A DNA stretch of 64,000 bases from Hyphomicrobium facile (GTDB lineage Bacteria; Pseudomonadota; Alphaproteobacteria; Rhizobiales; Hyphomicrobiaceae). The position numbers and the translations under genes are program-made. The stretch lies in the NCBI RefSeq assembly GCF_900116175.1, contig NZ_FPCH01000002.1, positions 1,116,001-1,180,000 of the forward strand. The letters run 5' to 3'. Under the pieces are notes generated by a model, which saw only the letters and a list, made by a program, of their open reading frames with translations, did no database searches and was not told the origin of the DNA. The number at the start of each line of letters is the position of its first letter. The first letter of the stretch is position 1. Positions 1 through 64,000 of the stretch are shown here, one piece after another.

Positions 1-605
1 CCCCGACATCCGGGCGTGGCTTCTTCCAAAATGCCGGCGACACGTTGCGTCAGGGCATTGAAGCTTCGATCAGCTACCAGACGCAGCGTCTGTTCCTCTA
101 TGCAAACTACGCTTTCATCGATCCGACATTCCAGTCGTCGCTGGAACTCGCGTCGCCGAACAACCCATCACCGGACGTGGTCCCCTGTTCAGGCGATCCG
201 GCCGAGAACTGCATCAATGTGCGTCCGGGCGACAGGCTCCCGGGCATCCCTCGCCACCGCTTCAAGGCAGGGTTTGATTATTGGCTGACGCCAAAATGGA
301 AATTCGGATCGGATCTCGTCGCGGCAAGCGATCAGGTATTCTTCGGTGACGAGTCAAACCTGAACAAACCTCTCGCAGGATATGGGCAGGTCAACCTTCA
401 CACGTCATATGACATCACCAACCACATCCAGATTTATGGGTTGATCAACAATCTCTTCGACCACCACTACGGGACTTTCGGAAATTACTTCAACACGGAA
501 GAAGGCTCCGAAGCCTCTCTCGGTACGATCGATTTCACCGACGCACGGACCATCGTCCCCGCCATGCCATTCGCGGCTTACGGAGGCATGAAGTTCAAGT
601 TTTAG
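1..605 (+). CDS. TonB-dependent outer-membrane receptor, C-terminal part
   Basis: This is the last ~200 residues of a TonB-dependent receptor; the reading frame (codons from position 3) is open through the left edge, so the start lies outside the window. Beta-barrel features are visible: alternating aromatic strands, a segment reading FFQNAGDTLRQGIEAS typical of the late barrel of siderophore or metabolite receptors, an extracellular-loop-like stretch with a Cys pair (about residues 58 and 66 of the visible part), the NNLFDHHYGTFG segment typical of the penultimate strand, and a terminal Phe (KFKF) expected for BAM-dependent insertion. Receptors of this family import siderophores, haem, cobalamin or oligosaccharides using TonB energy. 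The substrate cannot be told because the plug domain is missing. A TonB gene lies at 55.9 kb, but it neighbours a different receptor. Confidence 0.85.
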   Translation, partial: PTSGRGFFQNAGDTLRQGIEASISYQTQRLFLYANYAFIDPTFQSSLELASPNNPSPDVVPCSGDPAENCINVRPGDRLPGIPRHRFKAGFDYWLTPKWKFGSDLVAASDQVFFGDESNLNKPLAGYGQVNLHTSYDITNHIQIYGLINNLFDHHYGTFGNYFNTEEGSEASLGTIDFTDARTIVPAMPFAAYGGMKFKF

Positions 606-1021
606 GGTCGCGTCCCCGAAACTCCGATGAAGTGGACGCTCGCTTGAAGAAGACAGTCTCGCTTACGCGATGAGCCAGGTCGAGACCCGCGCGAATTGGT
701 CAGCAGGTGGATCCGTCGTCATCGACTGAACTGCACCGCAACGGGAGCCGTGTAAGTAGGTCGTTCCATTTGACCGCCGAGAAGTGGACCGCGATTTATC
801 CCTAACCGGGTACGCGGACGGCGCAACCATTATCCAGATCTCCCCAAAAATGGGGATGGTCTGTTGACGCCGCATCGGAGACAAAAATGCGGGTGAGCCC
901 GATCAGGGGTGGGGAACGCGATGCGGGCTCAAAGGCCGAGAGGTACGGAAAGGAGATTTTCTCCCATTGTCCCTCTCGGCTCTTCAATTGGTCGATTTCC
1001 GATGCAGGTGAGCGGCACCGA
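606..1021. other. Spacer with no confident gene, two inverted repeats
   Basis: About 415 bases between the receptor stop codon and a small ORF. No ORF here looks coding. It contains a short inverted repeat TCCCCA-aaaa-TGGGGA (841-856) and a longer nested hairpin (935-980, listed separately). The word GAAGTGGAC occurs twice (near 629 and 781), which could be a degraded mobile-element end, but no transposase remnant can be reconstructed. Confidence 0.5.
935..980. repeat. Nested inverted repeat (hairpin)
   Basis: Outer arms GCCGAGAGG (935-943) and CCTCTCGGC (972-980) are perfectly complementary over 9 bp. Inside them GGAGA (952-956) and TCTCC (960-964) form a second stem with a 3-base loop. No clean T-tract follows, so it is not a textbook terminator; it could be an RNA hairpin, a protein site or a mobile-element relic. 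Confidence 0.6.
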
Positions 1022-1228
1022 ATGATAACTGACCTGAGCGTTTACCATCGAGCACTCCTATACGAGATGCGTTGGCAGGGCGGCGTGCTTTTGGTATCGA
1101 AAGACGTTGATGCCCATATATTTAGAGAACTTGTTAAGGCTCGCTACGTTTTCAGAGAATCAGCAGGCTCTGGAAAATATCGCTACGAACTTACTCTTCG
1201 GGCTCGCAACGAACTGCATGGGATCTGA
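1022..1228 (+). CDS. Small hypothetical protein (68 aa)
   Basis: An ORF starting ATG at 1022, behind a purine-rich AGGTGAG stretch, and ending at a TGA at 1226-1228. The product begins MITDLSVYHRALLYEMRW and has basic and aromatic residues spaced like a small alpha/beta fold; it has no signal peptide or membrane segment. A longer in-frame version could start at 887, but that extension crosses the 935-980 hairpin and reads as non-protein. Base composition is slightly lower in GC than the neighbours. No family is recognised, and the gene could be spurious. Confidence 0.4.
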   Translation: MITDLSVYHRALLYEMRWQGGVLLVSKDVDAHIFRELVKARYVFRESAGSGKYRYELTLRARNELHGI

Positions 1229-1261
1229 TCGAAACGGCACGTACTACGCGCACTACAAGCA

Positions 1262-2005
1262 TCAGGGAATAAGCCGTAGGCGCACTGCCTGAGCCACAGC
1301 ATGGATCGGGGTTCGGACGCCTAATTTCGTCTGGGCTTTCTTAATATGGCTGCGCACGGTTTCCTCACCAAGTGCCAAATCTCTTCCGATATCTGCCGCA
1401 CGCCTGCCGAGCGATAATGCGCGCAGGACGGCCAGTTCCCGCGGGGTGAGGAATGCCCCGTTCCCAAGACGATCGGCAAATGGTGGCGAAAGTTGCTGCA
1501 AACGCTTCGTTGCGAATGCCGCGCCCAGATACAAAAGCGATTTTTCGGATGCCTCAAGGTGCGTTAGTTTTGGAGACCAATAAGCGAAAATCCAGCGTCC
1601 TCCGATTGGGCATCCGAAGCTATCTCGAATACCGTATTTCAAATTCAACTCCATGGCCCAGCGGTCGATGCCGATAGGTTCAAGTGATTTCATCAGGTCT
1701 GAAAATGTAAAGGGAGCCATCGCGAGACGAGCTGCGATATCTGCGGGTGCCGGTGATTGCTTTGATAGCTCTACACGCTCCTCCCACCATTCCTTCGGCA
1801 CGCTTTTGTGAAGGAATACGGTCTTTCCTACGGAGAAGGATTCAGTCGTTCCGAACTTGAGTGGCAACAATCCGCCGCCGAGGACATGCATCCGCGCAAG
1901 GGACCAGGTAATTTCATCGAGGGAATTCAAAACCGCCGCCGGGTCTGGAAGGGCGTCGGCTTGCTCCGTGTAGCGGAGCATTTGGGTTGCAAGCGGCGTC
2001 GGCAT
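1262..2005 (-). CDS. LuxR-family transcriptional regulator (quorum-sensing type, diverged sensor domain)
   Basis: A 247-aa protein if started at the ATG at 2005, which has AAGGTG at good spacing; a GTG 22 codons upstream (2071) has no Shine-Dalgarno. The last ~65 residues are a GerE/LuxR helix-turn-helix: LTPRELAVLRALSLGRRA then an AADIGRDLALGEETVRSHIKKA recognition region (about residues 180-240). The first ~170 residues have the length and layout of the acyl-homoserine-lactone-binding domain, including a YGIRDSFGCPIGG segment at the place of the usual glycine-containing strand, but the familiar Trp/Asp-Pro ligand residues are not obvious. No luxI-type synthase lies in the window, so it may be a LuxR solo or may bind another ligand. 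It probably acts as a dimeric DNA-binding activator. Confidence 0.8.
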   Translation of the reverse strand: MPTPLATQMLRYTEQADALPDPAAVLNSLDEITWSLARMHVLGGGLLPLKFGTTESFSVGKTVFLHKSVPKEWWEERVELSKQSPAPADIAARLAMAPFTFSDLMKSLEPIGIDRWAMELNLKYGIRDSFGCPIGGRWIFAYWSPKLTHLEASEKSLLYLGAAFATKRLQQLSPPFADRLGNGAFLTPRELAVLRALSLGRRAADIGRDLALGEETVRSHIKKAQTKLGVRTPIHAVAQAVRLRLIP

Positions 2006-2333
2006 TGGCTGCACCTTTTGCAAATATTGCCGGAAACGCAATTTCGCTCGATAGCCGGCGCTGACGATCACATCCGATGCTGAGTCTTAGCCGAGGGAAA
2101 AAGTTGAACCTTCACCACCGGAGGCGGAATTCATCTCGATTCCCAGCCTGGAACCTCCATGGTCGTCCGTCTTGATTGACCAAAACGGCTTCGGAGCGTC
2201 AACTGCATGTCGACGCAATAACCCAACTTCCCTTTATTGCATTATACCAATTTGCCCGAAATTACGGATCCAAGCAGGCTATATTTGCCTTCCATTTTAT
2301 TAACTTTATTGCGCCTTGCAAGATGAACCGGCA
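2006..2333. other. Intergenic region without a recognised gene
   Basis: An AT-richer stretch between the LuxR-type gene and the end of the glucokinase gene. It must hold the promoter of the LuxR-type gene, reading leftward. No dyad resembling a lux box and no strong terminator for the sugar operon was seen. Confidence 0.4.
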
Positions 2334-3101
2334 TCAGGTTTGTTGGGAAGCCCAATCCCAGATGCGCTCCTGCCAGAGCTGCACCCCGCCGGTAATGCCG
2401 GCATCGTTCGACGCGATGTGGACGTTCGGAGGCAAATCGCGGCCTTCGACGTGAACCGAGTTCCCGCCACCGAGATACAGAACATCGAAGTGAATGAGTG
2501 AAGAGACGACATCTACCATGTGGCGAACGCGGCTATTCCATTTCTCGCGGCCGTGAGCTTTCCGCGCGGCATCGCCGACATACTCGTTGTACGTTTCGTC
2601 CTTGTGTATCGGGTGATGAGCAAGTTCAAGATGTGGCGCGAGCCGTCCGTTGGAGAATATTGCACTCCCAATGCCGGTCCCCAATGTCAGCACGACTTCC
2701 AAACCCTTTCCGGTGACGATGCCAAGTCCCTGCACTTCGGCGTCGTTGAGAACCCGTGCGGGCTTGCCGAAGCGCTCCGACAGCGCTTGCGCAAGAGCGT
2801 AGTTTGACCAGCCCGGTCCGTCGAAATGCGGCGCCGTCAGCACATGTCCGTCGCGAACGACGCCTGGAAAGCCTGCAGAAATCCTGTCGCTTGGAGGCAG
2901 CGGTGCGACCAGCTTCTCGAGTGCCGCCAAAAGAGTTTCAGGTTGACACGGGTGAGGCGTGTCAACGCGAACTCTGGGCACGATCATTCGACCGGCGCTG
3001 TCCAGAACCGATGCCTTGAGTCCGGTTCCCCCGATATCGATTGCAAGCGTGAGGGGACCGCTCGCCTCGGCGCGGCTCCGATCAATTTTGGGTGCGTTCA
3101 T
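2334..3101 (-). CDS. ppgK: Polyphosphate-type glucokinase (ROK family)
   Basis: A 255-aa ROK-fold sugar kinase that would phosphorylate glucose to glucose 6-phosphate in the cytoplasm. The phosphate-1 motif DIGGTGLKAS is at about residues 22-31, NDAEVQGLG supplies the catalytic Asp, and LTLGTGIGSAI is the phosphate-2 loop. The ELAHHP segment and the GREKWNSRV stretch resemble polyphosphate glucokinases, and the Cys-rich zinc site of ordinary ROK kinases and repressors is absent, so polyphosphate (perhaps also ATP) is the likely phosphate donor; that point is inference from family resemblance. It is the last gene of the pentose-phosphate operon, and its ATG overlaps the end of the 6-phosphogluconolactonase gene by 20 nt. 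Its product feeds the glucose-6-phosphate dehydrogenase encoded upstream. Confidence 0.82.
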   Translation of the reverse strand: MNAPKIDRSRAEASGPLTLAIDIGGTGLKASVLDSAGRMIVPRVRVDTPHPCQPETLLAALEKLVAPLPPSDRISAGFPGVVRDGHVLTAPHFDGPGWSNYALAQALSERFGKPARVLNDAEVQGLGIVTGKGLEVVLTLGTGIGSAIFSNGRLAPHLELAHHPIHKDETYNEYVGDAARKAHGREKWNSRVRHMVDVVSSLIHFDVLYLGGGNSVHVEGRDLPPNVHIASNDAGITGGVQLWQERIWDWASQQT

Positions 3102-3837
3102 GCAAATCGCGTGCTCCGGCGGCGCTCTCGTCTGCTACGACCCGCAGTTCTCCGAGAGGCTTGAATCGCACCGCGGGTAGCGTTTCATCGTGGCGGCGAA
3201 ACCGGTCGAGCACCTTATTTTTTCCCTCGCCCGCGACGAGGAACGCGGTGTTTGAACTGTTTTCGAGCGCAGGATAGGTCAGCGTGATGCGTGTCTCCGC
3301 CTTAACGCCCAAGACAGCGACGACCCATCGCTCCCGCTCCTGTAGTGCATCTGTTCCGGGAAAGAGCGACGCCAAGTGCCCGTCCTCTCCCAAACCGAGG
3401 AGCGTTGCATTAAACAGCCGTCGCATCGTCTCGCCGCGGGTCGCCTCATAGAAGGACTTCAGTTCCTGTTCGTATCGCCGCGCGGCTTCTTCCGGAGTGA
3501 GACCTTCGGTCGGGATCGGATGAATGTTTGCTGCCGGGATCGGCACGCGTGAGAGCAAGGCGTTATTCGCCATGCGATAATTACTCAGCGGATCGTCGCG
3601 AGGTACGAAGCGCTCATCGCCCCAGAAAACGTGTGTTCGCGACCATGGAAACCGGTCACGGTAGGGCGCAGCGGCGAGGCGCTCATAAAGCCTTCTCGGT
3701 GTATTCCCACCGGACAAGCAGATGGCAACCGTGCCCGAAGTTCCGGACGCTATGTCGAGCAGCCAGTCGGCAACCTGCTTCGAGAGTGCGTCGGCATCCG
3801 CGAGAATCTCATATTTTATCTTCGGAAGCTCGGTCAC
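3082..3837 (-). CDS. pgl: 6-phosphogluconolactonase
   Basis: A 251-aa protein of the DevB/NagB-like lactonase family, hydrolysing 6-phosphogluconolactone to 6-phosphogluconate, the second oxidative step of the pentose-phosphate pathway. Family signatures are clear: CLSGGNTPRRLYERLA near residue 40, FWGDERFVPRDDPLSNYRM (about 72-90) and LLGLGEDGHLASLFPGTDAL (about 145-165). The start is a GTG at 3837 that overlaps the upstream HAD gene by 29 nt, a normal degree of coupling for this operon. Length is typical. Its position between zwf/HAD and glucokinase genes supports the assignment. Confidence 0.93.
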   Translation of the reverse strand: MTELPKIKYEILADADALSKQVADWLLDIASGTSGTVAICLSGGNTPRRLYERLAAAPYRDRFPWSRTHVFWGDERFVPRDDPLSNYRMANNALLSRVPIPAANIHPIPTEGLTPEEAARRYEQELKSFYEATRGETMRRLFNATLLGLGEDGHLASLFPGTDALQERERWVVAVLGVKAETRITLTYPALENSSNTAFLVAGEGKNKVLDRFRRHDETLPAVRFKPLGELRVVADESAAGARDLHERTQN

Positions 3838-4666
3838 GAACCTGCATTCCTGTTTGAGCCAAGACGTATCGGCTTACAGCTTTAGCGAACCCGTCGTTTT
3901 CGTTGCTGTCGGTGACGGCATCCGCCTTGATCTTGACGTCATCGCTCGCCTGGCCCATCGCGATCGAATAGCCACTTTCGTTGAACATCGGGATGTCGTT
4001 CGGCATGTCGCCAATCGTTGCGATCTCTGCCGCTGGAATCCCGAGAAGCCTCGATAACGTTTTGACCACGCTTCCCTTGTTGGCTTCAGAAGGCGTGATG
4101 TCGAGATAATAGGGTTGAGAATGCGCAACGCTGGCGTTTCGGCCCAAGTCATCCGCCAGAGCGCGTTCGCTGTCCGTGATGAGCTTCGAATTGTCGGATA
4201 CACCAACTATTTTGGCGGCGTGCGAAAGATGATCGGCGGTAAAAGAGCTGACGACTTTCGGCCCGAATTTCACAGTGTTCGTCTCGCGTTCGACGTGCGG
4301 AGCGCGGCTGTTACGAATGAGCCATTCGTCCTCGGTGTAAACCCAGACGTCTGCTCCACGGTCAATGAGAAATTGAAGCGTATGCTCGGCCACCTTGGGC
4401 GGGAGAAAATGGGCCTCAATCACCGACAGATCCGGCTTCACTAATATGCCGCCGTTGAACGCGGCTATTGGCGTGCGAAGCGCGAGAGGTGTGACGAGCA
4501 TGGCCATTCCGCGGGGCGGACGGCCACTCGTTATCGCGAAGGTGATGCCCGCATCATCGAGATCGCGAACGGCACGCTTGGCCGCTTCCGTCAAAACCTT
4601 CTCGGACGTCACGAGGGTGCCGTCAACATCGGCAAGCAGAAGACGTATGGCGCGCTTCCCGCTCAT
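3809..4666 (-). CDS. Cof-type HAD-superfamily sugar phosphatase
   Basis: A 285-aa hydrolase starting at the ATG at 4666, which overlaps the zwf stop codon as ATGA; the longer upstream reading runs inside zwf and is not used. HAD motif I is LLADVDGTLVTSEK near the N-terminus, motif II includes AITSGRPPRG, a C2-type cap domain occupies the middle, and motif III/IV is IGDMPNDIPMFNESGYSIAMG (about 219-239). Cof-type enzymes dephosphorylate sugar phosphates or cofactors such as pyridoxal phosphate; the exact substrate is unknown. Its place between zwf and pgl suggests a sugar phosphate of the pentose-phosphate or glycolytic pool, perhaps removal of an overflow or damaged intermediate. Confidence 0.85.
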   Translation of the reverse strand: MSGKRAIRLLLADVDGTLVTSEKVLTEAAKRAVRDLDDAGITFAITSGRPPRGMAMLVTPLALRTPIAAFNGGILVKPDLSVIEAHFLPPKVAEHTLQFLIDRGADVWVYTEDEWLIRNSRAPHVERETNTVKFGPKVVSSFTADHLSHAAKIVGVSDNSKLITDSERALADDLGRNASVAHSQPYYLDITPSEANKGSVVKTLSRLLGIPAAEIATIGDMPNDIPMFNESGYSIAMGQASDDVKIKADAVTDSNENDGFAKAVSRYVLAQTGMQVRDRASEDKI

Positions 4667-6279
4667 GTGTTGCATTTCGCTGGTTGATCGATCGCACGCC
4701 AAGCGCGATTGCCGTCGCGCGCCAACAACTCGTCGGCAGCAACGGGGCCATTGCTGCCTGATGGATAAGTGGGAATATCTGCTGGCTTCTTGCTCCACTC
4801 ATCGAGCACAGGCTGGACGATGCGCCAGCTATCCTCGATCATGTCCGCGCGCATGAAGAGCGTCTGATCGCCGATCATCACGTCATAGAGCAGCGTCTCG
4901 TAGCCGACGTTCGGCTCCTTCGAAAACCAATCATTGTAACAGAAATCCATCTTGACCGCCGCGAGATCGACGACAGGCCCGCGACGCTTGACTTCAAATT
5001 GCAGAGAAATGCTTTCCTCCGGCGCGATGCTCAACACCAACCAATTTGGGCGCAGAGCCTCGACAGGCGTATTCAGAAAAGCCGTATAAGGCGCCGGTTT
5101 GAAGCAAATGGCGATCTCCGTCATGCGCGCGACCAGATGCTTTCCCGTGCGAATGAAGAATGGAACGCCCGCCCACCGCCAATTGTCGATTTCGACCTTT
5201 AGGGCGGCATACGTTTCGACATTCGACTGCGGCGCAACGTTCGACTCCTGACGATATCCTTGCACCTGCCTGCCGAGGACTTTGCCGGCTGTGTATTGGC
5301 CGCGCACCGGAACTTTGGGATCGATCGCGGGTATGGCGGCGAGAACGTCGGCCTTCATATTGCGAATAGCGGCCGCGTCGAAGCCAACCGGCGGCTCCAT
5401 TGCGACCATCGACAAGAGCGAGAATGCGTGGTTCGGAATCATATCGCGAAGCGCGCCAGTCGCTTCATAAAAGGCGCCACGTTTCTCCACGCCCAACGTC
5501 TCGGCCGCCGTGATCTGCACGTGATCGATGCGGTCGCGGTTCCAGATGGGCTCGAAGATCCCATTGCCGAAGCGGAAGGCCATGATGCTTTGAACGGTAT
5601 CTTTTCCGAGGAAATGATCGATCCGGTAGATCTGGTCCTCCTGCAGAGTTCTGCGGATGCGCGTGTTGAGACGGCGCGCCGAGTCGAGGCTATGGCCGAA
5701 GGGCTTTTCGATGACGACCCGGCGCCAAGGGCTTCGCTTGCCGTCACGATCCTCGGACTGCTCCGCGACGAGTCCCGCCTTGCCGAGCTGATCCACCGTC
5801 GGACCGAATAGTTGGTCCGCCACGGCGAGGTAGAAGATCGCGTTCCCGTGGGTATGGTGGGTTTTTTCGACCTTATCGAGTTCGCGACGAAGGCCGGCGT
5901 ACATCTCGGGATCGTTCAGATCTCCCTGCAAGTAGGAGATTGACTGAGAGAGGCGCTTCCATGCCGCCTTGTCGATACGATCGATTTCAAACTCTCCGGC
6001 GGGATCGCCGACAAAATGTTTGAGCATGTCGTAGAGTTCGTTGCGCCAGCTTTCCGCGGTAATGTCCTTTCGGGCCACGCCTATCAAGGCGAATTGCGCC
6101 GGGAGCAGTCCGGTCCGAGCCAAATTATACAGCGCGGGAACGATCAACCGCTTCGTCAGGTCACCCGAGGCGCCGAAAATCACCATCGCGCACGGATCAG
6201 CCGGTTTCGGCTTACGATACGGCGGGCACTTGATGAGTGCGGACGTTTGAGAAGGCCGGACGAGCGTGTCGACTGTCAT
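4663..6279 (-). CDS. zwf: Glucose-6-phosphate 1-dehydrogenase
   Basis: A ~538-aa enzyme oxidising glucose 6-phosphate to 6-phosphogluconolactone with NADP+ or NAD+. The dinucleotide-binding GASGDLTKR motif is at about residues 37-45, VIEKPFGHS follows, and the catalytic signature RIDHFLGKDTVQSI is at about 217-230. It is a little longer than the usual ~490-510 residues because of an N-terminal extension. Two starts compete: ATG at 6279 (used here) and TTG at 6285; both follow AGAAGG. It lies 15 nt downstream of gnd and is translationally coupled (ATGA) to the HAD gene. The combination zwf-pgl-gnd gives a complete oxidative branch. Confidence 0.95.
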   Translation of the reverse strand: MTVDTLVRPSQTSALIKCPPYRKPKPADPCAMVIFGASGDLTKRLIVPALYNLARTGLLPAQFALIGVARKDITAESWRNELYDMLKHFVGDPAGEFEIDRIDKAAWKRLSQSISYLQGDLNDPEMYAGLRRELDKVEKTHHTHGNAIFYLAVADQLFGPTVDQLGKAGLVAEQSEDRDGKRSPWRRVVIEKPFGHSLDSARRLNTRIRRTLQEDQIYRIDHFLGKDTVQSIMAFRFGNGIFEPIWNRDRIDHVQITAAETLGVEKRGAFYEATGALRDMIPNHAFSLLSMVAMEPPVGFDAAAIRNMKADVLAAIPAIDPKVPVRGQYTAGKVLGRQVQGYRQESNVAPQSNVETYAALKVEIDNWRWAGVPFFIRTGKHLVARMTEIAICFKPAPYTAFLNTPVEALRPNWLVLSIAPEESISLQFEVKRRGPVVDLAAVKMDFCYNDWFSKEPNVGYETLLYDVMIGDQTLFMRADMIEDSWRIVQPVLDEWSKKPADIPTYPSGSNGPVAADELLARDGNRAWRAIDQPAKCNT

Positions 6280-6294
6280 TTTCAACTCTGCCTT

Positions 6295-7323
6295 CTACTC
6301 TGCTGCGTTCTGTGCCGTCGCGCGGTCTGATGTCTGGGCGCCAGGCTCGCCACCTTCGATGTGTCCGCCAAATCCGAGACGCATGGCCGACAGCATTTTT
6401 TCGGCAAAGGTGTGCTCCTGCCGCGACCGGAAACGCGTGTAGAGCGCGCTCGAAAGAACTTCGGCGGGCACCGCCTGTTCGATTGCCGCCTCTATGGTCC
6501 AGCGGCCTTCGCCGGAGTCCTCGACGAATCCCGAAAAGCTTTTGAGTTGCGGATCCTTCGCCAATGCGGCTGCGCTGAGGTCCAAAAGCCAGGAGGATAT
6601 GACGCTGCCACGACGCCAAACTTCCGCGATGTCCGGAATGTTGAGCGTGAACCGTTCCTCTTCGGGTAACTCGGCCGATTCCTTGGTGCGGAGGATATCG
6701 AAGCCTTCGGCGTAGGCCTGCATCAGCCCATATTCGATGCCATTGTGGATCATCTTGACGAAATGCCCGGCGCCCGCGGGCCCAGCGTGGATGTAGCCGC
6801 GCTCGGCGCGTTGATCGTATTTGGCTCGGCCAGGCGTCTTCGCGATGCTGCCCAATCCAGGAGCGAGCGCCGCAAAAATTGGATCGAGATGCCCGACGGC
6901 TTCCTTCGGACCGCCGATCATCAGGCAATAGCCACGATCCAAGCCCCAGACGCCGCCGGACGTCCCGCAATCCACATAATGGATGCCGCGCTCGGCCAAT
7001 CGCTTCGCGCGCCTGATATCGTCCTTATAAAATGAATTGCCGCCATCGATGATGATATCGCCGGACGCGAGAATCCGCGCGAAATGCTCGACCGTCTCTT
7101 CCGTGATCCGCCCGGCAGGCAACATGATCCAGACAGCGCGCGGCTTGCCGGTCAGCGCGGCGGCGACGCCCTCCAGCGACGCTGCTTCCTTGGCGCCTTC
7201 GCGTGCAAGCGTGTCTCGCGCTTTGGAGTCGACATCGAATACGACGCAGCGGTGGCCGGCCTTCATCAGCCTGCGTGCGATATTGCCGCCCATGCGGCCG
7301 AGGCCAATAACGCCGATCTCCAT
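6295..7323 (-). CDS. gnd: 6-phosphogluconate dehydrogenase, decarboxylating (short form)
   Basis: A 342-aa enzyme converting 6-phosphogluconate to ribulose 5-phosphate and CO2. It starts [19 protein letters not shown], with the Rossmann GxGxxG at the N-terminus; the ATG at 7323 is preferred over one 15 nt upstream because TGGAG sits at the right distance. Other motifs are [34 protein letters not shown], and the catalytic [13 protein letters not shown] carrying the active-site Lys and Asn. The length matches the short YqeC/GntZ class rather than the ~470-residue class; members of this class are often NAD-preferring, which is inference here. It is 28 nt downstream of the tal/pgi fusion gene. 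Confidence 0.93.
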
Positions 7324-7351
7324 GACCACAAACTCCATTTGAATTACCGGG

Positions 7352-10180
7352 TCAGGCTAGCGCCTCAGCGACCGCTCGCTCCAACTCGGCCAGACCAGCA
7401 TCGACATCTTTCAGATGAATTCGCAAGGCGCGCCGACCGCGCTCGACGAGAACGTCCAGATCGCCTTGCGCCTGTGCGGCCTTCACGACGCCGAAACTCA
7501 AACGGTGACCCGGTATCTCGATATCTTCGGGGTCATCGCTCGTGATCTGCATGAAGACGCCGGTATTTGGTCCACCCTTGTAGGCTTGGCCTGTCGAATG
7601 CTGAAAGCGCGGACCAAAGCCGAGGCAGGTTGCAGCATGAGTTTTGTCGCGAATGCTTTCACGCATCGCACTCATCGCTTCCGTGTGCGCCTTGTTACGC
7701 TCGATATAGGCAAGAAGGGCCACGTAGTCGTTCGGTTCAATGCGATCGAAATAGCTCTTCAATATGCCTTGAAGGGTATTGTGGCGGCCGAGCGCCGAAG
7801 CATTGTTTGGATCCGCATAGACGGCGATTCCGTTCTCGCGAAAAAGAGGATGCTCGACCGGCAGTTCCCGCGTTTTCTCGTACGCGCTGGTCAACGCAGC
7901 CGTCTTGACCTTGCTTGCCTCGACGTCCGGCTGATCGAATGGATTTATTCCGATAACCGCGCCGGCCACCGCGGTCGCGATCTCCCAGCGGAAGAATTCC
8001 TGCCCGAGATGCCAGATGTCTTTCACCGTGATCCGCGCAACGGGATGGCTGGCCTTTTCCAACGCCGATATCGCTTCGCGCTGATACGTATCGGCCATTC
8101 CCTCGAGCTCGACGTAAACGAAAAACCGATCGGCGCTGTACTTGTCCGGCGTGCCCAGCGGCTCGTCCGTGAGCGGAATAAGTCCTCGTCCGTCTTTGCC
8201 GGTGCTCTCGGCGAGGAGCTGTTCGAGCCATGCGCCAAGATCATCAATCTTGGGCGACGCGACAATCGTCACCTTGTTGCAGCCGAATGATGCGGCGGCA
8301 ACGCCGAGTGCAATGCCAAGTTCGACGCCGGGATTCTCGGAAGGCGGGACATCAGGACCGCACGATCGCTCCATGACCGATGCCGTCTCAAGCAGGCGCT
8401 TGATGTCTATGCCCATGAGAGCGGCAGGAACGAGCCCAAAATTCGATAGTACCGAATAGCGGCCGCCGATGCCCGGCAAGCCATAAAAGATGTGACGGAA
8501 TCCCGATCGCTTCGCGCGCTTCTCCAGCGAGGAGCCCGGATCCGTCACGGCGACGAAATGGTCTCCGGCGCGATCTCTGCCAACCGCCGCGCTGACGCGC
8601 GCGAAGAAATAATCGAGGAGAATATTGGGCTCGACTGTGCTTCCCGACTTCGACGAAACGATAAAGATCGTCTTGTCCAACTGCACCGCCTCTTCAATCG
8701 TGTGGATTTGCGCCGGATCCGTGCTGTCCAAAACATGAAGAAGCGGCCATCCCGATTGGTGGCCGAACGTCTCGGCGATCACCTCGGGTCCGAGACTGGA
8801 ACCACCCATTCCTAGAAGAACAGCATCGCCGAAGCCGTCTCGTCTCACATTGTTTGCGAAGGCCTCCAGTGCGCCGACGTCTCGCAGCTCGCGATCGACG
8901 ATCTGCAGCCAGCCGACCCATTTTTCTTCGCCTTTATTGGTCCAAAGCGCGGCATCTCCGGACCAAAGAGACCTTACAAGTCCCTTCTTCCGCCAATCGT
9001 TGCATTCCCGGTCAATGGCAGCCTGCATCTCGGGGAAGCCCGCCGAGATTTTTTGGCCGATGCGATCGCCATCGATCAAAGCTAGGCGCCTTCGCGCGAT
9101 GGCTCCGCAAAGCTTGTCGAAGGCGTCGGCAAACTGCTGCACTCCATCGACAACGAGCTGATCCGTAATGTCCTTGAGTGAAATCCCTTGTTTGCCGAGC
9201 GTCTCAAAAACCGAACGGGCATGGGCGAGACGATCCTCGATGGCGTCCGCCTTCGCCTCACCATGATCGCGGAATGCATCCATCGTCGCGGGCGGCATCG
9301 TGTCGACCGTATCGCGTCCGATCAAAGCCTCGACGTAGAGAGTATCTTTGTAGGCGGGATTTTTTGTGCTCGTCGAAGCCCACAACAAACGCTGGGTTTT
9401 TGCTCCGGCGCCTGCGAGCCGGTGCCATCGCTCGCTAGCGAAAATCGACTTGTATCGTTCGAACGCGAGCTTCGCATTGGCGATCGCCACTTTGCCGCGC
9501 AATGCATCCGCGATGTTTTTGTCCGGGAGCGCGTCCAATTTCTTGTCCGCGGCGGTGTCGATGCGGCTCACGAAAAAGCTTGCAACACTCGCGATGCGCG
9601 ATACGTCACCGCCGGCCTTCAAAAAGTCTTCGAGGCCCGCGATATATGCGTCGGCCACCTTCTCGTAGACGGTGATCGAGAAAAGCAACGTGATGTTGAT
9701 ATTGAGACCAGCGCCGACCAGCTTGCGAATGGCAGGGATTCCAGCCGGTGTGCCAGGGACCTTCACCATCAGATTCGCGCGATCGACCGCGGCCCAAAGC
9801 CTCTTCGCTTCAGCAATTGTCGCCTCGGTATCGTTAGCGATATAGGGCGAGCATTCGAGGCTTACATAGCCGTCGCGCCCGCCGGTCTGATCGTAGACGG
9901 GGCGCAAAATATCCGCCGCATCTCGAATGTCGGCCAGTGCCAAATGCTCGTAAATCTCCATAACGTGATGGTCGCCGCGCGACTGGAATTGCTTCAGCGC
10001 ATCGGCGTACTCATCGCTCTCGGCAATGGCCTTTTCGAAGATCGATGGATTCGACGTCACGCCTTTCAGGCCGTCGCGTTCGACGAGCGAGCGGAGTTTT
10101 CCGCTCGTAATGAGGTCACGCTTCAAATCATCCAGCCAAATCGACTGGCCGAAGCTTTCGAGTTGTTTCAGCCGGTTCAC
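7352..10180 (-). CDS. tal-pgi: Bifunctional transaldolase / glucose-6-phosphate isomerase
   Basis: A 942-aa fusion protein. Residues ~1-370 are a transaldolase: [16 protein letters not shown] near residue 40 and the Schiff-base lysine (K140) in [14 protein letters not shown]. Residues ~400-942 are a phosphoglucose isomerase: [33 protein letters not shown] and [20 protein letters not shown]. The protein therefore joins the non-oxidative pentose-phosphate exchange of sedoheptulose 7-phosphate and glyceraldehyde 3-phosphate with the fructose 6-phosphate/glucose 6-phosphate interconversion. Such fusions are known in several alphaproteobacteria and other phyla. The GTG start overlaps the tkt stop as GTGA. 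Physical linkage would return fructose 6-phosphate directly to the glucose 6-phosphate used by zwf downstream. Confidence 0.95.
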
Positions 10181-12279
10181 TTCGCGCTCCCTTCAATCAG
10201 GGCCAGCTGTTGTTCGGCTGCGGCGACAACGTTTTCTGCGGTGAAACCAAACTTTCGCATCGCATCTTTCACCGGAGCCGACGCTCCGAACGTATGCATG
10301 CCGATCCGCGCACCATCAGCGCCTACATACCGGTCCCAGCCGATCACCGAGCCTGCTTCGAGAGACACGCGTGCCTTGACGCTTTTCGGCAAGACGCTCT
10401 CGCGATACGCAGCGTCCTGCTCTTCGAACAGCTCCCACGACGGCATGCTCACGAGCCGTGCTGCAACGCCCTTCCGCTTCAACTCTTCGAACGCTTCTGC
10501 GCAAATCGATACCTCGCTTCCGGTACCAATCAGGATCACGGCAGGGGTACCCTGCTTGGCATCCGCCATCACATAGGCGCCGCGCGCAACACCAGTCGCG
10601 GGAGCATACTTCTTGCGATCGAAGGTCGGCAGAGGTTGGCGGCTAAGAGCGATGCACGCGGGGTGTTTCTTCAGTTGCATCGTCACGCGCCAAGCCTCGA
10701 CCGTTTCATTCGCGTCGGCGGGTCGCAATGTGACGAGCCCTGGAGTGCCACGCAATGCCAGGAGCTGTTCGATGGGCTGATGCGTCGGGCCATCTTCGCC
10801 GAGCCCGATCGAGTCGTGCGTGAAGACGAATATCGCCGGGATCTCCATCAACGCGCTCAGGCGAATGGATGCTTTCATGTAGTCTGAGAAGTTGAGGAAG
10901 GTGGCCCCGTACGCTCGCACGCCGCTGAGCACGAGCCCGTTGACGATGGCGCCCATCGCATGTTCGCGAATACCAAAATGCAAATTGCGGGCGCCGTAGT
11001 TGTTTGCCTCGACGTCGCCGCCCCCCTCGATGTGTGTTTTCGTCGAGGGAGCAAGATCGGCAGCGCCGCCGATAAAGAGAGGATCATGCGAGGCGATCGC
11101 GTTCAGGGCCTTGCCTCCGGAGGCGCGCGTCGCAATGCCTTTGGCGTCCGCAGGAAAGCTCGGCAGAGCCGCATCCCATCCTTGCGGCAAGCCCTTGGAT
11201 TCGAGCAGGTCGAATTCCGCCGAGAGACCGGAATACTTGGATCTGAAGTCTTTGAGAAATTTGTTCCAAGCCTGCCAAGCTTGTTTGCCGCGCGCCCCGA
11301 TGCCTTCTCGGAAATGTTTCGTGACGCCATCCGGGACAAGAAACGTCGCATCCTCTGGCCAACCGTAATTGCGTTTTGCCAGACGAACTTCTTCCTCGCC
11401 CAGCGGCTCGCCATGCGCTGCGCTAGTGTCGTGCTTGTGCGGAGCGCCATAGCCGATGTGACTGTCGACGATAATCAACGACGGAACATCTGGCGTATTG
11501 CGGAATTTCGTCAGCGCCTCGGCAAGTCTTTCGGTGTCGTTGACATCGCCGACGCGGTCGACGTTCCAACCATAGCTGAGAAACCGGGCGCCGACGTTTT
11601 CACTAAAAGCGAGATCCGTATGGCCTTCGATGGTCACGCGATTGTTGTCGTAGATCCAGCAGAGATTGCCGAGCATCAGATGACCGGCAAGCGAGGCTGC
11701 TTCGCTCGCCACGCCTTCCATCATATCGCCATCGCTGCAGACGGTGAAAACGTCGTAGTCGAATAAGGTGAGGCCGGGCTTGTTGAACTTCTTTGCCAGC
11801 CATTTCCCAGCGAGGGACATGCCCACGCTCATGCCGCAGCCCTGCCCGAGCGGGCCCGTCGTCGCCTCCACTCCGGTCGTGCGGCCATACTCGGGATGTC
11901 CCGGGCATTTGCTGTCGAGCTGGCGGAACGCCTTTATATCTTCGAGCGTGACGGCTAAGCCGTTTGGTCTACCTCCTTTAGCGTCCCGCTCTTTGACTCC
12001 GGCAAGATGCAGAATGGAGTAGAGAAGCATCGAGGCATGGCCGTTCGATAAAACGAAACGATCGCGATTGGGCCAACCCGGATTGTCGGGATCGAAGCGC
12101 AGAAAGCGTTGCCAAAGAGTATAAACGAGGGGCGCCAGCGCCATGGGCGTGCCGGGATGGCCGGAGTTCGCCTTTTGCACGGCGTCCATGGATAACGTGC
12201 GGATCGTATTGATGCACACATCATCGATATTCAGTTCAAATGGCGAAACTTGCGGTTTTGTTGCGGTGCCGCGGCTCAT
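10177..12279 (-). CDS. tkt: Transketolase
   Basis: A 700-aa thiamine-diphosphate enzyme moving two-carbon units between ketoses and aldoses. Signatures: KANSGHPGTPMALAPL near residue 40, GPLGQGCGMSVGMSLAGKWL, the TPP/metal motif SDGDMMEGVASEAASLAG with the following asparagine region, and GEDGPTHQPIEQL in the pyrimidine-binding domain. The ATG at 12279 is chosen because it begins just before the conserved N-terminal helix; an upstream extension to 12339 would run into the divergent gene's leader. It is the first gene of the seven-gene operon, so the promoter should lie in the ~95 nt between it and the divergent debranching-enzyme gene. Confidence 0.95.
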   Translation of the reverse strand: MSRGTATKPQVSPFELNIDDVCINTIRTLSMDAVQKANSGHPGTPMALAPLVYTLWQRFLRFDPDNPGWPNRDRFVLSNGHASMLLYSILHLAGVKERDAKGGRPNGLAVTLEDIKAFRQLDSKCPGHPEYGRTTGVEATTGPLGQGCGMSVGMSLAGKWLAKKFNKPGLTLFDYDVFTVCSDGDMMEGVASEAASLAGHLMLGNLCWIYDNNRVTIEGHTDLAFSENVGARFLSYGWNVDRVGDVNDTERLAEALTKFRNTPDVPSLIIVDSHIGYGAPHKHDTSAAHGEPLGEEEVRLAKRNYGWPEDATFLVPDGVTKHFREGIGARGKQAWQAWNKFLKDFRSKYSGLSAEFDLLESKGLPQGWDAALPSFPADAKGIATRASGGKALNAIASHDPLFIGGAADLAPSTKTHIEGGGDVEANNYGARNLHFGIREHAMGAIVNGLVLSGVRAYGATFLNFSDYMKASIRLSALMEIPAIFVFTHDSIGLGEDGPTHQPIEQLLALRGTPGLVTLRPADANETVEAWRVTMQLKKHPACIALSRQPLPTFDRKKYAPATGVARGAYVMADAKQGTPAVILIGTGSEVSICAEAFEELKRKGVAARLVSMPSWELFEEQDAAYRESVLPKSVKARVSLEAGSVIGWDRYVGADGARIGMHTFGASAPVKDAMRKFGFTAENVVAAAEQQLALIEGSAK

Positions 12280-12372
12280 CGGGGAGATCCAGAAGACTAT
12301 TCGTCGAATGGCGGCAGTTGGAGCGGGCTGAAAAAACACCTTACGGAGAGGGCCGGCACGACAGCCGCCACA

Positions 12373-14652
12373 ATGATCGACGTCGAGGGGGAAACGGATC
12401 GGCGCTCAACTCGTTCCGCAACAGATGTGGCGACTTTCCAAAAGCCACAACCTCTCTCGCTGGCTTCGTCGATGTCGTTCAAAGTACAGGTCGGTCCGGC
12501 CCAAATTGCCATTCATCAGGGGCAGACGGTTTTCGTCACGCGTCCCGATGGCCAAGTGAAATCTCCCGGTAACCACGGGCTCTATTTTCGCGACACCCGG
12601 CTCATCAGCACGTGGGCGATTTATGTAAACGGCGAGAAGTGGGATCTGCTGAACGGCGTCGCCGTGGCGGCGCACGCGGCACGCATCCACGCGACGAACC
12701 CCAGTTTCATGACCGAAGACGGACCCATCGCGGCCCGAACCTTGGGTTTACTCATCGGCCGTCATATCGAAGGAGGAATGCACGAAGACATCTACGTTTC
12801 CAACAATGGGCTCGGGCCCGTCCGTTTCAATTTGGAAATCGCCATTCGCGCGGATTTCGCCGACATATTCGAAGTGAAAGCCAACGCTGTCGTCCGTCGC
12901 GGCTCTATAGCGACGTCGTGGTCGCCGCAGAGACAGATGGTTCACAACAGTTACCGGAATAGAGATTTCCATCGCGAAATTATCGTGCGAGCGGACGCCG
13001 GCGACGGCGAACATGCCGTCTACGCCAATGGCCGGCTGACTTTCGAGATCGCCCTAAAGCCGGGCGATGTGTGGCATCGCTGTCTGTACTACGAATTCAT
13101 AGACGGGAAAGAACGCGTTCTGGCCCCGCGCGGGTGCATCGACGCAAGCAGCGAGGCGCGGCACTCCCAGAAAATTTCGGAATGGCAAACCACGGTTCTC
13201 AAAATCGTGACCAGCAACGAGGAATTCTACCGCAACTTCAATCAAGGCGTACTCGATATGGCCGCCCTGCGGTTGCCGCTCAAGGGAACGAGCGGAATGG
13301 TATTTGTTCCCGCGGCGGGCCTGCCTTGGTTCTTGGCTCTGTTCGGCCGCGATACGTTGATCGCTTCGTTGCAGACCATGATCGTCTATCCCGAATTCGC
13401 AGAAGGGACGCTCGACGTCTTGGCGCAATACCAAGCGCATGAACGCGATGATTACCGCGACGCGGAGCCGGGAAAAATTCTGCACGAGCTTCGCTACGGA
13501 GAGCTCGCCCATTTCCGCCAAATTCCGCATACGCCGTATTATGGAACGGCCGACGCCACATCATTATATCTCGTCGCATTGCACGCCGCCTGGCGGGCGA
13601 CCGGCGACACGGATCTTATCGAGCGGCTTCTGCCGACCGCAGAAGCCTGCCTCGACTGGATCGATAAATACGGCGATCGCGACGGCGATGGATTTCAGGA
13701 GTACCAGACGCGCTCGACCGCCGGTTACGAAAACATGAGCTGGAAGGACGCCGGAAATTCGATCGTCTATCCCGACGGGACGCTCGTCGACGGACCAAAA
13801 GCACTGTGCGAATTGCAGGGCTACGTTTACGACGCGTGGCTTCGGATGGCCGAGATCTACGAAGCATTCGATAATGGCCGGCGGGCTGGCGTCTTGCGCC
13901 GGAAAGCGCAGCGCCTGTTTGAAAAGTTCAACGAAGATTTCTGGGATGAGGAGTTGGGCTTCTATGCCCTGGCGCTCGACGGCGCGAAGAAAAAGGTCCT
14001 GACGGTCGCTTCCAACGTGGGGCACTGTCTCTGGTCCGGCATCATCGCGCCGGAGCGAGCAGAGCAGGTCGTGAAGCGTTTGATGCGTAAGGATATGCGT
14101 TCGGGTTGGGGCATCCGCACGCTATCGGCGGATCACCCATCGTTCAATCCATACGATTACCAGACAGGCGCCGTCTGGCCGCACGACAATTCCCTCATCG
14201 CGCTCGGCATGAAGCGGTATGGCTTTCCGCGCGAAGCCGCCCTCGTCGCCCGGGAACTGAGCGGCGCGGCGAGCCATTTCCTTCTGAACCAACTTCCGGA
14301 GCTCTACGGTGGATTGCAGCGCGAGGAGGATGGCTTCCCGGTTCAATATCTCGGCGCCAATGTCCCGCAGGCCTGGGCGGCAGGCACGCCGTTTCTGCTG
14401 CTTCAAGCACTTTTGGGACTGCAGCAGGATGCTCCTCGCGGCAAAATCTACGTCGATCCCGTATTGCCCGATTGGTTGCCCGATATCACGCTGATGGACC
14501 TCCGGCTTGGCCGAGCGCGGTTCGATATCCACTTCTGGCGAGATGGAAGAGAAACCCAGTTCGAGGTTCTCGAGGGCGACGCCGCAGCCGTTGAAAAGGC
14601 CGCGCTCGCCACACTCGCGTCCGTTGGAGGCGTGGAACATGTCCCAACCTGA
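12373..14652 (+). CDS. Glycogen-debranching-type amylo-alpha-1,6-glucosidase family protein
   Basis: A 759-aa protein with the two-part layout of the GDE family: an N-terminal beta-rich domain (about residues 35-270, seen as VKSPGNHGLYFRDTRLISTW) and a C-terminal (alpha/alpha)6 toroid containing LPWFLALFGRDTLIASLQTM, DYQTGAVWPHDNSLIALGM and a VQYLGANVPQAWAAGTPFLL segment. Such enzymes hydrolyse alpha-1,6 branch or related glucosidic links in glycogen or glucosylated compounds; exact specificity is not set by the sequence. No signal peptide is seen, so it is probably cytoplasmic. It is divergent from tkt and overlaps the next gene, a GH15 enzyme, by 14 nt, so both are probably co-expressed for intracellular alpha-glucan breakdown. 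Confidence 0.87.
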   Translation: MIDVEGETDRRSTRSATDVATFQKPQPLSLASSMSFKVQVGPAQIAIHQGQTVFVTRPDGQVKSPGNHGLYFRDTRLISTWAIYVNGEKWDLLNGVAVAAHAARIHATNPSFMTEDGPIAARTLGLLIGRHIEGGMHEDIYVSNNGLGPVRFNLEIAIRADFADIFEVKANAVVRRGSIATSWSPQRQMVHNSYRNRDFHREIIVRADAGDGEHAVYANGRLTFEIALKPGDVWHRCLYYEFIDGKERVLAPRGCIDASSEARHSQKISEWQTTVLKIVTSNEEFYRNFNQGVLDMAALRLPLKGTSGMVFVPAAGLPWFLALFGRDTLIASLQTMIVYPEFAEGTLDVLAQYQAHERDDYRDAEPGKILHELRYGELAHFRQIPHTPYYGTADATSLYLVALHAAWRATGDTDLIERLLPTAEACLDWIDKYGDRDGDGFQEYQTRSTAGYENMSWKDAGNSIVYPDGTLVDGPKALCELQGYVYDAWLRMAEIYEAFDNGRRAGVLRRKAQRLFEKFNEDFWDEELGFYALALDGAKKKVLTVASNVGHCLWSGIIAPERAEQVVKRLMRKDMRSGWGIRTLSADHPSFNPYDYQTGAVWPHDNSLIALGMKRYGFPREAALVARELSGAASHFLLNQLPELYGGLQREEDGFPVQYLGANVPQAWAAGTPFLLLQALLGLQQDAPRGKIYVDPVLPDWLPDITLMDLRLGRARFDIHFWRDGRETQFEVLEGDAAAVEKAALATLASVGGVEHVPT

Positions 14653-16489
14653 TGACCTGTGGATAGAAGATTACGCGCTGATCAGCGATTGCGAATCTGC
14701 TGCTCTGGTCGGACGCAACGGTTCGATCGATTGGCTTTGCTGGCCGCGTTTCGACTCCAGCGCGTGCTTTGCCGCTCTTTTGGGAAATCCGGAGCACGGA
14801 CGATGGCTCATCGCGCCGAAAGCGCCGGCCAAACGGATCTCACGCCGGTACATCGACAGCTCTCTGGTTCTCGTCACGACATTCGAAACGGCGAGCGGGA
14901 CTGCGGAACTCATCGATTTCATGCCGCCGCACGACGAGAGCGCTGATCTGGTCCGCATCGTCCGCGGTGTCGAAGGCCATGTCCCGCTGCATATGGAGCT
15001 CATCGTTCGCTTCGAATACGGCGCGTTTGTCCCGTGGGTCGAACGTTTCGACGAGAGTCTCCGCGCGATCGCCGGCCCCGACATGGTCATTTTGCGCACG
15101 CCAGTAGATTTGCGTGGTGAGGATCTGACGACGGTCGCAGACTTTCACGTTTCAGCCGGTGAAAATGTGCCATTCGTTTTGAGCTACGGGCCCTCACAGC
15201 GAAAGCCGCCCGAGGGCGTGGACCCGGAAGTCGCGCTCAAAAGCACGGAAGCATATTGGCGCGGCTGGTCAGGCCACTGCGTTTCGGCGGGACGTTGGAC
15301 GCCCCTCGTCAAACGCTCGCTATCCGTATTGAAGGGCCTGACCTACGCTCCAACCGGCGGCATCGTCGCTGCCGCCACGACGTCACTGCCGGAGCAAGAG
15401 GGCGGCGTCCGGAACTGGGACTATCGATACTGCTGGTTGCGCGACGCGACGTTGACTCTGCTCGCTCTCGGAAGCGCCGGCTACTACGAAGAAGCGCGCG
15501 ACTGGCGGGATTGGCTCGTTCGTGCCATCGCAGGCAGCCCGGATCAACTGCAGATCATGTACGGGATCAATGGCAAGCGCCGTCTGCAGGAATGGGAGGT
15601 CGAATGGCTGCCTGGCTTCCGGGGAGCACGCCCGGTCCGGGTCGGGAACGCCGCCGCCACTCAACTCCAGCTCGACGTTTACGGCGAGATCGCCGACGCC
15701 ATCTTCCAAGCGCGCGCGCACGGATTACCCCCTGCGGATCGTTGGCACGCAATCTCTCTCGCACTTCTAGATCACCTCGAAACGGCGTGGCGACAGCCCG
15801 ACGAAGGGATTTGGGAAGTGCGCGGGCCGCCACAGCATTTCGTACATTCGAAAGTCCTGGCATGGGTCGCGTTCGATCGTATGGTGAGGTCGGCCGAGGA
15901 GCACGGCGAAGAGGGACCGCTGGACCGATGGCGCGCGTTGCGCGATGAAATTCACAACGACGTCTGTTGCAACGGCTTCGACACCGAGCTGAACAGTTTC
16001 GTGCAGGCCTATGGCTCGAAGTTTCTCGATGCGAGCCTGTTGTTACTTTCAATCGTCGGCTTCTTGCCCCCGTCCGACCCGCGAATACAGGGCACTGTCA
16101 AAGCGATCGAGCGCCGTCTTCTGCGAAATGGATTGATCTACCGCTACGCGACGACCGAGACTGAAGATGGTTTGCCGCCCGGCGAAGGAGCGTTCCTTGC
16201 GTGCAGTTTCTGGTTCGTAGACAACCTTGTCCTGCAGGGTCGCATCGACGAGGGCGAAGCAATGTTCGAACGTCTCGTCGCGCTCTGCAATGATGTCGGA
16301 CTTCTCGCCGAGGAATATGATCCCGTCTCGAAGCATCAGATGGGCAATTTTCCGCAAGCCTTCAGCCACGTCTCCCTCATCAATTCCGCCTACAATCTCA
16401 CGCTCTACAAGGGCATGTCCGAAGAATGTGCGGATTGGAACTCACGACGAGCGACAATGCGGCGTGGCTGCACATCGACCGGGCGTTGA
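14639..16489 (+). CDS. GH15 glucoamylase/trehalase-like glycoside hydrolase
   Basis: A 616-aa protein of glycoside hydrolase family 15. The start ATG at 14639 has an ideal GGAGG at 14626-14630 and lies inside the end of the preceding gene. The N-terminal beta-sandwich begins with IEDYALISDCESAALVGRNG and SIDWLCWPRFDS; the (alpha/alpha)6 catalytic domain includes VRNWDYRYCWLRDATLTLLA (catalytic Asp/Arg region) and PPGEGAFLACSFWFVDNL (second acid). Family members remove glucose from alpha-1,4-glucans or split trehalose; both are possible. With the debranching enzyme upstream and a glucokinase in the divergent operon, the natural role is release of free glucose for phosphorylation. No export signal is visible. 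Confidence 0.9.
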   Translation: MSQPDDLWIEDYALISDCESAALVGRNGSIDWLCWPRFDSSACFAALLGNPEHGRWLIAPKAPAKRISRRYIDSSLVLVTTFETASGTAELIDFMPPHDESADLVRIVRGVEGHVPLHMELIVRFEYGAFVPWVERFDESLRAIAGPDMVILRTPVDLRGEDLTTVADFHVSAGENVPFVLSYGPSQRKPPEGVDPEVALKSTEAYWRGWSGHCVSAGRWTPLVKRSLSVLKGLTYAPTGGIVAAATTSLPEQEGGVRNWDYRYCWLRDATLTLLALGSAGYYEEARDWRDWLVRAIAGSPDQLQIMYGINGKRRLQEWEVEWLPGFRGARPVRVGNAAATQLQLDVYGEIADAIFQARAHGLPPADRWHAISLALLDHLETAWRQPDEGIWEVRGPPQHFVHSKVLAWVAFDRMVRSAEEHGEEGPLDRWRALRDEIHNDVCCNGFDTELNSFVQAYGSKFLDASLLLLSIVGFLPPSDPRIQGTVKAIERRLLRNGLIYRYATTETEDGLPPGEGAFLACSFWFVDNLVLQGRIDEGEAMFERLVALCNDVGLLAEEYDPVSKHQMGNFPQAFSHVSLINSAYNLTLYKGMSEECADWNSRRATMRRGCTSTGR

Positions 16490-16661
16490 AAGTTTCACTC
16501 ACAATACACTTGGAACTTTCTCAATTGCGATGGGGCCGCATCGAGTTAGGATAGACGCTCACATCGCGGGGACGTTCGGGTCACAGACCTTGGCACGAGT
16601 TCACGACACCTGGGGGATTTAGTTTGATAGACAGCGGCAAATTGACGGGCGACCCATCACC

Positions 16662-17564
16662 ATGATCGAGAACCCGGTTCCCTGGCCGAATGGTGCTCGA
16701 TGCGCGGTCGCCCTGACGTTCGATATCGATTCCGAAAGCCCGCTGCACCTCGAACATCGCAATCGCGTTCCCGATCTCGTCGCCACGACGTCCTGGATGC
16801 GTTACGATGAAATTGCCGTGCCTCGTATCCTGCGCCTTTATCGCGATCTCGGATTGAAGCAGACCTTCTTCTATCCGGCGTGGTGCATGAAGACCTATCC
16901 GCATCTCGTCGAGCAGATCCTCGCGGACGGTCACGAAATCGGCCATCACGGCTATATCCACGAGAACTACAATCAGCTGCCGCGCGACGAGCAGGAGGCG
17001 TTCTTCGTGCGCGCGCTAGAGACCATGGTCAGCATTACGGGGCAGAAGCCTCGCGGGTTTCGCGCACCCATTTATAATTTCTCACGCTACACGGCGGAGA
17101 TGCTCGTCCGGCACGGCTTCGAATATGACGCCTCGCTGATGACCGATGACGTGCCTCATCTCGTCGACGCTGCCGGCGGCTCGTTCGTGGAGATTCCGTC
17201 TCATTGGACGCTCGACGATTGGCCTCAATACGTCCACGCGACGGACTTCGGCTATCAGATGACGATACGGTCGCCGGACGAAGCTTGTGCGGTCTACATG
17301 GCCGATTTCGAAGCGGCGTATCGCTACGGCGGACTTTGGGTTGGCGTATGGCATCCGTGGGTCAGCGGTCGTCCTGCGCGTCTCGATGGCATTGCGCGGA
17401 TGGTGGAGACGATGCAGGCGCGCGGCAACGTCTGGTTTGCACGGCTGGACGAGATTGCGGCCCATGTCAGAAAAGTGACTGAAGAGGGCAGCTATCAGCC
17501 CCGCCGTATTCGGCTTCCCTACTACGAGGAAGGTTTGCCGGAGAGCGAGTTTCCACGCCTGTAG
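16662..17564 (+). CDS. Polysaccharide-deacetylase-fold (CE4/PuuE-like) hydrolase
   Basis: A 300-aa NodB-homology protein. Motif 1 is LTFDIDSES (two metal/catalytic Asp), motif 2 HEIGHHGYIHEN (metal-binding His residues, about residues 90-101), motif 3 GFRAPIYNFS, and a late VWHPWVSGRP supplies the distal His. There is no signal peptide, and the layout resembles the cytoplasmic PuuE allantoinase / cyclic-imide hydrolase branch rather than exported chitin or peptidoglycan deacetylases. It is convergent with the SDR/ABC operon that ends 74 nt away. A role in opening a cyclic ureide or imide, or deacylating an imported small molecule, is inference from this context. Confidence 0.8.
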   Translation: MIENPVPWPNGARCAVALTFDIDSESPLHLEHRNRVPDLVATTSWMRYDEIAVPRILRLYRDLGLKQTFFYPAWCMKTYPHLVEQILADGHEIGHHGYIHENYNQLPRDEQEAFFVRALETMVSITGQKPRGFRAPIYNFSRYTAEMLVRHGFEYDASLMTDDVPHLVDAAGGSFVEIPSHWTLDDWPQYVHATDFGYQMTIRSPDEACAVYMADFEAAYRYGGLWVGVWHPWVSGRPARLDGIARMVETMQARGNVWFARLDEIAAHVRKVTEEGSYQPRRIRLPYYEEGLPESEFPRL

Positions 17565-17638
17565 AGACGTGTTTTGCGTGAAGCGGCGCGAAGCCTTAGG
17601 CGCCTAACGCCGGATGGGCGGTGAACATCGCGCGTCCG

Positions 17639-18418
17639 CTAGCGGATGATGTGGCCGCCGTCGATCACGAGATCGCTGCCCGTCACGTACTTCGATTCAT
17701 CTGATGCGAGATAGAGAATGCCATCCGCAATGTCGCTGGCTTCGCCGATACCCAGCGGGCAAATGCGGCCCCATTCGCTTTCGACAACGCTCGTATCGGG
17801 CAAGCCGCGATCTGTCGTCACTGCAGCGATCTCACGCTCCAGCATCGGAGTCATCACGACGCCCGGATGCACGGCGTTGACACGAATGTTGTATTTCCTA
17901 TCGGCACAGTAGAGCGCAGCCGCCTTCGTGAAATGCCGCGATGCAGCTTTGGACGCGCAATAGGCGGCGTTCAATCCGTCCGCCACCATCGAGTACGTCG
18001 AGGACACGTTCACGATCGAGCCGCCGCGATCCTTCATGCTCTCGATAGCAACGCGGGTTCCGATGAAGGTGCCCTCGGCGTTGACGCTGAACACCCGGCG
18101 CCAGTCGTCGAGCGTCGTCTCCTCCAATCCTCGCGTGAGCTGGATGCCGGCATTGTTCACCAGAATATCGGGCGGTCCGAAACGCTGCATGGTCGCGTTG
18201 ATGATCAGGCGCCAATTGGCTTCGCTCGCGACGTCGTGTTGTTCAAAATGGACGGTGCCGAAACGCGACAGCTCCTTCGCGGCAGTGTTTCCCGAGACCG
18301 TGTCGCAATCGGTCATCACCACCGAGGCGCCCTCGCGCACGAAGACTTTCGCCGTCGCGAGGCCTATTCCGGCCGCCGCACCCGTGACGATTGCGACCTT
18401 ACCACTCAACCGGTCCAA
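17639..18418 (-). CDS. Short-chain dehydrogenase/reductase (SDR), first of a pair
   Basis: A 259-aa classical SDR. It has the cofactor glycine motif TGAAAGIG, an Asp at the end of strand 2 (VVMTDCD) favouring NAD(H), NNAG, and the catalytic Ser-Tyr-Lys set (NVSSTYS and AAYCASK). The start is TTG at 18418 behind GGGGGAGAGA. It follows the second SDR by 15 nt and is the last gene of the operon that includes the polyamine-type ABC transporter and the amidinohydrolase. It probably oxidises an alcohol or reduces a carbonyl generated from the imported compound; the substrate is unknown. Confidence 0.85.
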   Translation of the reverse strand: MDRLSGKVAIVTGAAAGIGLATAKVFVREGASVVMTDCDTVSGNTAAKELSRFGTVHFEQHDVASEANWRLIINATMQRFGPPDILVNNAGIQLTRGLEETTLDDWRRVFSVNAEGTFIGTRVAIESMKDRGGSIVNVSSTYSMVADGLNAAYCASKAASRHFTKAAALYCADRKYNIRVNAVHPGVVMTPMLEREIAAVTTDRGLPDTSVVESEWGRICPLGIGEASDIADGILYLASDESKYVTGSDLVIDGGHIIR

Positions 18419-18433
18419 AGCGTCTCTCCCCCT

Positions 18434-19210
18434 TCAACCAATGAAACTGCCACGATCGACGCCGAAGCATTGGCCCGTGATATCCGCGGCCGCCTCAGAA
18501 GCGAGAAAAAGGTACATTGGCGCTATTGCCGTTGCCGGCATGACGCCCGGTATCGGCTGACCGCGCAGGTGACTTTCGACCACCGCTTCTACCGAGGCGC
18601 CGGTTGCGGCCGCCTCGTCTCGTATGGTCCACATTGCGCCTTCCGTCTCAACCAAGCCCGGGCAAACGGCGTTGACGGTGATGCCATCGCGGCCGAGCTC
18701 CATGGCGAGTGATCGCATGAAACCCACAACTGCGTGCTTCGAGGCGGCATAGCCGGAATATCCCGCAGCCCCTGTGCGGCCCCATATCGAAGCGGTTATG
18801 ATGATGGAGCCGCCGCGGGGAATACGCGGAAGCGCTTCGCGCGTGACGTAGTAGGTGCCCATGACGTTCACATCGATGACCTTGCGGAATTCGGCATCGA
18901 CTTTGTCATTGGCCGCTAAAATTGGCGTCGCCGGCTGATATCCGGCGTTATTGATGACGACGTCAAAGCGTTCGATGCCGGCGAGCGACGCTCGCACCTG
19001 CTCCTGATCGGAGATATCGCATTGGAGTGCCCGGACCGGCCGCCCGAAGCGCTTCTCGAGATCTGCGCCGGCTTTGTGGATGCCGTCATTTTCAGCGAGT
19101 ATGGAAATGTCCGCGCCAGCGTCTGCGAATGCTTCAGCGATTGCCAAACCAATCCCTTGGCTTGCTCCGGTGATCAGGACCGACTTTCCTTCGAAGGCGA
19201 ATTTGACCAT
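18434..19210 (-). CDS. Short-chain dehydrogenase/reductase (SDR), second of a pair
   Basis: A 258-aa classical SDR with TGASQGIG at the N-terminus, INNAGYQP, catalytic Ser in ITASIWG and Tyr-Lys in GYAASK, then the VNAVCPGLVETEGAM loop. It differs enough from the neighbouring SDR (18418-17639) that the pair is unlikely to be a recent duplication. It begins 3 nt after the stop of the ABC permease, so it is certainly cotranscribed with the transporter. Two SDRs in series suggest consecutive redox steps on one substrate, or opposite stereospecificities; both are inference. Confidence 0.85.
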   Translation of the reverse strand: MVKFAFEGKSVLITGASQGIGLAIAEAFADAGADISILAENDGIHKAGADLEKRFGRPVRALQCDISDQEQVRASLAGIERFDVVINNAGYQPATPILAANDKVDAEFRKVIDVNVMGTYYVTREALPRIPRGGSIIITASIWGRTGAAGYSGYAASKHAVVGFMRSLAMELGRDGITVNAVCPGLVETEGAMWTIRDEAAATGASVEAVVESHLRGQPIPGVMPATAIAPMYLFLASEAAADITGQCFGVDRGSFIG

Positions 19211-19213
19211 TCG

Positions 19214-19987
19214 TCAGCCCTTGTAGCGCGTGAGTTTGAACGCGATGACGCTGAGCCCGAGCGTCAGGACGAGCACCAGCGTGCCGAGCGCGTTGATCGT
19301 CGGGTCCAGGTGCGTTCGCAGCATTCCCCAGATCAAGGTGGGCAACGTCATCCCGCCGCCGATCGTGAAGAACGTGATGACGAAATCGTCGAGCGAGATT
19401 GCCATCGAGAGAAGCGTCGCGCCAATGAGGCTCGGCGCGATCAGCGGCAGCGTTATCGTGAAGAAGATCTGCAGCGAGGAAGCGCCAAGATCGCGGGCGC
19501 TGTCGATGAGGGAACGGTCGAACGCGGTCAAGCGCGCGTAGATGATCAGGATAACGAACGGCTGGGTGAAAATGAGATGGCTCGGGATAACGGTGCCAAG
19601 TCCCAACGGGATGCGGGTCGCCGAAAATGCCGTGGCGAGCGCCAACGCGAGCACGAGCGGCGGCAGCATCACGGGAAGCGAGATCAATTGGGCGCCCAAT
19701 CGCGACAACTTCCGATCGAGGGCGGTAAAGCCGAAGGCGGCGGCTGTTCCGAGGACCGCCGACAGCAGGCCGACGCAGGATGTTACGATCGCGCTGTTTT
19801 GGAGCGCGGCCAGGAAGTCGTCTCCGGCGAAGAGCTCGCGATACCACTGCAGCGTGGGATTGCCGAACGGCAGCGTCGCGTGCGGGTTCTCACCGAACGA
19901 GAATGCGACGACCAACGCGAGCGGAGCGACGAGAAACGCCGCCGATAAGATCCCAAATGTCAACCAACAGGCGGCGCGCAGCGTCAT
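19214..19987 (-). CDS. ABC transporter permease, PotC-type (polyamine/opine family)
   Basis: A 257-aa inner-membrane permease starting at the ATG at 19987, which overlaps the previous permease stop as ATGA. It has about six hydrophobic segments, beginning CWLTFGILSAAFLVAPLALV, and the cytoplasmic EAA-type loop SLIDSARDLGASSLQIFFT that contacts the ATPase. Family members form heterodimeric channels for spermidine, putrescine, opines or related cations. It would pair with the next permease and the ATPase and binding protein encoded upstream. The longer reading frame toward 20233 lies within the other permease gene and is not used. Confidence 0.9.
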   Translation of the reverse strand: MTLRAACWLTFGILSAAFLVAPLALVVAFSFGENPHATLPFGNPTLQWYRELFAGDDFLAALQNSAIVTSCVGLLSAVLGTAAAFGFTALDRKLSRLGAQLISLPVMLPPLVLALALATAFSATRIPLGLGTVIPSHLIFTQPFVILIIYARLTAFDRSLIDSARDLGASSLQIFFTITLPLIAPSLIGATLLSMAISLDDFVITFFTIGGGMTLPTLIWGMLRTHLDPTINALGTLVLVLTLGLSVIAFKLTRYKG

Positions 19988-20835
19988 GTTGCGCACGCCT
20001 TCAATATGCGCCGGTAAAGCAGCGAGAGCAGCGCCACCACGAGCAGCGTCATCAGAAGCGTGGCAAACGCGAGGGCTGCGCCGACCGGCGCGTTCATGCG
20101 GTTGACGAACTGGCTCTGAATGAAGTTTCCGATCATGAACGTATCCGTTCCGCCGACCAGTTGCGGCGTGACGTAATCCCCAGCGCTGACGAAAAACGCG
20201 AGCGCAAACGCTGTGAGAATGCCCCGCTCGCACTGGGGCAGGATCACGTCGATCAAAATTCTTGAAGGGGGCGCGCCGAGATCGCGCGCGGCTTCGATGG
20301 GCGCATCGTCGACGCCGCGGAGCGCGGCATTGATCGGCAGGAGCGCGTAGGGCAGCAGGAAGTGCACCAGCGTTATGACGACCGCGAAAGGGCTATAGAG
20401 AAGCCACGAGATCGGCTCGGATATTAATCCTGCGGCCAGCAGCGCCTGGTTGATGATGCCCGTCGAACCGAGCAGTCCCTTCCACGCGTAGATTTTGACG
20501 AGGTACCCGCCAAACAGGGTGGTCAATGCGATAAACAGCAGGACATTTCCGAAGCGGCCGGCATAAAAGCGGATCATGTAGGCCATCGCGAACGCGAATA
20601 CCGTCGTCACGACACCGACGAGTGCGGCGAGAGCCAAGGTGAAAACGATTGCGTGACGATATTCGCCGGCTGCGAGAAGATAATTGTCGAAACTCGCGTC
20701 TGTGACGAGTTTGTACTGGCGAACGCTCCAGAAGCTGACGACGAAGAGATAGAGGATCGGCGCGAAGAAAAATCCTGTCCAGACGAGGAAGGAGGGTGCA
20801 ACGGCTGCCACATCTCGCGACCGTACGCTGCTCAT
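19984..20835 (-). CDS. ABC transporter permease, PotB-type (polyamine/opine family)
   Basis: A 283-aa permease starting at the ATG at 20835, which overlaps the ATPase stop codon as ATGA. Six or so membrane segments are visible, the first at about residues 12-35 (PSFLVWTGFFFAPILYLFVV), and the EAA loop reads APIEAARDLGAPPSRILIDV. It would form the transport channel with the downstream PotC-type subunit. Substrate is not evident, but the family usually carries polyamines, amino-acid derivatives or opines, which fits an operon that also encodes an amidinohydrolase. Confidence 0.9.
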   Translation of the reverse strand: MSSVRSRDVAAVAPSFLVWTGFFFAPILYLFVVSFWSVRQYKLVTDASFDNYLLAAGEYRHAIVFTLALAALVGVVTTVFAFAMAYMIRFYAGRFGNVLLFIALTTLFGGYLVKIYAWKGLLGSTGIINQALLAAGLISEPISWLLYSPFAVVITLVHFLLPYALLPINAALRGVDDAPIEAARDLGAPPSRILIDVILPQCERGILTAFALAFFVSAGDYVTPQLVGGTDTFMIGNFIQSQFVNRMNAPVGAALAFATLLMTLLVVALLSLLYRRILKACAT

Positions 20836-21899
20836 GACTGTTCCAGAATATGGCAGGCGTCGCGCGACCAGGACGCAAACACTCGCTTGCCACTTTCGAG
20901 CGGGTCGCTCTGCCATTCCTGACGAGACCGATGCACCGTCAGCGTATCGCCCGTCTCCGCCGCAACGATCAGCTTCACATGGTCACCCATGAAGACGGCG
21001 TCGGTGAGTTGTCCGTATAGCGAGATCTCGGCCGCCGGCTTGACCTCAACCAAGCTTATGTCGTCGGGTCTGATCATCATCGCGACCGTGCCATCAGGCC
21101 CGGACGATGGAATGATATTGTCCGCCAATCGGCAGCTTCCGGATTGCCGCGTCAGTGAAAGAATATTGCTTTCGCCGACGAAGCCCGCAACGAAGGCGTT
21201 CGACGGGCGCTGATAAATATCTTCCGGTGTTCCCTCCTGGACAATCCGCCCCGCGTTCATCACGGCAACGCGGTTGGCCAGCCCAATCGCTTCACCCTGG
21301 TCGTGGGTCACGCAGATGAAGGTGCCGCCGATCTCGCGATGAAGATTGCGCAATTCGATTTGCATCGACTTGCGGAGTTGCAGATCGAGTGCGGCCAGCG
21401 GCTCGTCCAGCAGAAGAACGCTCGGCTTCATGACGAGTGCGCGCGCCAGCGCGACGCGCTGTTGCTGGCCGCCGGAAAGCGCGCGCGGCAGTCGGTCGGA
21501 CAGCCCGGAAATGTGCATCATTTCGAGTATCTCGCCGACGGCCTGGTTCCGCTTCTCCGCCGGAACGCGCGCGATCTTCAAGCCATAGGCAACATTCTCC
21601 CGCACGGTCATGTGGGGAAAGAGCCCGTATCCTTGAAACACCATGTTCGTCGGCCGTTGCTCGGGACCGAGATCCGTCACATCCGCGCCGTTGATCTCTA
21701 CCCTTCCCTGGTCGGACCTAAGAAAGCCTCCGATGACACGAAGAAGTGTGGTCTTGCCGCAACCTGAAGGCCCAAGCAGCGCCACGAAATCTCCGCGAGC
21801 GACCGACAGATCGAGCGGATGAAGCGCCACTTGGGTACCGAAGGACTTGGAAATTCCGGTTAGTCGCAATAGCGGCGTGTGCTCACTTGCAGACAACAT
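20832..21899 (-). CDS. ABC transporter ATP-binding protein, PotA-type
   Basis: A 355-aa ATPase starting at the ATG at 21899; that ATG overlaps the stop of the binding-protein gene as TGATG. Walker A is GPSGCGKTT, the Q-loop VFQGYGLFPHMTV, the ABC signature LSGGQQQRVALARAL, Walker B VLLLDEPLAALD, and the switch His is in VTHDQGEA. A C-terminal TOBE domain of ~100 residues follows, as is normal for polyamine, iron and sugar importers. It energises import of the compound bound by the periplasmic protein encoded immediately upstream. Confidence 0.93.
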   Translation of the reverse strand: MLSASEHTPLLRLTGISKSFGTQVALHPLDLSVARGDFVALLGPSGCGKTTLLRVIGGFLRSDQGRVEINGADVTDLGPEQRPTNMVFQGYGLFPHMTVRENVAYGLKIARVPAEKRNQAVGEILEMMHISGLSDRLPRALSGGQQQRVALARALVMKPSVLLLDEPLAALDLQLRKSMQIELRNLHREIGGTFICVTHDQGEAIGLANRVAVMNAGRIVQEGTPEDIYQRPSNAFVAGFVGESNILSLTRQSGSCRLADNIIPSSGPDGTVAMMIRPDDISLVEVKPAAEISLYGQLTDAVFMGDHVKLIVAAETGDTLTVHRSRQEWQSDPLESGKRVFASWSRDACHILEQS

Positions 21900-23044
21900 C
21901 AACTCTTGAGCACCTTCTCCCATGCTTCCTGATAATTGTCCCAGATTGCCAAGTCGCCGTTGCTCTCGAGCGGATACATCGGAACAATCATCGTCTTTTG
22001 GGCTAGATAGTCGTCAAGATGGTCGTAGTCGTAAATGGCTTTGTTCGCTGCGTCCGTCGCCTGCATAGCTTCATCGGTTACAACCGGCATCGAGTTCGCG
22101 GTCGCACCGGCGAGCTGTCCTTCCTTCGATAGGGCATTGTTGATGAAGCGGTGCGCCTCATCGACGTGCGCAGCGCCCTTGCCGATGGCATATCCCTCGA
22201 TGAAGCCCATGCTCTTTTCCTTGGGATAGGCGACCTTGATGTTCGCGGCCTCACCTACCCAGGTCGGTACGGGCTCCCAACCCTGACTGATGACCACTTC
22301 CTTGCTCGACAGAAGCTGGACCAGATCACCGTAGCTTGGCGCAATTGTGCGCAAGTGATTGCGTTTGAGATCGATCAGAAGATCGGTGACCTTCGTCAGC
22401 TCGGCCTTCGTCATCCTGTTCGGCTGCTCGATGCCCGCTACGCGTGCCCAAGCAAAGATGTTGCCGACATAGTCAGCGGTGATCGCGCACTTCCCTTTGT
22501 ATTCGGGCTTGAGCATATCCGTCCACGACGTCGGCGTGGCCGCGAGATCTGCGTTGTAGAGCATGCAGATCGAGCCATAGGTCATCGGCACCGCGTACCA
22601 ATGATCTTTCACCTTCATGTTCGGTTCGCAATAGCGGAGGATCGTGGCGTTGATCTTCGAAAAGTTCGGGATCTTGGCGAGATCGATCGGCTCCAGCATT
22701 CCCTGTTCGGCGAGAAAGCCATCGTGAATGAAGTAGGGCGTGCAGATGTCGAGCTGGGATGATCCGAGCCGCAGCTTTGCGATGACCTCGTCGGCACTCG
22801 ATATGAACGTCTTTTGCAAGGTCAAACCGTCGGACTTGCCGAAATCGCCCGCGGCCAGAAATGAATCATATCCCTCCCAACCGAGGTACTTGAGCGCGGT
22901 GGCGGCAGATGCCGTGCCGCTGCGCAATCCTGCCGCCCCCACAGCCCCGAGACCAGCGGCGCCTTTCAGCAACTGACGGCGATCGAGAGAGGCGTATTGC
23001 AGAACGCGCGTTACACCATCAGGCTTTGCAGTATCCGACTTCAT
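21899..23044 (-). CDS. ABC transporter periplasmic substrate-binding protein, PotD/PotF-like
   Basis: A 381-aa extracytoplasmic solute receptor. The N-terminus has a twin-arginine-type signal (DRRQLLKGAAGLGAVGAAG, about residues 21-39) followed by an Ala-X-Ala-like cleavage region near residue 48. The mature part has the two-lobed type-2 periplasmic-binding fold of the spermidine/putrescine family, beginning ALKYLGWEGYDSF. Ligand-binding residues cannot be assigned reliably by eye, so polyamine, opine or guanidino-compound ligands remain possible. It follows the amidinohydrolase by 68 nt and is overlapped by the ATPase gene. Confidence 0.9.
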   Translation of the reverse strand: MKSDTAKPDGVTRVLQYASLDRRQLLKGAAGLGAVGAAGLRSGTASAATALKYLGWEGYDSFLAAGDFGKSDGLTLQKTFISSADEVIAKLRLGSSQLDICTPYFIHDGFLAEQGMLEPIDLAKIPNFSKINATILRYCEPNMKVKDHWYAVPMTYGSICMLYNADLAATPTSWTDMLKPEYKGKCAITADYVGNIFAWARVAGIEQPNRMTKAELTKVTDLLIDLKRNHLRTIAPSYGDLVQLLSSKEVVISQGWEPVPTWVGEAANIKVAYPKEKSMGFIEGYAIGKGAAHVDEAHRFINNALSKEGQLAGATANSMPVVTDEAMQATDAANKAIYDYDHLDDYLAQKTMIVPMYPLESNGDLAIWDNYQEAWEKVLKS

Positions 23045-23112
23045 CTGTCCCCCTCGTCACCAAGATTTTCGAAGACCCTTGCGTTAGACTTGCGTGCTAG
23101 CTCGCGCCGGCC

Positions 23113-24081
23113 TCATTCCGGCAGTCGTCTCAGCTCATGACACGAGCAGTGGACACCGCCGCCGCCGAGCGCAAACATATCGTAGTCAACAGCGAACACC
23201 TCGAAACCTTCGTCCTTCAGGCGCGCGTTGACGTTGAGATTATGTGCCATCGAGAGCACCCGCTTGTTGCCCAAGCTGACGAGATTGCCGCCAAGCTGGA
23301 CGCAGTCAGCGTATTCGACGCGAATGGATTTGATCCCGTGCTTCGTTTTGATGAACTCGAGGGCGTATGCCGGTAGTGCGTCTTCGCAGATCAACGCGAG
23401 ACCTTTCTCGAGCATCACGACAACGGCATCCATATGCACGAACTGGTGCGGTATGGGCACGACGAAGACTTCCCATCCTTTATCTCTTATCCAGCCCGCG
23501 ACCTGCTCAGCGCCTTCCTTAGTGGAGCGGCTGCCGGAGTAGCCAAGAAGAGCGACGCCCGGCTTCAGGATGACGAAATCGCCGCCTTCGAAATGTCCGG
23601 CCGTCACCCATTTCCAAATTGGAATGCCGGCGTTGCGGTAGAATTCGGAGACGACGGCATAGTCGCGGCGACGCGGCGGCGTCTGGATGCTTGCGACGAC
23701 GGCGCCCCATGGCGTCATGAAGCTCGAATCGCGGGTGAATACGCTCGCCTTCAGGCCCTCGTCGGCTTCAACGAAGTGACAGCGGACGCCATTCGCCTCG
23801 TAGATGTCGACCATCTGACGGTGCTGACGCATAGCCTTCTGCTTGTCGAAGACGTAGCCCATGCGCTCCTGGTTTTCCTGAGCGACATCAGAAATTGCGT
23901 TGAGCTTGGTCCATTCGAAAAAGTCGGGCTTTCCGAGCAGGACATCTGTGAGAACGCCGGTTTGCGCCGTGATGCCCCACTGGGGTTGCGCGTCGCCGCT
24001 CTTGGCCCCCTGCTCCTTCGTCAACGTCTCATTCAAATGACCGTCTGCTGGCATTGTCCCGTCCCATCGGCGTTTCTTCAT
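23113..24081 (-). CDS. Amidinohydrolase of the arginine deiminase/DDAH superfamily
   Basis: A 322-aa pentein-fold enzyme. The catalytic set is present: EGGD at residues 165-168, a His at 216 in PHQFVHMDAVV, and the nucleophilic Cys in the terminal GGGGVHCSCHELRR (C312 or C314). These enzymes hydrolyse guanidino groups, for example dimethylarginine, arginine or related amidines, to a ureido product plus an amine or ammonia. The length and C-terminal motif fit dimethylarginine dimethylaminohydrolase-like proteins better than the ~410-residue arginine deiminases. It is the first gene of the ABC/SDR operon and is divergent from a LysR regulator, so the likely job is the first step on an imported guanidino compound. 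Confidence 0.82.
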   Translation of the reverse strand: MKKRRWDGTMPADGHLNETLTKEQGAKSGDAQPQWGITAQTGVLTDVLLGKPDFFEWTKLNAISDVAQENQERMGYVFDKQKAMRQHRQMVDIYEANGVRCHFVEADEGLKASVFTRDSSFMTPWGAVVASIQTPPRRRDYAVVSEFYRNAGIPIWKWVTAGHFEGGDFVILKPGVALLGYSGSRSTKEGAEQVAGWIRDKGWEVFVVPIPHQFVHMDAVVVMLEKGLALICEDALPAYALEFIKTKHGIKSIRVEYADCVQLGGNLVSLGNKRVLSMAHNLNVNARLKDEGFEVFAVDYDMFALGGGGVHCSCHELRRLPE

Positions 24082-24135
24082 GGGCAGGCTAAATGCAAAT
24101 GAACTTGCTGCAATTGAGAAAAATATCCGTCTTGT

Positions 24136-24150
24136 GTAAGCTGAACTTAC
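24136..24150. promoter_or_regulatory. Candidate LysR-type operator (T-N11-A dyad)
   Basis: GTAAG-ctgaa-CTTAC is a perfect 5-bp inverted repeat in the divergent control region between the amidinohydrolase operon and the LysR gene. It satisfies the T-N11-A rule (T at 24137, A at 24149) used by LysR-family regulators. Position and symmetry suggest the recognition site for control of both transcripts. Confidence 0.5.
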
Positions 24151-24211
24151 AATGTGCGTTCTGCAGGGAAACTATGCAGGCACATTTCGTCGATGCCCGG
24201 AGATTAGGCAG

Positions 24212-25114
24212 ATGAAGAGATCGCGACTGCCCCTTCACGCTTTCCGAGCTTTCGAGGCCGCCGCGCAATTCAAGAGCCTCACTTTGGCCGCCGACGAACT
24301 TGGCGTAACGCACGCAGCGATCAGCCATCACATCAGAGGCCTTGAAGACCAGCTCGGCGTCGTTCTCTTCGATCGCACGACGCGCCCGATGAAGCTCACC
24401 GACGCAGGCGACCGGCTTCTAGAGGCGGTTCAAACCGGATTTGATCGCATTTCCGGAGCCATCGCAGAGTTCAGGGGGCAAGAATTCGAGGGCAATCTCG
24501 TCATCGTCAGCGTGCCGGGCCTCGGTGCGAATTGGCTGGCGGAGCTCATCGGCGAGTTCATCCTGATGTTTCCGCGGGTCAAGATAAGGATGATGACCAG
24601 CCCCTGGCATCAACCGAGCCCAATCGAGCATCCGGATATCACGATCTCATACGGCAGCGCGGAGCAGGCGGGACGGCGCGTGACGCTGCTCGGGCAGTCC
24701 GATTTTTTTCCGGTCTGCAGTCCGCGGCTCTCCATCGCGCATCAGAAGAATGTGCGGCCGAAGGATCTGCTCGAATACACCATCATCCACGAGCACAACA
24801 CCGATACGTGGACTCGCTGGTTCATCAGCTGCGGTGTCGCCATCCCAAGCCTGATGAGAGGCATCTATTTCGATGGCGCACACCTGACGATCCAGGCCGC
24901 CCGCGCCGGAGCCGGGATCGCCATGGGCGACATGCTGACGGTCGGCACCGATCTCAGAGAAGGCCGTTTGGTTCGATTGACGAACCAAACCGTTCCAATG
25001 GCGCATCCCTATTACGTCACGACACCGCCGATCGAGCGGCTCAAACCGGCGGCCAAGGCCTTCGAGGCATTCATTCTCGAGCACTACAGGAAGTTCGAGT
25101 TAGGCCAGGGCTGA
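24212..25114 (+). CDS. LysR-family regulator, GcvA-like
   Basis: A 300-aa regulator starting at the ATG at 24212 after GGAGATTAGG. The N-terminal winged helix-turn-helix reads PLHAFRAFEAAAQFKSLTLA then AADELGVTHAAISHHIRGLE, the GcvA subgroup pattern, and residues ~90-300 are the periplasmic-binding-like effector domain. It is divergent from the amidinohydrolase/ABC/SDR operon, the usual arrangement for a LysR activator of a catabolic operon that senses the pathway substrate or an intermediate. The in-frame extension to 24152 would cover the putative operator and is not used. Confidence 0.9.
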   Translation: MKRSRLPLHAFRAFEAAAQFKSLTLAADELGVTHAAISHHIRGLEDQLGVVLFDRTTRPMKLTDAGDRLLEAVQTGFDRISGAIAEFRGQEFEGNLVIVSVPGLGANWLAELIGEFILMFPRVKIRMMTSPWHQPSPIEHPDITISYGSAEQAGRRVTLLGQSDFFPVCSPRLSIAHQKNVRPKDLLEYTIIHEHNTDTWTRWFISCGVAIPSLMRGIYFDGAHLTIQAARAGAGIAMGDMLTVGTDLREGRLVRLTNQTVPMAHPYYVTTPPIERLKPAAKAFEAFILEHYRKFELGQG

Positions 25115-25146
25115 AGACCTCAACCGCGGAATGTCGCGCGATCTCC

Positions 25147-27447
25147 TCAGCTCTTTCCGGATTCGCGCGCGCGGCGGAGAGCTGCGGCGAGTGCCGATTC
25201 TCCCTCGGGAGCTTTCGTGCTCGCCGCCGGAGTGTTTGAGCGACGAACATCAGAACGGGGATCGCGCGCAGGCGCGTGGCTCTCGATGGCTCCTGACTTC
25301 ATCGTCAGCGCCACGCGCTTGCGGTCGACATCGACGTCCTTCACCCGCACCTTGACGACGTCGCCTGCTTTGACCACCTCGCGCGGATCCTTCACGAACT
25401 TGTCGGCGAGTTCCGAGATGTGGACCAGCCCATCTTGATGCACGCCGACATCGACGAAGGCGCCGAACGCCGTCACATTCGTCACCACACCCTCGAGCAT
25501 CATGCCTGGCCGCAAATCGGCAATTTTTTCGACGCCCTCCTTGAATTCGGCGGTCTTGAACTCGGGACGCGGATCACGGCCAGGCTTTTCGAGCTCGGCG
25601 AGAATGTCCACCACAGTCGGAGTACCGAAGCGTTCGTCGGCGAACTGTTTGGGGTTCAGAGATTTCAGAAAAGCGCTGTCGCCAATCATGGCCTTGATCG
25701 GCCGCTTCATTTCTTTGGCGATGCGCTCGACGACCTCGTAAGCCTCCGGGTGAACTGCGGAAGCATCGAGCGGGTTGGCGCCATTCGCGATGCGCAAGAA
25801 GCCGGCGGCCTGCTCGTAGGCTTTCGGGCCCAGGCGCGCGACCTTTTTGATTTCCGTACGTCTCTTGAAGGCGCCGTTCTCGTTCCGGTGCAAGACGATA
25901 TTGCTTGCAATCGTTGCATTCAGACCGGCAACCCGCGCCAGCAGCGGCGCTGACGCCATGTTGACATCGACACCGACGGAATTGACGCAATCCTCGACCA
26001 CAGCATCGAGCGAACGCGCAAGCTCGGTCTGGTTGACGTCGTGCTGATATTGGCCAACGCCGATGGCTTTCGGTTCAATCTTGACGAGTTCCGCCAACGG
26101 GTCCTGCAAACGGCGTGCGATCGAGACGGCACCGCGCAGAGAAACATCGAGGTTCGGAAACTCTTGTGCACCGATCTCGGATGCGGAATAGACCGACGCG
26201 CCCGCTTCCGAGACCATCACTTTCGTGAGCTTGAGATCGGGCATTTTCTTCATGAGGTCGCCAGCAAGCTTGTCCGTTTCACGGCTCGCGGTTCCATTGC
26301 CGATGGCGATGATATCGACCTTATGTTTCATGCTGAGCGCGGCGAGAGTAGCCAGCGCGCCGTTCCAGTCGTTGCGCGGCTCGTGCGGATAGACGGTCGC
26401 GGTATCGAGAACCTTGCCGGTCTGATCGACGACGGCGACCTTGACCCCGGTGCGAATGCCCGGATCAAGCCCCATCGTCACGCGCGCTCCTCCCGGGGCC
26501 GCCAGCAAGAGATCCTTGAGGTTCGTCTTGAAGACGCCGATGGCGGCGGTGTCGGAGTCTTCCTTCATGCGCGCCAGAAGATCGGCTGCAAGCGAGCCAT
26601 GCAATCTCGTTTTCCAGGCGAGCTTGGCCGTTTCGATCAGCCATTTGTCGGCGGCGCGATTACGCTCGGCAATGTTGAACGCCGTCATGATTTTTGCTTC
26701 GGCGGGATGCGCCTGCCCCGGCGCCAATTCGACGTCGAGATCGAGGTCGAGAAATCCTTCGTTGCGGCCACGCAAAAGAGCCAAGGCGCGATGCGACGGG
26801 ATCTGGCGGGCAGCCTGACGAAAATCGAAATAATCGGAAAATTTGGCCCCTTCGGTCTCTTTGCCTTTCAGCACTTTCGACGTGACGAGCCCTGTCGACC
26901 AAAGCCACTGGCGCAGATCGCCGACGAGCTTGGCGTTCTCGGTCATTCGCTCAATCAGAATGGACCGCGCGCCCTCCAGCGCCGTCTTGGCGTCGCTCAC
27001 GCCCTTATCGGCAGCGACGAACTTCTCAGCCTCTTTCGATGGATCGAGCGACGGATTGGCGATCAGCGCGTCAGCCAGCGGTTCAAGTCCGGCTTCGCGC
27101 GCGATCTGCGCTTTGGTTCGCCGCTTCGGCTTGAACGGTGCGTAGAGATCTTCCAGTTCAACCTTGGTATCGGCGGCGCGGAGTGCGCGTTCGAGCTCCG
27201 GCGTGAGCTTTCCTTGCTCGGTGATGCTCTTGAGCACAGCCGTGCGCCGGCCTTCCAGTTCGGTCAGGTATCCAAGGCGCTCTTCGAGCTTGCGTAACTG
27301 CGTGTCATCGAGGCCGCCGGTCTTCTCTTTGCGGTAGCGTGCGATGAACGGCACAGTCGCGCCATCGCCGAGGAGTTCGACGGCTGCCGTTACTTGGGCA
27401 ACCTGAACGTTAAGCTCTTTGGCGATGCGGGTGTTGATCGAGTCCAA
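25147..27447 (-). CDS. tex: Transcription accessory protein Tex
   Basis: A 766-aa cytoplasmic RNA-binding protein. It shows the Tex N-terminal helical domain ([20 protein letters not shown]), the YqgF-like domain with [19 protein letters not shown], a helix-hairpin-helix region around [15 protein letters not shown], and a C-terminal S1 domain (about residues 645-715; [20 protein letters not shown]). Tex proteins interact with the transcription machinery and RNA and are widely conserved. The tail after S1 is low-complexity and basic. It is monocistronic here and convergent with the LysR gene 32 nt away. Confidence 0.96.
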
Positions 27448-27636
27448 GCGATATCCTCTAGCGCAGTTTAACTTTGACGATACTCGGCCAGAGGGCGGAA
27501 CAACAAAGCGCTCGCCCCAGAGGTGGCCGATGGAAAAAAGTTATAGCACCCGATCGCTCACATCAAAGCGGGCAAGAGACTTCTTGTCGCTTTGGCGCGT
27601 CATCTTGCCAGCCAAACGTGGGCGGCCTTCAGCGCT

Positions 27637-28728
27637 TCATCTCCAAGCAAAAACCTGGAAGAGCTTGTTGCGGACGCGTGGGCTTTGAGCGTCAACGCGA
27701 GCGCCCCGAAAGGACAGAAGGACGTTCCGCGCGACCAAAGCAATTTTCTTACGTAACGGCATTTCTTTCCAAAGCACTTTGTTTTGGAGCAAAAGGCCCA
27801 TGCTCGGTTTCGAGGTCCCGACCTTTTTGACGATCTTATAAAGTTCCTTTGGATCGATACATGAAGTTATAATTGCGGGTTCGCGCGCCAACACCTTCGC
27901 GAATTCCTCATTCATAGCGTCGATTTGATGGGCGGGATTCTTGGCGCCTTTGATCTGATCGCCCAGGATTTCAAACCGCGAAAAGTTGTTGTTGGGGTGC
28001 AACCGGTAGAATCCGAGAACAGTCGGGATAACCAACGACCCCCCCACGACGTGCGCAAAGCGCGCGAAATAGTTGTCGGCCGATATTCTGATCGCCTCGG
28101 GCCGCTCGGGACGGATGAGCTTTATCACTGACGTTCGGAACATCATGCCCGACGTCGCCGACCAAGCCCAATTCCGATATGCCTTTGGAAGCAGAACCGC
28201 AGTCTGCTCCTCATCGCGCTCGGAGAGGGGAGAAATTTCGATATCTCTGCCTTTCGGTCTGAAAACGAAGCTGTTCGACAGAAAGGGAACTACGCCAGAA
28301 ATCATTTGGCCGCGAAAATCTATCACCGCCATATTCGAACTCGTAAAGGCGCATCCAGCCGTGGCATTCAAATGATACCGGATGTGCGTTTTGACGAAAT
28401 CGGGCTTCAGCAGATCGTCGCCATCGACCCAAACGATAAACGGAGCGGTCGATGCCTCCAAGGCGTCGAGCATTGCAGCCATCTGGCCGCCGTTACTTTT
28501 GCGCCCGATGAATTTCACATTCATTTCCGTCGCGTCGAGAAACTCTTGGATTTTGTCCGATGTTCCGTCCGAAGAGTGGTCGTCGACGACGACAAATTCG
28601 ATATTTTCGTAAGATTGGTTGAAGGCAGAATTCAGGGCTGCCTCGACGTACGCCGCTTGATTGTGCGCACACACCGCGACGGTCACGCGCGGCATCGTGT
28701 AAAGGCTTCGGTCGACGATGTTCGGCAT
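27637..28728 (-). CDS. Family 2 glycosyltransferase
   Basis: A 363-aa GT-A fold transferase. The N-terminal domain begins VTVAVCAHNQAAYVEAALNS, has the nucleotide-sugar VVVDDHSSDGTSD segment, and the metal-binding DxD-type motif WVDGDDLLKPDF at about residue 98. No membrane segments are evident, so it should act at the cytoplasmic face of the membrane on a lipid- or protein-linked acceptor. It stands alone, away from the polysaccharide export cluster at 42-47 kb. The start could also be the internal ATG at 28695, right before the conserved domain. Confidence 0.87.
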   Translation of the reverse strand: MPNIVDRSLYTMPRVTVAVCAHNQAAYVEAALNSAFNQSYENIEFVVVDDHSSDGTSDKIQEFLDATEMNVKFIGRKSNGGQMAAMLDALEASTAPFIVWVDGDDLLKPDFVKTHIRYHLNATAGCAFTSSNMAVIDFRGQMISGVVPFLSNSFVFRPKGRDIEISPLSERDEEQTAVLLPKAYRNWAWSATSGMMFRTSVIKLIRPERPEAIRISADNYFARFAHVVGGSLVIPTVLGFYRLHPNNNFSRFEILGDQIKGAKNPAHQIDAMNEEFAKVLAREPAIITSCIDPKELYKIVKKVGTSKPSMGLLLQNKVLWKEMPLRKKIALVARNVLLSFRGARVDAQSPRVRNKLFQVFAWR

Positions 28729-28904
28729 GCGCTCTGTCTCGAAGGTGCCCGGCCCGCACGGCCTTTAACATTCTTTCGATGCAGCTCCTCGAAATATTCG
28801 ATCGCCGTCAAAAGGCTTTGTCGAGTTGCATCTTCGAGCAAGCAAAGTCCAGATCTCAGCTCGCCGCACTGCGATCCTTCCACTGATTTCGTAGATAAGG
28901 CCGT

Positions 28905-29069
28905 TTAGACGATGTGGAGGACTCTGGTCACGGCCCATAAGATAACGACAACGGCGAGGATGCCCAGCCAAATATTCTCGCGCCGGACAAACGCCGCAAG
29001 GACCAGCGCAACGCACGCGATAATCGCGATGATGTCGATTGCTTCGAAATAGTCGGTAAAAAATGTCAT
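28905..29069 (-). CDS. Small two-helix membrane protein (54 aa)
   Basis: A short ORF from ATG at 29069 to TAA at 28905. The product begins MTFFTDYFEAIDIIAIIACV; a first hydrophobic helix (about residues 11-28) is followed by a basic turn FVRREN and a second helix (about 33-51), so an inner-membrane hairpin is likely. It lies 103 nt downstream of the oxalate decarboxylase gene on the same strand and could be part of that transcript. No family is recognised. Support is the clean amphipathic design; a weak ribosome site is the main reason for caution. Confidence 0.5.
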   Translation of the reverse strand: MTFFTDYFEAIDIIAIIACVALVLAAFVRRENIWLGILAVVVILWAVTRVLHIV

Positions 29070-29172
29070 GTGAGATTCGCCGCGTTAGCCCATTGATAAT
29101 TGCATTTACAGCGCGTGCAGGATCGTTCGCAAGGCGCGATGATACAGTCATCCACCGTTGTGAAGCGATTGA

Positions 29173-30219
29173 TCAAGCTGTGCCACGCACAAAGAAGTGC
29201 TCGGCCGTGGGTAGCTTTCTGACGTCATCCATCGGAAGACCGAGATTCGTCGATATGACGTCGGGCGGGTTCGAGCTAATCCACGCGGACAGGTCATTGG
29301 CCTGATAGCGACCATTGTTGAATCCGACGAGGACCCTCAGCAGCCCGCCTCCCGTATTCTTGATGTAATGGCCGGTCCCCATCGGGGCGTACCCGACATC
29401 GCCTTGCTCGAACTCGTTCATGACGACGCTCCCTTCAGCCAGGAACACCGCCATTTCTGCCGATCCTTCGAGATAGTATTGCCATTCGTCGGCGCCCGGA
29501 TGCCAGTGAAGGTCACGCATACCACCCGGTTCGATTTCGAGGACGGAGCCGGCCATCGTGGCGGAGATGGGGAACTCGTCGACGGTCACCGTGCGCTGCG
29601 TGCCGCCGCCGGGAGAACGCCGCGGCTGCTGCGCCATGAGCGGATAGCGATGCGTGCTCAATAGCGCCGGATCATGACGAGGGGCTGCATACGGCGAAAC
29701 ATCATTTGGTATGGGGCCAGGGCCTGCGAAATAGACTTCGCCTTTTGGGAGCTTAGCGACGACGTCGGCACCGACACCGAGGCTCTGCGCGGCGATCCCG
29801 GCCGGGGTTCGCGATAACCAGTCAGTTATGCTGAATGTGTGATCTTCAGAGAAATATCCGTTATCGAAGATGAGAATGAAATGGCATTCGCCTGGGCCGA
29901 GACATTGGATCGAATGGCCATATCCACGTGGAAAATACCACACATCGCCCGGATTGAATGTATCGATGTACGACGAGCCATCCGGATGCAGGCACGTGGT
30001 GCGGACGCAGCCTTTGACGACAAATCCCCATTCGGCGGCATTGGCGTGCCAATGTAATTCCCGCATACCGCCCGGGGCGAGCCGCATCGAGACTCCGGCA
30101 ATTCCCTGGCTGACTGGAAATTGCTTCGCGGACGCTTCGCGCGTGCTTCCGCCCGGCTTGACGTGGGTGGCCGGCTCTTTTTCCAAGCGATAGCGGTATA
30201 GATTTTTCGGTGTGTCCAC
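29173..30219 (-). CDS. Bicupin oxalate decarboxylase family protein
   Basis: A 348-aa double-cupin enzyme, starting at the GTG at 30219, which is preceded by a very strong GGAGGAAAGGGAC; the TTG 33 codons upstream has no ribosome site. Each cupin carries a manganese-binding motif: HWHANAAEW (His56, His58, Glu63 with His102) and HWHPGADEW in the second half. In Bacillus OxdC the flexible lid SENST controls decarboxylase versus oxidase activity; here the equivalent is SEDHT (124-128), so the catalytic Glu is kept while the next two residues differ. It would convert oxalate to formate and CO2. No signal peptide is seen. No formyl-CoA or oxalate transporter genes are nearby. Confidence 0.88.
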   Translation of the reverse strand: MDTPKNLYRYRLEKEPATHVKPGGSTREASAKQFPVSQGIAGVSMRLAPGGMRELHWHANAAEWGFVVKGCVRTTCLHPDGSSYIDTFNPGDVWYFPRGYGHSIQCLGPGECHFILIFDNGYFSEDHTFSITDWLSRTPAGIAAQSLGVGADVVAKLPKGEVYFAGPGPIPNDVSPYAAPRHDPALLSTHRYPLMAQQPRRSPGGGTQRTVTVDEFPISATMAGSVLEIEPGGMRDLHWHPGADEWQYYLEGSAEMAVFLAEGSVVMNEFEQGDVGYAPMGTGHYIKNTGGGLLRVLVGFNNGRYQANDLSAWISSNPPDVISTNLGLPMDDVRKLPTAEHFFVRGTA

Positions 30220-30349
30220 GTCCCTTTCCTCCACGCTGTCAAAGATCCAGCGCTTAGAAATACCGCGTCGGGTTAGTGGATGCTTTAGTTTCGCTGAAAA
30301 AGTCGAAGCTTCAAACAATCGTTCGTTCGGCGGATACTCATGCGTGCCG

Positions 30350-30763
30350 CTAGCTGGACGACTCGCCGATGGTTTGAAGGGCTAACAACCGGCGAATATA
30401 GTCTTCAACGGCTTCGGGTTCGTAGGGCTTTGTAAGATTGGGGCCCTCTTCGCAGAGCTTGCCCGCCGCTTTCGCGGCGGTCTTCGGAGAACCCGCCAAA
30501 ACGACTTTTATCTCCGGACGGTTTTTCCGTGCCCATTGAGAAAGACCAAATGCGTCGACGGCGCCAGCCACCTCAACGTCGCTGAACAGAACATCGACTT
30601 TCGTATGGTGCTGCAGAACGAGCAAAGCCTCGTCGCTGCTCGCGGCTTCGATTACCCGGTATCCGCAATCGCGCAGGTAAGTCGCGATCGGCATCCGGAT
30701 CAGCACGGAATCCTCAACGATCAACACCGTTGCGGGGCCGGGGGTTTTGGCTTCAGGTTTCAC
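30350..30763 (-). CDS. Single-domain response regulator
   Basis: A 137-aa CheY-like receiver without an output domain. The acidic pocket is VLIVEDSVLI, the phosphoacceptor Asp lies in VLFSDVEVAG, the switch Ser/Thr position is in VVLAGSPK, and the Lys is in LTKPYEPEAVEDYI. It starts with GTG 6 nt after the stop of the neighbouring receiver gene, so the two form an operon. The sequence of the beta4 region (LAGSPKTAAKAAGKL) is Ala-rich. It probably acts by protein-protein contact, as an intermediate in a phosphorelay with the hybrid kinases nearby. Confidence 0.88.
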   Translation of the reverse strand: MKPEAKTPGPATVLIVEDSVLIRMPIATYLRDCGYRVIEAASSDEALLVLQHHTKVDVLFSDVEVAGAVDAFGLSQWARKNRPEIKVVLAGSPKTAAKAAGKLCEEGPNLTKPYEPEAVEDYIRRLLALQTIGESSS

Positions 30764-30769
30764 CCGCGT

Positions 30770-31165
30770 TTAACGACCGCGCGAACCGCCGTGTTCCGCC
30801 TGGGGTAGCAATTGCCGCACGCGACGCAACAGATCGTCGATGCGAACCGGCTTCGTGAAACCGCCGTCGAACTCTTTGAAATTCCCGGAATAGAACTCTG
30901 CAGAGACGAGCACGATTTTGATCTCCGGGAATCTTGTGCGTATCCAACGGCCAAGGGCCACGCCATCGATGCTGCCCGGCATGCGTATATCCGTCAGCAC
31001 GAGCCCAATATCATCGCGGCTCGTCAACACGGTCATCGCTTCACGACTGTCGGCTGCTTCTACGACCGCATATCCGGCGGCCCGCAATTCCTCTGCCAAG
31101 TGCAGCCGAATAAGGATCTCATCCTCCACAACGAGTATCGAACTCTGTGTGAGGCCCTCACCCAT
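30770..31165 (-). CDS. Single-domain response regulator
   Basis: A 131-aa receiver domain protein. ILVVEDEILIRLHLAEEL gives the acidic cluster, LVLTDIRMPGSIDG the phosphoacceptor Asp, VLVSAEF the switch Ser, and FTKPVRIDDLL the conserved Lys. No DNA-binding output is present. It is the first gene of a two-gene receiver operon and has a consensus EcfG-type promoter upstream (31212-31236), which suggests that it accumulates in the general stress response. The TDIRMPGSIDG motif resembles the REC domain of the hybrid kinase at 31.8-34.2 kb ([11 protein letters not shown]), so both may exchange phosphate with the same partner. Confidence 0.9.
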   Translation of the reverse strand: MGEGLTQSSILVVEDEILIRLHLAEELRAAGYAVVEAADSREAMTVLTSRDDIGLVLTDIRMPGSIDGVALGRWIRTRFPEIKIVLVSAEFYSGNFKEFDGGFTKPVRIDDLLRRVRQLLPQAEHGGSRGR

Positions 31166-31211
31166 TCCTGCAGGCGCCAGTTCGATTGCCGTTCTCCCAC
31201 GCGCGTAACGC

Positions 31212-31236
31212 TAAACGGCGTGGCGCCAAATCAGTT
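31212..31236 (-). promoter_or_regulatory. EcfG (general stress sigma factor) type promoter, exact consensus
   Basis: Read leftward the sequence is GGAAC-N16-CGTT, which equals the alphaproteobacterial EcfG consensus. The -10 element ends 47 nt before the response-regulator start at 31165. Confidence 0.6.
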
Positions 31237-31361
31237 CCAGCAAAAGGCGTGCTCCACGGATTAAACTCAAACGATCCGTCGGCGCAATATTGCTGCTCGA
31301 TGCGCCGCGGCCGTCAAAGTCCTGAGATTGAAAGATAGCGACCGACGCTTCTTATCCTCTA

Positions 31362-31649
31362 TCAATGGGTTGGAGCGTTCCATCGGGATAGCACGGCATC
31401 ATTGTGCCTGAGGACGATATAGCGGTCTGGAAATTCGACCGTTGCCGCGTGATACGCAGCATATCCGATACTGCCACTAACCGTCATGGCCAGAACAAGC
31501 TCGACGGTCGCTTTTGCCGGATCCCATAGCTCGACCCGATAAGGAAGGTCTCGCAAACGGGACGCAGCCGGTGATGGATATAAAGACCCGTCCGGTCCGT
31601 CATCGGGATCACCGGCGGCCGAGAGACGATAGCAGGCTCGTATACCCAT
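31362..31649 (-). CDS. Small conserved hypothetical protein (95 aa)
   Basis: An ORF with start ATG at 31649 (an ATG 8 codons upstream is possible). The product contains DLPYRVELWDPAKATVELVL, then VSGSIGYAAYHAATVEFPDR and RYIVLRHNDAVLSRWN. This looks like a compact alpha/beta domain, and I recall similar short uncharacterised proteins in Hyphomicrobiales, but no function is known. It has no membrane segment or signal. It sits between the receiver pair and the divergent hybrid kinase. Confidence 0.6.
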   Translation of the reverse strand: MGIRACYRLSAAGDPDDGPDGSLYPSPAASRLRDLPYRVELWDPAKATVELVLAMTVSGSIGYAAYHAATVEFPDRYIVLRHNDAVLSRWNAPTH

Positions 31650-31832
31650 CAAAGGTGGTCCGCGACAAAACATGGGAGGGAGATCATGAGATTTAACCGG
31701 TACTTACTATAAACCCGCTCAGAGTTCGACGCAGCAAAAAGTATTCCCGGCTCGCGGTAGCCTATGGTACGGTTCAAAGTTACATTCCTCTTCAGGAAAT
31801 CCCAGTCGTATATCGGAGCAGTCTAGTCCCAG

Positions 31833-34223
31833 ATGTCGTCATCCGATATTGCCATACGTCGTCATTTTGACCATGGCCGGCAATTCGAATTGCTGGTTAA
31901 GTCGCTCAGCGATTATGCAATTTACATGATCGATCCGGATGGCTTCGTCTCCACCTGGAACGCAGGTGCCCGGCTGATCAAGGGCTACGAAGAGCCGGAA
32001 ATCATCGGGCAGCACTTCTCGCGCTTCTTTTCCGAGGAAGATCAACGGCGGGGTCTCCCGCAGAATATCCTTTCCATTGCGCGCGACGCCGGGCGCTACG
32101 AGGCCGAGGGCTGGCGGGTTCGCAAGGACGGAAACCGGTTCTGGGCCCTCTCCGTCATTCAAGCGATCAGGGATGACACGGGAACGCTCATCGGCTTTGG
32201 CCAAGTAACCAGCGATATCACCGACAAGTATGAGAGCAATAAAGCTCTCATCGAGAGCGAGCAGCGCTTCCATTTGCTCGTCGATAGCGTCGTCGATTAC
32301 GCCATCTACATGCTGGATCCGAGCGGGGTGATTACCAACTGGAATGCAGGCGCCGCTCGCATCAAGGGCTTTCCCGCAAAGGAAGTCGTGGGCACCCACT
32401 TCAGCAGGTTTTACACGAAAGAGGATCGCGCGCGCGGCCTTCCCGCAATCGCGCTCGAGACCGCCCGGTCCGAAGGCAAATTTGAAACCGAAGGCTGGCG
32501 TCTGCGCAAAGACGGCGGCCGTTTCTGGGCTTCGGTCGTCATCGAACCCATTCGCAATGAAGCCGGCGATCTCGTCGGATTTGCCAAAGTCACGCGTGAC
32601 ATCACGGAGCGCCGAAGCGCGCAGGAAGCGCTGCGCGAGAGCGAGCGGCAGTTTCGCATGCTGGTCTCGGCCGTTATCGATTACGCCATTTTCATGCTCG
32701 ACCCGAACGGCGTCGTCGTTAGCTGGAATGCGGGCGCCGAAAAGATCAAGGGTTATAGCCCCAAGGAAATTATCGGCAGTCACTTCTCCCGATTTTATAC
32801 CGAGGAAGATCGCTTGGCCGGGGGGCCGGCCCGCGCGATCCATACGGCCACCCACGAGGGCCGGTTCGAGGGCGAAGGCTGGCGCGTTCGCAAAGACGGC
32901 ACGAGGTTCTGGGCGAACGTTGTTCTCGATGCCATTCGCGACGAAACCGGCCATCTCATCGGGTTCGCCAAGATCACGCGCGACATCACCGAACGCCGCG
33001 ATGCGCAAATCGCCCTCCAGCTCGCCCAGGAGCAACTGGCTCATGCGCAAAAGATGGAAGCGTTAGGACAGTTGACGGGTGGCATCGCGCACGACTTCAA
33101 CAATCTGCTGACGATCGTCGGCGGGCAAGCCCGCATCCTCAAGTCGCAAGTGACAGAGCCCCGGGGCAGCAAGGCGATCGAGAGCATCGAGGCGACCGTC
33201 CAACGCGGTGCTTCCCTCACGCGACAGTTGCTAGGCTTTTCACGCATGCAGCGGCTGGAGCCTCAGCCCGTTTCGTTCGCGGAGCGCCTGCCCGGTCTAC
33301 AGTCCATGCTCGCCACCTCGCTGCCCGCCAACACGCGCCTCATCGGTGCGGTGCCGCCCAACACCTGGAGTGTGATGGCGGACCCGAACGAGCTTGAGCT
33401 CGCAATCATGAACCTCGTGCTGAATGCGCGAGATGCGCTGAGCCCGGGTGGCTGCATCACTATTTCGGCTGAAAACGTCACGCTCCCAGCGAAGGGAAGT
33501 CCGGAAGACCCGCAAGGCGAATTCGTTGCGCTCAGCGTTTCCGACACGGGCACGGGCATCCCCAAGGACGTCATCAAAAAAGTGTTCGATCCGTTCTTCA
33601 CGACCAAGGCGTCCGGCAAAGGGACGGGCCTCGGCCTCTCGCAGGTTTACGGCTTCGCGCACCAATCCGGCGGTAGGGTTGCAATCGACAGCGAAGTTGG
33701 AGTCGGGACGCGGGTGACGATGTACCTGCCGCGCGCGTTCCCGGAAGCTCAGAAGGCTGAGGCCACAAAGGATCAGCCCGGCCCGCGCGGAAAGGCACGT
33801 ATTCTCGTCATTGAAGACAATCCCGACGTTACCGAGGTTACGGCCGCACTCATCATGCAACTCGGTCATACGGTTCAGCTGGCCAGCAATACAGAAGACG
33901 CGTTGCGCTTCCTCGAGGAAGAAGCGTTCGATCTCGTTTTCAGCGACATCATGATGCCCGGCGCCATGGATGGATTGGAATTCGCAAAATACATCCGCCG
34001 GACTTGGCCGGGCCTTCCCGTCATACTCGCAAGCGGTTCCAACAAGCGCGTGGAAGAAGCGCAAGGCCAGTTCATCACCTTGCAAAAGCCGTATCAGATG
34101 GCGGAACTCGATCGGGCGATGCAGAGCTTGTTACAGGCGCGTAGCGAGCAGTTGCAAAACCGGAATTTGGTCGACCTCCAAGACGCCAAGCGGCTCCGCG
34201 CCGCCAAGACGGACAAATCATAA
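31833..34223 (+). CDS. Hybrid histidine kinase with three tandem PAS domains and a receiver
   Basis: A 796-aa soluble sensor kinase. Three PAS/PAC units (about residues 15-140, 143-268, 271-396) repeat almost exactly every 128 residues; each has [10 protein letters not shown] or DYAI[YF]MLDP, WNAGA..IKG, HFSRF and [10 protein letters not shown] or [10 protein letters not shown]. Then come HisKA ([20 protein letters not shown], phosphoacceptor His), an HATPase_c domain (N-box [11 protein letters not shown]-boxes DTGTGIPKD and GKGTGLGLS) and a C-terminal REC domain ([25 protein letters not shown]). No membrane segment is present, so it senses a cytoplasmic cue such as redox, oxygen, light or a small ligand. 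The cofactor cannot be read from sequence. Two more signalling genes follow. Confidence 0.93.
31911..33062 (+). repeat. Three tandem ~384-bp repeats encoding PAS units
   Basis: The codons for DYAI begin at 31911, 32295 and 32679, exactly 384 bases apart twice. The three copies are clearly similar in DNA as well as protein, and copies 2 and 3 are closest, so the PAS array arose by tandem duplication. Confidence 0.85.
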
Positions 34224-34288
34224 ATGAACTCGCCTTCGGCACTCTCTTCCGAGATGGCCCGGGGCCGACCGAGCGAGAGCGGAACAGT

Positions 34289-34633
34289 TTGGCGCGAATT
34301 CTGATCGTCGAGGACGAGGCTCTGATTGCAGAGATTCTCGGGATGTATGTCGAAGAGCTGGGGCACGAGATCGTCGGGCCTGCGGCGACCGTCGAGCACG
34401 CGCTCTCGCTGTTGAATGACGGCCGCCCGGATTGCGCAATTCTCGACTGCGCGCTCGGACGGCAGGAGAGTACGCCGGTTGCGGAAGAACTTGCGAAAGC
34501 GGCGGTTCCATTCGCATTCGCGACGGGGCGCGGCACTGACTCCTTGCCGAAGGACTTCAAGCAACGTCCGATGATCGCCAAGCCCTACATCTTCGAAGAT
34601 GTAGAGCGCGTATTGGCGGCTATGATTTCATAA
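34289..34633 (+). CDS. Single-domain response regulator
   Basis: A 114-aa receiver protein starting at a TTG (34289); upstream ATG codons in other frames terminate quickly. ILIVEDEALIAEILGMYVEE carries the acidic pair, the phosphoacceptor Asp lies in CAILDCALG, the switch Thr in FATGRG, and the Lys in MIAKPYIFEDVERVL. The loop after the phosphorylated Asp is CALGRQEST in place of the usual MPG-type sequence, a pattern common in short receivers linked to HWE kinases. It follows the hybrid kinase by 65 nt and is convergent with the REC-HWE kinase gene. Confidence 0.85.
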   Translation: MARILIVEDEALIAEILGMYVEELGHEIVGPAATVEHALSLLNDGRPDCAILDCALGRQESTPVAEELAKAAVPFAFATGRGTDSLPKDFKQRPMIAKPYIFEDVERVLAAMIS

Positions 34634-34655
34634 CCGGCATTCGATGACCGGGATT

Positions 34656-35687
34656 TCATAAGGGAAAGGAAAGCGTGGCGCGAGTGCCCTGCGTTCCGGC
34701 TGTAAATTGCAGCTCTCCACCAAGGTTCGTTGCCATCGAGGCAATAACTTTCGAACCGAGGCCAGTGCCGCTCGGCGCCTGCGCATTCAGCCCCACGCCA
34801 TCGTCTTCGACCGCGAGCGAGCCCCGGCCACCTTCCGCGGTGACAATGATGCGGATTTCGCCCATGCGGTTTTCCGGGTACGCATATTTATAGGCGTTCG
34901 TGACAAGCTCGGTTGTTATGATCCCGAGCGAAACGGCCTTGTCGGTCGGAAGAAGCAGTTTGGTGCAATCAAGCCGAATGGAATGGTTCCGCCCCTCATC
35001 GGCCATCGCGGCTTTGAGATCCTCGACCAAGCCGTCCAGGTAATCGCATACATCGACGCTACGAACGTCCGGCGACGTGTAAAGGCGGCGGTGGACACTG
35101 GCGATGGCGATTATTCTTGCCTGCACGCGGGCGAGAAGATCGCGCGCGGATGCGTCCTTGATCTGGTTGCGTTGAAGCCCGACGAGGCCAGCCACGATCG
35201 CAAGCGAATTAGCGACCCGGTGATTGACCTCTTTCAGCAATAGTTCGGCCCGGTCACGCGCGAGGCGGACCTCCTGATCGGCGGCCTCCTTTTCGCGGCG
35301 CAGCTTTTCCTGATCGAGCGCCGTTGCTATGGCCTTCGCTAGCAGTTCGCGAAAGTGGCCCTGCACGTCTTTCCAGACGTAGTCCACGGCTCCCGATTTC
35401 AAGGCCGTGACGGCGATGTGGCTGTCTTCCGATCCCGTAACATAGATCACGGGTGGAGCGCCGGGGAGCGTGCGGATGTCTTTCAGAACCTCGAGGCCCG
35501 TATGCCCCGGCATATGATGGTCCAGCGCAACAATGTCGAAGAGCTGGTTCGTCATAAGCTCCAACCCCTCGGGGCCGGACGCTGCTGTCACGACGTCGTA
35601 ACCACGCGTTTCAAGCGTTTTTTGGATCAGCCTCGAAATGCCAGGATCGTCATCGATGTACAGGACCTTCGAGCGTGACATTGTCAC
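34656..35687 (-). CDS. Receiver-HWE/HisKA_2 histidine kinase
   Basis: A 343-aa protein with an N-terminal receiver (VLYIDDDPGI, phosphoacceptor in IVALDHHMPGHTG, VTGSED, VWKD) followed by a coiled linker and a HisKA_2/HWE-type dimerisation region with the phosphorylatable His in LLLKEVNHRVANSLAIV (about residue 155). The ATPase domain has TTELVTNAYKYAYPE and DDGVGLN, with GTGLGSKV near the end. Such proteins act as phosphorylation-controlled kinases. It starts with GTG overlapping the stop of the upstream receiver gene (GTGA); an ATG two codons later is an alternative. It forms an operon with that receiver and the CHASE3 kinase. Confidence 0.9.
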   Translation of the reverse strand: MTMSRSKVLYIDDDPGISRLIQKTLETRGYDVVTAASGPEGLELMTNQLFDIVALDHHMPGHTGLEVLKDIRTLPGAPPVIYVTGSEDSHIAVTALKSGAVDYVWKDVQGHFRELLAKAIATALDQEKLRREKEAADQEVRLARDRAELLLKEVNHRVANSLAIVAGLVGLQRNQIKDASARDLLARVQARIIAIASVHRRLYTSPDVRSVDVCDYLDGLVEDLKAAMADEGRNHSIRLDCTKLLLPTDKAVSLGIITTELVTNAYKYAYPENRMGEIRIIVTAEGGRGSLAVEDDGVGLNAQAPSGTGLGSKVIASMATNLGGELQFTAGTQGTRATLSFPL

Positions 35688-36130
35688 TGGGTTTCCGGAA
35701 CCTGTATTACAGAAAAGAACAATCCGAGCTGCCGAATGGCATTGGAGAAGTTGTCGTAGTCGACCGGCTTCGTAATGTAAACGTTCGCCCCCAGATCGTA
35801 GCAGCGCTTGATTTCGCGCTCGTCGTCAGTCGTCGTAAGGACGACCACCGGAATGCGGCGGGTATGCTCATTCGCTTTGATTTTTTCGAGGATACCGACG
35901 CCCGTCATGTCCGGTAGATTGAGGTCCAACAGCACCAATAAATGCCTCTTGGAGCTGACTTCGCCACTGCCGTCACTCCCAAACACATAAGCCAGGGCGT
36001 CTGTTCCTGTCGTGAACGGAATAATTTCGTTGTTAACGCCCGCGCGGCGGATATTCCGTTCGATGAGCCGGGCGTGCCCAGCATCGTCTTCGATCATTAC
36101 GATCCGTACTGCGTCGCCGCTGTTGGTCAT
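35684..36130 (-). CDS. Response regulator, Rcp1-like single receiver
   Basis: A 148-aa receiver of the Rcp1 type that often accompanies CHASE3 or phytochrome kinases. It begins VRIVMIEDDAGHARLIERNI; the phosphoacceptor Asp is in LVLLDLNLPDMTG, the switch Thr in VVLTTTDDE, and the Lys in VYITKPVDYDNF. The insertion with a KRHLLVLLDL strand and the ERNI helix are typical of this subgroup. It is placed 7 nt after the CHASE3 kinase gene and overlaps the REC-HWE kinase gene, so it is probably the shuttle that carries phosphate between those two kinases. Confidence 0.9.
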   Translation of the reverse strand: MTNSGDAVRIVMIEDDAGHARLIERNIRRAGVNNEIIPFTTGTDALAYVFGSDGSGEVSSKRHLLVLLDLNLPDMTGVGILEKIKANEHTRRIPVVVLTTTDDEREIKRCYDLGANVYITKPVDYDNFSNAIRQLGLFFSVIQVPETQ

Positions 36131-36137
36131 TGGATCA

Positions 36138-37616
36138 TTATCCCCGGATGTTCAACTTGCTCGGCAGCGTCACGCGGAATGTGGTGCCACGACCTAATTG
36201 CGATGACATCGTTATCTCACCGCCTAGCCTTCTGACCAGCGTCCTGACGTGGGCAAGGCCTATACCCTCCCCCTGCTGATCCTGGGGTCCGGCCCGACGG
36301 AACAGGTCGAATACCCTCTCCCGGTCCTCCTCGCCAATTCCGCGGCCGTTATCTTCGACCTCTATGTCAACGGCGCCCCAGCGGTTCGAGACCTGGCTGA
36401 TCTTAATTACGGGCGGGCGATCCTTGGCGCGGTATTTGAGGGCATTGTCCACGAGGTTTCCGAAGATCTGTTCTAGGGCGAGGCGGTCTCCCTCGATGGA
36501 CGCGAGAGGCTTCACAATGCGAATTTCTCCGCCGGCAGACGAGACACGGTGCTGCACGCTGTCGGCGACGGAATCGAAGAAATCGGCGAGGTTTATCCGC
36601 TCCGGCGCCAGCACCCGCTGCCCTTCACGTGAAAGCTTTAAAATAGCTTTTATGAGGCCATCCATTTTCTGGGTCGAGGTACGGATGAATCCGATGGATT
36701 CAGGCAGATCCGTCGTCACCGCAGCTTTCGCCGCTTCAGCAGTCGCCAGGACATGGAACTGAGGATCGTTGGTCAACGCCTGCAGCGTCTCCAGGCTGGC
36801 TTCCAGCTCACTCGTATAACCCATGACGTTCACGAGCGGCGCACGCAGGTCATGACTTACGATATAGGCGAAACGTTGGATCTCTTCATTGGCGCGTTTC
36901 AGATCGGCCGTTCGTTCCGCTACCCGATTTTCCAAGCCAGTGTTGAGTTCCTGGAGTTCGTTGCGGGCCGAAACGAGCTGGCGCGTATACCTGACGATGG
37001 TCGCGATGGCACCCAAGGCCGTGAGCAGAATGAAGGTACCCGCCAAAAGCGAGAACTGCCGAGCCGCCGCAGCGTCGATCCGCTGCTGCTCGACCCCTTG
37101 GCTCAGTTTCTTATCGACGTGCTGGAACGCTTCTCCGATCAAGACTCGGATCTGATCCATCAGGTCCTTGCCGTGATCGCTTTTGACGATTTCCAGTGCT
37201 TCAGACGACTTGCCCGCATTGAACGCGCTAATGGTCTTCGCTAATTCCGCGAGCTTTTGGTCAATCGTCTCGTCGATTTTCTCGATCGCCGGGCCTTCTT
37301 CCGGATTTTCCTTGAAGGCCGCGCGAACATCTCTGAGACGGGGCTCGATATCCGAGATGGCGGTCTCGTAGGGCTTGAGATAGCGATCTTCGCCGGTCAG
37401 CAAATATCCCCGCTGTCCCGTTTCAGCGTCCTGCACCGTCGAGAGCAGCCGCACGAGAACCGTACGCTGTGCGCGGGCCTTCAAGACATTCTCGGTCGTC
37501 GACTGGGTGCGCTGAGCAAGCCAGAAAGAGGCTATCATTAAAAGGAGGAGGGCCGCGAAACCCGCGGCGCCAAAGGCATATGTTGTACGAAGAAGTCTTT
37601 GGGGGTCCGGGGGCAT
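36138..37616 (-). CDS. CHASE3-domain membrane histidine kinase
   Basis: A 492-aa sensor kinase. One membrane helix is at about residues 14-34, then a periplasmic CHASE3 domain marked by the ETGQRGYLLTGEDRYL signature, and a second helix at about 190-212. The cytoplasmic part has a coiled coil (LVSARNELQELNTGLENRVA), a HisKA domain with the phosphorylated His in FAYIVSHDLRAPLVNVMGY, and an HATPase_c domain containing NLVDNALKYRAKD, DNGRGIGEED and GEGIGLAHVRTLV. CHASE3 senses an unknown extracellular or envelope signal. It heads the operon with an Rcp1-like receiver and a REC-HWE kinase. Confidence 0.93.
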   Translation of the reverse strand: MPPDPQRLLRTTYAFGAAGFAALLLLMIASFWLAQRTQSTTENVLKARAQRTVLVRLLSTVQDAETGQRGYLLTGEDRYLKPYETAISDIEPRLRDVRAAFKENPEEGPAIEKIDETIDQKLAELAKTISAFNAGKSSEALEIVKSDHGKDLMDQIRVLIGEAFQHVDKKLSQGVEQQRIDAAAARQFSLLAGTFILLTALGAIATIVRYTRQLVSARNELQELNTGLENRVAERTADLKRANEEIQRFAYIVSHDLRAPLVNVMGYTSELEASLETLQALTNDPQFHVLATAEAAKAAVTTDLPESIGFIRTSTQKMDGLIKAILKLSREGQRVLAPERINLADFFDSVADSVQHRVSSAGGEIRIVKPLASIEGDRLALEQIFGNLVDNALKYRAKDRPPVIKISQVSNRWGAVDIEVEDNGRGIGEEDRERVFDLFRRAGPQDQQGEGIGLAHVRTLVRRLGGEITMSSQLGRGTTFRVTLPSKLNIRG

Positions 37617-37760
37617 CTCGCTCTTGGCGATACTTCAGAGGGAAGCCTTCTTACCAAGCGCATTTCCGGGTGGCTAGCCGCCAAGCATCGTGCGGCCGAA
37701 CAAGATTAATTACGGCACGGTCACGTTGCGAGGGCGGTCTCGCAGTCGCAGTGTCCGTGC

Positions 37761-37786
37761 GGAACCAATTCCGTCGATCCTTTGTT
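37761..37786 (+). promoter_or_regulatory. EcfG-like promoter candidate (one mismatch)
   Basis: GGAAC-N17-TGTT, one base off the EcfG consensus, about 95 nt upstream of the small gene at 37882. Weak on its own; listed because consensus sites occur nearby. Confidence 0.3.
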
Positions 37787-37881
37787 TCCTCTCAACGTTG
37801 GGGGCGGGCCGCGAGGCCGCAGCCTATGTCGCGTGGTTCCGGTCAGAGGCGCCGATGCGACACCCAGAGGATCAAACCGGC

Positions 37882-38151
37882 ATGAGTGAGTGCGAACAGG
37901 ACGACGCCCGGAAGGCGTTTTTATTCGTCAATTCGGCTCGCACGCTGAGCGCTGTTACGCTCGATCGCGAGGGGCGCAACTTACCGCATCCCGGAATTTG
38001 CCGATGGAATTTCAGAGGTGAATTCCCGTTGGGCGTGCAGGAAGTGACGCCCTTCGGTGTGGACCCGGAACCGATCCTTCGCGGAGTTGCCGCGAATGGT
38101 TATTTCGTTTGGCCCGTTGAAAATTTGCAGCCGTTTGGAACATCGCAGTGA
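37882..38151 (+). CDS. Small hypothetical protein (89 aa)
   Basis: An ORF beginning MSECEQDDARKAFLFVNSAR and ending in WPVENLQPFGTSQ, with a GEFPLGVQEVTPFGVDPEPI middle section. It has no membrane segment or signal and no family that I recognise. In-frame ATG codons also occur at 37855 and 37690, but the protein-like region begins near 37882. It lies divergent from the CHASE3 kinase gene. A possible antisense reading (38394-37981) is less convincing. Confidence 0.5.
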   Translation: MSECEQDDARKAFLFVNSARTLSAVTLDREGRNLPHPGICRWNFRGEFPLGVQEVTPFGVDPEPILRGVAANGYFVWPVENLQPFGTSQ

Positions 38152-38386
38152 GTTTGCCCAGTGATTTTGAGTAACTTGAGTAACCGGCGTCTTCCGCCAC
38201 CGGAGTTCGCGCTCGCTGACGAGCGTCAGAAGCACTGGGTCGAGATCTTCAAAGATCGCGTGACCGAACCTCTGAAGGAAGTCTTGCAAGAAGATATGGA
38301 TTGGATGACGTCTCGCCCGATCCTCGAGCGGCTCAACCGCTTGCACGATGTCGAACAGGCGCACAGAGGCAATACCCGTCCGGATA

Positions 38387-38488
38387 TCATCCATCCTTCG
38401 ACCCGAAGACCAGGATCCAGCAAATAATTGCGCCGGCTATCGACTGCAGGGCGAGGATGATTTCAAGCGGCAAGAGGTTCGGCGTCAT
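38387..38488 (-). CDS. Tiny single-helix membrane protein (33 aa) under an EcfG-type promoter
   Basis: An ORF from ATG at 38488 to TGA at 38387. The product starts MTPNLLPLEIILALQSIAGA, continues as one hydrophobic helix (about residues 6-28) and ends with the hydrophilic tail FGSKDG. It is preceded by GGGAAAGGA at ideal distance, and a consensus EcfG promoter (38517-38541) lies just upstream, leaving a leader of only about 20-25 nt. The alignment of promoter, ribosome site and start is the main evidence. It resembles the small stress membrane peptides found in many bacteria, but no family is recognised. It overlaps the end of an opposite-strand ORF that is probably not coding. Confidence 0.6.
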   Translation of the reverse strand: MTPNLLPLEIILALQSIAGAIICWILVFGSKDG

Positions 38489-38516
38489 GGCGTTTTTCCT
38501 TTCCCGTTCCTGAAAA

Positions 38517-38541
38517 AACGGCGCGGCGCTATGTCAGTTCC
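38517..38541 (-). promoter_or_regulatory. EcfG (general stress sigma factor) type promoter, exact consensus
   Basis: Read leftward: GGAAC (38541-38537), 16 bases, CGTT (38520-38517). Both elements and spacing match the alphaproteobacterial EcfG consensus, and a ribosome site plus the 33-aa ORF follow directly. Confidence 0.65.
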
Positions 38542-38610
38542 AGCTCTGCCAAAAGGCCGTTGTGGATAAGCGCTGAATGTCTCGGAGGCCTCGAGGATCT
38601 GCCTGAATAA

Positions 38611-38646
38611 AAAAGCGTGCGGCCGATCTTTCGTCCGCACGCTTTT
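38611..38646 (-). terminator. Rho-independent terminator after the GlsB-like gene
   Basis: A perfect 12-bp stem: AAAAGCGTGCGG (38611-38622) with CCGCACGCTTTT (38635-38646) and a 12-base loop. On the minus strand the stem is followed by a run of six T, 21 nt beyond the end of the gene at 38668. Confidence 0.85.
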
Positions 38647-38667
38647 CATTTCACAAGTCGATCGTTC

Positions 38668-38922
38668 TTAAGCGCGTCGCACCAGGCCCACGACAAAGAG
38701 AAGGATGAGCGATCCGACTACGGCGGCCACGATGTTTCCGGCTGTCGATTCCGTATAAAGCCCCATGCTTTGCGCGAGAATGCCGGCGATACCGGCGCCG
38801 AGAATGCCGATGATGATGTTGCCGATCAATCCGAAGCCATACCCCTTGACGAGAAGACCCGCGAGCCACCCCGCTATTGCACCGATAACTATCCAGGCAA
38901 GAATCGATTCTGGCGCAAGCAT
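38668..38922 (-). CDS. GlsB/YeaQ/YmgE-family stress membrane protein
   Basis: An 84-aa membrane protein starting at the ATG at 38922 behind GGAGGATC. Three hydrophobic, glycine-rich helices are visible (AWIVIGAIAGWLAGLLVKG, IIIGILGAGIAGILA, and VAAVVGSLILLFVVGLV), the standard layout of the transglycosylase-associated/GlsB family. Members are induced by envelope or general stress; their biochemical role is unknown. An EcfG-like site with one mismatch lies 43-68 nt upstream, and a strong terminator follows, so it is a monocistronic stress gene. Confidence 0.9.
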   Translation of the reverse strand: MLAPESILAWIVIGAIAGWLAGLLVKGYGFGLIGNIIIGILGAGIAGILAQSMGLYTESTAGNIVAAVVGSLILLFVVGLVRRA

Positions 38923-38964
38923 ATGATCCTCCGTGTTGTGAGCTGCTGCCGATAAGCCTCCATC

Positions 38965-38990
38965 AATGCCTAGACGCGTCATTAAGTTCC
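38965..38990 (-). promoter_or_regulatory. EcfG-like promoter candidate upstream of the GlsB-like gene
   Basis: Read leftward: GGAAC-N17-CATT, one base from consensus, 43 nt before the start codon at 38922. Confidence 0.4.
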
Positions 38991-39120
38991 ACGACGCACG
39001 GAACCGGCCGCTCAGTGCAGCGTATGCGACACCATTTTTAGGCGTTCGCCTGACGGCACTGGGCGCGTACGAATTCAGTAAAACAGGGAATTCGGTTTCG
39101 CGCAGCGCGCTGAACGACCC

Positions 39121-40086
39121 TCAAATCAGCTCGTGAACGCTGAACTGCTTGTTGGCGTCGGTCCAAACGCGGCTGGCTTTCCAACCGGCCTTCTCGGCAA
39201 GATCGCGGAACTCCGGAACCGTATATTTATATGAATTCTCGGTGTGGATGCTTTCGCCGGGCGAGAAATGAAACGGACGGCCGCAAGCCATGATGTCCTG
39301 CGCGCGATCCGTCACGAGATGCATTTCGATGCGGCCTGCGCGCGGATTATAGAGTGCCTTATGGTGGAATGCTTCCGGATCGAAAGTGCCGCCGAGTTCG
39401 CGATTGATGCGCACGAGCAGGTTCAAATTGAAGTCGGCGGTGACACCGGCCGCGTCATTGTAGGCGCGGATAAGGACGCGCGGATCTTTCTTCAAATCGA
39501 CGCCGATAATCAGTCGTCCGCCCTGTCCCAGAACTTTCCTGAAGTTCGACAGCAGTCCAACCGCTTCCTTTGGCGCGAGGTTTCCGATGGTCGATCCCGG
39601 AAAAAATCCTGTTATGCGCGAATTCGAAAATTCGTCTGGAAGCGCCACCAGCTTTGAAAAATCGGCAACGATCGGCCGGATCTCGAGCGCGGGATAGCGC
39701 TCGACCAAGCGTGCTGCGGCGTCAGCCAATGCCGCTTCGGAAACATCCAACGGAACATAGACGACGCGATCAGAGACGCGGTCGAGAAGGATCTCGGTCT
39801 TGACGCTCGAGCCTGAACCAAATTCGAGAAGTACGTCGCCGCCGGAAAATCCCTCAACGATCTCCGAAGCACATGTTTGGAGGATTCCGATCTCTGTCCG
39901 CGTCGGGTAATATTCAGGAAGGTGCGTAATTTCTTCGAACAGGCTGCTACCGCGTGCATCGTAAAAATAGCGGCATGGAAGTGTCTTCTGCGTTTGCGAC
40001 AATCCTTCGATGACGCTCAGCCCGAAGTCGTCGGAAATCGTCGTATCGCTTGCCGGCAACCTTTCAAGCGTTGGCATGTGACGCAT
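39121..40086 (-). CDS. egtD: L-histidine N(alpha)-methyltransferase (ergothioneine biosynthesis)
   Basis: A 321-aa SAM-dependent enzyme that trimethylates histidine to hercynine, the first step to ergothioneine. Recognisable segments are KTLPCRYFYDARGSSLFEEI, the PEYYPTRTEIGIL substrate region, VLLEFGSGSSVKTEILLD (SAM binding), GFFPGSTIGNLAPKEA and IGVDLKKDP. The ATG at 40086 overlaps the egtB stop codon as TAATG, so the two are translationally coupled; the long reading to 40458 lies inside egtB. Length is typical of EgtD. Ergothioneine protects against oxidative stress and is made from histidine, SAM and a thiol donor. Confidence 0.95.
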   Translation of the reverse strand: MRHMPTLERLPASDTTISDDFGLSVIEGLSQTQKTLPCRYFYDARGSSLFEEITHLPEYYPTRTEIGILQTCASEIVEGFSGGDVLLEFGSGSSVKTEILLDRVSDRVVYVPLDVSEAALADAAARLVERYPALEIRPIVADFSKLVALPDEFSNSRITGFFPGSTIGNLAPKEAVGLLSNFRKVLGQGGRLIIGVDLKKDPRVLIRAYNDAAGVTADFNLNLLVRINRELGGTFDPEAFHHKALYNPRAGRIEMHLVTDRAQDIMACGRPFHFSPGESIHTENSYKYTVPEFRDLAEKAGWKASRVWTDANKQFSVHELI

Positions 40087-41426
40087 TACTCGACCTCCGC
40101 CGCGAGGCGCAAGCCGAGGAACTGCCAGCGCTGATGGGGATAAAAGAAGTTGCGATACGTCGCGCGCGAATGGCCGGACGGCGTTGCGCACGACGACCCG
40201 CGCAGGACGTGCTGTCCGACCATGAATTTTCCGTTGTATTCGCCTATCGCACCCGCCGGCGGCCGATACCCCGGATAGGGAAGATACGCGCTTGCCGTCC
40301 ATTGCCAGACCTGGCCGAAAAGCTGCTTCGGCCCGGCACCTTGCGAGGCATCGCTTCTTTGTGGCCGCAGCACGCCCTGCGACTTCTCCATCTGTTTGGA
40401 AGTCGAGTTGGCTGCGACTTCCCATTCGAATTCCGTCGGCAAACGCTTGCCTGCCCACCGCGCGAAGGCATCAGCCTCGTAATAGGAGACGTGCGTAACG
40501 GGCTCGGCGTGCGCGACGGGAAGCAATCCCTGGAGCGACATCTGCGACCAGCCACCGTCTGACCTCTCCCAGTAGAGCGGGCTCTCCCAGCCCTCTCTAT
40601 TGACTGCCGACCAGCCGTCCGCCAGCCACAACGTTGGCGTCGCGTAGCCGCCGTCCTCCATGAATGCGAGCCATTCAGCGTTGGTCACTAACCTATTCGC
40701 GAGCTTGAACGGCTGCACCAGCGCGTCGTGCGACGGGAGCTCGTTGTCCCACGAATAGCCTTCGCCGGAATGACCTATGCGCACAATGCCGCCCGGGAAT
40801 TCCGTCCAGTTCAGCGGCGTCGGCTCGGCGGTGTCTAGCCCGACGGGTTGCCCCTGATAGGCGGGACGCAGCGGATTAGATGCAAAGAGCGCGAGAATAT
40901 CTGTGAGCAGCAGCTCTTGATGTTGCTGCTCGTGATTGATGCCGATTTCGATGAGCCGGGTGACTTCGTCACGATCGATATCATTTCGCGCGAGAAGACG
41001 ACGAAGAGCATCATCGACGTGCTTACGATACGCGAAGACTTTCTCCGACGTTGGCCGGGTCAGCAGACCTCGCTTCGGACGAGGATGACGCGGCCCCAGC
41101 GTTTCGTAATAAGAGTTAAAGCAGTAATTGAAATTGTCGTCGAAGATCCGGTAATCGGCCAAGTGGGGCCTTAAAGCGAAATTCTCGAAAAACCAAGTTA
41201 CATGCGCCAGATGCCATTTGGTGGGACTGGCATCATCGGACGCTTGCACCACCATGTCTTCAGCCGACAGCGGTTCGGCGAGGTCAAGAGAGTGTTGCCG
41301 CGTTTCGAACAGACGAGCTTCCAGCGCTTCGCTGACACGTACGCTCGCTCCGCCGTCAGCTTGCGAAGACGAAACGTTGCTTTGGTTTGGGGTAGCCTTT
41401 TCGGCCGCAGGATGTTCCAAACGCAA
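40086..41426 (-). CDS. egtB: Ergothioneine sulfoxide synthase EgtB (hercynine oxygenase)
   Basis: A 446-aa iron enzyme joining hercynine with a cysteine-type thiol using O2. The N-terminal DinB-like domain supplies the iron ligands: His72 in KWHLAHVTWFF and the NHEQQHQE motif (His165, His169). The C-terminal half is an FGE-sulfatase/C-type-lectin-like domain (HVSYYEADAFARWAGKRLP, then VLRGSSCATPSGHSRATYRN). The first codon is TTG at 41426 with only a weak ribosome site, so the exact start is uncertain. It is followed directly by egtD. No egtC, egtE or egtA gene is in the window; the final C-S lyase step must be encoded elsewhere. A consensus EcfG promoter lies 57 nt upstream. Confidence 0.93.
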   Translation of the reverse strand: MRLEHPAAEKATPNQSNVSSSQADGGASVRVSEALEARLFETRQHSLDLAEPLSAEDMVVQASDDASPTKWHLAHVTWFFENFALRPHLADYRIFDDNFNYCFNSYYETLGPRHPRPKRGLLTRPTSEKVFAYRKHVDDALRRLLARNDIDRDEVTRLIEIGINHEQQHQELLLTDILALFASNPLRPAYQGQPVGLDTAEPTPLNWTEFPGGIVRIGHSGEGYSWDNELPSHDALVQPFKLANRLVTNAEWLAFMEDGGYATPTLWLADGWSAVNREGWESPLYWERSDGGWSQMSLQGLLPVAHAEPVTHVSYYEADAFARWAGKRLPTEFEWEVAANSTSKQMEKSQGVLRPQRSDASQGAGPKQLFGQVWQWTASAYLPYPGYRPPAGAIGEYNGKFMVGQHVLRGSSCATPSGHSRATYRNFFYPHQRWQFLGLRLAAEVE

Positions 41427-41482
41427 TTCTCTGGAGTTCTAACCCGCGCCGCCGCGCGCAGACCGCTGAGACCAAACCGTCA

Positions 41483-41508
41483 AACGCCTTCCCATCCTGG
41501 ATGGTTCC
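41483..41508 (-). promoter_or_regulatory. EcfG (general stress sigma factor) type promoter for egtBD, exact consensus
   Basis: Read leftward: GGAAC (41508-41504), 17 bases, CGTT (41486-41483). It lies in the 117-nt gap between the VOC-family gene and egtB and points at egtB. Confidence 0.6.
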
Positions 41509-41543
41509 CTGGCCCGCTGCAATAGCGAACAAGCATAGCGGCT

Positions 41544-41990
41544 TCATTTCTTGGCCGCTGCATTACTCCCATGTTTCATCTCGGCTTTTTCGTGCTTTTC
41601 GCCGTATTTCATGCCCTCGAGCTTGATGCCATCGGGGTCGAGAAAGAAAACCGCATAGTAATCGTCGTAATACTCATCGGCAGGATCCACGATCGTGACG
41701 TGGTGTTTCTTCAAGTATGTCTGGAGTTCATCGACGTCTTTTCTGTTGCGTAACTGGAACGCGTAGTGGTGCAGTCCTACGTCGCCCGTTCTATGCTTGT
41801 GCTTTCGCCCTACGGCGTCGGCTTGGGAAATCCAATATCGCGTTTTCCCGTTCGTCCAGCCAATCGAGTCTTCGTATTCGTCCAACACCTCGAATTCCAG
41901 AAATTCAAAGAGCCCGCTGTAGAAGGCCTTCGATTTCGGGAAATCGCTTACTCGGACGGAAATATGGTCGATGCCGACGACACGCGACAT
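41544..41990 (-). CDS. VOC-superfamily (glyoxalase/bleomycin resistance-like) protein
   Basis: A 148-aa protein starting at the ATG at 41990 (the longer frame to 42074 is non-conserved). It has the paired beta-alpha-beta-beta-beta modules of vicinal-oxygen-chelate proteins: VVGIDHISVRVSDFPKSKAF with a metal-type His, then GLHHYAFQLRNRKDVDELQT and YYAVFFLDPDGIKLEGMKYG with the conserved Glu. Family members include glyoxalases, dioxygenases and resistance proteins, so the reaction is not predictable. The Lys-rich tail is unusual. It is upstream of egtB on the same strand, but egtB seems to have its own promoter. Confidence 0.85.
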   Translation of the reverse strand: MSRVVGIDHISVRVSDFPKSKAFYSGLFEFLEFEVLDEYEDSIGWTNGKTRYWISQADAVGRKHKHRTGDVGLHHYAFQLRNRKDVDELQTYLKKHHVTIVDPADEYYDDYYAVFFLDPDGIKLEGMKYGEKHEKAEMKHGSNAAAKK

Positions 41991-42118
41991 GGGTGCTTCA
42001 GATCCTTTTCGAGTGCGCGGATCCGCCCTAACGAATCCGGGCCGCCTCAATCGATCTGCAAACCCTTCTGCCACGGTGGAGTTCCGCGGGAGTGCCGGGA
42101 ATATGCCCGGCTTTTTAC

Positions 42119-43504
42119 TCAGCGATCCCGATAGATCGCATCGAGTTCCCGCGCCATATCATCGAAGGTACGTTGCGGGAGAATATTCCGGCGGAGCCTA
42201 CGGAGCTCGCTCGGGGCGGCGAGAACGTACTCAATTATCGTCGCTAGCTCCGTCGCGTTTCCGGGTGAGAATAACAACCCATCGACGTTGTCGCGAATTC
42301 GCTCCGCTATCCCGCCCAGGCGACTGCCTATCACCGGAACCCCCGCGGCCATAGCTTCATAGACGGCGAGCGGCCCCGTCTCGAGGCACACCGACGGCAC
42401 CAGGCAGGCATCATGCGTGACGAGTTCGGGGAGCATTTGCTCCGAGCCAACGACCCGCGGCGCGAGCAGTCTTTTGTCTCCTGCAAACGGCTCGAGCAGG
42501 CGCTTGCCGTAATCAGAGTCCCAGCCCGATCCAAGCAGTGAGATCGATACCGGCGCCCGTTGATCGATTTGTTTCAGGGCCGCGAGGATCGCCTCTATTC
42601 CCTTGACGTCGCTACATCGCCCCGCGAACACCAGCCGCAATGGCCGCGCCGCATTGAACGCCTCGCATGTTCGATCGCCGTACGCGACAGGATCTTGCGA
42701 GACGCCCATTTCGACGAAAGCCATTTTTCTTTCGGGCACACCGTTCCGGCGAAGGACGTCAGCGATCCACCGAGACTGGATGTGGAAGACATCTATCAAC
42801 TCGATCGCCGATTGAAACGAAGCGATGAAGGCTTTGGTCATCGAACGCGACGAGATGAGGCGGCCGATGAGGGACCCGTCGCCACCGCCGCCGTCTCCGA
42901 CTTCGATCCGCGCGAGAAGATCTGCAAGTCTCACGGGCATGCCGCGATTTGCTAACCGGCAGCGCGTGCAGCGCGCAATTTCAAGACGTCCGTCGCAGGG
43001 CGAAGAGCCGTTCTCGAGCAACGCGGTTTGGGGGCATGAAATGCCTCCGGTGTGGTAGGTTACGACTGTGCGAGCGCCAATCGCTTTCGCGGCCTCTAGG
43101 TGCAACATGCCCGCTGCAAGACCGAGCGTATGAAAGTGCACGACGGCTGGCATCGTCTCGGCAAATAATTCGCGAACGCCCGGCGCGGCATCCGGACGAC
43201 GCGCATAATAAGCTTTTCGGCCCGTCCCCAGAACGGGCGGCAGCACGCGCACGTCCAGCGTGGCACTATTTCGCTGAGGTGGCGCGATAGGAGGAGATGG
43301 CGCCTCACACTCTCCGTTCGCTTGATTGAGGACAACGATCGGCTTCCAACCGAGATTGGCCTGTCGCCTCGCCAGCGCGCGCACGAACGTATTCGAGCCG
43401 CCGCCGCCCATGACGCTCGAAGCACCGACCAAGTGAAGGCAGGCCGGTGCTAAAGTGCCGGATGGCTGTTCGACGTCGTGGACGTTCAACGCCGCGGGTA
43501 TCAA
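42119..43504 (-). CDS. Family 4 glycosyltransferase (GT-B fold)
   Basis: A 461-aa retaining glycosyltransferase. The N-terminal half starts LHLVGASSVMGGGGSNTFVR, the glycine-rich acceptor-side loop; the C-terminal GT1 domain has LVFAGRCSDVKGIEAILAAL and the ETGPLAVYEAMAAGVPVIGS motif, which contains the EX7E-type glutamates contacting the donor nucleotide sugar. The proposed first codon is TTG, so a shorter start is possible. It is the last gene of the Wzm-Wzt polysaccharide cluster and follows the GT2 gene by 7 nt. It probably adds a sugar to the exported polysaccharide on the cytoplasmic side. Confidence 0.87.
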   Translation of the reverse strand: MIPAALNVHDVEQPSGTLAPACLHLVGASSVMGGGGSNTFVRALARRQANLGWKPIVVLNQANGECEAPSPPIAPPQRNSATLDVRVLPPVLGTGRKAYYARRPDAAPGVRELFAETMPAVVHFHTLGLAAGMLHLEAAKAIGARTVVTYHTGGISCPQTALLENGSSPCDGRLEIARCTRCRLANRGMPVRLADLLARIEVGDGGGGDGSLIGRLISSRSMTKAFIASFQSAIELIDVFHIQSRWIADVLRRNGVPERKMAFVEMGVSQDPVAYGDRTCEAFNAARPLRLVFAGRCSDVKGIEAILAALKQIDQRAPVSISLLGSGWDSDYGKRLLEPFAGDKRLLAPRVVGSEQMLPELVTHDACLVPSVCLETGPLAVYEAMAAGVPVIGSRLGGIAERIRDNVDGLLFSPGNATELATIIEYVLAAPSELRRLRRNILPQRTFDDMARELDAIYRDR

Positions 43505-43511
43505 CGTGGCA

Positions 43512-44546
43512 CTAAGCCGGGTTTTCGGACACTACGTTTCGCAGTGCCGGCCGCACCGGCTTATGCGGTACTGACCTATGCGCACGAACGCTCTGCACCG
43601 TTCGATAAATTTGCCTCTGATCGCTCGTCATCAATCCGGGCAGGCGCAGCGCTGCGAGCAGCGACAGGAAAGATTCCCGTGTCAATCGCCGAAGCAGGAT
43701 GTGCTTGGCGATGCGAGCGCAGCCAACAGCCGCCGCCCGCAACGGAGCATCGAAAGCTGTGATGATCTTCGTGTATTGACCGGTGACCGCAAACCCCTCT
43801 TCGAAGCTTGCGAATAGGCGTTTCGCATAAGCTGTTGTCAGCCGCGACGGCGCGATGGCGTGCCTGAACTGTAGTCTTTCGTTGAAAATCAATTTGTATC
43901 CGGCGCAGGCCACACAAGCGGAGATCTCGATATCCTCGCCGGAAAGGAGCTTCTCTCCTTTCCGCCCGCTCAGCACGGGAAACCCCGGCAACGTGTATAG
44001 AAATGCGATCAGGTCTCTCCGCGTGACGAGGCCGGCACCCCAAAGGGCATCAACCTGCCTTTCCGTCTCCGGCGCGTCGGGCAAATACACAATTCTCGAT
44101 ATCGGAACGCCAACCGCGAAACCCCAGGAGAAGGTATAAAACCAGGGCGGCAGGCTTTCCGGGTTCGCCGGAGTCGAGCAGCCGCCTGCCGCCCCGATTG
44201 TGGGATCCTGCATGATCCTCACGGCGTTTATCAGGTAGTCTTCGGCGAGCCAATTATCGTCGTCACAGAACAGAATGACGTCGAATGATGCGGCGCGCGT
44301 TCCGGCGCGGCGCGCATACGATAAGCCGGCCTGCGGTTCCCTGATGATCGTGAAAGCGAAGCGGACGTTGCCGCAATCGTTCCAGGCGGCCTGCGCCCGC
44401 TCCGCCGTGTCGTCGCTCGAATTATTGTCGACTATAATGATCTCGACGGGAAATTCGGCTTTGCATCGCGCCAGCGCCTCGATCGTTGGCGGAAGACGCT
44501 CGGCGCTATTGTGCGCGCAAATGACGACAGAGATGCCGTTCGACAC
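43512..44546 (-). CDS. Family 2 glycosyltransferase
   Basis: A 344-aa GT-A transferase with ISVVICAHNSAERLPPTIEA at the N-terminus, IIIVDNNSSDDTAERAQAAW, and the acidic LFCDDDNWLAEDY metal-binding segment. The start is GTG at 44546 after GATAGGAAC. It lacks membrane helices. It is located 35 nt after the methyltransferase gene and upstream of the family 4 glycosyltransferase, so it should contribute one linkage of the polysaccharide exported by the Wzm/Wzt transporter. Sugar specificity is not predictable. Confidence 0.88.
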   Translation of the reverse strand: MSNGISVVICAHNSAERLPPTIEALARCKAEFPVEIIIVDNNSSDDTAERAQAAWNDCGNVRFAFTIIREPQAGLSYARRAGTRAASFDVILFCDDDNWLAEDYLINAVRIMQDPTIGAAGGCSTPANPESLPPWFYTFSWGFAVGVPISRIVYLPDAPETERQVDALWGAGLVTRRDLIAFLYTLPGFPVLSGRKGEKLLSGEDIEISACVACAGYKLIFNERLQFRHAIAPSRLTTAYAKRLFASFEEGFAVTGQYTKIITAFDAPLRAAAVGCARIAKHILLRRLTRESFLSLLAALRLPGLMTSDQRQIYRTVQSVRAHRSVPHKPVRPALRNVVSENPA

Positions 44547-44581
44547 TTCGTGTTCCTATCCGGCGCGGCGGCACTCGTACG

Positions 44582-45331
44582 TCAGCGAATGGGCAAGCGC
44601 ATTCCGAAGTGTTTGCCTACGGATCGGTTGAGCAGGCGCAAATAATGCGACGGGTGATATTTGCCCTGAGAGAGGTCCAGATGCCGCTTCGCGATGGGCG
44701 AGTCGGGAAAATCCATATGTGAGGTCATTTCGGGATGAATGAGGTGTTGGATGCGCGGCTCATTGCCTGCGTTTTCGGGATCGAAGCGCGCAGAAAAGAT
44801 GTTCTGCCGGTACCAAGGTTCGATCATGCTGTCGTTCCAGATCATCGGACGCACATCGTCCCGGCAGGCGAAGCCACGATCGTTGAACAGGGCTTGCCAG
44901 TATGTCGGCCAACGGCAATTCACGTGATGCTCGCCGTGCTGGCCGGGTGCTGCAGCGGAGAAGAATATACACTCTCCGTGCGTGCAGAGCGTCCGCACCA
45001 GGGTAGCCGCCCAGTCCTCGTGAAGATGTTCCGCAACCTCCAGACAAAGTACGACGTCGAAGCGTCTGCCGAGCCACACAGGTTCGCGCAGGTCAAAGAT
45101 CTTGATGCGGCTGGTTTCAACATGAAGATCTGCCAAATCAGCCGCAACGCCGTCGATGCCGAGCACGTCGTCGATGCCCATCTCGCGTGCCGCACGCAGC
45201 CAGTTTCCGACCCCTGCTCCAACATCCAGAAGGCTCGAGAATTCGTTCCCGGATAGGAGATAGGCCAGCGCGTGCCTCGCGCCTGAAAGCGAATGCAGGT
45301 TGTGATGGTGGTCATAGGGAATGTTTGTCAT
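44582..45331 (-). CDS. SAM-dependent methyltransferase
   Basis: A 249-aa class I methyltransferase. Motif I is LLDVGAGVGNWLRAAREMG, the acidic motif II ends in VLGIDGVA, and the post-core motif is VVLCLEVAEHLHEDWAATLV. The rest includes HVNCRWPTYWQALFNDRGF, a pattern common in methyltransferases of surface-polysaccharide loci. It is encoded between the ABC transporter ATPase with its glycan-recognition domain and two glycosyltransferases, so it may methylate the non-reducing end of the chain as a termination signal. This is an inference from Wzt-type systems such as the E. coli O8/O9a paradigm. Confidence 0.82.
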   Translation of the reverse strand: MTNIPYDHHHNLHSLSGARHALAYLLSGNEFSSLLDVGAGVGNWLRAAREMGIDDVLGIDGVAADLADLHVETSRIKIFDLREPVWLGRRFDVVLCLEVAEHLHEDWAATLVRTLCTHGECIFFSAAAPGQHGEHHVNCRWPTYWQALFNDRGFACRDDVRPMIWNDSMIEPWYRQNIFSARFDPENAGNEPRIQHLIHPEMTSHMDFPDSPIAKRHLDLSQGKYHPSHYLRLLNRSVGKHFGMRLPIR

Positions 45332-45429
45332 GGGAAGATCTCGACCAAAATATGGTGGTGGGAGAATTCTCGATTGATGAACTTCGGGTGGTCACACAGC
45401 GCGCTTAGAGATTTGTGGCCACGCACGGC

Positions 45430-46698
45430 TCAAGCTGCGGGAAGCGCGGATGCTGCGTCGGCAGTGCCCCATTCCGCGGGCCAATCGAGGTGGCCCACTG
45501 CTGATACCGGCGGGCGTAGGACGTGCGCGTCATCTTCTCCGATGACGAAACTCAAAACATCGATCCTGGCGTCGTGGTCTTCGTGCCAGTCGCCGAGCCA
45601 TGCCGACAGGGAATATCGGCCGGGGCGGATCGGTAATTGGCGCGCCTCGCATCGCAGGACTCCATGCGTGAGGCCCTTGACGAGCTTTAAGCTTGGATGA
45701 AACCGGCTATTGGAGCCCCAGACCGGCTCGCCGGTATCGGCTCGCAGCACAATGCCGCCGACTGCGGTGTGCAGAGGCCGGGGCGACGCAAAATGGATGT
45801 CGACGATCAAGTCGCGTTCGATGAGCGCCTCGCTATTTACCTCGATCGCCGAGATCGCGGGCCGGGTTTTATTCTCGTCAAACGAAATCGAATGGGCGGC
45901 GTCGCTCGCACTGACGTATTGCTTGATGACGGCGTCGACTGAACCGTCGCAGGCGACACGGCCGGCCCTGAGGAGAATGCTTCGGGTACACAGGGCTTTG
46001 ACTGCCGCGAGGTTGTGGCTGACGAAGATCACTGTTCTCCCTTGTCCCGCGACATCCTTCATCTTGCCGAGACATTTCCTCTGAAATTCCGCGTCGCCAA
46101 CCGCCAACACTTCATCAACGACGAGAATTTCCGGCTCCAAGTGGGCCGCGACTGCGAAAGCCAAGCGCACATACATGCCGCTGGAGTAGCGCTTCACCGG
46201 CGTGTCGAGGAATTTCTCGACTTCCGCGAACGCTACGATTTCATCGAACTTTCGTTCGATCTCAGCGCGCCTCATGCCGAGGATGGCGCCATTGAGGAAG
46301 ATGTTTTCTCGCCCGGTCAGTTCGGGATGAAAGCCGGTGCCGACTTCCAGAAGGCTCGCGATGCGACCCTTGATTTCGACCCTGCCGCTCGTCGGTTCGG
46401 TGATGCGTGACAGAACTTTCAGAAGCGTCGATTTTCCCGCGCCGTTACGGCCGATGACGCCGACGACATCGCCGCGCTTGAGCTCGAACGAGACATCCTT
46501 CAGCGCCCAGAATTCCTCAATTTCATCGCCTGAAATTAGCTGATGGCCCCGCGCAACGTCGAAGGCGGTGCGCAAAAATCGCGTCGTCGTGCGCGCCACC
46601 ACATCACGCAGCGAGGTGTAGCGCTCGCGCGGGGCGTTATGTCCGATGATGTAGCGCTTGCCGAGATGTTCGGCGCGAATGACGACGTCCCTCATCAA
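45430..46698 (-). CDS. wzt: Polysaccharide ABC exporter ATPase with C-terminal glycan-binding domain (Wzt)
   Basis: A 422-aa protein. Residues ~1-250 are an ABC ATPase of the polysaccharide/teichoic-acid export class: Walker A GRNGAGKSTLLKVL, the signature KRYSSGMYVRLAFAVA and Walker B EILVVDEVLAVGD. Residues ~260-422 are a beta-rich Wzt C-terminal domain (VGGIVLRADTGEPVWGSNSR and YSLSAWLGDWHEDHD), which in characterised systems recognises the modified end of the O-polysaccharide before export. It is 12 nt downstream of wzm, and a methyltransferase follows. The arrangement fits ABC-dependent O-antigen or exopolysaccharide export. Confidence 0.93.
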   Translation of the reverse strand: MMRDVVIRAEHLGKRYIIGHNAPRERYTSLRDVVARTTTRFLRTAFDVARGHQLISGDEIEEFWALKDVSFELKRGDVVGVIGRNGAGKSTLLKVLSRITEPTSGRVEIKGRIASLLEVGTGFHPELTGRENIFLNGAILGMRRAEIERKFDEIVAFAEVEKFLDTPVKRYSSGMYVRLAFAVAAHLEPEILVVDEVLAVGDAEFQRKCLGKMKDVAGQGRTVIFVSHNLAAVKALCTRSILLRAGRVACDGSVDAVIKQYVSASDAAHSISFDENKTRPAISAIEVNSEALIERDLIVDIHFASPRPLHTAVGGIVLRADTGEPVWGSNSRFHPSLKLVKGLTHGVLRCEARQLPIRPGRYSLSAWLGDWHEDHDARIDVLSFVIGEDDAHVLRPPVSAVGHLDWPAEWGTADAASALPAA

Positions 46699-46710
46699 CG
46701 GAACGAAGCC

Positions 46711-47562
46711 TTACACGAGATCCGCGAACGCACGTTCGGCGCCACGAAAGTATCTGATGCCGTACCACATCATAAAAGCCGTAACGCCGAGGCCCGCCAA
46801 AAGCCCCGGGATGTAGAGCTGGCTCTCGCCGCCGAGAAGGCTCCAACGAAATCCATCGATAACGCCGACGACCGGGTTGAGGCTGTACCAGAACCGCATG
46901 TCCGCGGGGATGATCTCGCTCGAAAAGCCGACGGGCGAAACATAGAGGCCGAATTGAATCGCAAAGGGGATCGCATAGCGGACGTCGCGGTATTTGACGT
47001 TCAGCGCGGTGATGAAAAGGGCCGGCCCAAGGCTCGCCGCGACGGCAAATGCAATGAATGCGGGAAGAAACACGATCTGCCAGCCCGGCACGAATTCATA
47101 CCATGCCATCAAGCCAAAGAGGATTGCGAGATTGATCATGAAATCGACGAGCGCGACGACGCCTGCGGACGCTGGCACGATCAGGCGCGGGAAATAGACC
47201 TTACTGATCAGGCTGGCGTTGCCGATGAGGCTGTTCGAAGCTTCGCTGAGAATGCTCGAAAACAGGAACCACGGAAGCATGCCGGCGAACACCAGGATGG
47301 GATACGGCACATCCCCGTCGCTCGGCAGTTTCGCGAGCTTGCCGAACACGACCGTGAAGATGATCATCGTCACCAGCGGACGGACGATTGCCCAGGCGAC
47401 ACCCATGACGGTCTGCTTGTAGCGCACCGCGACGTCGCGCCAAGCAAGGATGGCAAACAGCTCGCGGTAATGCCAAAGGTCGGACCAGTAATTCCGCTCA
47501 CTCCGCGATGCTTCGAGGACAAGAACGCGCGTTTGCTCAGATTGTGAAATAGGACAATCCAC
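46711..47562 (-). CDS. wzm: Polysaccharide ABC exporter permease (Wzm)
   Basis: A 283-aa inner-membrane permease of the ABC-2 type. The cytoplasmic N-terminus (YWSDLWHYRELFAILAWRDV) is the family hallmark, followed by about six hydrophobic helices, such as GVAWAIVRPLVTMIIFTVVF and DFMINLAILFGLMAW. It would form the membrane channel that moves lipid-linked polysaccharide to the periplasm, powered by Wzt encoded downstream. It is the first gene of a five-gene cluster: wzm, wzt, methyltransferase, GT2, GT4. The promoter should lie in the AT-rich gap to its right. Confidence 0.93.
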   Translation of the reverse strand: MDCPISQSEQTRVLVLEASRSERNYWSDLWHYRELFAILAWRDVAVRYKQTVMGVAWAIVRPLVTMIIFTVVFGKLAKLPSDGDVPYPILVFAGMLPWFLFSSILSEASNSLIGNASLISKVYFPRLIVPASAGVVALVDFMINLAILFGLMAWYEFVPGWQIVFLPAFIAFAVAASLGPALFITALNVKYRDVRYAIPFAIQFGLYVSPVGFSSEIIPADMRFWYSLNPVVGVIDGFRWSLLGGESQLYIPGLLAGLGVTAFMMWYGIRYFRGAERAFADLV

Positions 47563-48069
47563 TCGCTATCGGCTTGCTATGTCTGGTTGGCACAGATCGC
47601 GGGTTTTCGGCCTACCCGGCCGGCAGGCGATTCCGCAATGTTCATATTTGGCTAGGAAGGAAATCTTCCGAACAACGGGTGAAGCATGTTCACCCGCTTT
47701 CAGGTCAGCGGCGATTCAACCGCAGATACGAATAGTTCTTCATTCGCTGACAGCGCTTGTCGCAGATAACAACCTATGCGGTCAACCATATTTTCATGCC
47801 ACCTGTGGACACTCAATCGGCCCGCCGGAGACCGGGTTCAACTTGTGATTTGCAAAAGTGGGCTTCGCTGAACAGCCGTGAGATGGCCGATATTGGCCAT
47901 TAAAAATAAATTATACGCCGTACACTGAACGTCAGCAAGAATCCGTCAACCCTGCTGAGTAATACATCTGCAACGATTTATTCCCCGGTCTATTGCTTTC
48001 AGAAGCGCATCGTATTTTTCGCTAATTTACAGCCCAATCGAGCATTTCTTTAATCAGGAACCTCACCAC
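47563..48069. other. AT-rich intergenic region between divergent genes
   Basis: 507 bases between wzm (leftward) and an unknown membrane-protein gene (rightward). The right half is markedly AT-rich (ATTAAAAATAAATTATACG around 47899), as expected for promoters. A short ORF at 47579-47848 lacks coding character. No convincing sigma-70 pair or RNA gene was identified. Confidence 0.5.
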
Positions 48070-49146
48070 GTGGCGGCCGACGGTCAGAAAGGCAATGGCA
48101 GCGACACCGTGCGGCGGCTTCGCAAGCTGCGCTTTGCGCGACCGGCGGAAGCAAACGAATTCCATCCGGAGCAGCGCGACCTTCCTGTGTTTCTCAGCGC
48201 CTCTACTGACGAGCCACAAGCTGATCCACGAGCTGATGTTGCTCCGGCGCCCGTCGCCGCCGGCTTTGCCGAGACCTTCGCAAAAATCTTCGACGGCTGG
48301 AGCACCGACGCTTGGAGAGATCATCTCAGCCGACGCTTCGCCGGTCTTTCGTTCGAGCGGTTGCGCCCCAAAGATGCGGAGCTTACCGCGCGGATTGCGC
48401 TCATCTTGCTATTGGTTCCGCTTGCCTTCGCTTTCGCGCCAAGCCGATTGCCTCGCGCGGCGAAAATCGAGGCACCCAATTTCATATTGGAAGATCGCCT
48501 GAGTTTTGCTGAGGGCTTGCGGCGACAATTGGCCTCGCAGACTGTCTCCTTTCACCCGGACCGCGAAGACTTCCCTGCGGTAACGGCTGAGGCAGCGACG
48601 ACCGAAGAACCGTCCGCCGCTTACGAAGGTTCAGCGGAAACTCTTTCGCCGGAGGAGACCCAGACCGCGGCTGAGACTGCGACTGAAACAAACAGCGCCG
48701 CGTTGCCAGCGATTGTGATGGACGAAAGACGCTGGAGCCTCCCGTTCAACAGTCAGGATTACGCGATCGCCGATTTGCCGACCAGCCCGCAGGCATCATT
48801 CAAGACGGAGGTCGAATTTTCGAGCTTTGCGGGAGGGTTCGACACCGTTGCTGCTCAGAACGATGATACGGCCGTCGGTCCTCTCGTCCAGACCAAGCGT
48901 CCCGCCGAAAGGCGGAAAAGCAGGGTTCTTGCCTATTCCCAGCGTGCTCCCCGGATCAATCGGCCGGCGCCGGTCGTTGTCGAAACAGTGATCGTCCAGC
49001 AAGAGAAGCCTGCACTTCCTCCGCTGCTTTTTTTCCTGGGCAATCCGCCGCCGCCGGAGGAGCCTGTTGTTCAACCGGAGAAGCCGCCCAAAAGCGAACC
49101 GTGGTTGCCACAATCGCTTCAGGATATCATCGGGAACCAGTACTGA
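48070..49146 (+). CDS. Hypothetical single-pass membrane protein with proline-rich tail
   Basis: A 358-aa protein starting at GTG 48070. The N-terminal ~115 residues are charged and probably cytoplasmic (VRRLRKLRFARPAEANEFHP), followed by one hydrophobic helix at about residues 117-134 (ARIALILLLVPLAFAFA). The remaining ~220 residues would be periplasmic: an acidic Thr/Ala/Glu-rich linker (about 190-230), a neutral stretch and a Pro-rich end (LLFFLGNPPPPEEPVVQPEK). The layout resembles envelope-spanning or cell-wall-anchoring proteins, but no domain is recognised. Its 3' end overlaps the end of the convergent oxidoreductase gene by 20 nt. It neighbours the polysaccharide export cluster, so a surface role is possible but unproven. 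Confidence 0.7.
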   Translation: MAADGQKGNGSDTVRRLRKLRFARPAEANEFHPEQRDLPVFLSASTDEPQADPRADVAPAPVAAGFAETFAKIFDGWSTDAWRDHLSRRFAGLSFERLRPKDAELTARIALILLLVPLAFAFAPSRLPRAAKIEAPNFILEDRLSFAEGLRRQLASQTVSFHPDREDFPAVTAEAATTEEPSAAYEGSAETLSPEETQTAAETATETNSAALPAIVMDERRWSLPFNSQDYAIADLPTSPQASFKTEVEFSSFAGGFDTVAAQNDDTAVGPLVQTKRPAERRKSRVLAYSQRAPRINRPAPVVVETVIVQQEKPALPPLLFFLGNPPPPEEPVVQPEKPPKSEPWLPQSLQDIIGNQY

Positions 49147-50170
49147 GGCCTTCGCGCGCGATGGGAGCAGCCTCGGTTCCGAGAAGCTCTATCGATTTCA
49201 TCATCGCTTGGTGTTCCGTTGATGCGGAGCTCATCTGGAACGTGAAACGCGACACGCCGCCGAGATCGGCGCTCGCTTCGATCATCTTCCGCGCAACTGT
49301 TTCGGGATCGCCAATCAGGAATGCGCCGCCGGGACCGCACATGGCATCAAACTGAGCGCGCGTGACGGGCGGCCAACCTCGCTCGCGTCCGATTTGGGTG
49401 AACATGTGTGACCACCCGGGAAAGAATGTGTCTCTTGCTTCGGCCGAACTCTCGGCGACGAAGCCGAGAGCATGAACGCCCACTCTTTGGCGTTCCACTG
49501 GATGGCCGGCGCGGCGCCACGCCTCGCGATAGAGATCGACAAGCGGGCGGAAACGGCGAAATTCGCCGCCGATGATTGCAACCATCAAGGGCAACCCGAG
49601 GAGACCGGCACGAACGAAGGATTGCCTCGTGCCGCCGACACCCAGCCACACGGGGAGTTCGGATTGATATGGCCGCGGATAGATGCCCTGTCCGGTAAGT
49701 TCGGGGCGAAATTTCCCCGACCAATGAACTTGCGTGTTGGCGCGTATTTGCAGCAGCAGTTCAAGCTTCTCGACGAACAAAGCATCGTAATCGTCGAAGC
49801 GCAACCCGAACAAGGGATAGGCCTCGCCGAACGAACCCCGGCCGACGACGAGCTCGGCCCGGCCTTTTGAAATCAGATCGAGCGTTGCGAACTCTTGAAA
49901 AACCCGAACCGGGTCTGCCGCGCTTAGAACCGTGACGGCGCTCGTCAGCCGGATCGTTTTGGTTCGCGCTGCGGCGGCGCTGAGAATAACGGCTGGCGCT
50001 GAATCAAGAAACTCGGGGCGATGGTGCTCACCTATTCCGAATACATCGAGCCCACACCTGTCGGCGGTTTCGATTTCTTCAATGAGATTGGCGATCCGGC
50101 CGGCAGGCGACAGTGTCTCATCTGCGGCGCCCGGCATGATTGCCGCAAAACTGTCAATGCCAACTTCCAA
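49127..50170 (-). CDS. LLM-class flavin-dependent oxidoreductase (luciferase-like monooxygenase)
   Basis: A 347-aa protein with the bacterial-luciferase-like TIM barrel. Markers include GLDVFGIGEHHRPEFLDSA, RIRLTSAVTVLSAADPVRV-like strands (TKTIRLTSAVTVLSAADP), and GRAELVVGRGSFGEAYPLFG. It begins with TTG at 50170 after CAGGAG and follows the TetR gene by 15 nt. Such enzymes use reduced flavin (FMN or F420) to oxidise small molecules. The neighbouring TetR regulator and divergent aromatic-acid efflux operon suggest that it modifies or degrades a toxic aromatic or related compound. Confidence 0.88.
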   Translation of the reverse strand: MEVGIDSFAAIMPGAADETLSPAGRIANLIEEIETADRCGLDVFGIGEHHRPEFLDSAPAVILSAAAARTKTIRLTSAVTVLSAADPVRVFQEFATLDLISKGRAELVVGRGSFGEAYPLFGLRFDDYDALFVEKLELLLQIRANTQVHWSGKFRPELTGQGIYPRPYQSELPVWLGVGGTRQSFVRAGLLGLPLMVAIIGGEFRRFRPLVDLYREAWRRAGHPVERQRVGVHALGFVAESSAEARDTFFPGWSHMFTQIGRERGWPPVTRAQFDAMCGPGGAFLIGDPETVARKMIEASADLGGVSRFTFQMSSASTEHQAMMKSIELLGTEAAPIAREGLSTGSR

Positions 50171-50185
50171 TCAGGTCGTCTCCTG

Positions 50186-50857
50186 TCATTTGCCTTTGCC
50201 GGAAAATATCATGTCGAGTTGTCTTTCAAACATCTCGCCGATATCGACCGGATTGGATTTATCCAAAAATTTGTTGATCACGATGCCCGCCCAAATCGGG
50301 GCCAGCAGAAAATGCGGATTCTTTATCAGGTGATCGTCGACGATCTCTCCTGATTTTTTCGCGGAAAGCGCGAGACGCTTGATCTTCTGCGCGAGTGGAT
50401 CGATCACATCGCGGCGATAAATTTCGACGAGCGCGGGAAATCTCGCGCCCTCCGCAATCACGACGCTGGCGATGTCGGCCCGGCTCTTCTTTTCGATGTT
50501 GCGAATGGATGGGACTAGCGTCCGCCGCAAAAACGCTTCGACACTCTCGCCGGCCGCCTTCTTCGAATCATCCACGTCGATGTGAGCGTGCACGATCTCC
50601 TGCTGAACCACAGCGGAGAAAAGCGCCTCCTTGGCTTCGAAGTAGCGATAGATCAGGCCTTTCGCGACGCCCGCGCGTTTCGCAACGCTTTCTATCGTGG
50701 CGTCGGCAAAGCCTTTTTCGAGGAACTCAGCGAGCGCCGCGTCTGCAATCGTCTGTCGCGTTTGGGCCGTCTTCTCGGGGCTCGTGCCGCGGCGGCGAAC
50801 GACCGGCGCGCGGCGGCGGCCTGCCGGACGCGTCTCCTGTTGTGCAGCCTTCTGCAT
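50186..50857 (-). CDS. TetR-family repressor
   Basis: A 223-aa regulator starting at the ATG at 50857 with GAGGTCAC upstream. The N-terminal arm is basic (RPAGRRRAPVVRRRG) and the helix-turn-helix is the TetR type: ALAEFLEKGFADATIESVAK and AGVAKGLIYRYFEAKEALFS (about residues 40-85). The C-terminal domain is helical and should bind a hydrophobic effector. It is divergent from the efflux operon; a perfect 14-bp palindrome inside that operon's promoter (50977-50990) is the natural candidate for its operator. The LLM oxidoreductase is co-transcribed. Confidence 0.92.
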   Translation of the reverse strand: MQKAAQQETRPAGRRRAPVVRRRGTSPEKTAQTRQTIADAALAEFLEKGFADATIESVAKRAGVAKGLIYRYFEAKEALFSAVVQQEIVHAHIDVDDSKKAAGESVEAFLRRTLVPSIRNIEKKSRADIASVVIAEGARFPALVEIYRRDVIDPLAQKIKRLALSAKKSGEIVDDHLIKNPHFLLAPIWAGIVINKFLDKSNPVDIGEMFERQLDMIFSGKGK

Positions 50858-50966
50858 GTGACCTCATGTTCTGACCGATTCTGGCCGAGCGAGCCTTGGC
50901 CGGCGAGCCCTTCGGTTTGCGATTACGACCCATGCATTGGTTGCATGCTGAGCGTCATTGCGCGCC

Positions 50967-50996
50967 TTGACAAAAGTGACTGCGCAGTCATTTATA
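50967..50996 (+). promoter_or_regulatory. Sigma-70 promoter of the efflux operon overlapping a palindromic operator
   Basis: TTGACA (50967-50972) and TTTATA (50991-50996) are separated by 18 bases. The spacer contains the perfect palindrome TGACTGCGCAGTCA (50977-50990), an arrangement expected when a repressor such as the adjacent TetR protein blocks RNA polymerase. Confidence 0.65.
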
Positions 50997-51066
50997 CGCG
51001 ACAGACTAAGTATTCAAGATCTAACTTTGAGCCGCGAGGCATGCCTTTCGGTTTCTAGGAAATTCG

Positions 51067-53100
51067 ATGGGCCTGCCCACGACACAACAATGGCTGTTCT
51101 CCATCAAGACGTTTGCGGCCGCCGTTCTGGCGCTGCTGATTAGTCTTTGGATTGCGCTCCCGAACCCGTACTGGGCTGTTGCGACGGTCTATATCGCGTC
51201 CAATCCGTTATCGGGCGCGACGCGATCGAAGGCCATTTTTCGCGTTCTCGGAACAGTGATTGGCGCGGCTGCGGCCGTCGTCATGGTTCCCAACCTCGCA
51301 AATGCACCGGTCTTGCTCGTGCTCGGCATGGCAATCTGGATAACGGTTTGTCTTTATATTTCGCTGCTCGATCGTACACCGAGAAGCTACGTGTTCATGC
51401 TCGCCGGCTATACCGCCGCGCTGATCGGGTTTCCGACAGTCGATGCTCCAGACACTATTTTTGACGTGGCGCTATCGCGTGCAGAGGAAATCATTCTCGG
51501 CATCGTCTGCGCGGCCGTGGTCTCGAGCGTCGTGTTTCCCCGGCCTGTCGTTACGGCCGTCGCTCAAAGACTGAAGTCATGGCTGATGAGCGCTGATGCC
51601 AGTACGCGCGACGCCCTCGAAGCGAAGTCCGGACCCGAAGCCGATGCGCATCGCCTGCGTCTCGCAGCCGATACGGGGGAAATCGAAAATCTCGCGAGCC
51701 ATCTCAACTACGATGCGGGCGGACATCCGGAACTGCCGCGTCTCATCCAAGAAATTCGGCCGCGAATGCTGATGCTACTTCCAATTTTATCGTCCATTTC
51801 CGACGGGCTGCGCGAGCTTGCTTCGCTCGGCGGGGCGTCACGTGCGGTACATGCTCTTCTCGAGCGCACGGAGCATTGGCTGACACCGGAGCATTCGGCC
51901 AAGCCGCAGGATGTCGACGTTCTGCGCAAAGATATCGATGCGCGCATTGAGGGCCAGCCGGCTTCACGGACGTGGCGAGATCTTATCGAGCTCACGCTTC
52001 TGATGAGGCTGCGCGATCTCGTTGCGATCCGCGGCGATTGTCAGCACGTGGTGACAGCTATGGAAGGAAACACCGAGCCTCGTCCGGACGATTTCGCTTA
52101 CCGGATTGCAGATCTTGCCAATCCGGTGCGCCATCGCGACCGCGGCCTAGCGCTCGCTTCCGCCATCGTCAGCTTCGCGACAATCATCGTGTGCTGCACC
52201 TTCTGGATTTTGCTTGCATGGCCGGAAGGCGGAGTGGCAGCCATGATGGCTGCAGTCGCCGGAGCGCTGTTTGCGGCTCAGGATAATCCGGTGCCGTCCA
52301 TTGTGGCCTTCGCCAAGTGGGCCGTGATCGCCGCGATCTCAGCCGGTGTTTACGTGTTCGGCATTCTTCCGCACGTGCACAACTTTGAAACTCTTGTTCT
52401 GGCGCTGGCTCCGGCGCTTTTGATGACGGGCTTGTTCATATCAAAGCCCGAAACGTTGCTGATCGGTCTTTCGCTGGGCATCAACTTCATGGCGACGCTC
52501 GGTCTCCAAGTTACCTTTAACGTCGATGCCGCCGCATTCATTAATTTGAGCATCGCGACGACTTTCGGTGTCGGTCTTGCGGCTGTCATGACTTCACTGT
52601 TGCGCCCAGTCGGCGCCGAATGGAGCATCCGACGCCTCGCGAAGGCGAACAGGGCGACGCTCTCGGAGATCGCAAATTCGAATGACTCTTCCCATGATGG
52701 GCGTTTGACGGGACTGATGCTCGACCGGCTCGTACTGCTGGCGCCGCGCGCGAAGGCCGCCGGTCACATGCTCCCCGATGCGATCGGTCAATTGCGGCAA
52801 GGCTTCAATATCGTCGACCTTCGGCGCGCGCGTGCGGATGTCACAACGTATTCACGACGAAGAGTCGATGCCGTTCTCATCAGGTTGAAGCGGCACTATC
52901 GCGCCGGCCAAGACGCTCACCGGTCGGATCTTCTTCTGACCGCGATCAACAGCGCCATCGATGCCGTGCGCGACGAACAGGGCGTTTCGGCGCGCAAGGC
53001 TCTCCTTGGACTTGTCGGGTTGAGGCGCAGTCTCTTCCCCGGCGCGTCGCCGCCGCCAGATTTGCCGCATACACCGGAACTTTTGGAGGCTGCCGAATGA
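51067..53100 (+). CDS. FUSC-family aromatic-acid efflux transporter (AaeB-like)
   Basis: A 677-aa inner-membrane protein. It has two sets of about six hydrophobic helices separated by a long cytoplasmic region (about residues 170-360), the FUSC/AaeB layout: the first set begins FAAAVLALLISLWIALPNPY WAVATVY, and the second contains SAIVSFATIIVCCTFWILLA and VAAMMAAVAGALFAAQDNPV. AaeB-type transporters export p-hydroxybenzoate and related compounds with an AaeA-type adaptor. The next two genes (DUF1656 protein, HlyD-type adaptor) complete this standard trio. Expression is presumably controlled by the divergent TetR gene through the palindrome in the promoter. Confidence 0.92.
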   Translation: MGLPTTQQWLFSIKTFAAAVLALLISLWIALPNPYWAVATVYIASNPLSGATRSKAIFRVLGTVIGAAAAVVMVPNLANAPVLLVLGMAIWITVCLYISLLDRTPRSYVFMLAGYTAALIGFPTVDAPDTIFDVALSRAEEIILGIVCAAVVSSVVFPRPVVTAVAQRLKSWLMSADASTRDALEAKSGPEADAHRLRLAADTGEIENLASHLNYDAGGHPELPRLIQEIRPRMLMLLPILSSISDGLRELASLGGASRAVHALLERTEHWLTPEHSAKPQDVDVLRKDIDARIEGQPASRTWRDLIELTLLMRLRDLVAIRGDCQHVVTAMEGNTEPRPDDFAYRIADLANPVRHRDRGLALASAIVSFATIIVCCTFWILLAWPEGGVAAMMAAVAGALFAAQDNPVPSIVAFAKWAVIAAISAGVYVFGILPHVHNFETLVLALAPALLMTGLFISKPETLLIGLSLGINFMATLGLQVTFNVDAAAFINLSIATTFGVGLAAVMTSLLRPVGAEWSIRRLAKANRATLSEIANSNDSSHDGRLTGLMLDRLVLLAPRAKAAGHMLPDAIGQLRQGFNIVDLRRARADVTTYSRRRVDAVLIRLKRHYRAGQDAHRSDLLLTAINSAIDAVRDEQGVSARKALLGLVGLRRSLFPGASPPPDLPHTPELLEAAE

Positions 53101-53303
53101 ACGCAGAAATCAGCATCTTCGGTGTCCTCGTGCCATCCGTTCTCGTTTGCGCCATCGTTGCCTATTTGGGCATGTCCGTCGTTGCACGCTGCCTGCGCTA
53201 CGCCGGCGTCTACCGCTTCGTCTGGCATAAATCGCTTTTCAATCTCTCCGTTTTTGTTTGCCTGCTCGGCCTGAGCGTCCTGCTTCTTACGAAGGTTTAC
53301 TAA
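53097..53303 (+). CDS. DUF1656 small membrane protein of the efflux trio
   Basis: A 68-aa protein with two hydrophobic segments (FGVLVPSVLVCAIVAYLG and LFNLSVFVCLLGLSVLLL) joined by a basic loop. This matches the DUF1656/AaeX-like family that regularly sits between FUSC transporter and HlyD adaptor genes. The ATG overlaps the stop of the transporter gene (ATGA), and its TAA overlaps the next ATG, so all three are translationally coupled. Its role is unknown; it is assumed to be an accessory membrane subunit. Confidence 0.88.
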   Translation: MNAEISIFGVLVPSVLVCAIVAYLGMSVVARCLRYAGVYRFVWHKSLFNLSVFVCLLGLSVLLLTKVY

Positions 53304-54169
53304 TGACTTCTCTATTGGCCAAACTCGGCCGCTTGATCGCAACACTCATGGTTGTTGGGTTCGCCATATTCATTGGATGGCGGCTGTGGGTCCATTATGA
53401 ACTCGAGCCCTGGACGCGCGATGGACGCGTCCGTGCCGATATCATTGAGATCGCCCCTGACGTCTCCGGCCTCGTCACCGAGGTTCTCGTGCGTGACAAC
53501 CAAGTCGTGAAAAAGGGAGACATTCTCTTCCGCATTGACCGCGATCGGTTCGAGCTGGCGCTGCGACAGTCCCAAGCCAATGTCGAGGGGCAGAAGGCGA
53601 CGCTCGACGCTGCCCAAAAGGACCTCGTGCGTTATCACAACATGACAAACATCGCGGTCACCCAGCAAAAGATCGAGCAGGTGACCGCAATCGAGGCCAA
53701 AGCCGAAGCTGACTTACATCGCGCTGAGGCTGACAGAGACATGGCGATGCTCAATCTCGAGCGATCCGAGGTACGCGCGTCGGTCAACGGTCCGATTACG
53801 AACTTCGATTTGAAGCCCGGCAACTACGTTACCGCCGGCAAGGGCGTCGCTGCGCTCATCGATCAGGATTCTCTGCACGTCGACGGCTATTTCGAAGAGA
53901 CGAAATTGCCGCTCATCCACGTGGGGAACCGAGCGACGGTGCATATGATGGGTGAAGATCGGGACATCATCGGCCACGTCGAAAGCATCGCCGGCGGTAT
54001 CGAAGATCGCGACAGAACCGATGGCACGAACCTGCTCGCCAACGTCAATCCAACATTCAGCTGGGTGCGCCTCGCGCAGCGTATTCCTGTGCGGATCGCA
54101 CTGGACCATGTCCCGGAAGGGCTGCGGCTCGTGGCGGGCCGCACGTCGACAGTGGTTATCAATCCCTAA
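53303..54169 (+). CDS. HlyD/AaeA-type membrane fusion protein
   Basis: A 288-aa periplasmic adaptor, starting at the ATG at 53303 that overlaps the DUF1656 stop as TAATG. One N-terminal helix (about residues 10-28, IATLMVVGFAIFIGW) anchors it. Then come the lipoyl-like half-motif with DGRVRADIIEIAPDVSGLVT, a short alpha-hairpin (about 90-150; QSQANVEGQKATLDAAQKDL), and the beta-barrel domain with RASVNGPITNFDLKPGNYVT. It bridges the FUSC transporter to an outer-membrane channel that is not encoded here. Length is typical of AaeA-like proteins. Confidence 0.92.
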   Translation: MTSLLAKLGRLIATLMVVGFAIFIGWRLWVHYELEPWTRDGRVRADIIEIAPDVSGLVTEVLVRDNQVVKKGDILFRIDRDRFELALRQSQANVEGQKATLDAAQKDLVRYHNMTNIAVTQQKIEQVTAIEAKAEADLHRAEADRDMAMLNLERSEVRASVNGPITNFDLKPGNYVTAGKGVAALIDQDSLHVDGYFEETKLPLIHVGNRATVHMMGEDRDIIGHVESIAGGIEDRDRTDGTNLLANVNPTFSWVRLAQRIPVRIALDHVPEGLRLVAGRTSTVVINP

Positions 54170-54343
54170 CCAATCCGCTGAAGAGTTTGGCGCGACGACG
54201 CATTATCGTTGCGCAACTTTCGTCAGAGCAACTTTCCTCAGGACTGGCCGTCGTCATTCCGCCGCCTCGCCGTCCAATATATCGTGAAAAGCCGAAGGGC
54301 TGATAACGATGTAGACTGACCGTGTGTCGAAAGGGATGTTGAT

Positions 54344-55234
54344 ATGGCCGCTCACCCGCAAATCGCCTCGGATTTCATCGGACTCATTCGGCGCGCGTAC
54401 CTTTCGAGGCGGCGCTTTATGACGGCGTCTGCGGCTGCCGCCGCGGGCTATACGCTTACGGCCGGCCCCGTGCGCGCGAACCCCATCGCGACCAGCTCTG
54501 CCGGGCTCGATACCGGAATTGCAAAAATCGACACGGCGGACGGCGTTATGCCGGCCTATTATGCGAAACCCGCGGGCGCGCATAATCCGCCCATTATTCT
54601 GGTCGCGATGGAGGTCTTCGGTCTTCACGAGTACATCAAGGACGTAACGCGACGGCTCGCCAAGCTCGGCGCATTTGCCGTCGCTCCGGACTATTACTTC
54701 AGGCTCGGAGACTTGACGAAGATCAGCGACACCAAAGATCTGATGCCGCTCGTCAATTCGAAGCCCGACGCACAGCTTATCGCCGACTTGGATGCAACCG
54801 TCCGCTGGGCCAAATCCCAAGGCGGGGACGCAGAGAAGCTCGGCATTTTAGGCTTTTGCCGTGGCGGCCGCACCGTGTGGGTCTATTCCGCCGCCAATCC
54901 GGACGTGAAGGCCGGGGTCGCGTTCTACGGTTCCCTCGTCGACCCTGCCGCGCAAAAAGGGCTGTGGCCCAAGAGTCCGATCGAGCTTGCTTCCGAGATG
55001 AAGGCGCCGGTCTTGGGCCTCTACGGGGGCGACGACCAGGGAATCCCCCCGGAGCAAGTGGATATGATGAAGGCAGCCTTAGCGGCCGCGGGCAAAACTG
55101 CCGAATTCAAAATCTATCCCGGCGCACCTCATGGTTTCCACGCTGATTACCGTCCCAGTTACCATGAGGCGGCCGCCAAGGATGCCTGGATACAGGCTGA
55201 AAATTGGTTCAAGCGATGGAAGGTTCTGCCCTGA
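54344..55234 (+). CDS. Dienelactone hydrolase family protein, Tat-exported
   Basis: A 296-aa alpha/beta hydrolase. The N-terminus carries a twin-arginine signal (LSRRRFMTASAAAAAG, about residues 21-36, followed by AGPVRANP), so it should be exported folded. The catalytic triad of the DLH family is present: nucleophile Cys in GILGFCRGGRTV, Asp in LYGGDDQGIP and His in PGAPHGFHADYR. Classical DLH opens dienelactones in aromatic breakdown, though exported relatives have varied roles. It follows the aromatic-acid-type efflux operon by 174 nt on the same strand and may relate to the same chemistry, but this is speculation. Confidence 0.88.
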   Translation: MAAHPQIASDFIGLIRRAYLSRRRFMTASAAAAAGYTLTAGPVRANPIATSSAGLDTGIAKIDTADGVMPAYYAKPAGAHNPPIILVAMEVFGLHEYIKDVTRRLAKLGAFAVAPDYYFRLGDLTKISDTKDLMPLVNSKPDAQLIADLDATVRWAKSQGGDAEKLGILGFCRGGRTVWVYSAANPDVKAGVAFYGSLVDPAAQKGLWPKSPIELASEMKAPVLGLYGGDDQGIPPEQVDMMKAALAAAGKTAEFKIYPGAPHGFHADYRPSYHEAAAKDAWIQAENWFKRWKVLP

Positions 55235-55265
55235 ACCGTTTCATCTGAAATGGTGGTGCACTGCC

Positions 55266-55290
55266 GGAACTTCGAAGTCAGGTCCCGGTT
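55266..55290 (+). promoter_or_regulatory. EcfG-like promoter candidate (one mismatch)
   Basis: GGAAC-N16-GGTT, one base from consensus, ending 35 nt before the start of the small gene at 55326. Confidence 0.4.
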
Positions 55291-55325
55291 TTTCGAGATA
55301 GAGGCACTAACTGATGAGGTCAGAC

Positions 55326-55718
55326 ATGTGCGACTATTCTCTAGAGATGTTTCAGAGCAGGCCGGCGCGACGGGGCGAAGAGTACATCAGCAATAAGTTC
55401 CCGAGTGGTACCGTGGGTTTTGTGGCCCGCGGTGATCAGTCGGTCGCTATTTGCATGGCGTGCGACATGGAACTCCAACTTTCCGGCATTTCTTCGTTCA
55501 TTCAAGAGCATGCAGACGTATCGGACCGGGAACTGACGACGTTCACGCAGGTGGACGGTCCATTCCACCGGGACGCCGTCCGCTTCAGTAATGGCCGAGT
55601 GATAACGCTTCAGGCCCTCGGACCAGGCGTCGTGGCGCGTGTCTGCGATACGCAGATCGAGCGTCCGCTGACATTGCCCACGAGCGAAAAAGCCGAGAAG
55701 GAGGAAGCCCTCGTCTAG
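55326..55718 (+). CDS. Conserved hypothetical protein beginning MCDYSLE (130 aa)
   Basis: A 130-aa protein; the ATG at 55326 is chosen because TGAGGTC sits at good distance, whereas an ATG four codons earlier lacks one. It opens MCDYSLEMFQSRPARRGEEY and has a FPSGTVGFVARGDQSVAICM section with a CMAC pair. I recall short alphaproteobacterial proteins starting MCDYSL with unknown function, so it belongs to a real family. No signal or membrane segment. An EcfG-like promoter precedes it and a hairpin follows, suggesting a monocistronic, possibly stress-induced gene. The tail EKAEKEEAL is highly charged. Confidence 0.75.
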   Translation: MCDYSLEMFQSRPARRGEEYISNKFPSGTVGFVARGDQSVAICMACDMELQLSGISSFIQEHADVSDRELTTFTQVDGPFHRDAVRFSNGRVITLQALGPGVVARVCDTQIERPLTLPTSEKAEKEEALV

Positions 55719-55750
55719 AAATAGGCCCAGGCTTCAACAAAAATTACCGG

Positions 55751-55775
55751 GAGCACCCGAGCCATTCGGGTGCTC
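55751..55775 (+). terminator. Hairpin, probable transcription terminator
   Basis: A perfect 10-bp stem GAGCACCCGA / TCGGGTGCTC with a 5-base loop, 33 nt after the end of the small gene at 55718. The following T-rich tract is imperfect; the site also faces the convergent TonB gene. Confidence 0.7.
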
Positions 55776-55871
55776 TCGTCGTTTCTGGTTTAGGTTCGGT
55801 GTACGGAGATGACCGTATTTGCTTAACGCGGCCGGCCCCGTTTCAGGGCCTTTTGGCCAGCAGTCCCGACG

Positions 55872-56963
55872 TCAGCGGAAAAAGAACGGAATGACGTACG
55901 CGAGTTGCGATGGCGAGAGGCCGGAAGGCGGTTCGCCGAATGGGGCTGCGCGGCGCACGGCAGCCAGCGCAACTTCATCGAGCTTGGCGCTGCCCGACGA
56001 TTCCGAAAGTCTCACATATCTCAATTCACCGGACGCATCGATGCCGAACGACACGCGGACCGTCCCACGCAAACCGTTCCCCGAGGGTTTGTTGCGCTCT
56101 ACTTGCGCGCGGACGCCAGCGGCGTAACTTAGAGCATTACCAGCGCTGGCGGAAACGCGCCCGTCGACTGCGGCATGAGCCGTGCTCGACCGTGACGCCG
56201 AGCTGCCCGCGACCTGCTGATGCGATTGAGCCTGCTCGATCTTGCGCTCTTTCTCGACCTTCTCTTCCTGCTTGGCCTTTGCGGCGGCGTCCTCTTTGGT
56301 CTCGATCTCTTCGGGTGCTTCTTCGACCGGGTTTGCAGAGACCTCTTCGGCCTTGATGGCGCTGGCCGCGTCCGGCTCGCCGCCGCCGCGCAGAACCGGC
56401 AACGGCTCTTCTGTCGGCGCGAGTGCCGACGGCGTCACGTCGGCGACCTTGATCGGCTTCGGCGGGGGCTGATCGGTGAGAGGCGTTTCCTTAACTTCTG
56501 TCAGTTCCTGAGGCGCGGATTCCGCCGCTTGCACGCTTCCGGCCTGAGAGTCCGCAGAAGCTGCAGACGCCATGTCGACCTCATGGGAAGAGATCGACTC
56601 GAGAACGATCGATTGGGTCGTGGAGAGACTGAACGTATCGGACTTGCTCGATAGCGTACCGAACTGTTGGCCTGCGTCGCCTGACATGACCGACGCGATC
56701 GCCGCCGCGTGAACGGCTGCGGAAACGATGATCGTGGCCATCAGGATCTTGCGCGGCTCGCGTTGCGCGGGCTTCGGCTCAACCGGCGCCTTTGCCAATG
56801 CTACCGGTGCACGATCCTGTGCCCTTCGGTCGTTGCCTGCGGCCTTGTCGAAAGCAAACGGAACGACGTTGCCTTGTATGGGCCAAGGCTCGAACGCGCG
56901 GGATTGGAAGTCCGACGAGCGCGTTTCGCGCGGCCGACGATCATGCCGTTCAAGGAACGTCAA
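55872..56963 (-). CDS. tonB: TonB family energy-transducing protein
   Basis: A 363-aa protein starting at a TTG (56963) behind CAGGGAG. A cytoplasmic N-terminus of about 70 residues precedes a membrane helix (about 74-95; ILMATIIVSAAVHAAAIASV). A long periplasmic Pro/Glu/Lys-rich spacer (about 140-270) leads to the C-terminal TonB domain with GTVRVSFGIDASGELRYVRL and LDEVALAAVRRAAPFGEP. TonB couples the proton motive force, through ExbB-ExbD (not encoded here), to outer-membrane receptors. It is 95 nt downstream of a haem-type receptor gene on the same strand and is probably its dedicated TonB. The unusually long cytoplasmic extension is notable. Confidence 0.92.
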   Translation of the reverse strand: MTFLERHDRRPRETRSSDFQSRAFEPWPIQGNVVPFAFDKAAGNDRRAQDRAPVALAKAPVEPKPAQREPRKILMATIIVSAAVHAAAIASVMSGDAGQQFGTLSSKSDTFSLSTTQSIVLESISSHEVDMASAASADSQAGSVQAAESAPQELTEVKETPLTDQPPPKPIKVADVTPSALAPTEEPLPVLRGGGEPDAASAIKAEEVSANPVEEAPEEIETKEDAAAKAKQEEKVEKERKIEQAQSHQQVAGSSASRSSTAHAAVDGRVSASAGNALSYAAGVRAQVERNKPSGNGLRGTVRVSFGIDASGELRYVRLSESSGSAKLDEVALAAVRRAAPFGEPPSGLSPSQLAYVIPFFFR

Positions 56964-57058
56964 TTTCGCTCGTCTCCCTGTTGAACCTGCTTCGTTCGAA
57001 ACACCGGCAGAGCGGAACCCCGCCGGTGGATAGTTTCTCGATGTCGTTCAACGGCAGA

Positions 57059-59347
57059 TCAGAACTGCGCCTTTGCCGTCAGGAAGTAGGTTCGGCCCAT
57101 TCCTGTGTCATTGCAGCCCGGAAGGTTCGAGCCGTAGCAGTTCGGGCCATCGAAGAATGGGGTGGTCAGCGCCTCCGTGTATTCTTTGTCGAAGACGTTG
57201 TTGATGTTGAACCCAACCTCTAAGTTCTCGGTGACTTTGTAGCTCGAGAAGAAATCTACGAGCGTGTACCCAGGCATGAATTGGGCGGCGTAATATCCGC
57301 CGACATTCTGAGCGCCGACGTCGCTTTCAGAGAAGTGCGAGATGCGACCGCCGAGCGTCAGCCTGCGGTCGAGCAGCCGTACGCCACCCGAAGCGACGAC
57401 CGTGTGCTCGGGAAGGTAGCTATGAGCGCCGAGGCCATCCGTTTGCGCCGGCAGATCGGTATGTGTGTAGGTATAGCTGAGGCCCGCGAAGACATAGCCA
57501 GCATCGTATGTTCCCTGCAGTTCGACACCCTGAACCGTCGAGTTGCCGGGCGTATTGCAGAAATACATTTGGCCGCCAGTCGTGGCGCATGCTGCGATGT
57601 AGTCTTCGACATCCATGTGATAATAATCGGCCTTCAGGCGGAAGGCGTCGGTCGGCGTGAAAATTCCGTCCTGCTTGATGTTGGCGCCAATTTCGATGCC
57701 CCGCTGGCTTTCCGGACCAAGAAACGGATTTGGCACGAAGGAAATTCTTCCGGCGCCCGGATGGTTGCCGCCGATGAATAACTCCGCAGCGGTTGGCGAC
57801 CGCATGGTTTCGGAATAGGTGATGTAAGGCTGCAGCCAATCGGTGACCTGCGCAGCAAGCGTCACCTTCGGGTCGAAGGCGCCTCCGTCTTTGTCCACTT
57901 TATACGGGCCAGGGTCGACGCCGGGCGGCAATGGGACCGCAGGTGCGGTGCCGCTGCCATTGATACCGTACATGTCGTACTTCAATCCGACGATCAGATC
58001 GAAGATGCCCTTCGAAAATGTCGTCTCGGAGAAGACGGCGCTTTTCGATTTGTAGCCCGACGGGTTGACGCCGCCAGCCGCTGCAGGCTGAAAGCGATTG
58101 TAGGCTTCCACGTTGTCGCCGAAGAATTCGTAGCCGTACTCCGACTTCACGCGAATGCCGCCAAGATAGAAGCGCGAGATATTCGAGATGTCCATACCAA
58201 GACCCGTATCTTCAATGACACGGCCCCAGGCTGATCCCTTCGGCGGCGTTCCGACGGTCGGCGTCGAATCCGTTCCGTATTTCATCGCGACGTCGTTGTA
58301 GTAGCCGTTGAGCCTGAAATCGATCAGGTCATTGCCGATCGGATTGTAGGCGTACTTGGCCGTGTAAGTTTGCTGGCGAACATTCTGGTTATACGAGTTG
58401 GAGAAGAAGTCGTTGTCGTAAATCACGCCGCCAAAACGCAACGTCTGGTCTTCGGTGGGCCGCAGGTTGACCTTGAACAGACCTGACGTGAGGTCCTGAG
58501 AGGTTTCCGGAATTTTTACTCCGGCGCCATTTTCGTAATTACCGGGATCACGATGGCTGATTGCAGCAGCGATGCCTATGCCGCGCGTCTGAACCGCGGC
58601 TGCGGCCGTTTCCGAGAAGCCGACGTTGTTGCTTCCCCAGGTCGTCGTTACAAAGCCGCCAACATTCTGGCCCGGCCGAAGGATGTCTTCGACGTCGAGC
58701 GTGCGGAGGTTTGCAACGCCTGCAAGCGCGCCGGTACCGCCAGCTGTCGTCACGGCGCCGCGCGCGACGTCTATGCCCGCGACAAGACCCGGATCGATAT
58801 ATGTGAAGCCCTGTGCTTCGTGGCCGGTGAACCCGAAATTCTGTTGCACGCCGTCAATCAACGTATTCACGCGGCCCGATCCTTCGAAGCCGCGAATGTT
58901 GACAGCAAGACCCGCGTTCTGAGGGTTCATTCGCGTGTAGGTGCCAGGCTGTGAGCGGAGCGCGTTATTGAGATCCGTTCCGCCGTATGTGCTCAGGTCG
59001 CTTGCCGTTACGACGCTGATTCCAGCCGGTGTGTTATAGGGAACGTCTGACGGCGCTACGCCTTCTCCCTGACTGGCGGTCGGCGGCGGAGCAACAGGCT
59101 CCGACTGAGCAGCCTGCGCGGTCTTCGGCTTTGGCTTGCTTTTCGGCGCGCTGGCTTTCTTCGCTTGAGCGCCCTGGACGTCGATGCCGGGCAGCTGCGT
59201 TTCCTGCGCGAATGCCGTGCCGGCTAGCGTCAGCGCTGCGGCCGATGCCGTTAGCGCGAGAGCGGCTTTACTGAATGATCCGCGCGGCCCGGAAGCCCCG
59301 GCACATATTGATCTCGAACTGAATACATCAAACCCACGCACAGCCAT
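57059..59347 (-). CDS. TonB-dependent haem/haemoglobin-type outer-membrane receptor
   Basis: A ~762-aa receptor. The ATG at 59347 is preferred because GGGGGA lies 8 nt upstream. A signal peptide (LALTASAAALTLAGTAFAQE) is followed by a basic/proline-rich linker, then the plug domain (AGISVVTASDLSTYGGTDLN, VNIRGFEGSGRVNTLIDGVQ). The barrel contains YSETMRSPTAAELFIGGNH and NPFLGPESQRGIEIGAN, positions corresponding to the FRAP and NPNL regions of haem/haemoglobin receptors, and ends TYFLTAKAQF with a terminal Phe. The assignment to haem or haemoglobin uptake rests on these segments; no haem ABC importer is in the window. The adjoining tonB gene supports a complete uptake unit. Confidence 0.88.
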   Translation of the reverse strand: MAVRGFDVFSSRSICAGASGPRGSFSKAALALTASAAALTLAGTAFAQETQLPGIDVQGAQAKKASAPKSKPKPKTAQAAQSEPVAPPPTASQGEGVAPSDVPYNTPAGISVVTASDLSTYGGTDLNNALRSQPGTYTRMNPQNAGLAVNIRGFEGSGRVNTLIDGVQQNFGFTGHEAQGFTYIDPGLVAGIDVARGAVTTAGGTGALAGVANLRTLDVEDILRPGQNVGGFVTTTWGSNNVGFSETAAAAVQTRGIGIAAAISHRDPGNYENGAGVKIPETSQDLTSGLFKVNLRPTEDQTLRFGGVIYDNDFFSNSYNQNVRQQTYTAKYAYNPIGNDLIDFRLNGYYNDVAMKYGTDSTPTVGTPPKGSAWGRVIEDTGLGMDISNISRFYLGGIRVKSEYGYEFFGDNVEAYNRFQPAAAGGVNPSGYKSKSAVFSETTFSKGIFDLIVGLKYDMYGINGSGTAPAVPLPPGVDPGPYKVDKDGGAFDPKVTLAAQVTDWLQPYITYSETMRSPTAAELFIGGNHPGAGRISFVPNPFLGPESQRGIEIGANIKQDGIFTPTDAFRLKADYYHMDVEDYIAACATTGGQMYFCNTPGNSTVQGVELQGTYDAGYVFAGLSYTYTHTDLPAQTDGLGAHSYLPEHTVVASGGVRLLDRRLTLGGRISHFSESDVGAQNVGGYYAAQFMPGYTLVDFFSSYKVTENLEVGFNINNVFDKEYTEALTTPFFDGPNCYGSNLPGCNDTGMGRTYFLTAKAQF

Positions 59348-59817
59348 CACCATAGTCCCCCGTGTTTCCAAATTGTTACGGGCTGGCTGGCTCAGCGCTG
59401 TTTGCGCTCAGTGGCGGGCTTGCCTCCTCCCTTGCGGAGCCTCCCCCGGAGACGCACGCAATGAAGACCCGCCGTGAGGCCGGGATAAGCCACATTATTA
59501 AAGTGTACGCCGTTAGTCAACAAACGACAAAAAGGCGGTTTTCTATAGGAAATTTCCGCATTCGGCGTACGGCGAAGCCAGTCTTGGTGGCGCTCATGCA
59601 GATTCGGAAGCCGGAGGGGCGACGAAGATTGGCTAGTCCTCATGGCCTTCGGTCAGGAGAGATAGAAGCCGCGGGCGCCGGTGCTTCGACTCGTTGCAGG
59701 GCTCTGAACGTCTCTCTTTTGGCCACTTGTAAGAAGTAATTAAATCAAATCCTCAGCATAACTTTATCCATTGCATTTACCGTATCGGTCGCAACATCCA
59801 AATGGATCGCGTGGCCC
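59348..59817. other. Divergent control region between the haem-type receptor and the polysaccharide synthase operon
   Basis: 470 bases without a gene. It must hold leftward promoter(s) for the receptor and rightward promoter(s) for the membrane-fusion protein. AT-rich patches occur near 59496-59560 and 59728-59765. No confident Fur, Irr or RirA site could be called by eye. Confidence 0.5.
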
Positions 59818-61284
59818 ATGTCGTTGAATCCCTCCCCTGGCAAAATCGTTACCTCCCGCTCTCCAAGGCTGCTCGCGTCAGCTTTGCCCGGGTCGCCGGA
59901 CGTCGCTGAGCTTGAAGCGGCGCGGGAGAGCGAGTTCACGACGGACGTCCAAATCGCGTATCTCGAATCCGTCGCAAAAAACTGGCGGAACGGCAGCCCG
60001 AACGAAATTCCGGAACCTAGCGTCACACCGGTTGCCGAACCCGCCGAGGAGCCCGCGAAAGCCTCCAGAGCCGTTTCGTTGCCGGCCAATTTCCGGCCCG
60101 CGACAATCATCAAATCTCTCGTGGCGATAGCTCTCGCGTTGGGACTTGGCTGGCTGCCGGTTCAGCGCCTACTCGCAACGACAAGCGCCGAAGCGGTCGT
60201 CAATGCACGGGTGATAACGCTCAGGGCCCCGATCGAGGGTGAGGTCAGCATGGCGGACGCCGACACCGATGTCGGCAGCATGTTCCGTGTCAATCAAAGC
60301 ATTCTCGTCGTCCGCAATCCGCGGGCCGACTCCTCGCATCTCGCGAACCTGATGAGAGATCGCAACCAACTCAGAACGACGATCGGCGCGCTCGAAGGAA
60401 AGAAGCAGCTTCTCCTTGCCAGCCTCGATGAACTCTCGGTGCAGCAGGAGCGCTTTCGCATCGGGCGCATCGAGCAGCTCGAGCAGCGGTTACGTCAGGC
60501 GGACACGGATATGGCGGCCGCAGAGGCGCAATATTCCGTTGCGTCGGATGCGCTGAAAAGAGCCGAGACTCTGCGCAAGACAGATGCCGTCAGTCAGGCA
60601 TTTCTCGATAAGGCCGCAGGCGACGCCCGTGTCGCGGAACAGACGGTGAAGGGACACGCCGAGCGCCTCAAGGGCATGCTCGTCGAACTCGACGCCGCAA
60701 AGAAGGGAACGTACATCGGCGACAGCTATAACGATACGCCTCAGTCCGCGCAGCGGAAGATGGAAGTTTCGCTCGAGCTGTCCGACGTGCAGGCACGTCT
60801 TGTCGGCACAAGGGCCGAGCTCGAAAGCCTCGACGCTGAACTCGTGAAGGAACAAGGGCGTCACGACGGACTTGCGAAAGTCGAGATCCGCTCGACCGTA
60901 AACGGGCGCGTGTGGGAAATGCTGACTGCGCCGGGTGAGCACGTCAACGCCGGTCAGGATCTCGTGAAGCTTCTCGATTGCGGAAGCGCACTGGTGACGG
61001 CGAGCGTCAGCGAAACCGCCTATCAAAGACTGGCTGTTGGACAGACGGCGACATTCAAACCGCGAGACGGCGGAGAAGAACTGACGGGCACGGTCGTCAG
61101 TTTGAACGGCCTCGCGGCCGTCGCATCCAACAGCGCGATCCAGCAAAATGCGCTCACTCGCGAACCCTATCACGTCACTCTGCGCTTCCCGGATCTCTTG
61201 AAGCACGCTGACTGCCGCATCGGGCGATCGGGTCTCGTGCAATTCGACACCGCCAGCGCGGCGCCCTTTTCTAGCATGCATTGA
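59818..61284 (+). CDS. HlyD-like membrane fusion protein of a polysaccharide synthase operon
   Basis: A 488-aa protein with a ~95-residue cytoplasmic N-terminus, one membrane helix (about 100-122; SLVAIALALGLGWLPV), and a periplasmic part of HlyD type: a first lipoyl half (VITLRAPIEGEVSMADADTD), a long coiled-coil hairpin (about 180-345; DELSVQQERFRIGRIEQLEQ), the second half-motif IRSTVNGRVWEMLTAPGEHV, and a beta-barrel domain. It is followed 12 nt later by a processive glycosyltransferase, the same order as the bgsB-bgsA mixed-linkage beta-glucan genes of Sinorhizobium meliloti. It therefore probably escorts the growing glucan through the periplasm. The first codon lacks a strong ribosome site. 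Confidence 0.85.
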   Translation: MSLNPSPGKIVTSRSPRLLASALPGSPDVAELEAARESEFTTDVQIAYLESVAKNWRNGSPNEIPEPSVTPVAEPAEEPAKASRAVSLPANFRPATIIKSLVAIALALGLGWLPVQRLLATTSAEAVVNARVITLRAPIEGEVSMADADTDVGSMFRVNQSILVVRNPRADSSHLANLMRDRNQLRTTIGALEGKKQLLLASLDELSVQQERFRIGRIEQLEQRLRQADTDMAAAEAQYSVASDALKRAETLRKTDAVSQAFLDKAAGDARVAEQTVKGHAERLKGMLVELDAAKKGTYIGDSYNDTPQSAQRKMEVSLELSDVQARLVGTRAELESLDAELVKEQGRHDGLAKVEIRSTVNGRVWEMLTAPGEHVNAGQDLVKLLDCGSALVTASVSETAYQRLAVGQTATFKPRDGGEELTGTVVSLNGLAAVASNSAIQQNALTREPYHVTLRFPDLLKHADCRIGRSGLVQFDTASAAPFSSMH

Positions 61285-61296
61285 GCGGGCGCCGGC

Positions 61297-63267
61297 ATGA
61301 CCTCCGCTTCAGGAATGAGCTATATCGATGCCTTGATGCCGGCATTGATCATCGGCTTGCTCGCGACGGCGATACTTCCGTGGGTCAACCGAAACAATAC
61401 GGTGGTCAGAACTGTCGCCATCGTCGTCTGCGTCGGCCTCGGCTGGCGGTACATGACGTGGCGGATGTTCAGCACCATCCCTTCGGTGGACAATCCGGTC
61501 AACTTCATGGTCGGCTTCATCTTCACGGCCGTCGAAGCCATCACCATGGTCGGCGCCACGGCATCGCAAATCTTCCTGACACGCACGCGCAACCGCACCG
61601 CAGAAGCGAATCGGAACGTTCCGAAGTTGCTCTCCCTGCCGAAGTTGCCGAAAGTCGACGTTCTCATCTGCACCTATAACGAAGACGAGAACATTCTCGA
61701 GCGCACGATCATCGGCGCGCTGGCGATCAACTATCCGAACTTCAGGGTGTGGGTGTGCGACGACGGACGGCGCCCGTGGCTAAAGGCACTTTGCGAGCGG
61801 CATCATGTCGGCTATCTGACGCGCAGCGACAACGCGCACGCGAAGGCCGGCAACATCAACGCCGCATTGAAGAAGCTTGCCGCGCTCGATGAGAAGCCGG
61901 ATTTCATCTCGATCCTCGACGCCGATTTCGTGCCGCTCCCCGAATTTCTGACGCGGGGGCTGTCTCTCGCGCTCAGCCCTGACGTGGGTGTCGTGCAGAC
62001 GCCGCAGCACTTCTTCAATCCAGATCCCATCCAAAGCAATCTGGCATTGACCCGCGTGTGGCCGGACGAGCAACGTTTCTTCTTCGATATCGTCATGGCG
62101 TCGAAGGACGCCTGGGGCGGCGCATTCTGCTGCGGAACGTCATCGATCATCAGGTTCGACGCGCTGCAAAGCATCGGCGGTTTCCCGACCGATTCCGTAA
62201 CCGAGGATTATCTCGTGTCGCTGCGCCTGCGCGAAAAAGGTTTCGGCACGGTCTATTTGAACGAGGTGCTTTCGCTCGGTCTCGCGCCAGAAGGGCTTGC
62301 GGAGTACACCGGTCAGCGCGCACGCTGGTGCCTCGGCTTCGTGCAGATCTGCCGTGGCCCAAGCGGTCCTTTGAAAATCGGGAATGGGCTTCCTTTTGTC
62401 GATCGCATCATGCTTTGCGAGACGTTCCTGCACTGGTCGGCAACCCATCTCTTTCGCGTGCTCGGCGTCATCGTACCGGCGCTTTACCTGCTGTTCGGAA
62501 TCGAAGCGGTCCACGCCAACGTCATCGATGCGATCTGGTATCTCGCACCGTTTCTTGCTGCCCAAATCGGTATCTTCCTATGGCTGACCGACGGGCGCGT
62601 GATTCCGCTGATGTCAGATCTCTATCAAATGCTGTGCTCGACCGAAGTCCTGAAGGGCGTCGTTTCCGGGCTTCTGAGACCGAAGGGTCAGAAGTTCAAA
62701 GTGACAGCCAAGGGGGGCGATCGGAGCAAGCAATTCATTCAATGGCCGCTTCTTCGCATATTCGGTGTTTTGCTCGCCTTGACAGCGATCGGAATTGCCA
62801 ACGCCTTTCTTATCGATCCAACTCGGCCGCTCGCTGAATCCAGCGCCATCGCGCTGTTCTGGAGCTGGTACAATATCATTGTCCTCACTTTGTGCTGCTA
62901 CGTTTGCAGCGAGCAGCAGCAGCGACGCAAGGGCGAGCGGTTCGATGTTCGCGTGCCGGTGACGATAAGCGCCGGCGGGGCTTCGTACGAATTTTACGCT
63001 TCGGACGTTTCAGTCAGCGGCATCCATCTTCTCGGAGAACCGCCCTTACATATCGGAAGTCCGGTTCGCGCACGCTTCGCTGACGTTTCGATCGACGCCT
63101 ACATCCGACGGAAGACCGAGCATGGATTCGGTCTCGAGTTTGAGAATTCCGGACAGTCGAAAGCGCATCTGCTCAGGTTCATTTTTTCCGGCAGAACCTC
63201 CACGTCGGTCGGCAAGATCAAACCTCATCTCGTGGCGACAGCATTAGCCGCACGCATATTTCGATGA
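61297..63267 (+). CDS. Cellulose-synthase-like processive glycosyltransferase with PilZ domain
   Basis: A 656-aa inner-membrane enzyme. Three N-terminal helices (about residues 9-92) precede the GT2 domain, which has the processive set: DD at 155-156, DAD at 208-210, TED at 302-304 and QRARW at 340-344. Four further helices (about 370-550) follow, then a C-terminal PilZ domain with RRKGER (RxxxR) and DVSVSGIHL (DxSxxG), the two cyclic-di-GMP-binding elements. Such enzymes polymerise and extrude beta-glucans, and a second messenger opens the channel. It is not the standard BcsA because no bcsB, bcsC or bcsZ accompanies it. The product could be cellulose-like, mixed-linkage or another beta-glycan. 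Confidence 0.92.
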   Translation: MTSASGMSYIDALMPALIIGLLATAILPWVNRNNTVVRTVAIVVCVGLGWRYMTWRMFSTIPSVDNPVNFMVGFIFTAVEAITMVGATASQIFLTRTRNRTAEANRNVPKLLSLPKLPKVDVLICTYNEDENILERTIIGALAINYPNFRVWVCDDGRRPWLKALCERHHVGYLTRSDNAHAKAGNINAALKKLAALDEKPDFISILDADFVPLPEFLTRGLSLALSPDVGVVQTPQHFFNPDPIQSNLALTRVWPDEQRFFFDIVMASKDAWGGAFCCGTSSIIRFDALQSIGGFPTDSVTEDYLVSLRLREKGFGTVYLNEVLSLGLAPEGLAEYTGQRARWCLGFVQICRGPSGPLKIGNGLPFVDRIMLCETFLHWSATHLFRVLGVIVPALYLLFGIEAVHANVIDAIWYLAPFLAAQIGIFLWLTDGRVIPLMSDLYQMLCSTEVLKGVVSGLLRPKGQKFKVTAKGGDRSKQFIQWPLLRIFGVLLALTAIGIANAFLIDPTRPLAESSAIALFWSWYNIIVLTLCCYVCSEQQQRRKGERFDVRVPVTISAGGASYEFYASDVSVSGIHLLGEPPLHIGSPVRARFADVSIDAYIRRKTEHGFGLEFENSGQSKAHLLRFIFSGRTSTSVGKIKPHLVATALAARIFR

Positions 63268-63627
63268 GTGTCTCCGGCCTCAGCGCTTTGAATTAAAAAG
63301 CTCAAATGCGAGGCATGCTGCCCGTCAATGAAAATCAAATTGCTTAAACTCTCACCGTGTGTTTGCGGTGCACGCTCGCTAAGTATCTGATTTTATTCAT
63401 ACAGCATACTGCTGTGCAGCACGTTTTTTCGCGCTGCATCATCGAATTCATGTTTCGTAGGACGAAAAAATGTTGACGGCGCGCCGCCTCCCTGCGTCAC
63501 TAAATGTCGCAGCACGTAACCCACTCTAAGGGGCGAGCGGACCTGGGGCCGATCTCAGCATTGATCGGATCAATGCTTCGATGCGGAAACTCGATCAACA
63601 AGAGCCCCAACTCTAAAAGGAGGGAAA
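63268..63627. other. Intergenic region downstream of the synthase gene
   Basis: 360 bases without a confident gene. A small hairpin TGCTG-tg-CAGCA (63410-63421) followed by a run of six T (63424-63429) could end the synthase transcript. The last 20 bases hold the strong ribosome site AAAGGAGGG of the next gene. Confidence 0.45.
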
Positions 63628-63918
63628 ATGCAAAAGTTGAATACCGATCCTCGGATCGCTGGAAAATTTTCCGGTGATCGAACTTGGTCGCTGACTGCTG
63701 TCGCGACTCTCTGGCTTCTCTACGCGTTCGTCTTTTACGAGATCAAAAACTATCTCGGTTCAACGGAAGTATTCTGGGCTCTGGCTGTGGCCGGCGGCTT
63801 AGTTCTCTTGTTCAACACGGCCGCTATCTTCGCGATGGTCGCGCATCTCAGCGAAGAGCGCGAAGAGATCTACGGTCTCGATTTGCATTATCTCGATTTA
63901 TCCAAACGAAAATCCTGA
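63628..63918 (+). CDS. Small two-helix membrane protein (96 aa)
   Basis: A 96-aa protein beginning MQKLNTDPRIAGKFSGDRTW, with two hydrophobic helices (about residues 22-40, VATLWLLYAFVFYEIKN, and 47-72, VFWALAVAGGLVLLFNTAAI) and a charged C-terminal tail ending LDLHYLDLSKRKS. It has an exceptionally strong AAAGGAGGG 5 nt before the ATG, which suggests high expression. No family is recognised. It lies downstream of the processive glycosyltransferase and 16 nt before the next gene start, so it may begin its own operon. Confidence 0.8.
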   Translation: MQKLNTDPRIAGKFSGDRTWSLTAVATLWLLYAFVFYEIKNYLGSTEVFWALAVAGGLVLLFNTAAIFAMVAHLSEEREEIYGLDLHYLDLSKRKS

Positions 63919-63934
63919 AACCAACGGTGGCATC

Positions 63935-64000
63935 GTGGACAAACCTCACTATGAACCCCCGAAGCAATCCGCATTCGGGCAACTATTCGACAGCCTATTC
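63935..64000 (+). CDS. Start of a further gene, cut by the window edge
   Basis: From a GTG at 63935 the frame stays open to the last base and encodes MDKPHYEPPKQSAFGQLFDS followed by Leu-Phe. It begins 16 nt after the stop of the small membrane protein gene, behind an ACGGTGG stretch, so the two are probably cotranscribed. Only 22 residues are visible; no function can be given. Confidence 0.5.
   Translation, partial: MDKPHYEPPKQSAFGQLFDSLF

Follow-up and report, generated by a model that had tools for sequence, protein, structure and literature searches.

The window analyzed here is a stretch of 64,000 nucleotides of Hyphomicrobium facile DNA, and the gene that concerns us within it is too short for most gene finders. 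It lies on the minus strand among genes of the ergothioneine type, facing a convergent ORF with which it overlaps. These are the features.

38161..38427, plus strand: convergent, conserved 88-aa ORF without a Pfam match, which shares 41 bp at its 3' end with the small gene
38387..38488 (stop codon included), minus strand: 33-aa ORF, predicted single-span membrane protein (homologs, pN/pS, hydropathy, helix)
38497..38502, minus strand: AAAGGA, likely ribosome-binding site by its sequence, 8 nt before the ATG
38517..38541, minus strand: EcfG-type promoter GGAAC-N16-CGTT, by sequence and by an EcfG-like promoter at every homolog
38561..38569, minus strand: TTATCCACA, resembling a DnaA box, separated by 19 nt from the GGAAC downstream; one of 16 exact copies in the genome
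38610..38647, minus strand: terminator-like hairpin with a T-run, between the glsB-like gene and the small gene
38668..38922, minus strand: GlsB/YmgE-like gene (Transgly_assoc, PF04226, by Pfam), a neighbor and not a conserved partner
38965..38990, minus strand: EcfG-like GGAAC-N17-CATT upstream of the glsB-like gene, the same in all three genomes with this glsB copy
39121..40140, minus strand: egtD-like gene (Methyltransf_33 by Pfam; the coordinates delimit the segment submitted to Pfam)
40086..41426, minus strand: egtB-like gene (FGE-sulfatase and DinB_2 domains, by Pfam)
41483..41508, minus strand: EcfG-type promoter GGAAC-N17-CGTT upstream of egtB

The region is likely a stress cluster, to judge from its sequence, because EcfG-like promoters also precede egtB (GGAAC-N17-[CT]GTT in 5/5 orthologous clusters) and the glsB-like gene (3/3). 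The strong hairpin ahead of the small gene, with -25.9 kcal/mol and z -6.3, suggests that this gene needs a promoter of its own. An earlier, sequence-only reading of the DNA had set the small gene beside a GlsB-like stress gene. The GlsB-like gene is indeed next door. As a functional partner it fell away: by the ORF lists it is found at three of the five orthologous sites and at none of the four other homolog sites, and the terminator-like hairpin stands between the two genes.

The small ORF runs on the minus strand from an ATG at 38488 to a stop codon that ends at 38387, and its product is MTPNLLPLEIILALQSIAGAIICWILVFGSKDG. The promoter (38541-38517), the AAAGGA (38502-38497), the ATG and the 33-aa frame are all where the sequence-only reading had put them. 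That reading proposed a single hydrophobic helix, and both hydropathy and structure prediction bear it out: the highest Kyte-Doolittle mean over 19 residues is 2.51, and AlphaFold2 returns one helix, residues 6-28 (mean pLDDT 87, pTM 0.45). With one predicted transmembrane helix, the product has the hallmark of a single-span small membrane protein, a class limited to proteins under about 50 aa, which three of the homologs exceed (54-62 aa). The ortholog in genome G015 carries RR within the helix and has a hydropathy of 1.87. No Pfam or NCBIfam family matches the small protein. A match to PsbJ, a photosystem II subunit, was not convincing (E 0.015 in Pfam and 0.023 in NCBIfam, from one of eight members each), and those to sulfate permease and pyruvate dehydrogenase were weak and scattered. 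Membership of the GlsB/YmgE family was set aside as well; the PF04226 match belongs to the neighbor only.

When the single sequence was used as query, 9 of the 22 genus genomes gave a homolog (E 4e-17 to 0.12). A profile search recovers the same nine at E 7.2e-18 or better, a score that is partly circular, the profile having been built from them. Spread over three kinds of chromosomal site, they amount to three related groups and not to nine independent cases. Five are near-orthologs of 33 aa at a common site (the H. facile genome, G000, with G020, G002, G013, and G015). The other four, of 47-62 aa, have diverged, and both their sites and their neighbors differ: those of G006, G011, and G016 are flanked by a UPF0114-type ORF (assigned by a Pfam run on the G016 copy) and an ORF reading as secA, and that of G003 lies elsewhere. 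The diverged relatives keep the N(L/I)LPL(E/Q)I(I/V)L start of the 33-aa orthologs and end in K/R-rich C-terminal tails. Invariant among the homologs are N4, L6, P7, L8, I10, L12, L26, and G29.

Conservation of the frame was a comparison that could have gone against the gene. It did not. The frame is kept in the relatives, and synonymous changes predominate among the five orthologs, with pN/pS of 0.00-0.28 across 10 pairs that are not independent. The same holds for the first 20 codons, outside the overlap with the antisense ORF, where pN/pS is 0.00-0.37. Between G000 and G020 there are five synonymous changes and no nonsynonymous one, for which P is 0.001 if the sequence evolves neutrally. 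Some pairs fall short of significance by themselves: G000-G002 gives P 0.10 for the whole ORF and 0.27 for the first 20 codons, and G000-G015 gives P 0.08 for the first 20 codons. The computation shows sequence-level purifying selection on the 33-aa frame, which is almost certainly a real protein-coding gene as far as sequence can tell.

How far does the gene reach? The profile matched 13 of 103 genomes of the family at E up to 0.1. Nine are the homologs already described, and four partial matches (E 0.003-0.08; G014 within the genus, and G022, G119, and G073) were set aside on score. Among 397 genomes of the order, with at most 16 candidates scored per genome and seven genomes of the genus listed, there were two matches, both within the genus. 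A DNA pattern for promoter plus peptide found 19 stretches across 84,980 species: six in genomes of the genus already counted and 13 in unrelated phyla, which we take to be chance. The gene has so far been found in one genus only, and 13 of the 22 genomes there yielded no homolog. In G018, the EgtD of which is 79% identical to that of the query, as in G013 and G015, the small gene is without its promoter and its 5' half through loss, and an apparent 3' remnant lies beside the conserved convergent ORF, a 90-aa relative of the 88-aa ORF. Because of these absences and the loss in G018, the small gene must be dispensable.

The promoter travels with the gene. GGAA[CT]-N16/17-[CT]GTT precedes all nine homologs, starting about 48-56 nt before the ATG; six have strict GGAAC with CGTT and the remaining three have one base changed. 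Genome-wide, GGAAC-N16/17-CGTT matches 121 times vs 94 for a reversed-pattern control, so near to chance that the case rests on conservation. The sequence-only reading was right about the sequence and placement of the promoter, and gave too much weight to the match taken alone. NepR is encoded in 22/22 genomes of the genus and twice in that of H. facile, where both copies adjoin ORFs that we read by eye as EcfG and PhyR; divergent EcfG consensus sites also lie within one of these phyR-nepR regions (G000:C4:230 kb). The small gene accordingly has the features of an EcfG regulon member, namely the promoter (9/9 relaxed, 6/9 strict) in a genome encoding NepR with EcfG- and PhyR-like ORFs, and this supports the earlier idea of a small membrane peptide behind a stress promoter. 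Transcription by EcfG is very probable on these grounds, and stress would presumably induce the peptide, which would insert into the membrane.

Some smaller observations on these promoters were made by eye. A further GGAAC-N16-CGTT at 31214-31238 on the minus strand, with a spacer like that of the small gene, stands before an ORF reading as a response regulator. Inverted repeats straddle the -10 and the likely start site in L106-L108 and L111-L114, an example being CCGTTTGT-TTGAC-ACAAACGG in L113, and are not evident in L109 and L110. They are possibly an operator.

What the earlier description of the promoter overlooked, having found the EcfG motif, is a conserved DnaA-box-like element upstream. 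TT[A/G/T]TCCACA occurs in all nine homolog promoters, in a single orientation and on the same strand as the promoter. It stands 19 nt from GGAAC in eight and 29 nt in the ninth, which is about one helical turn more. When the eight promoters of equal spacing are aligned over 80 nt upstream, eight of the nine columns in the box are invariant vs 1 of 71 elsewhere, and identity between groups A and B elsewhere upstream is 24-25%, the random level. Across the nine promoters only the third box position varies (A, G, or T). A G or T at that position is tolerated in a DnaA box. The 9-mer TTATCCACA is given as a DnaA box in the portion of PMC8203912 consulted. Its exact sequence has 16 copies in the 4.4-Mb genome vs 6 for the reversed control. 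Of the genome's 121 EcfG-consensus sites, some of which are surely chance, 34 were compared, and the small-gene promoter alone among them had a box at -28, the next best having three mismatches there. The promoter thus has the conserved DnaA box nearby that is expected of DnaA regulation, and the box would be centered near -59 if the -35 lies at its usual place. Class-I activators sit at about -59. That the element is functional is in our judgment highly likely from its conservation, and that DnaA is the protein bound to it is, by its sequence, slightly favored.

Box and EcfG promoter together are not a common promoter type of the genus; the excess over control consists of the small-gene family and one other family. 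In the 22 genomes, TCCACA lies 9-39 nt before GGAAC-N16/17-YGTT at 19 places vs 12 in the control: eight belong to the small-gene family, three to a second family of small membrane proteins, and eight to others, one of which (L079) has the full TTATCCACA with no evident conserved small ORF. At the exact 19-nt spacing, the 103 family genomes hold 13 places vs 2 in the control (seven from the small-gene family, three from the second family, and three others). A looser box-plus-EcfG pattern, in which the -10 was poorly defined (STT), matched 39 places in the genus vs 56 for its control. A side observation comes from L095, in a genome of another genus of the family (G061): at about 1498-1715, TTGTCCACA is followed after 19 nt by GGAAC-N17-CGTT and further on by a hydrophobic ORF of 31 aa, MRALNALLTVAGFAAILAILVFTSAVVAIGG, adjoining an ORF that reads as a transposase. 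The arrangement may be chance.

The second family, which came to light in the pattern search, is unrelated to the first. It has no Pfam match and occurs in 18 of the 22 genomes, the weakest three of these being doubtful; the H. facile copy is L201 (G000:C3:205951-206193). Fourteen of its 15 better loci (L195-L209) have an EcfG-like promoter. The element upstream is longer, CTATCCACATCTGGACGAA, with a TCCACA-like core often at -28, the position of the small-gene box. At -28, eight of the 15 loci have a 9-mer one mismatch from TT[A/G/T]TCCACA and L203 has two mismatches; at -38, L204 has one and L201 two. Four of the 15 have no box in phase or are not scorable: the one-mismatch copy of L200 is out of phase, at -36, no box is seen in L196 or L205, and L198 cannot be scored. 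The parallel between the families is suggestive, not proof.

This parallel cuts both ways, since CTATCCACATCTGGACGAA is longer than the DnaA-box 9-mer and a protein other than DnaA is therefore possible for both families. The small gene could then be an ordinary EcfG-dependent small membrane protein gene, with its TTNTCCACA element bound by some other activator that reads the core common to the two families; six of the 15 second-family loci have TCCACA at the very same -28. We regard this as a real if lesser prospect. Against it, the small-gene boxes depart from the 9-mer of PMC8203912, in the portion cited above, at the third position only, and a crude ORF caller puts 10 of the genome's 16 exact copies outside ORFs.

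Two further explanations take the small ORF to be incidental or a product of chance. An EcfG-driven small RNA, ReC64, is described in the part of PMC3892343 consulted, so what is conserved might be an EcfG-driven RNA, either regulatory or antisense to the convergent 88-aa ORF, with the small ORF incidental. A scan of 37900-39200 found no minus-strand terminator behind the small ORF, and the transcript could therefore run antisense to the 88-aa ORF; the same scan also misses the long-loop hairpin at 38610..38647. An RNA of this kind would not explain selection at the codon level that extends outside the overlap with the 88-aa ORF, nor why four homologs that sit elsewhere, among different neighbors, retain the frame and the N-terminal motif, and we think it improbable. 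That a chance ORF happens to lie beside a chance promoter match draws on the near-chance frequency of the EcfG consensus alone, and is made extremely unlikely by the conservation of frame, promoter, and upstream element among the homologs.

We come down, with reasonable but not great confidence, in favor of an EcfG-transcribed single-span inner-membrane peptide, the promoter of which is also tuned by DnaA or by another reader of the same site. Under stress, PhyR would free EcfG from NepR, and EcfG-RNA polymerase would start a short-leader mRNA near 38510. DnaA, or whichever other protein reads the site, would bind at about -59 and raise or gate transcription, so that output of the small gene would depend on both stress and replication state. 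The peptide would insert as one helix, probably N-out/C-in because of the K/R-rich C-terminal tails of the diverged homologs. It may then act on an inner-membrane complex as a small accessory subunit or as a modulator, with the conserved N-terminal half (N-L-L-P-L-E/Q-I-I-L) as the contact surface; by analogy, we would give a role as membrane-complex modulator even chances. The EcfG step draws on promoter conservation, the box step on conservation and phase, and the peptide step on hydropathy, the AlphaFold2 helix, and analogy. From these we infer expression, membrane location, and DnaA binding.

Several known systems come close to parts of this arrangement. The promoter GGAAC-N16-CGTT agrees with the motif reported for Rhizobium etli EcfG1 (PMC3892343, in the part consulted), and NepR genes are present as in other EcfG/PhyR/NepR systems. 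What sets it apart is the DnaA-box-like element, conserved at a set distance ahead of the -35; our literature search found nothing joining EcfG with DnaA boxes, nor anything on Hyphomicrobium small ORFs. As for the cluster, we take a methyltransferase and a TIGR03440 protein of Sphingomonas melonis to be EgtD and EgtB. In the portion of PMC6599016 consulted, this 'probable methyltransferase' and 'TIGR03440 family protein' (rows 0597 and 0598) are EcfG-dependent (log2 ratio -3.9 and -4.0), with motif scores of 6.0 and 6.6, whereas that paper counts a gene as a direct target only from 10 upward. SEP6 and SEP16 of Sinorhizobium meliloti, as described in the part of PMC10117765 consulted, resemble the 33-aa protein in having one predicted hydrophobic helix and being short enough for annotation to miss; the 33-aa protein differs in that it belongs to no Pfam or NCBIfam family and was not found outside its genus in the genome searches described above. 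The DnaA-regulated promoters nrdAB and dnaA (PMC8203912, same portion) likewise have the 9-mer upstream. They differ from the small-gene promoter, where a single putative box stands at a constant helical position relative to an ECF-sigma promoter.

We have, then, a conserved and selected small-protein gene outside all Pfam and NCBIfam models, in a likely stress cluster with ergothioneine-type genes, and its promoter is short enough for complete dissection. If DnaA reads the upstream site, this would be a direct and testable link between the alphaproteobacterial general stress response and replication control. More speculatively, and we would not call it likely, the less so for the four second-family loci that have no box in phase or are not scorable, the two unrelated families could be the first members of a promoter class of the genus that integrates EcfG with a class-I-placed, helically phased DnaA and drives small single-span membrane proteins. 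If true, such an EcfG-DnaA promoter class would couple stress output at the membrane to replication state.
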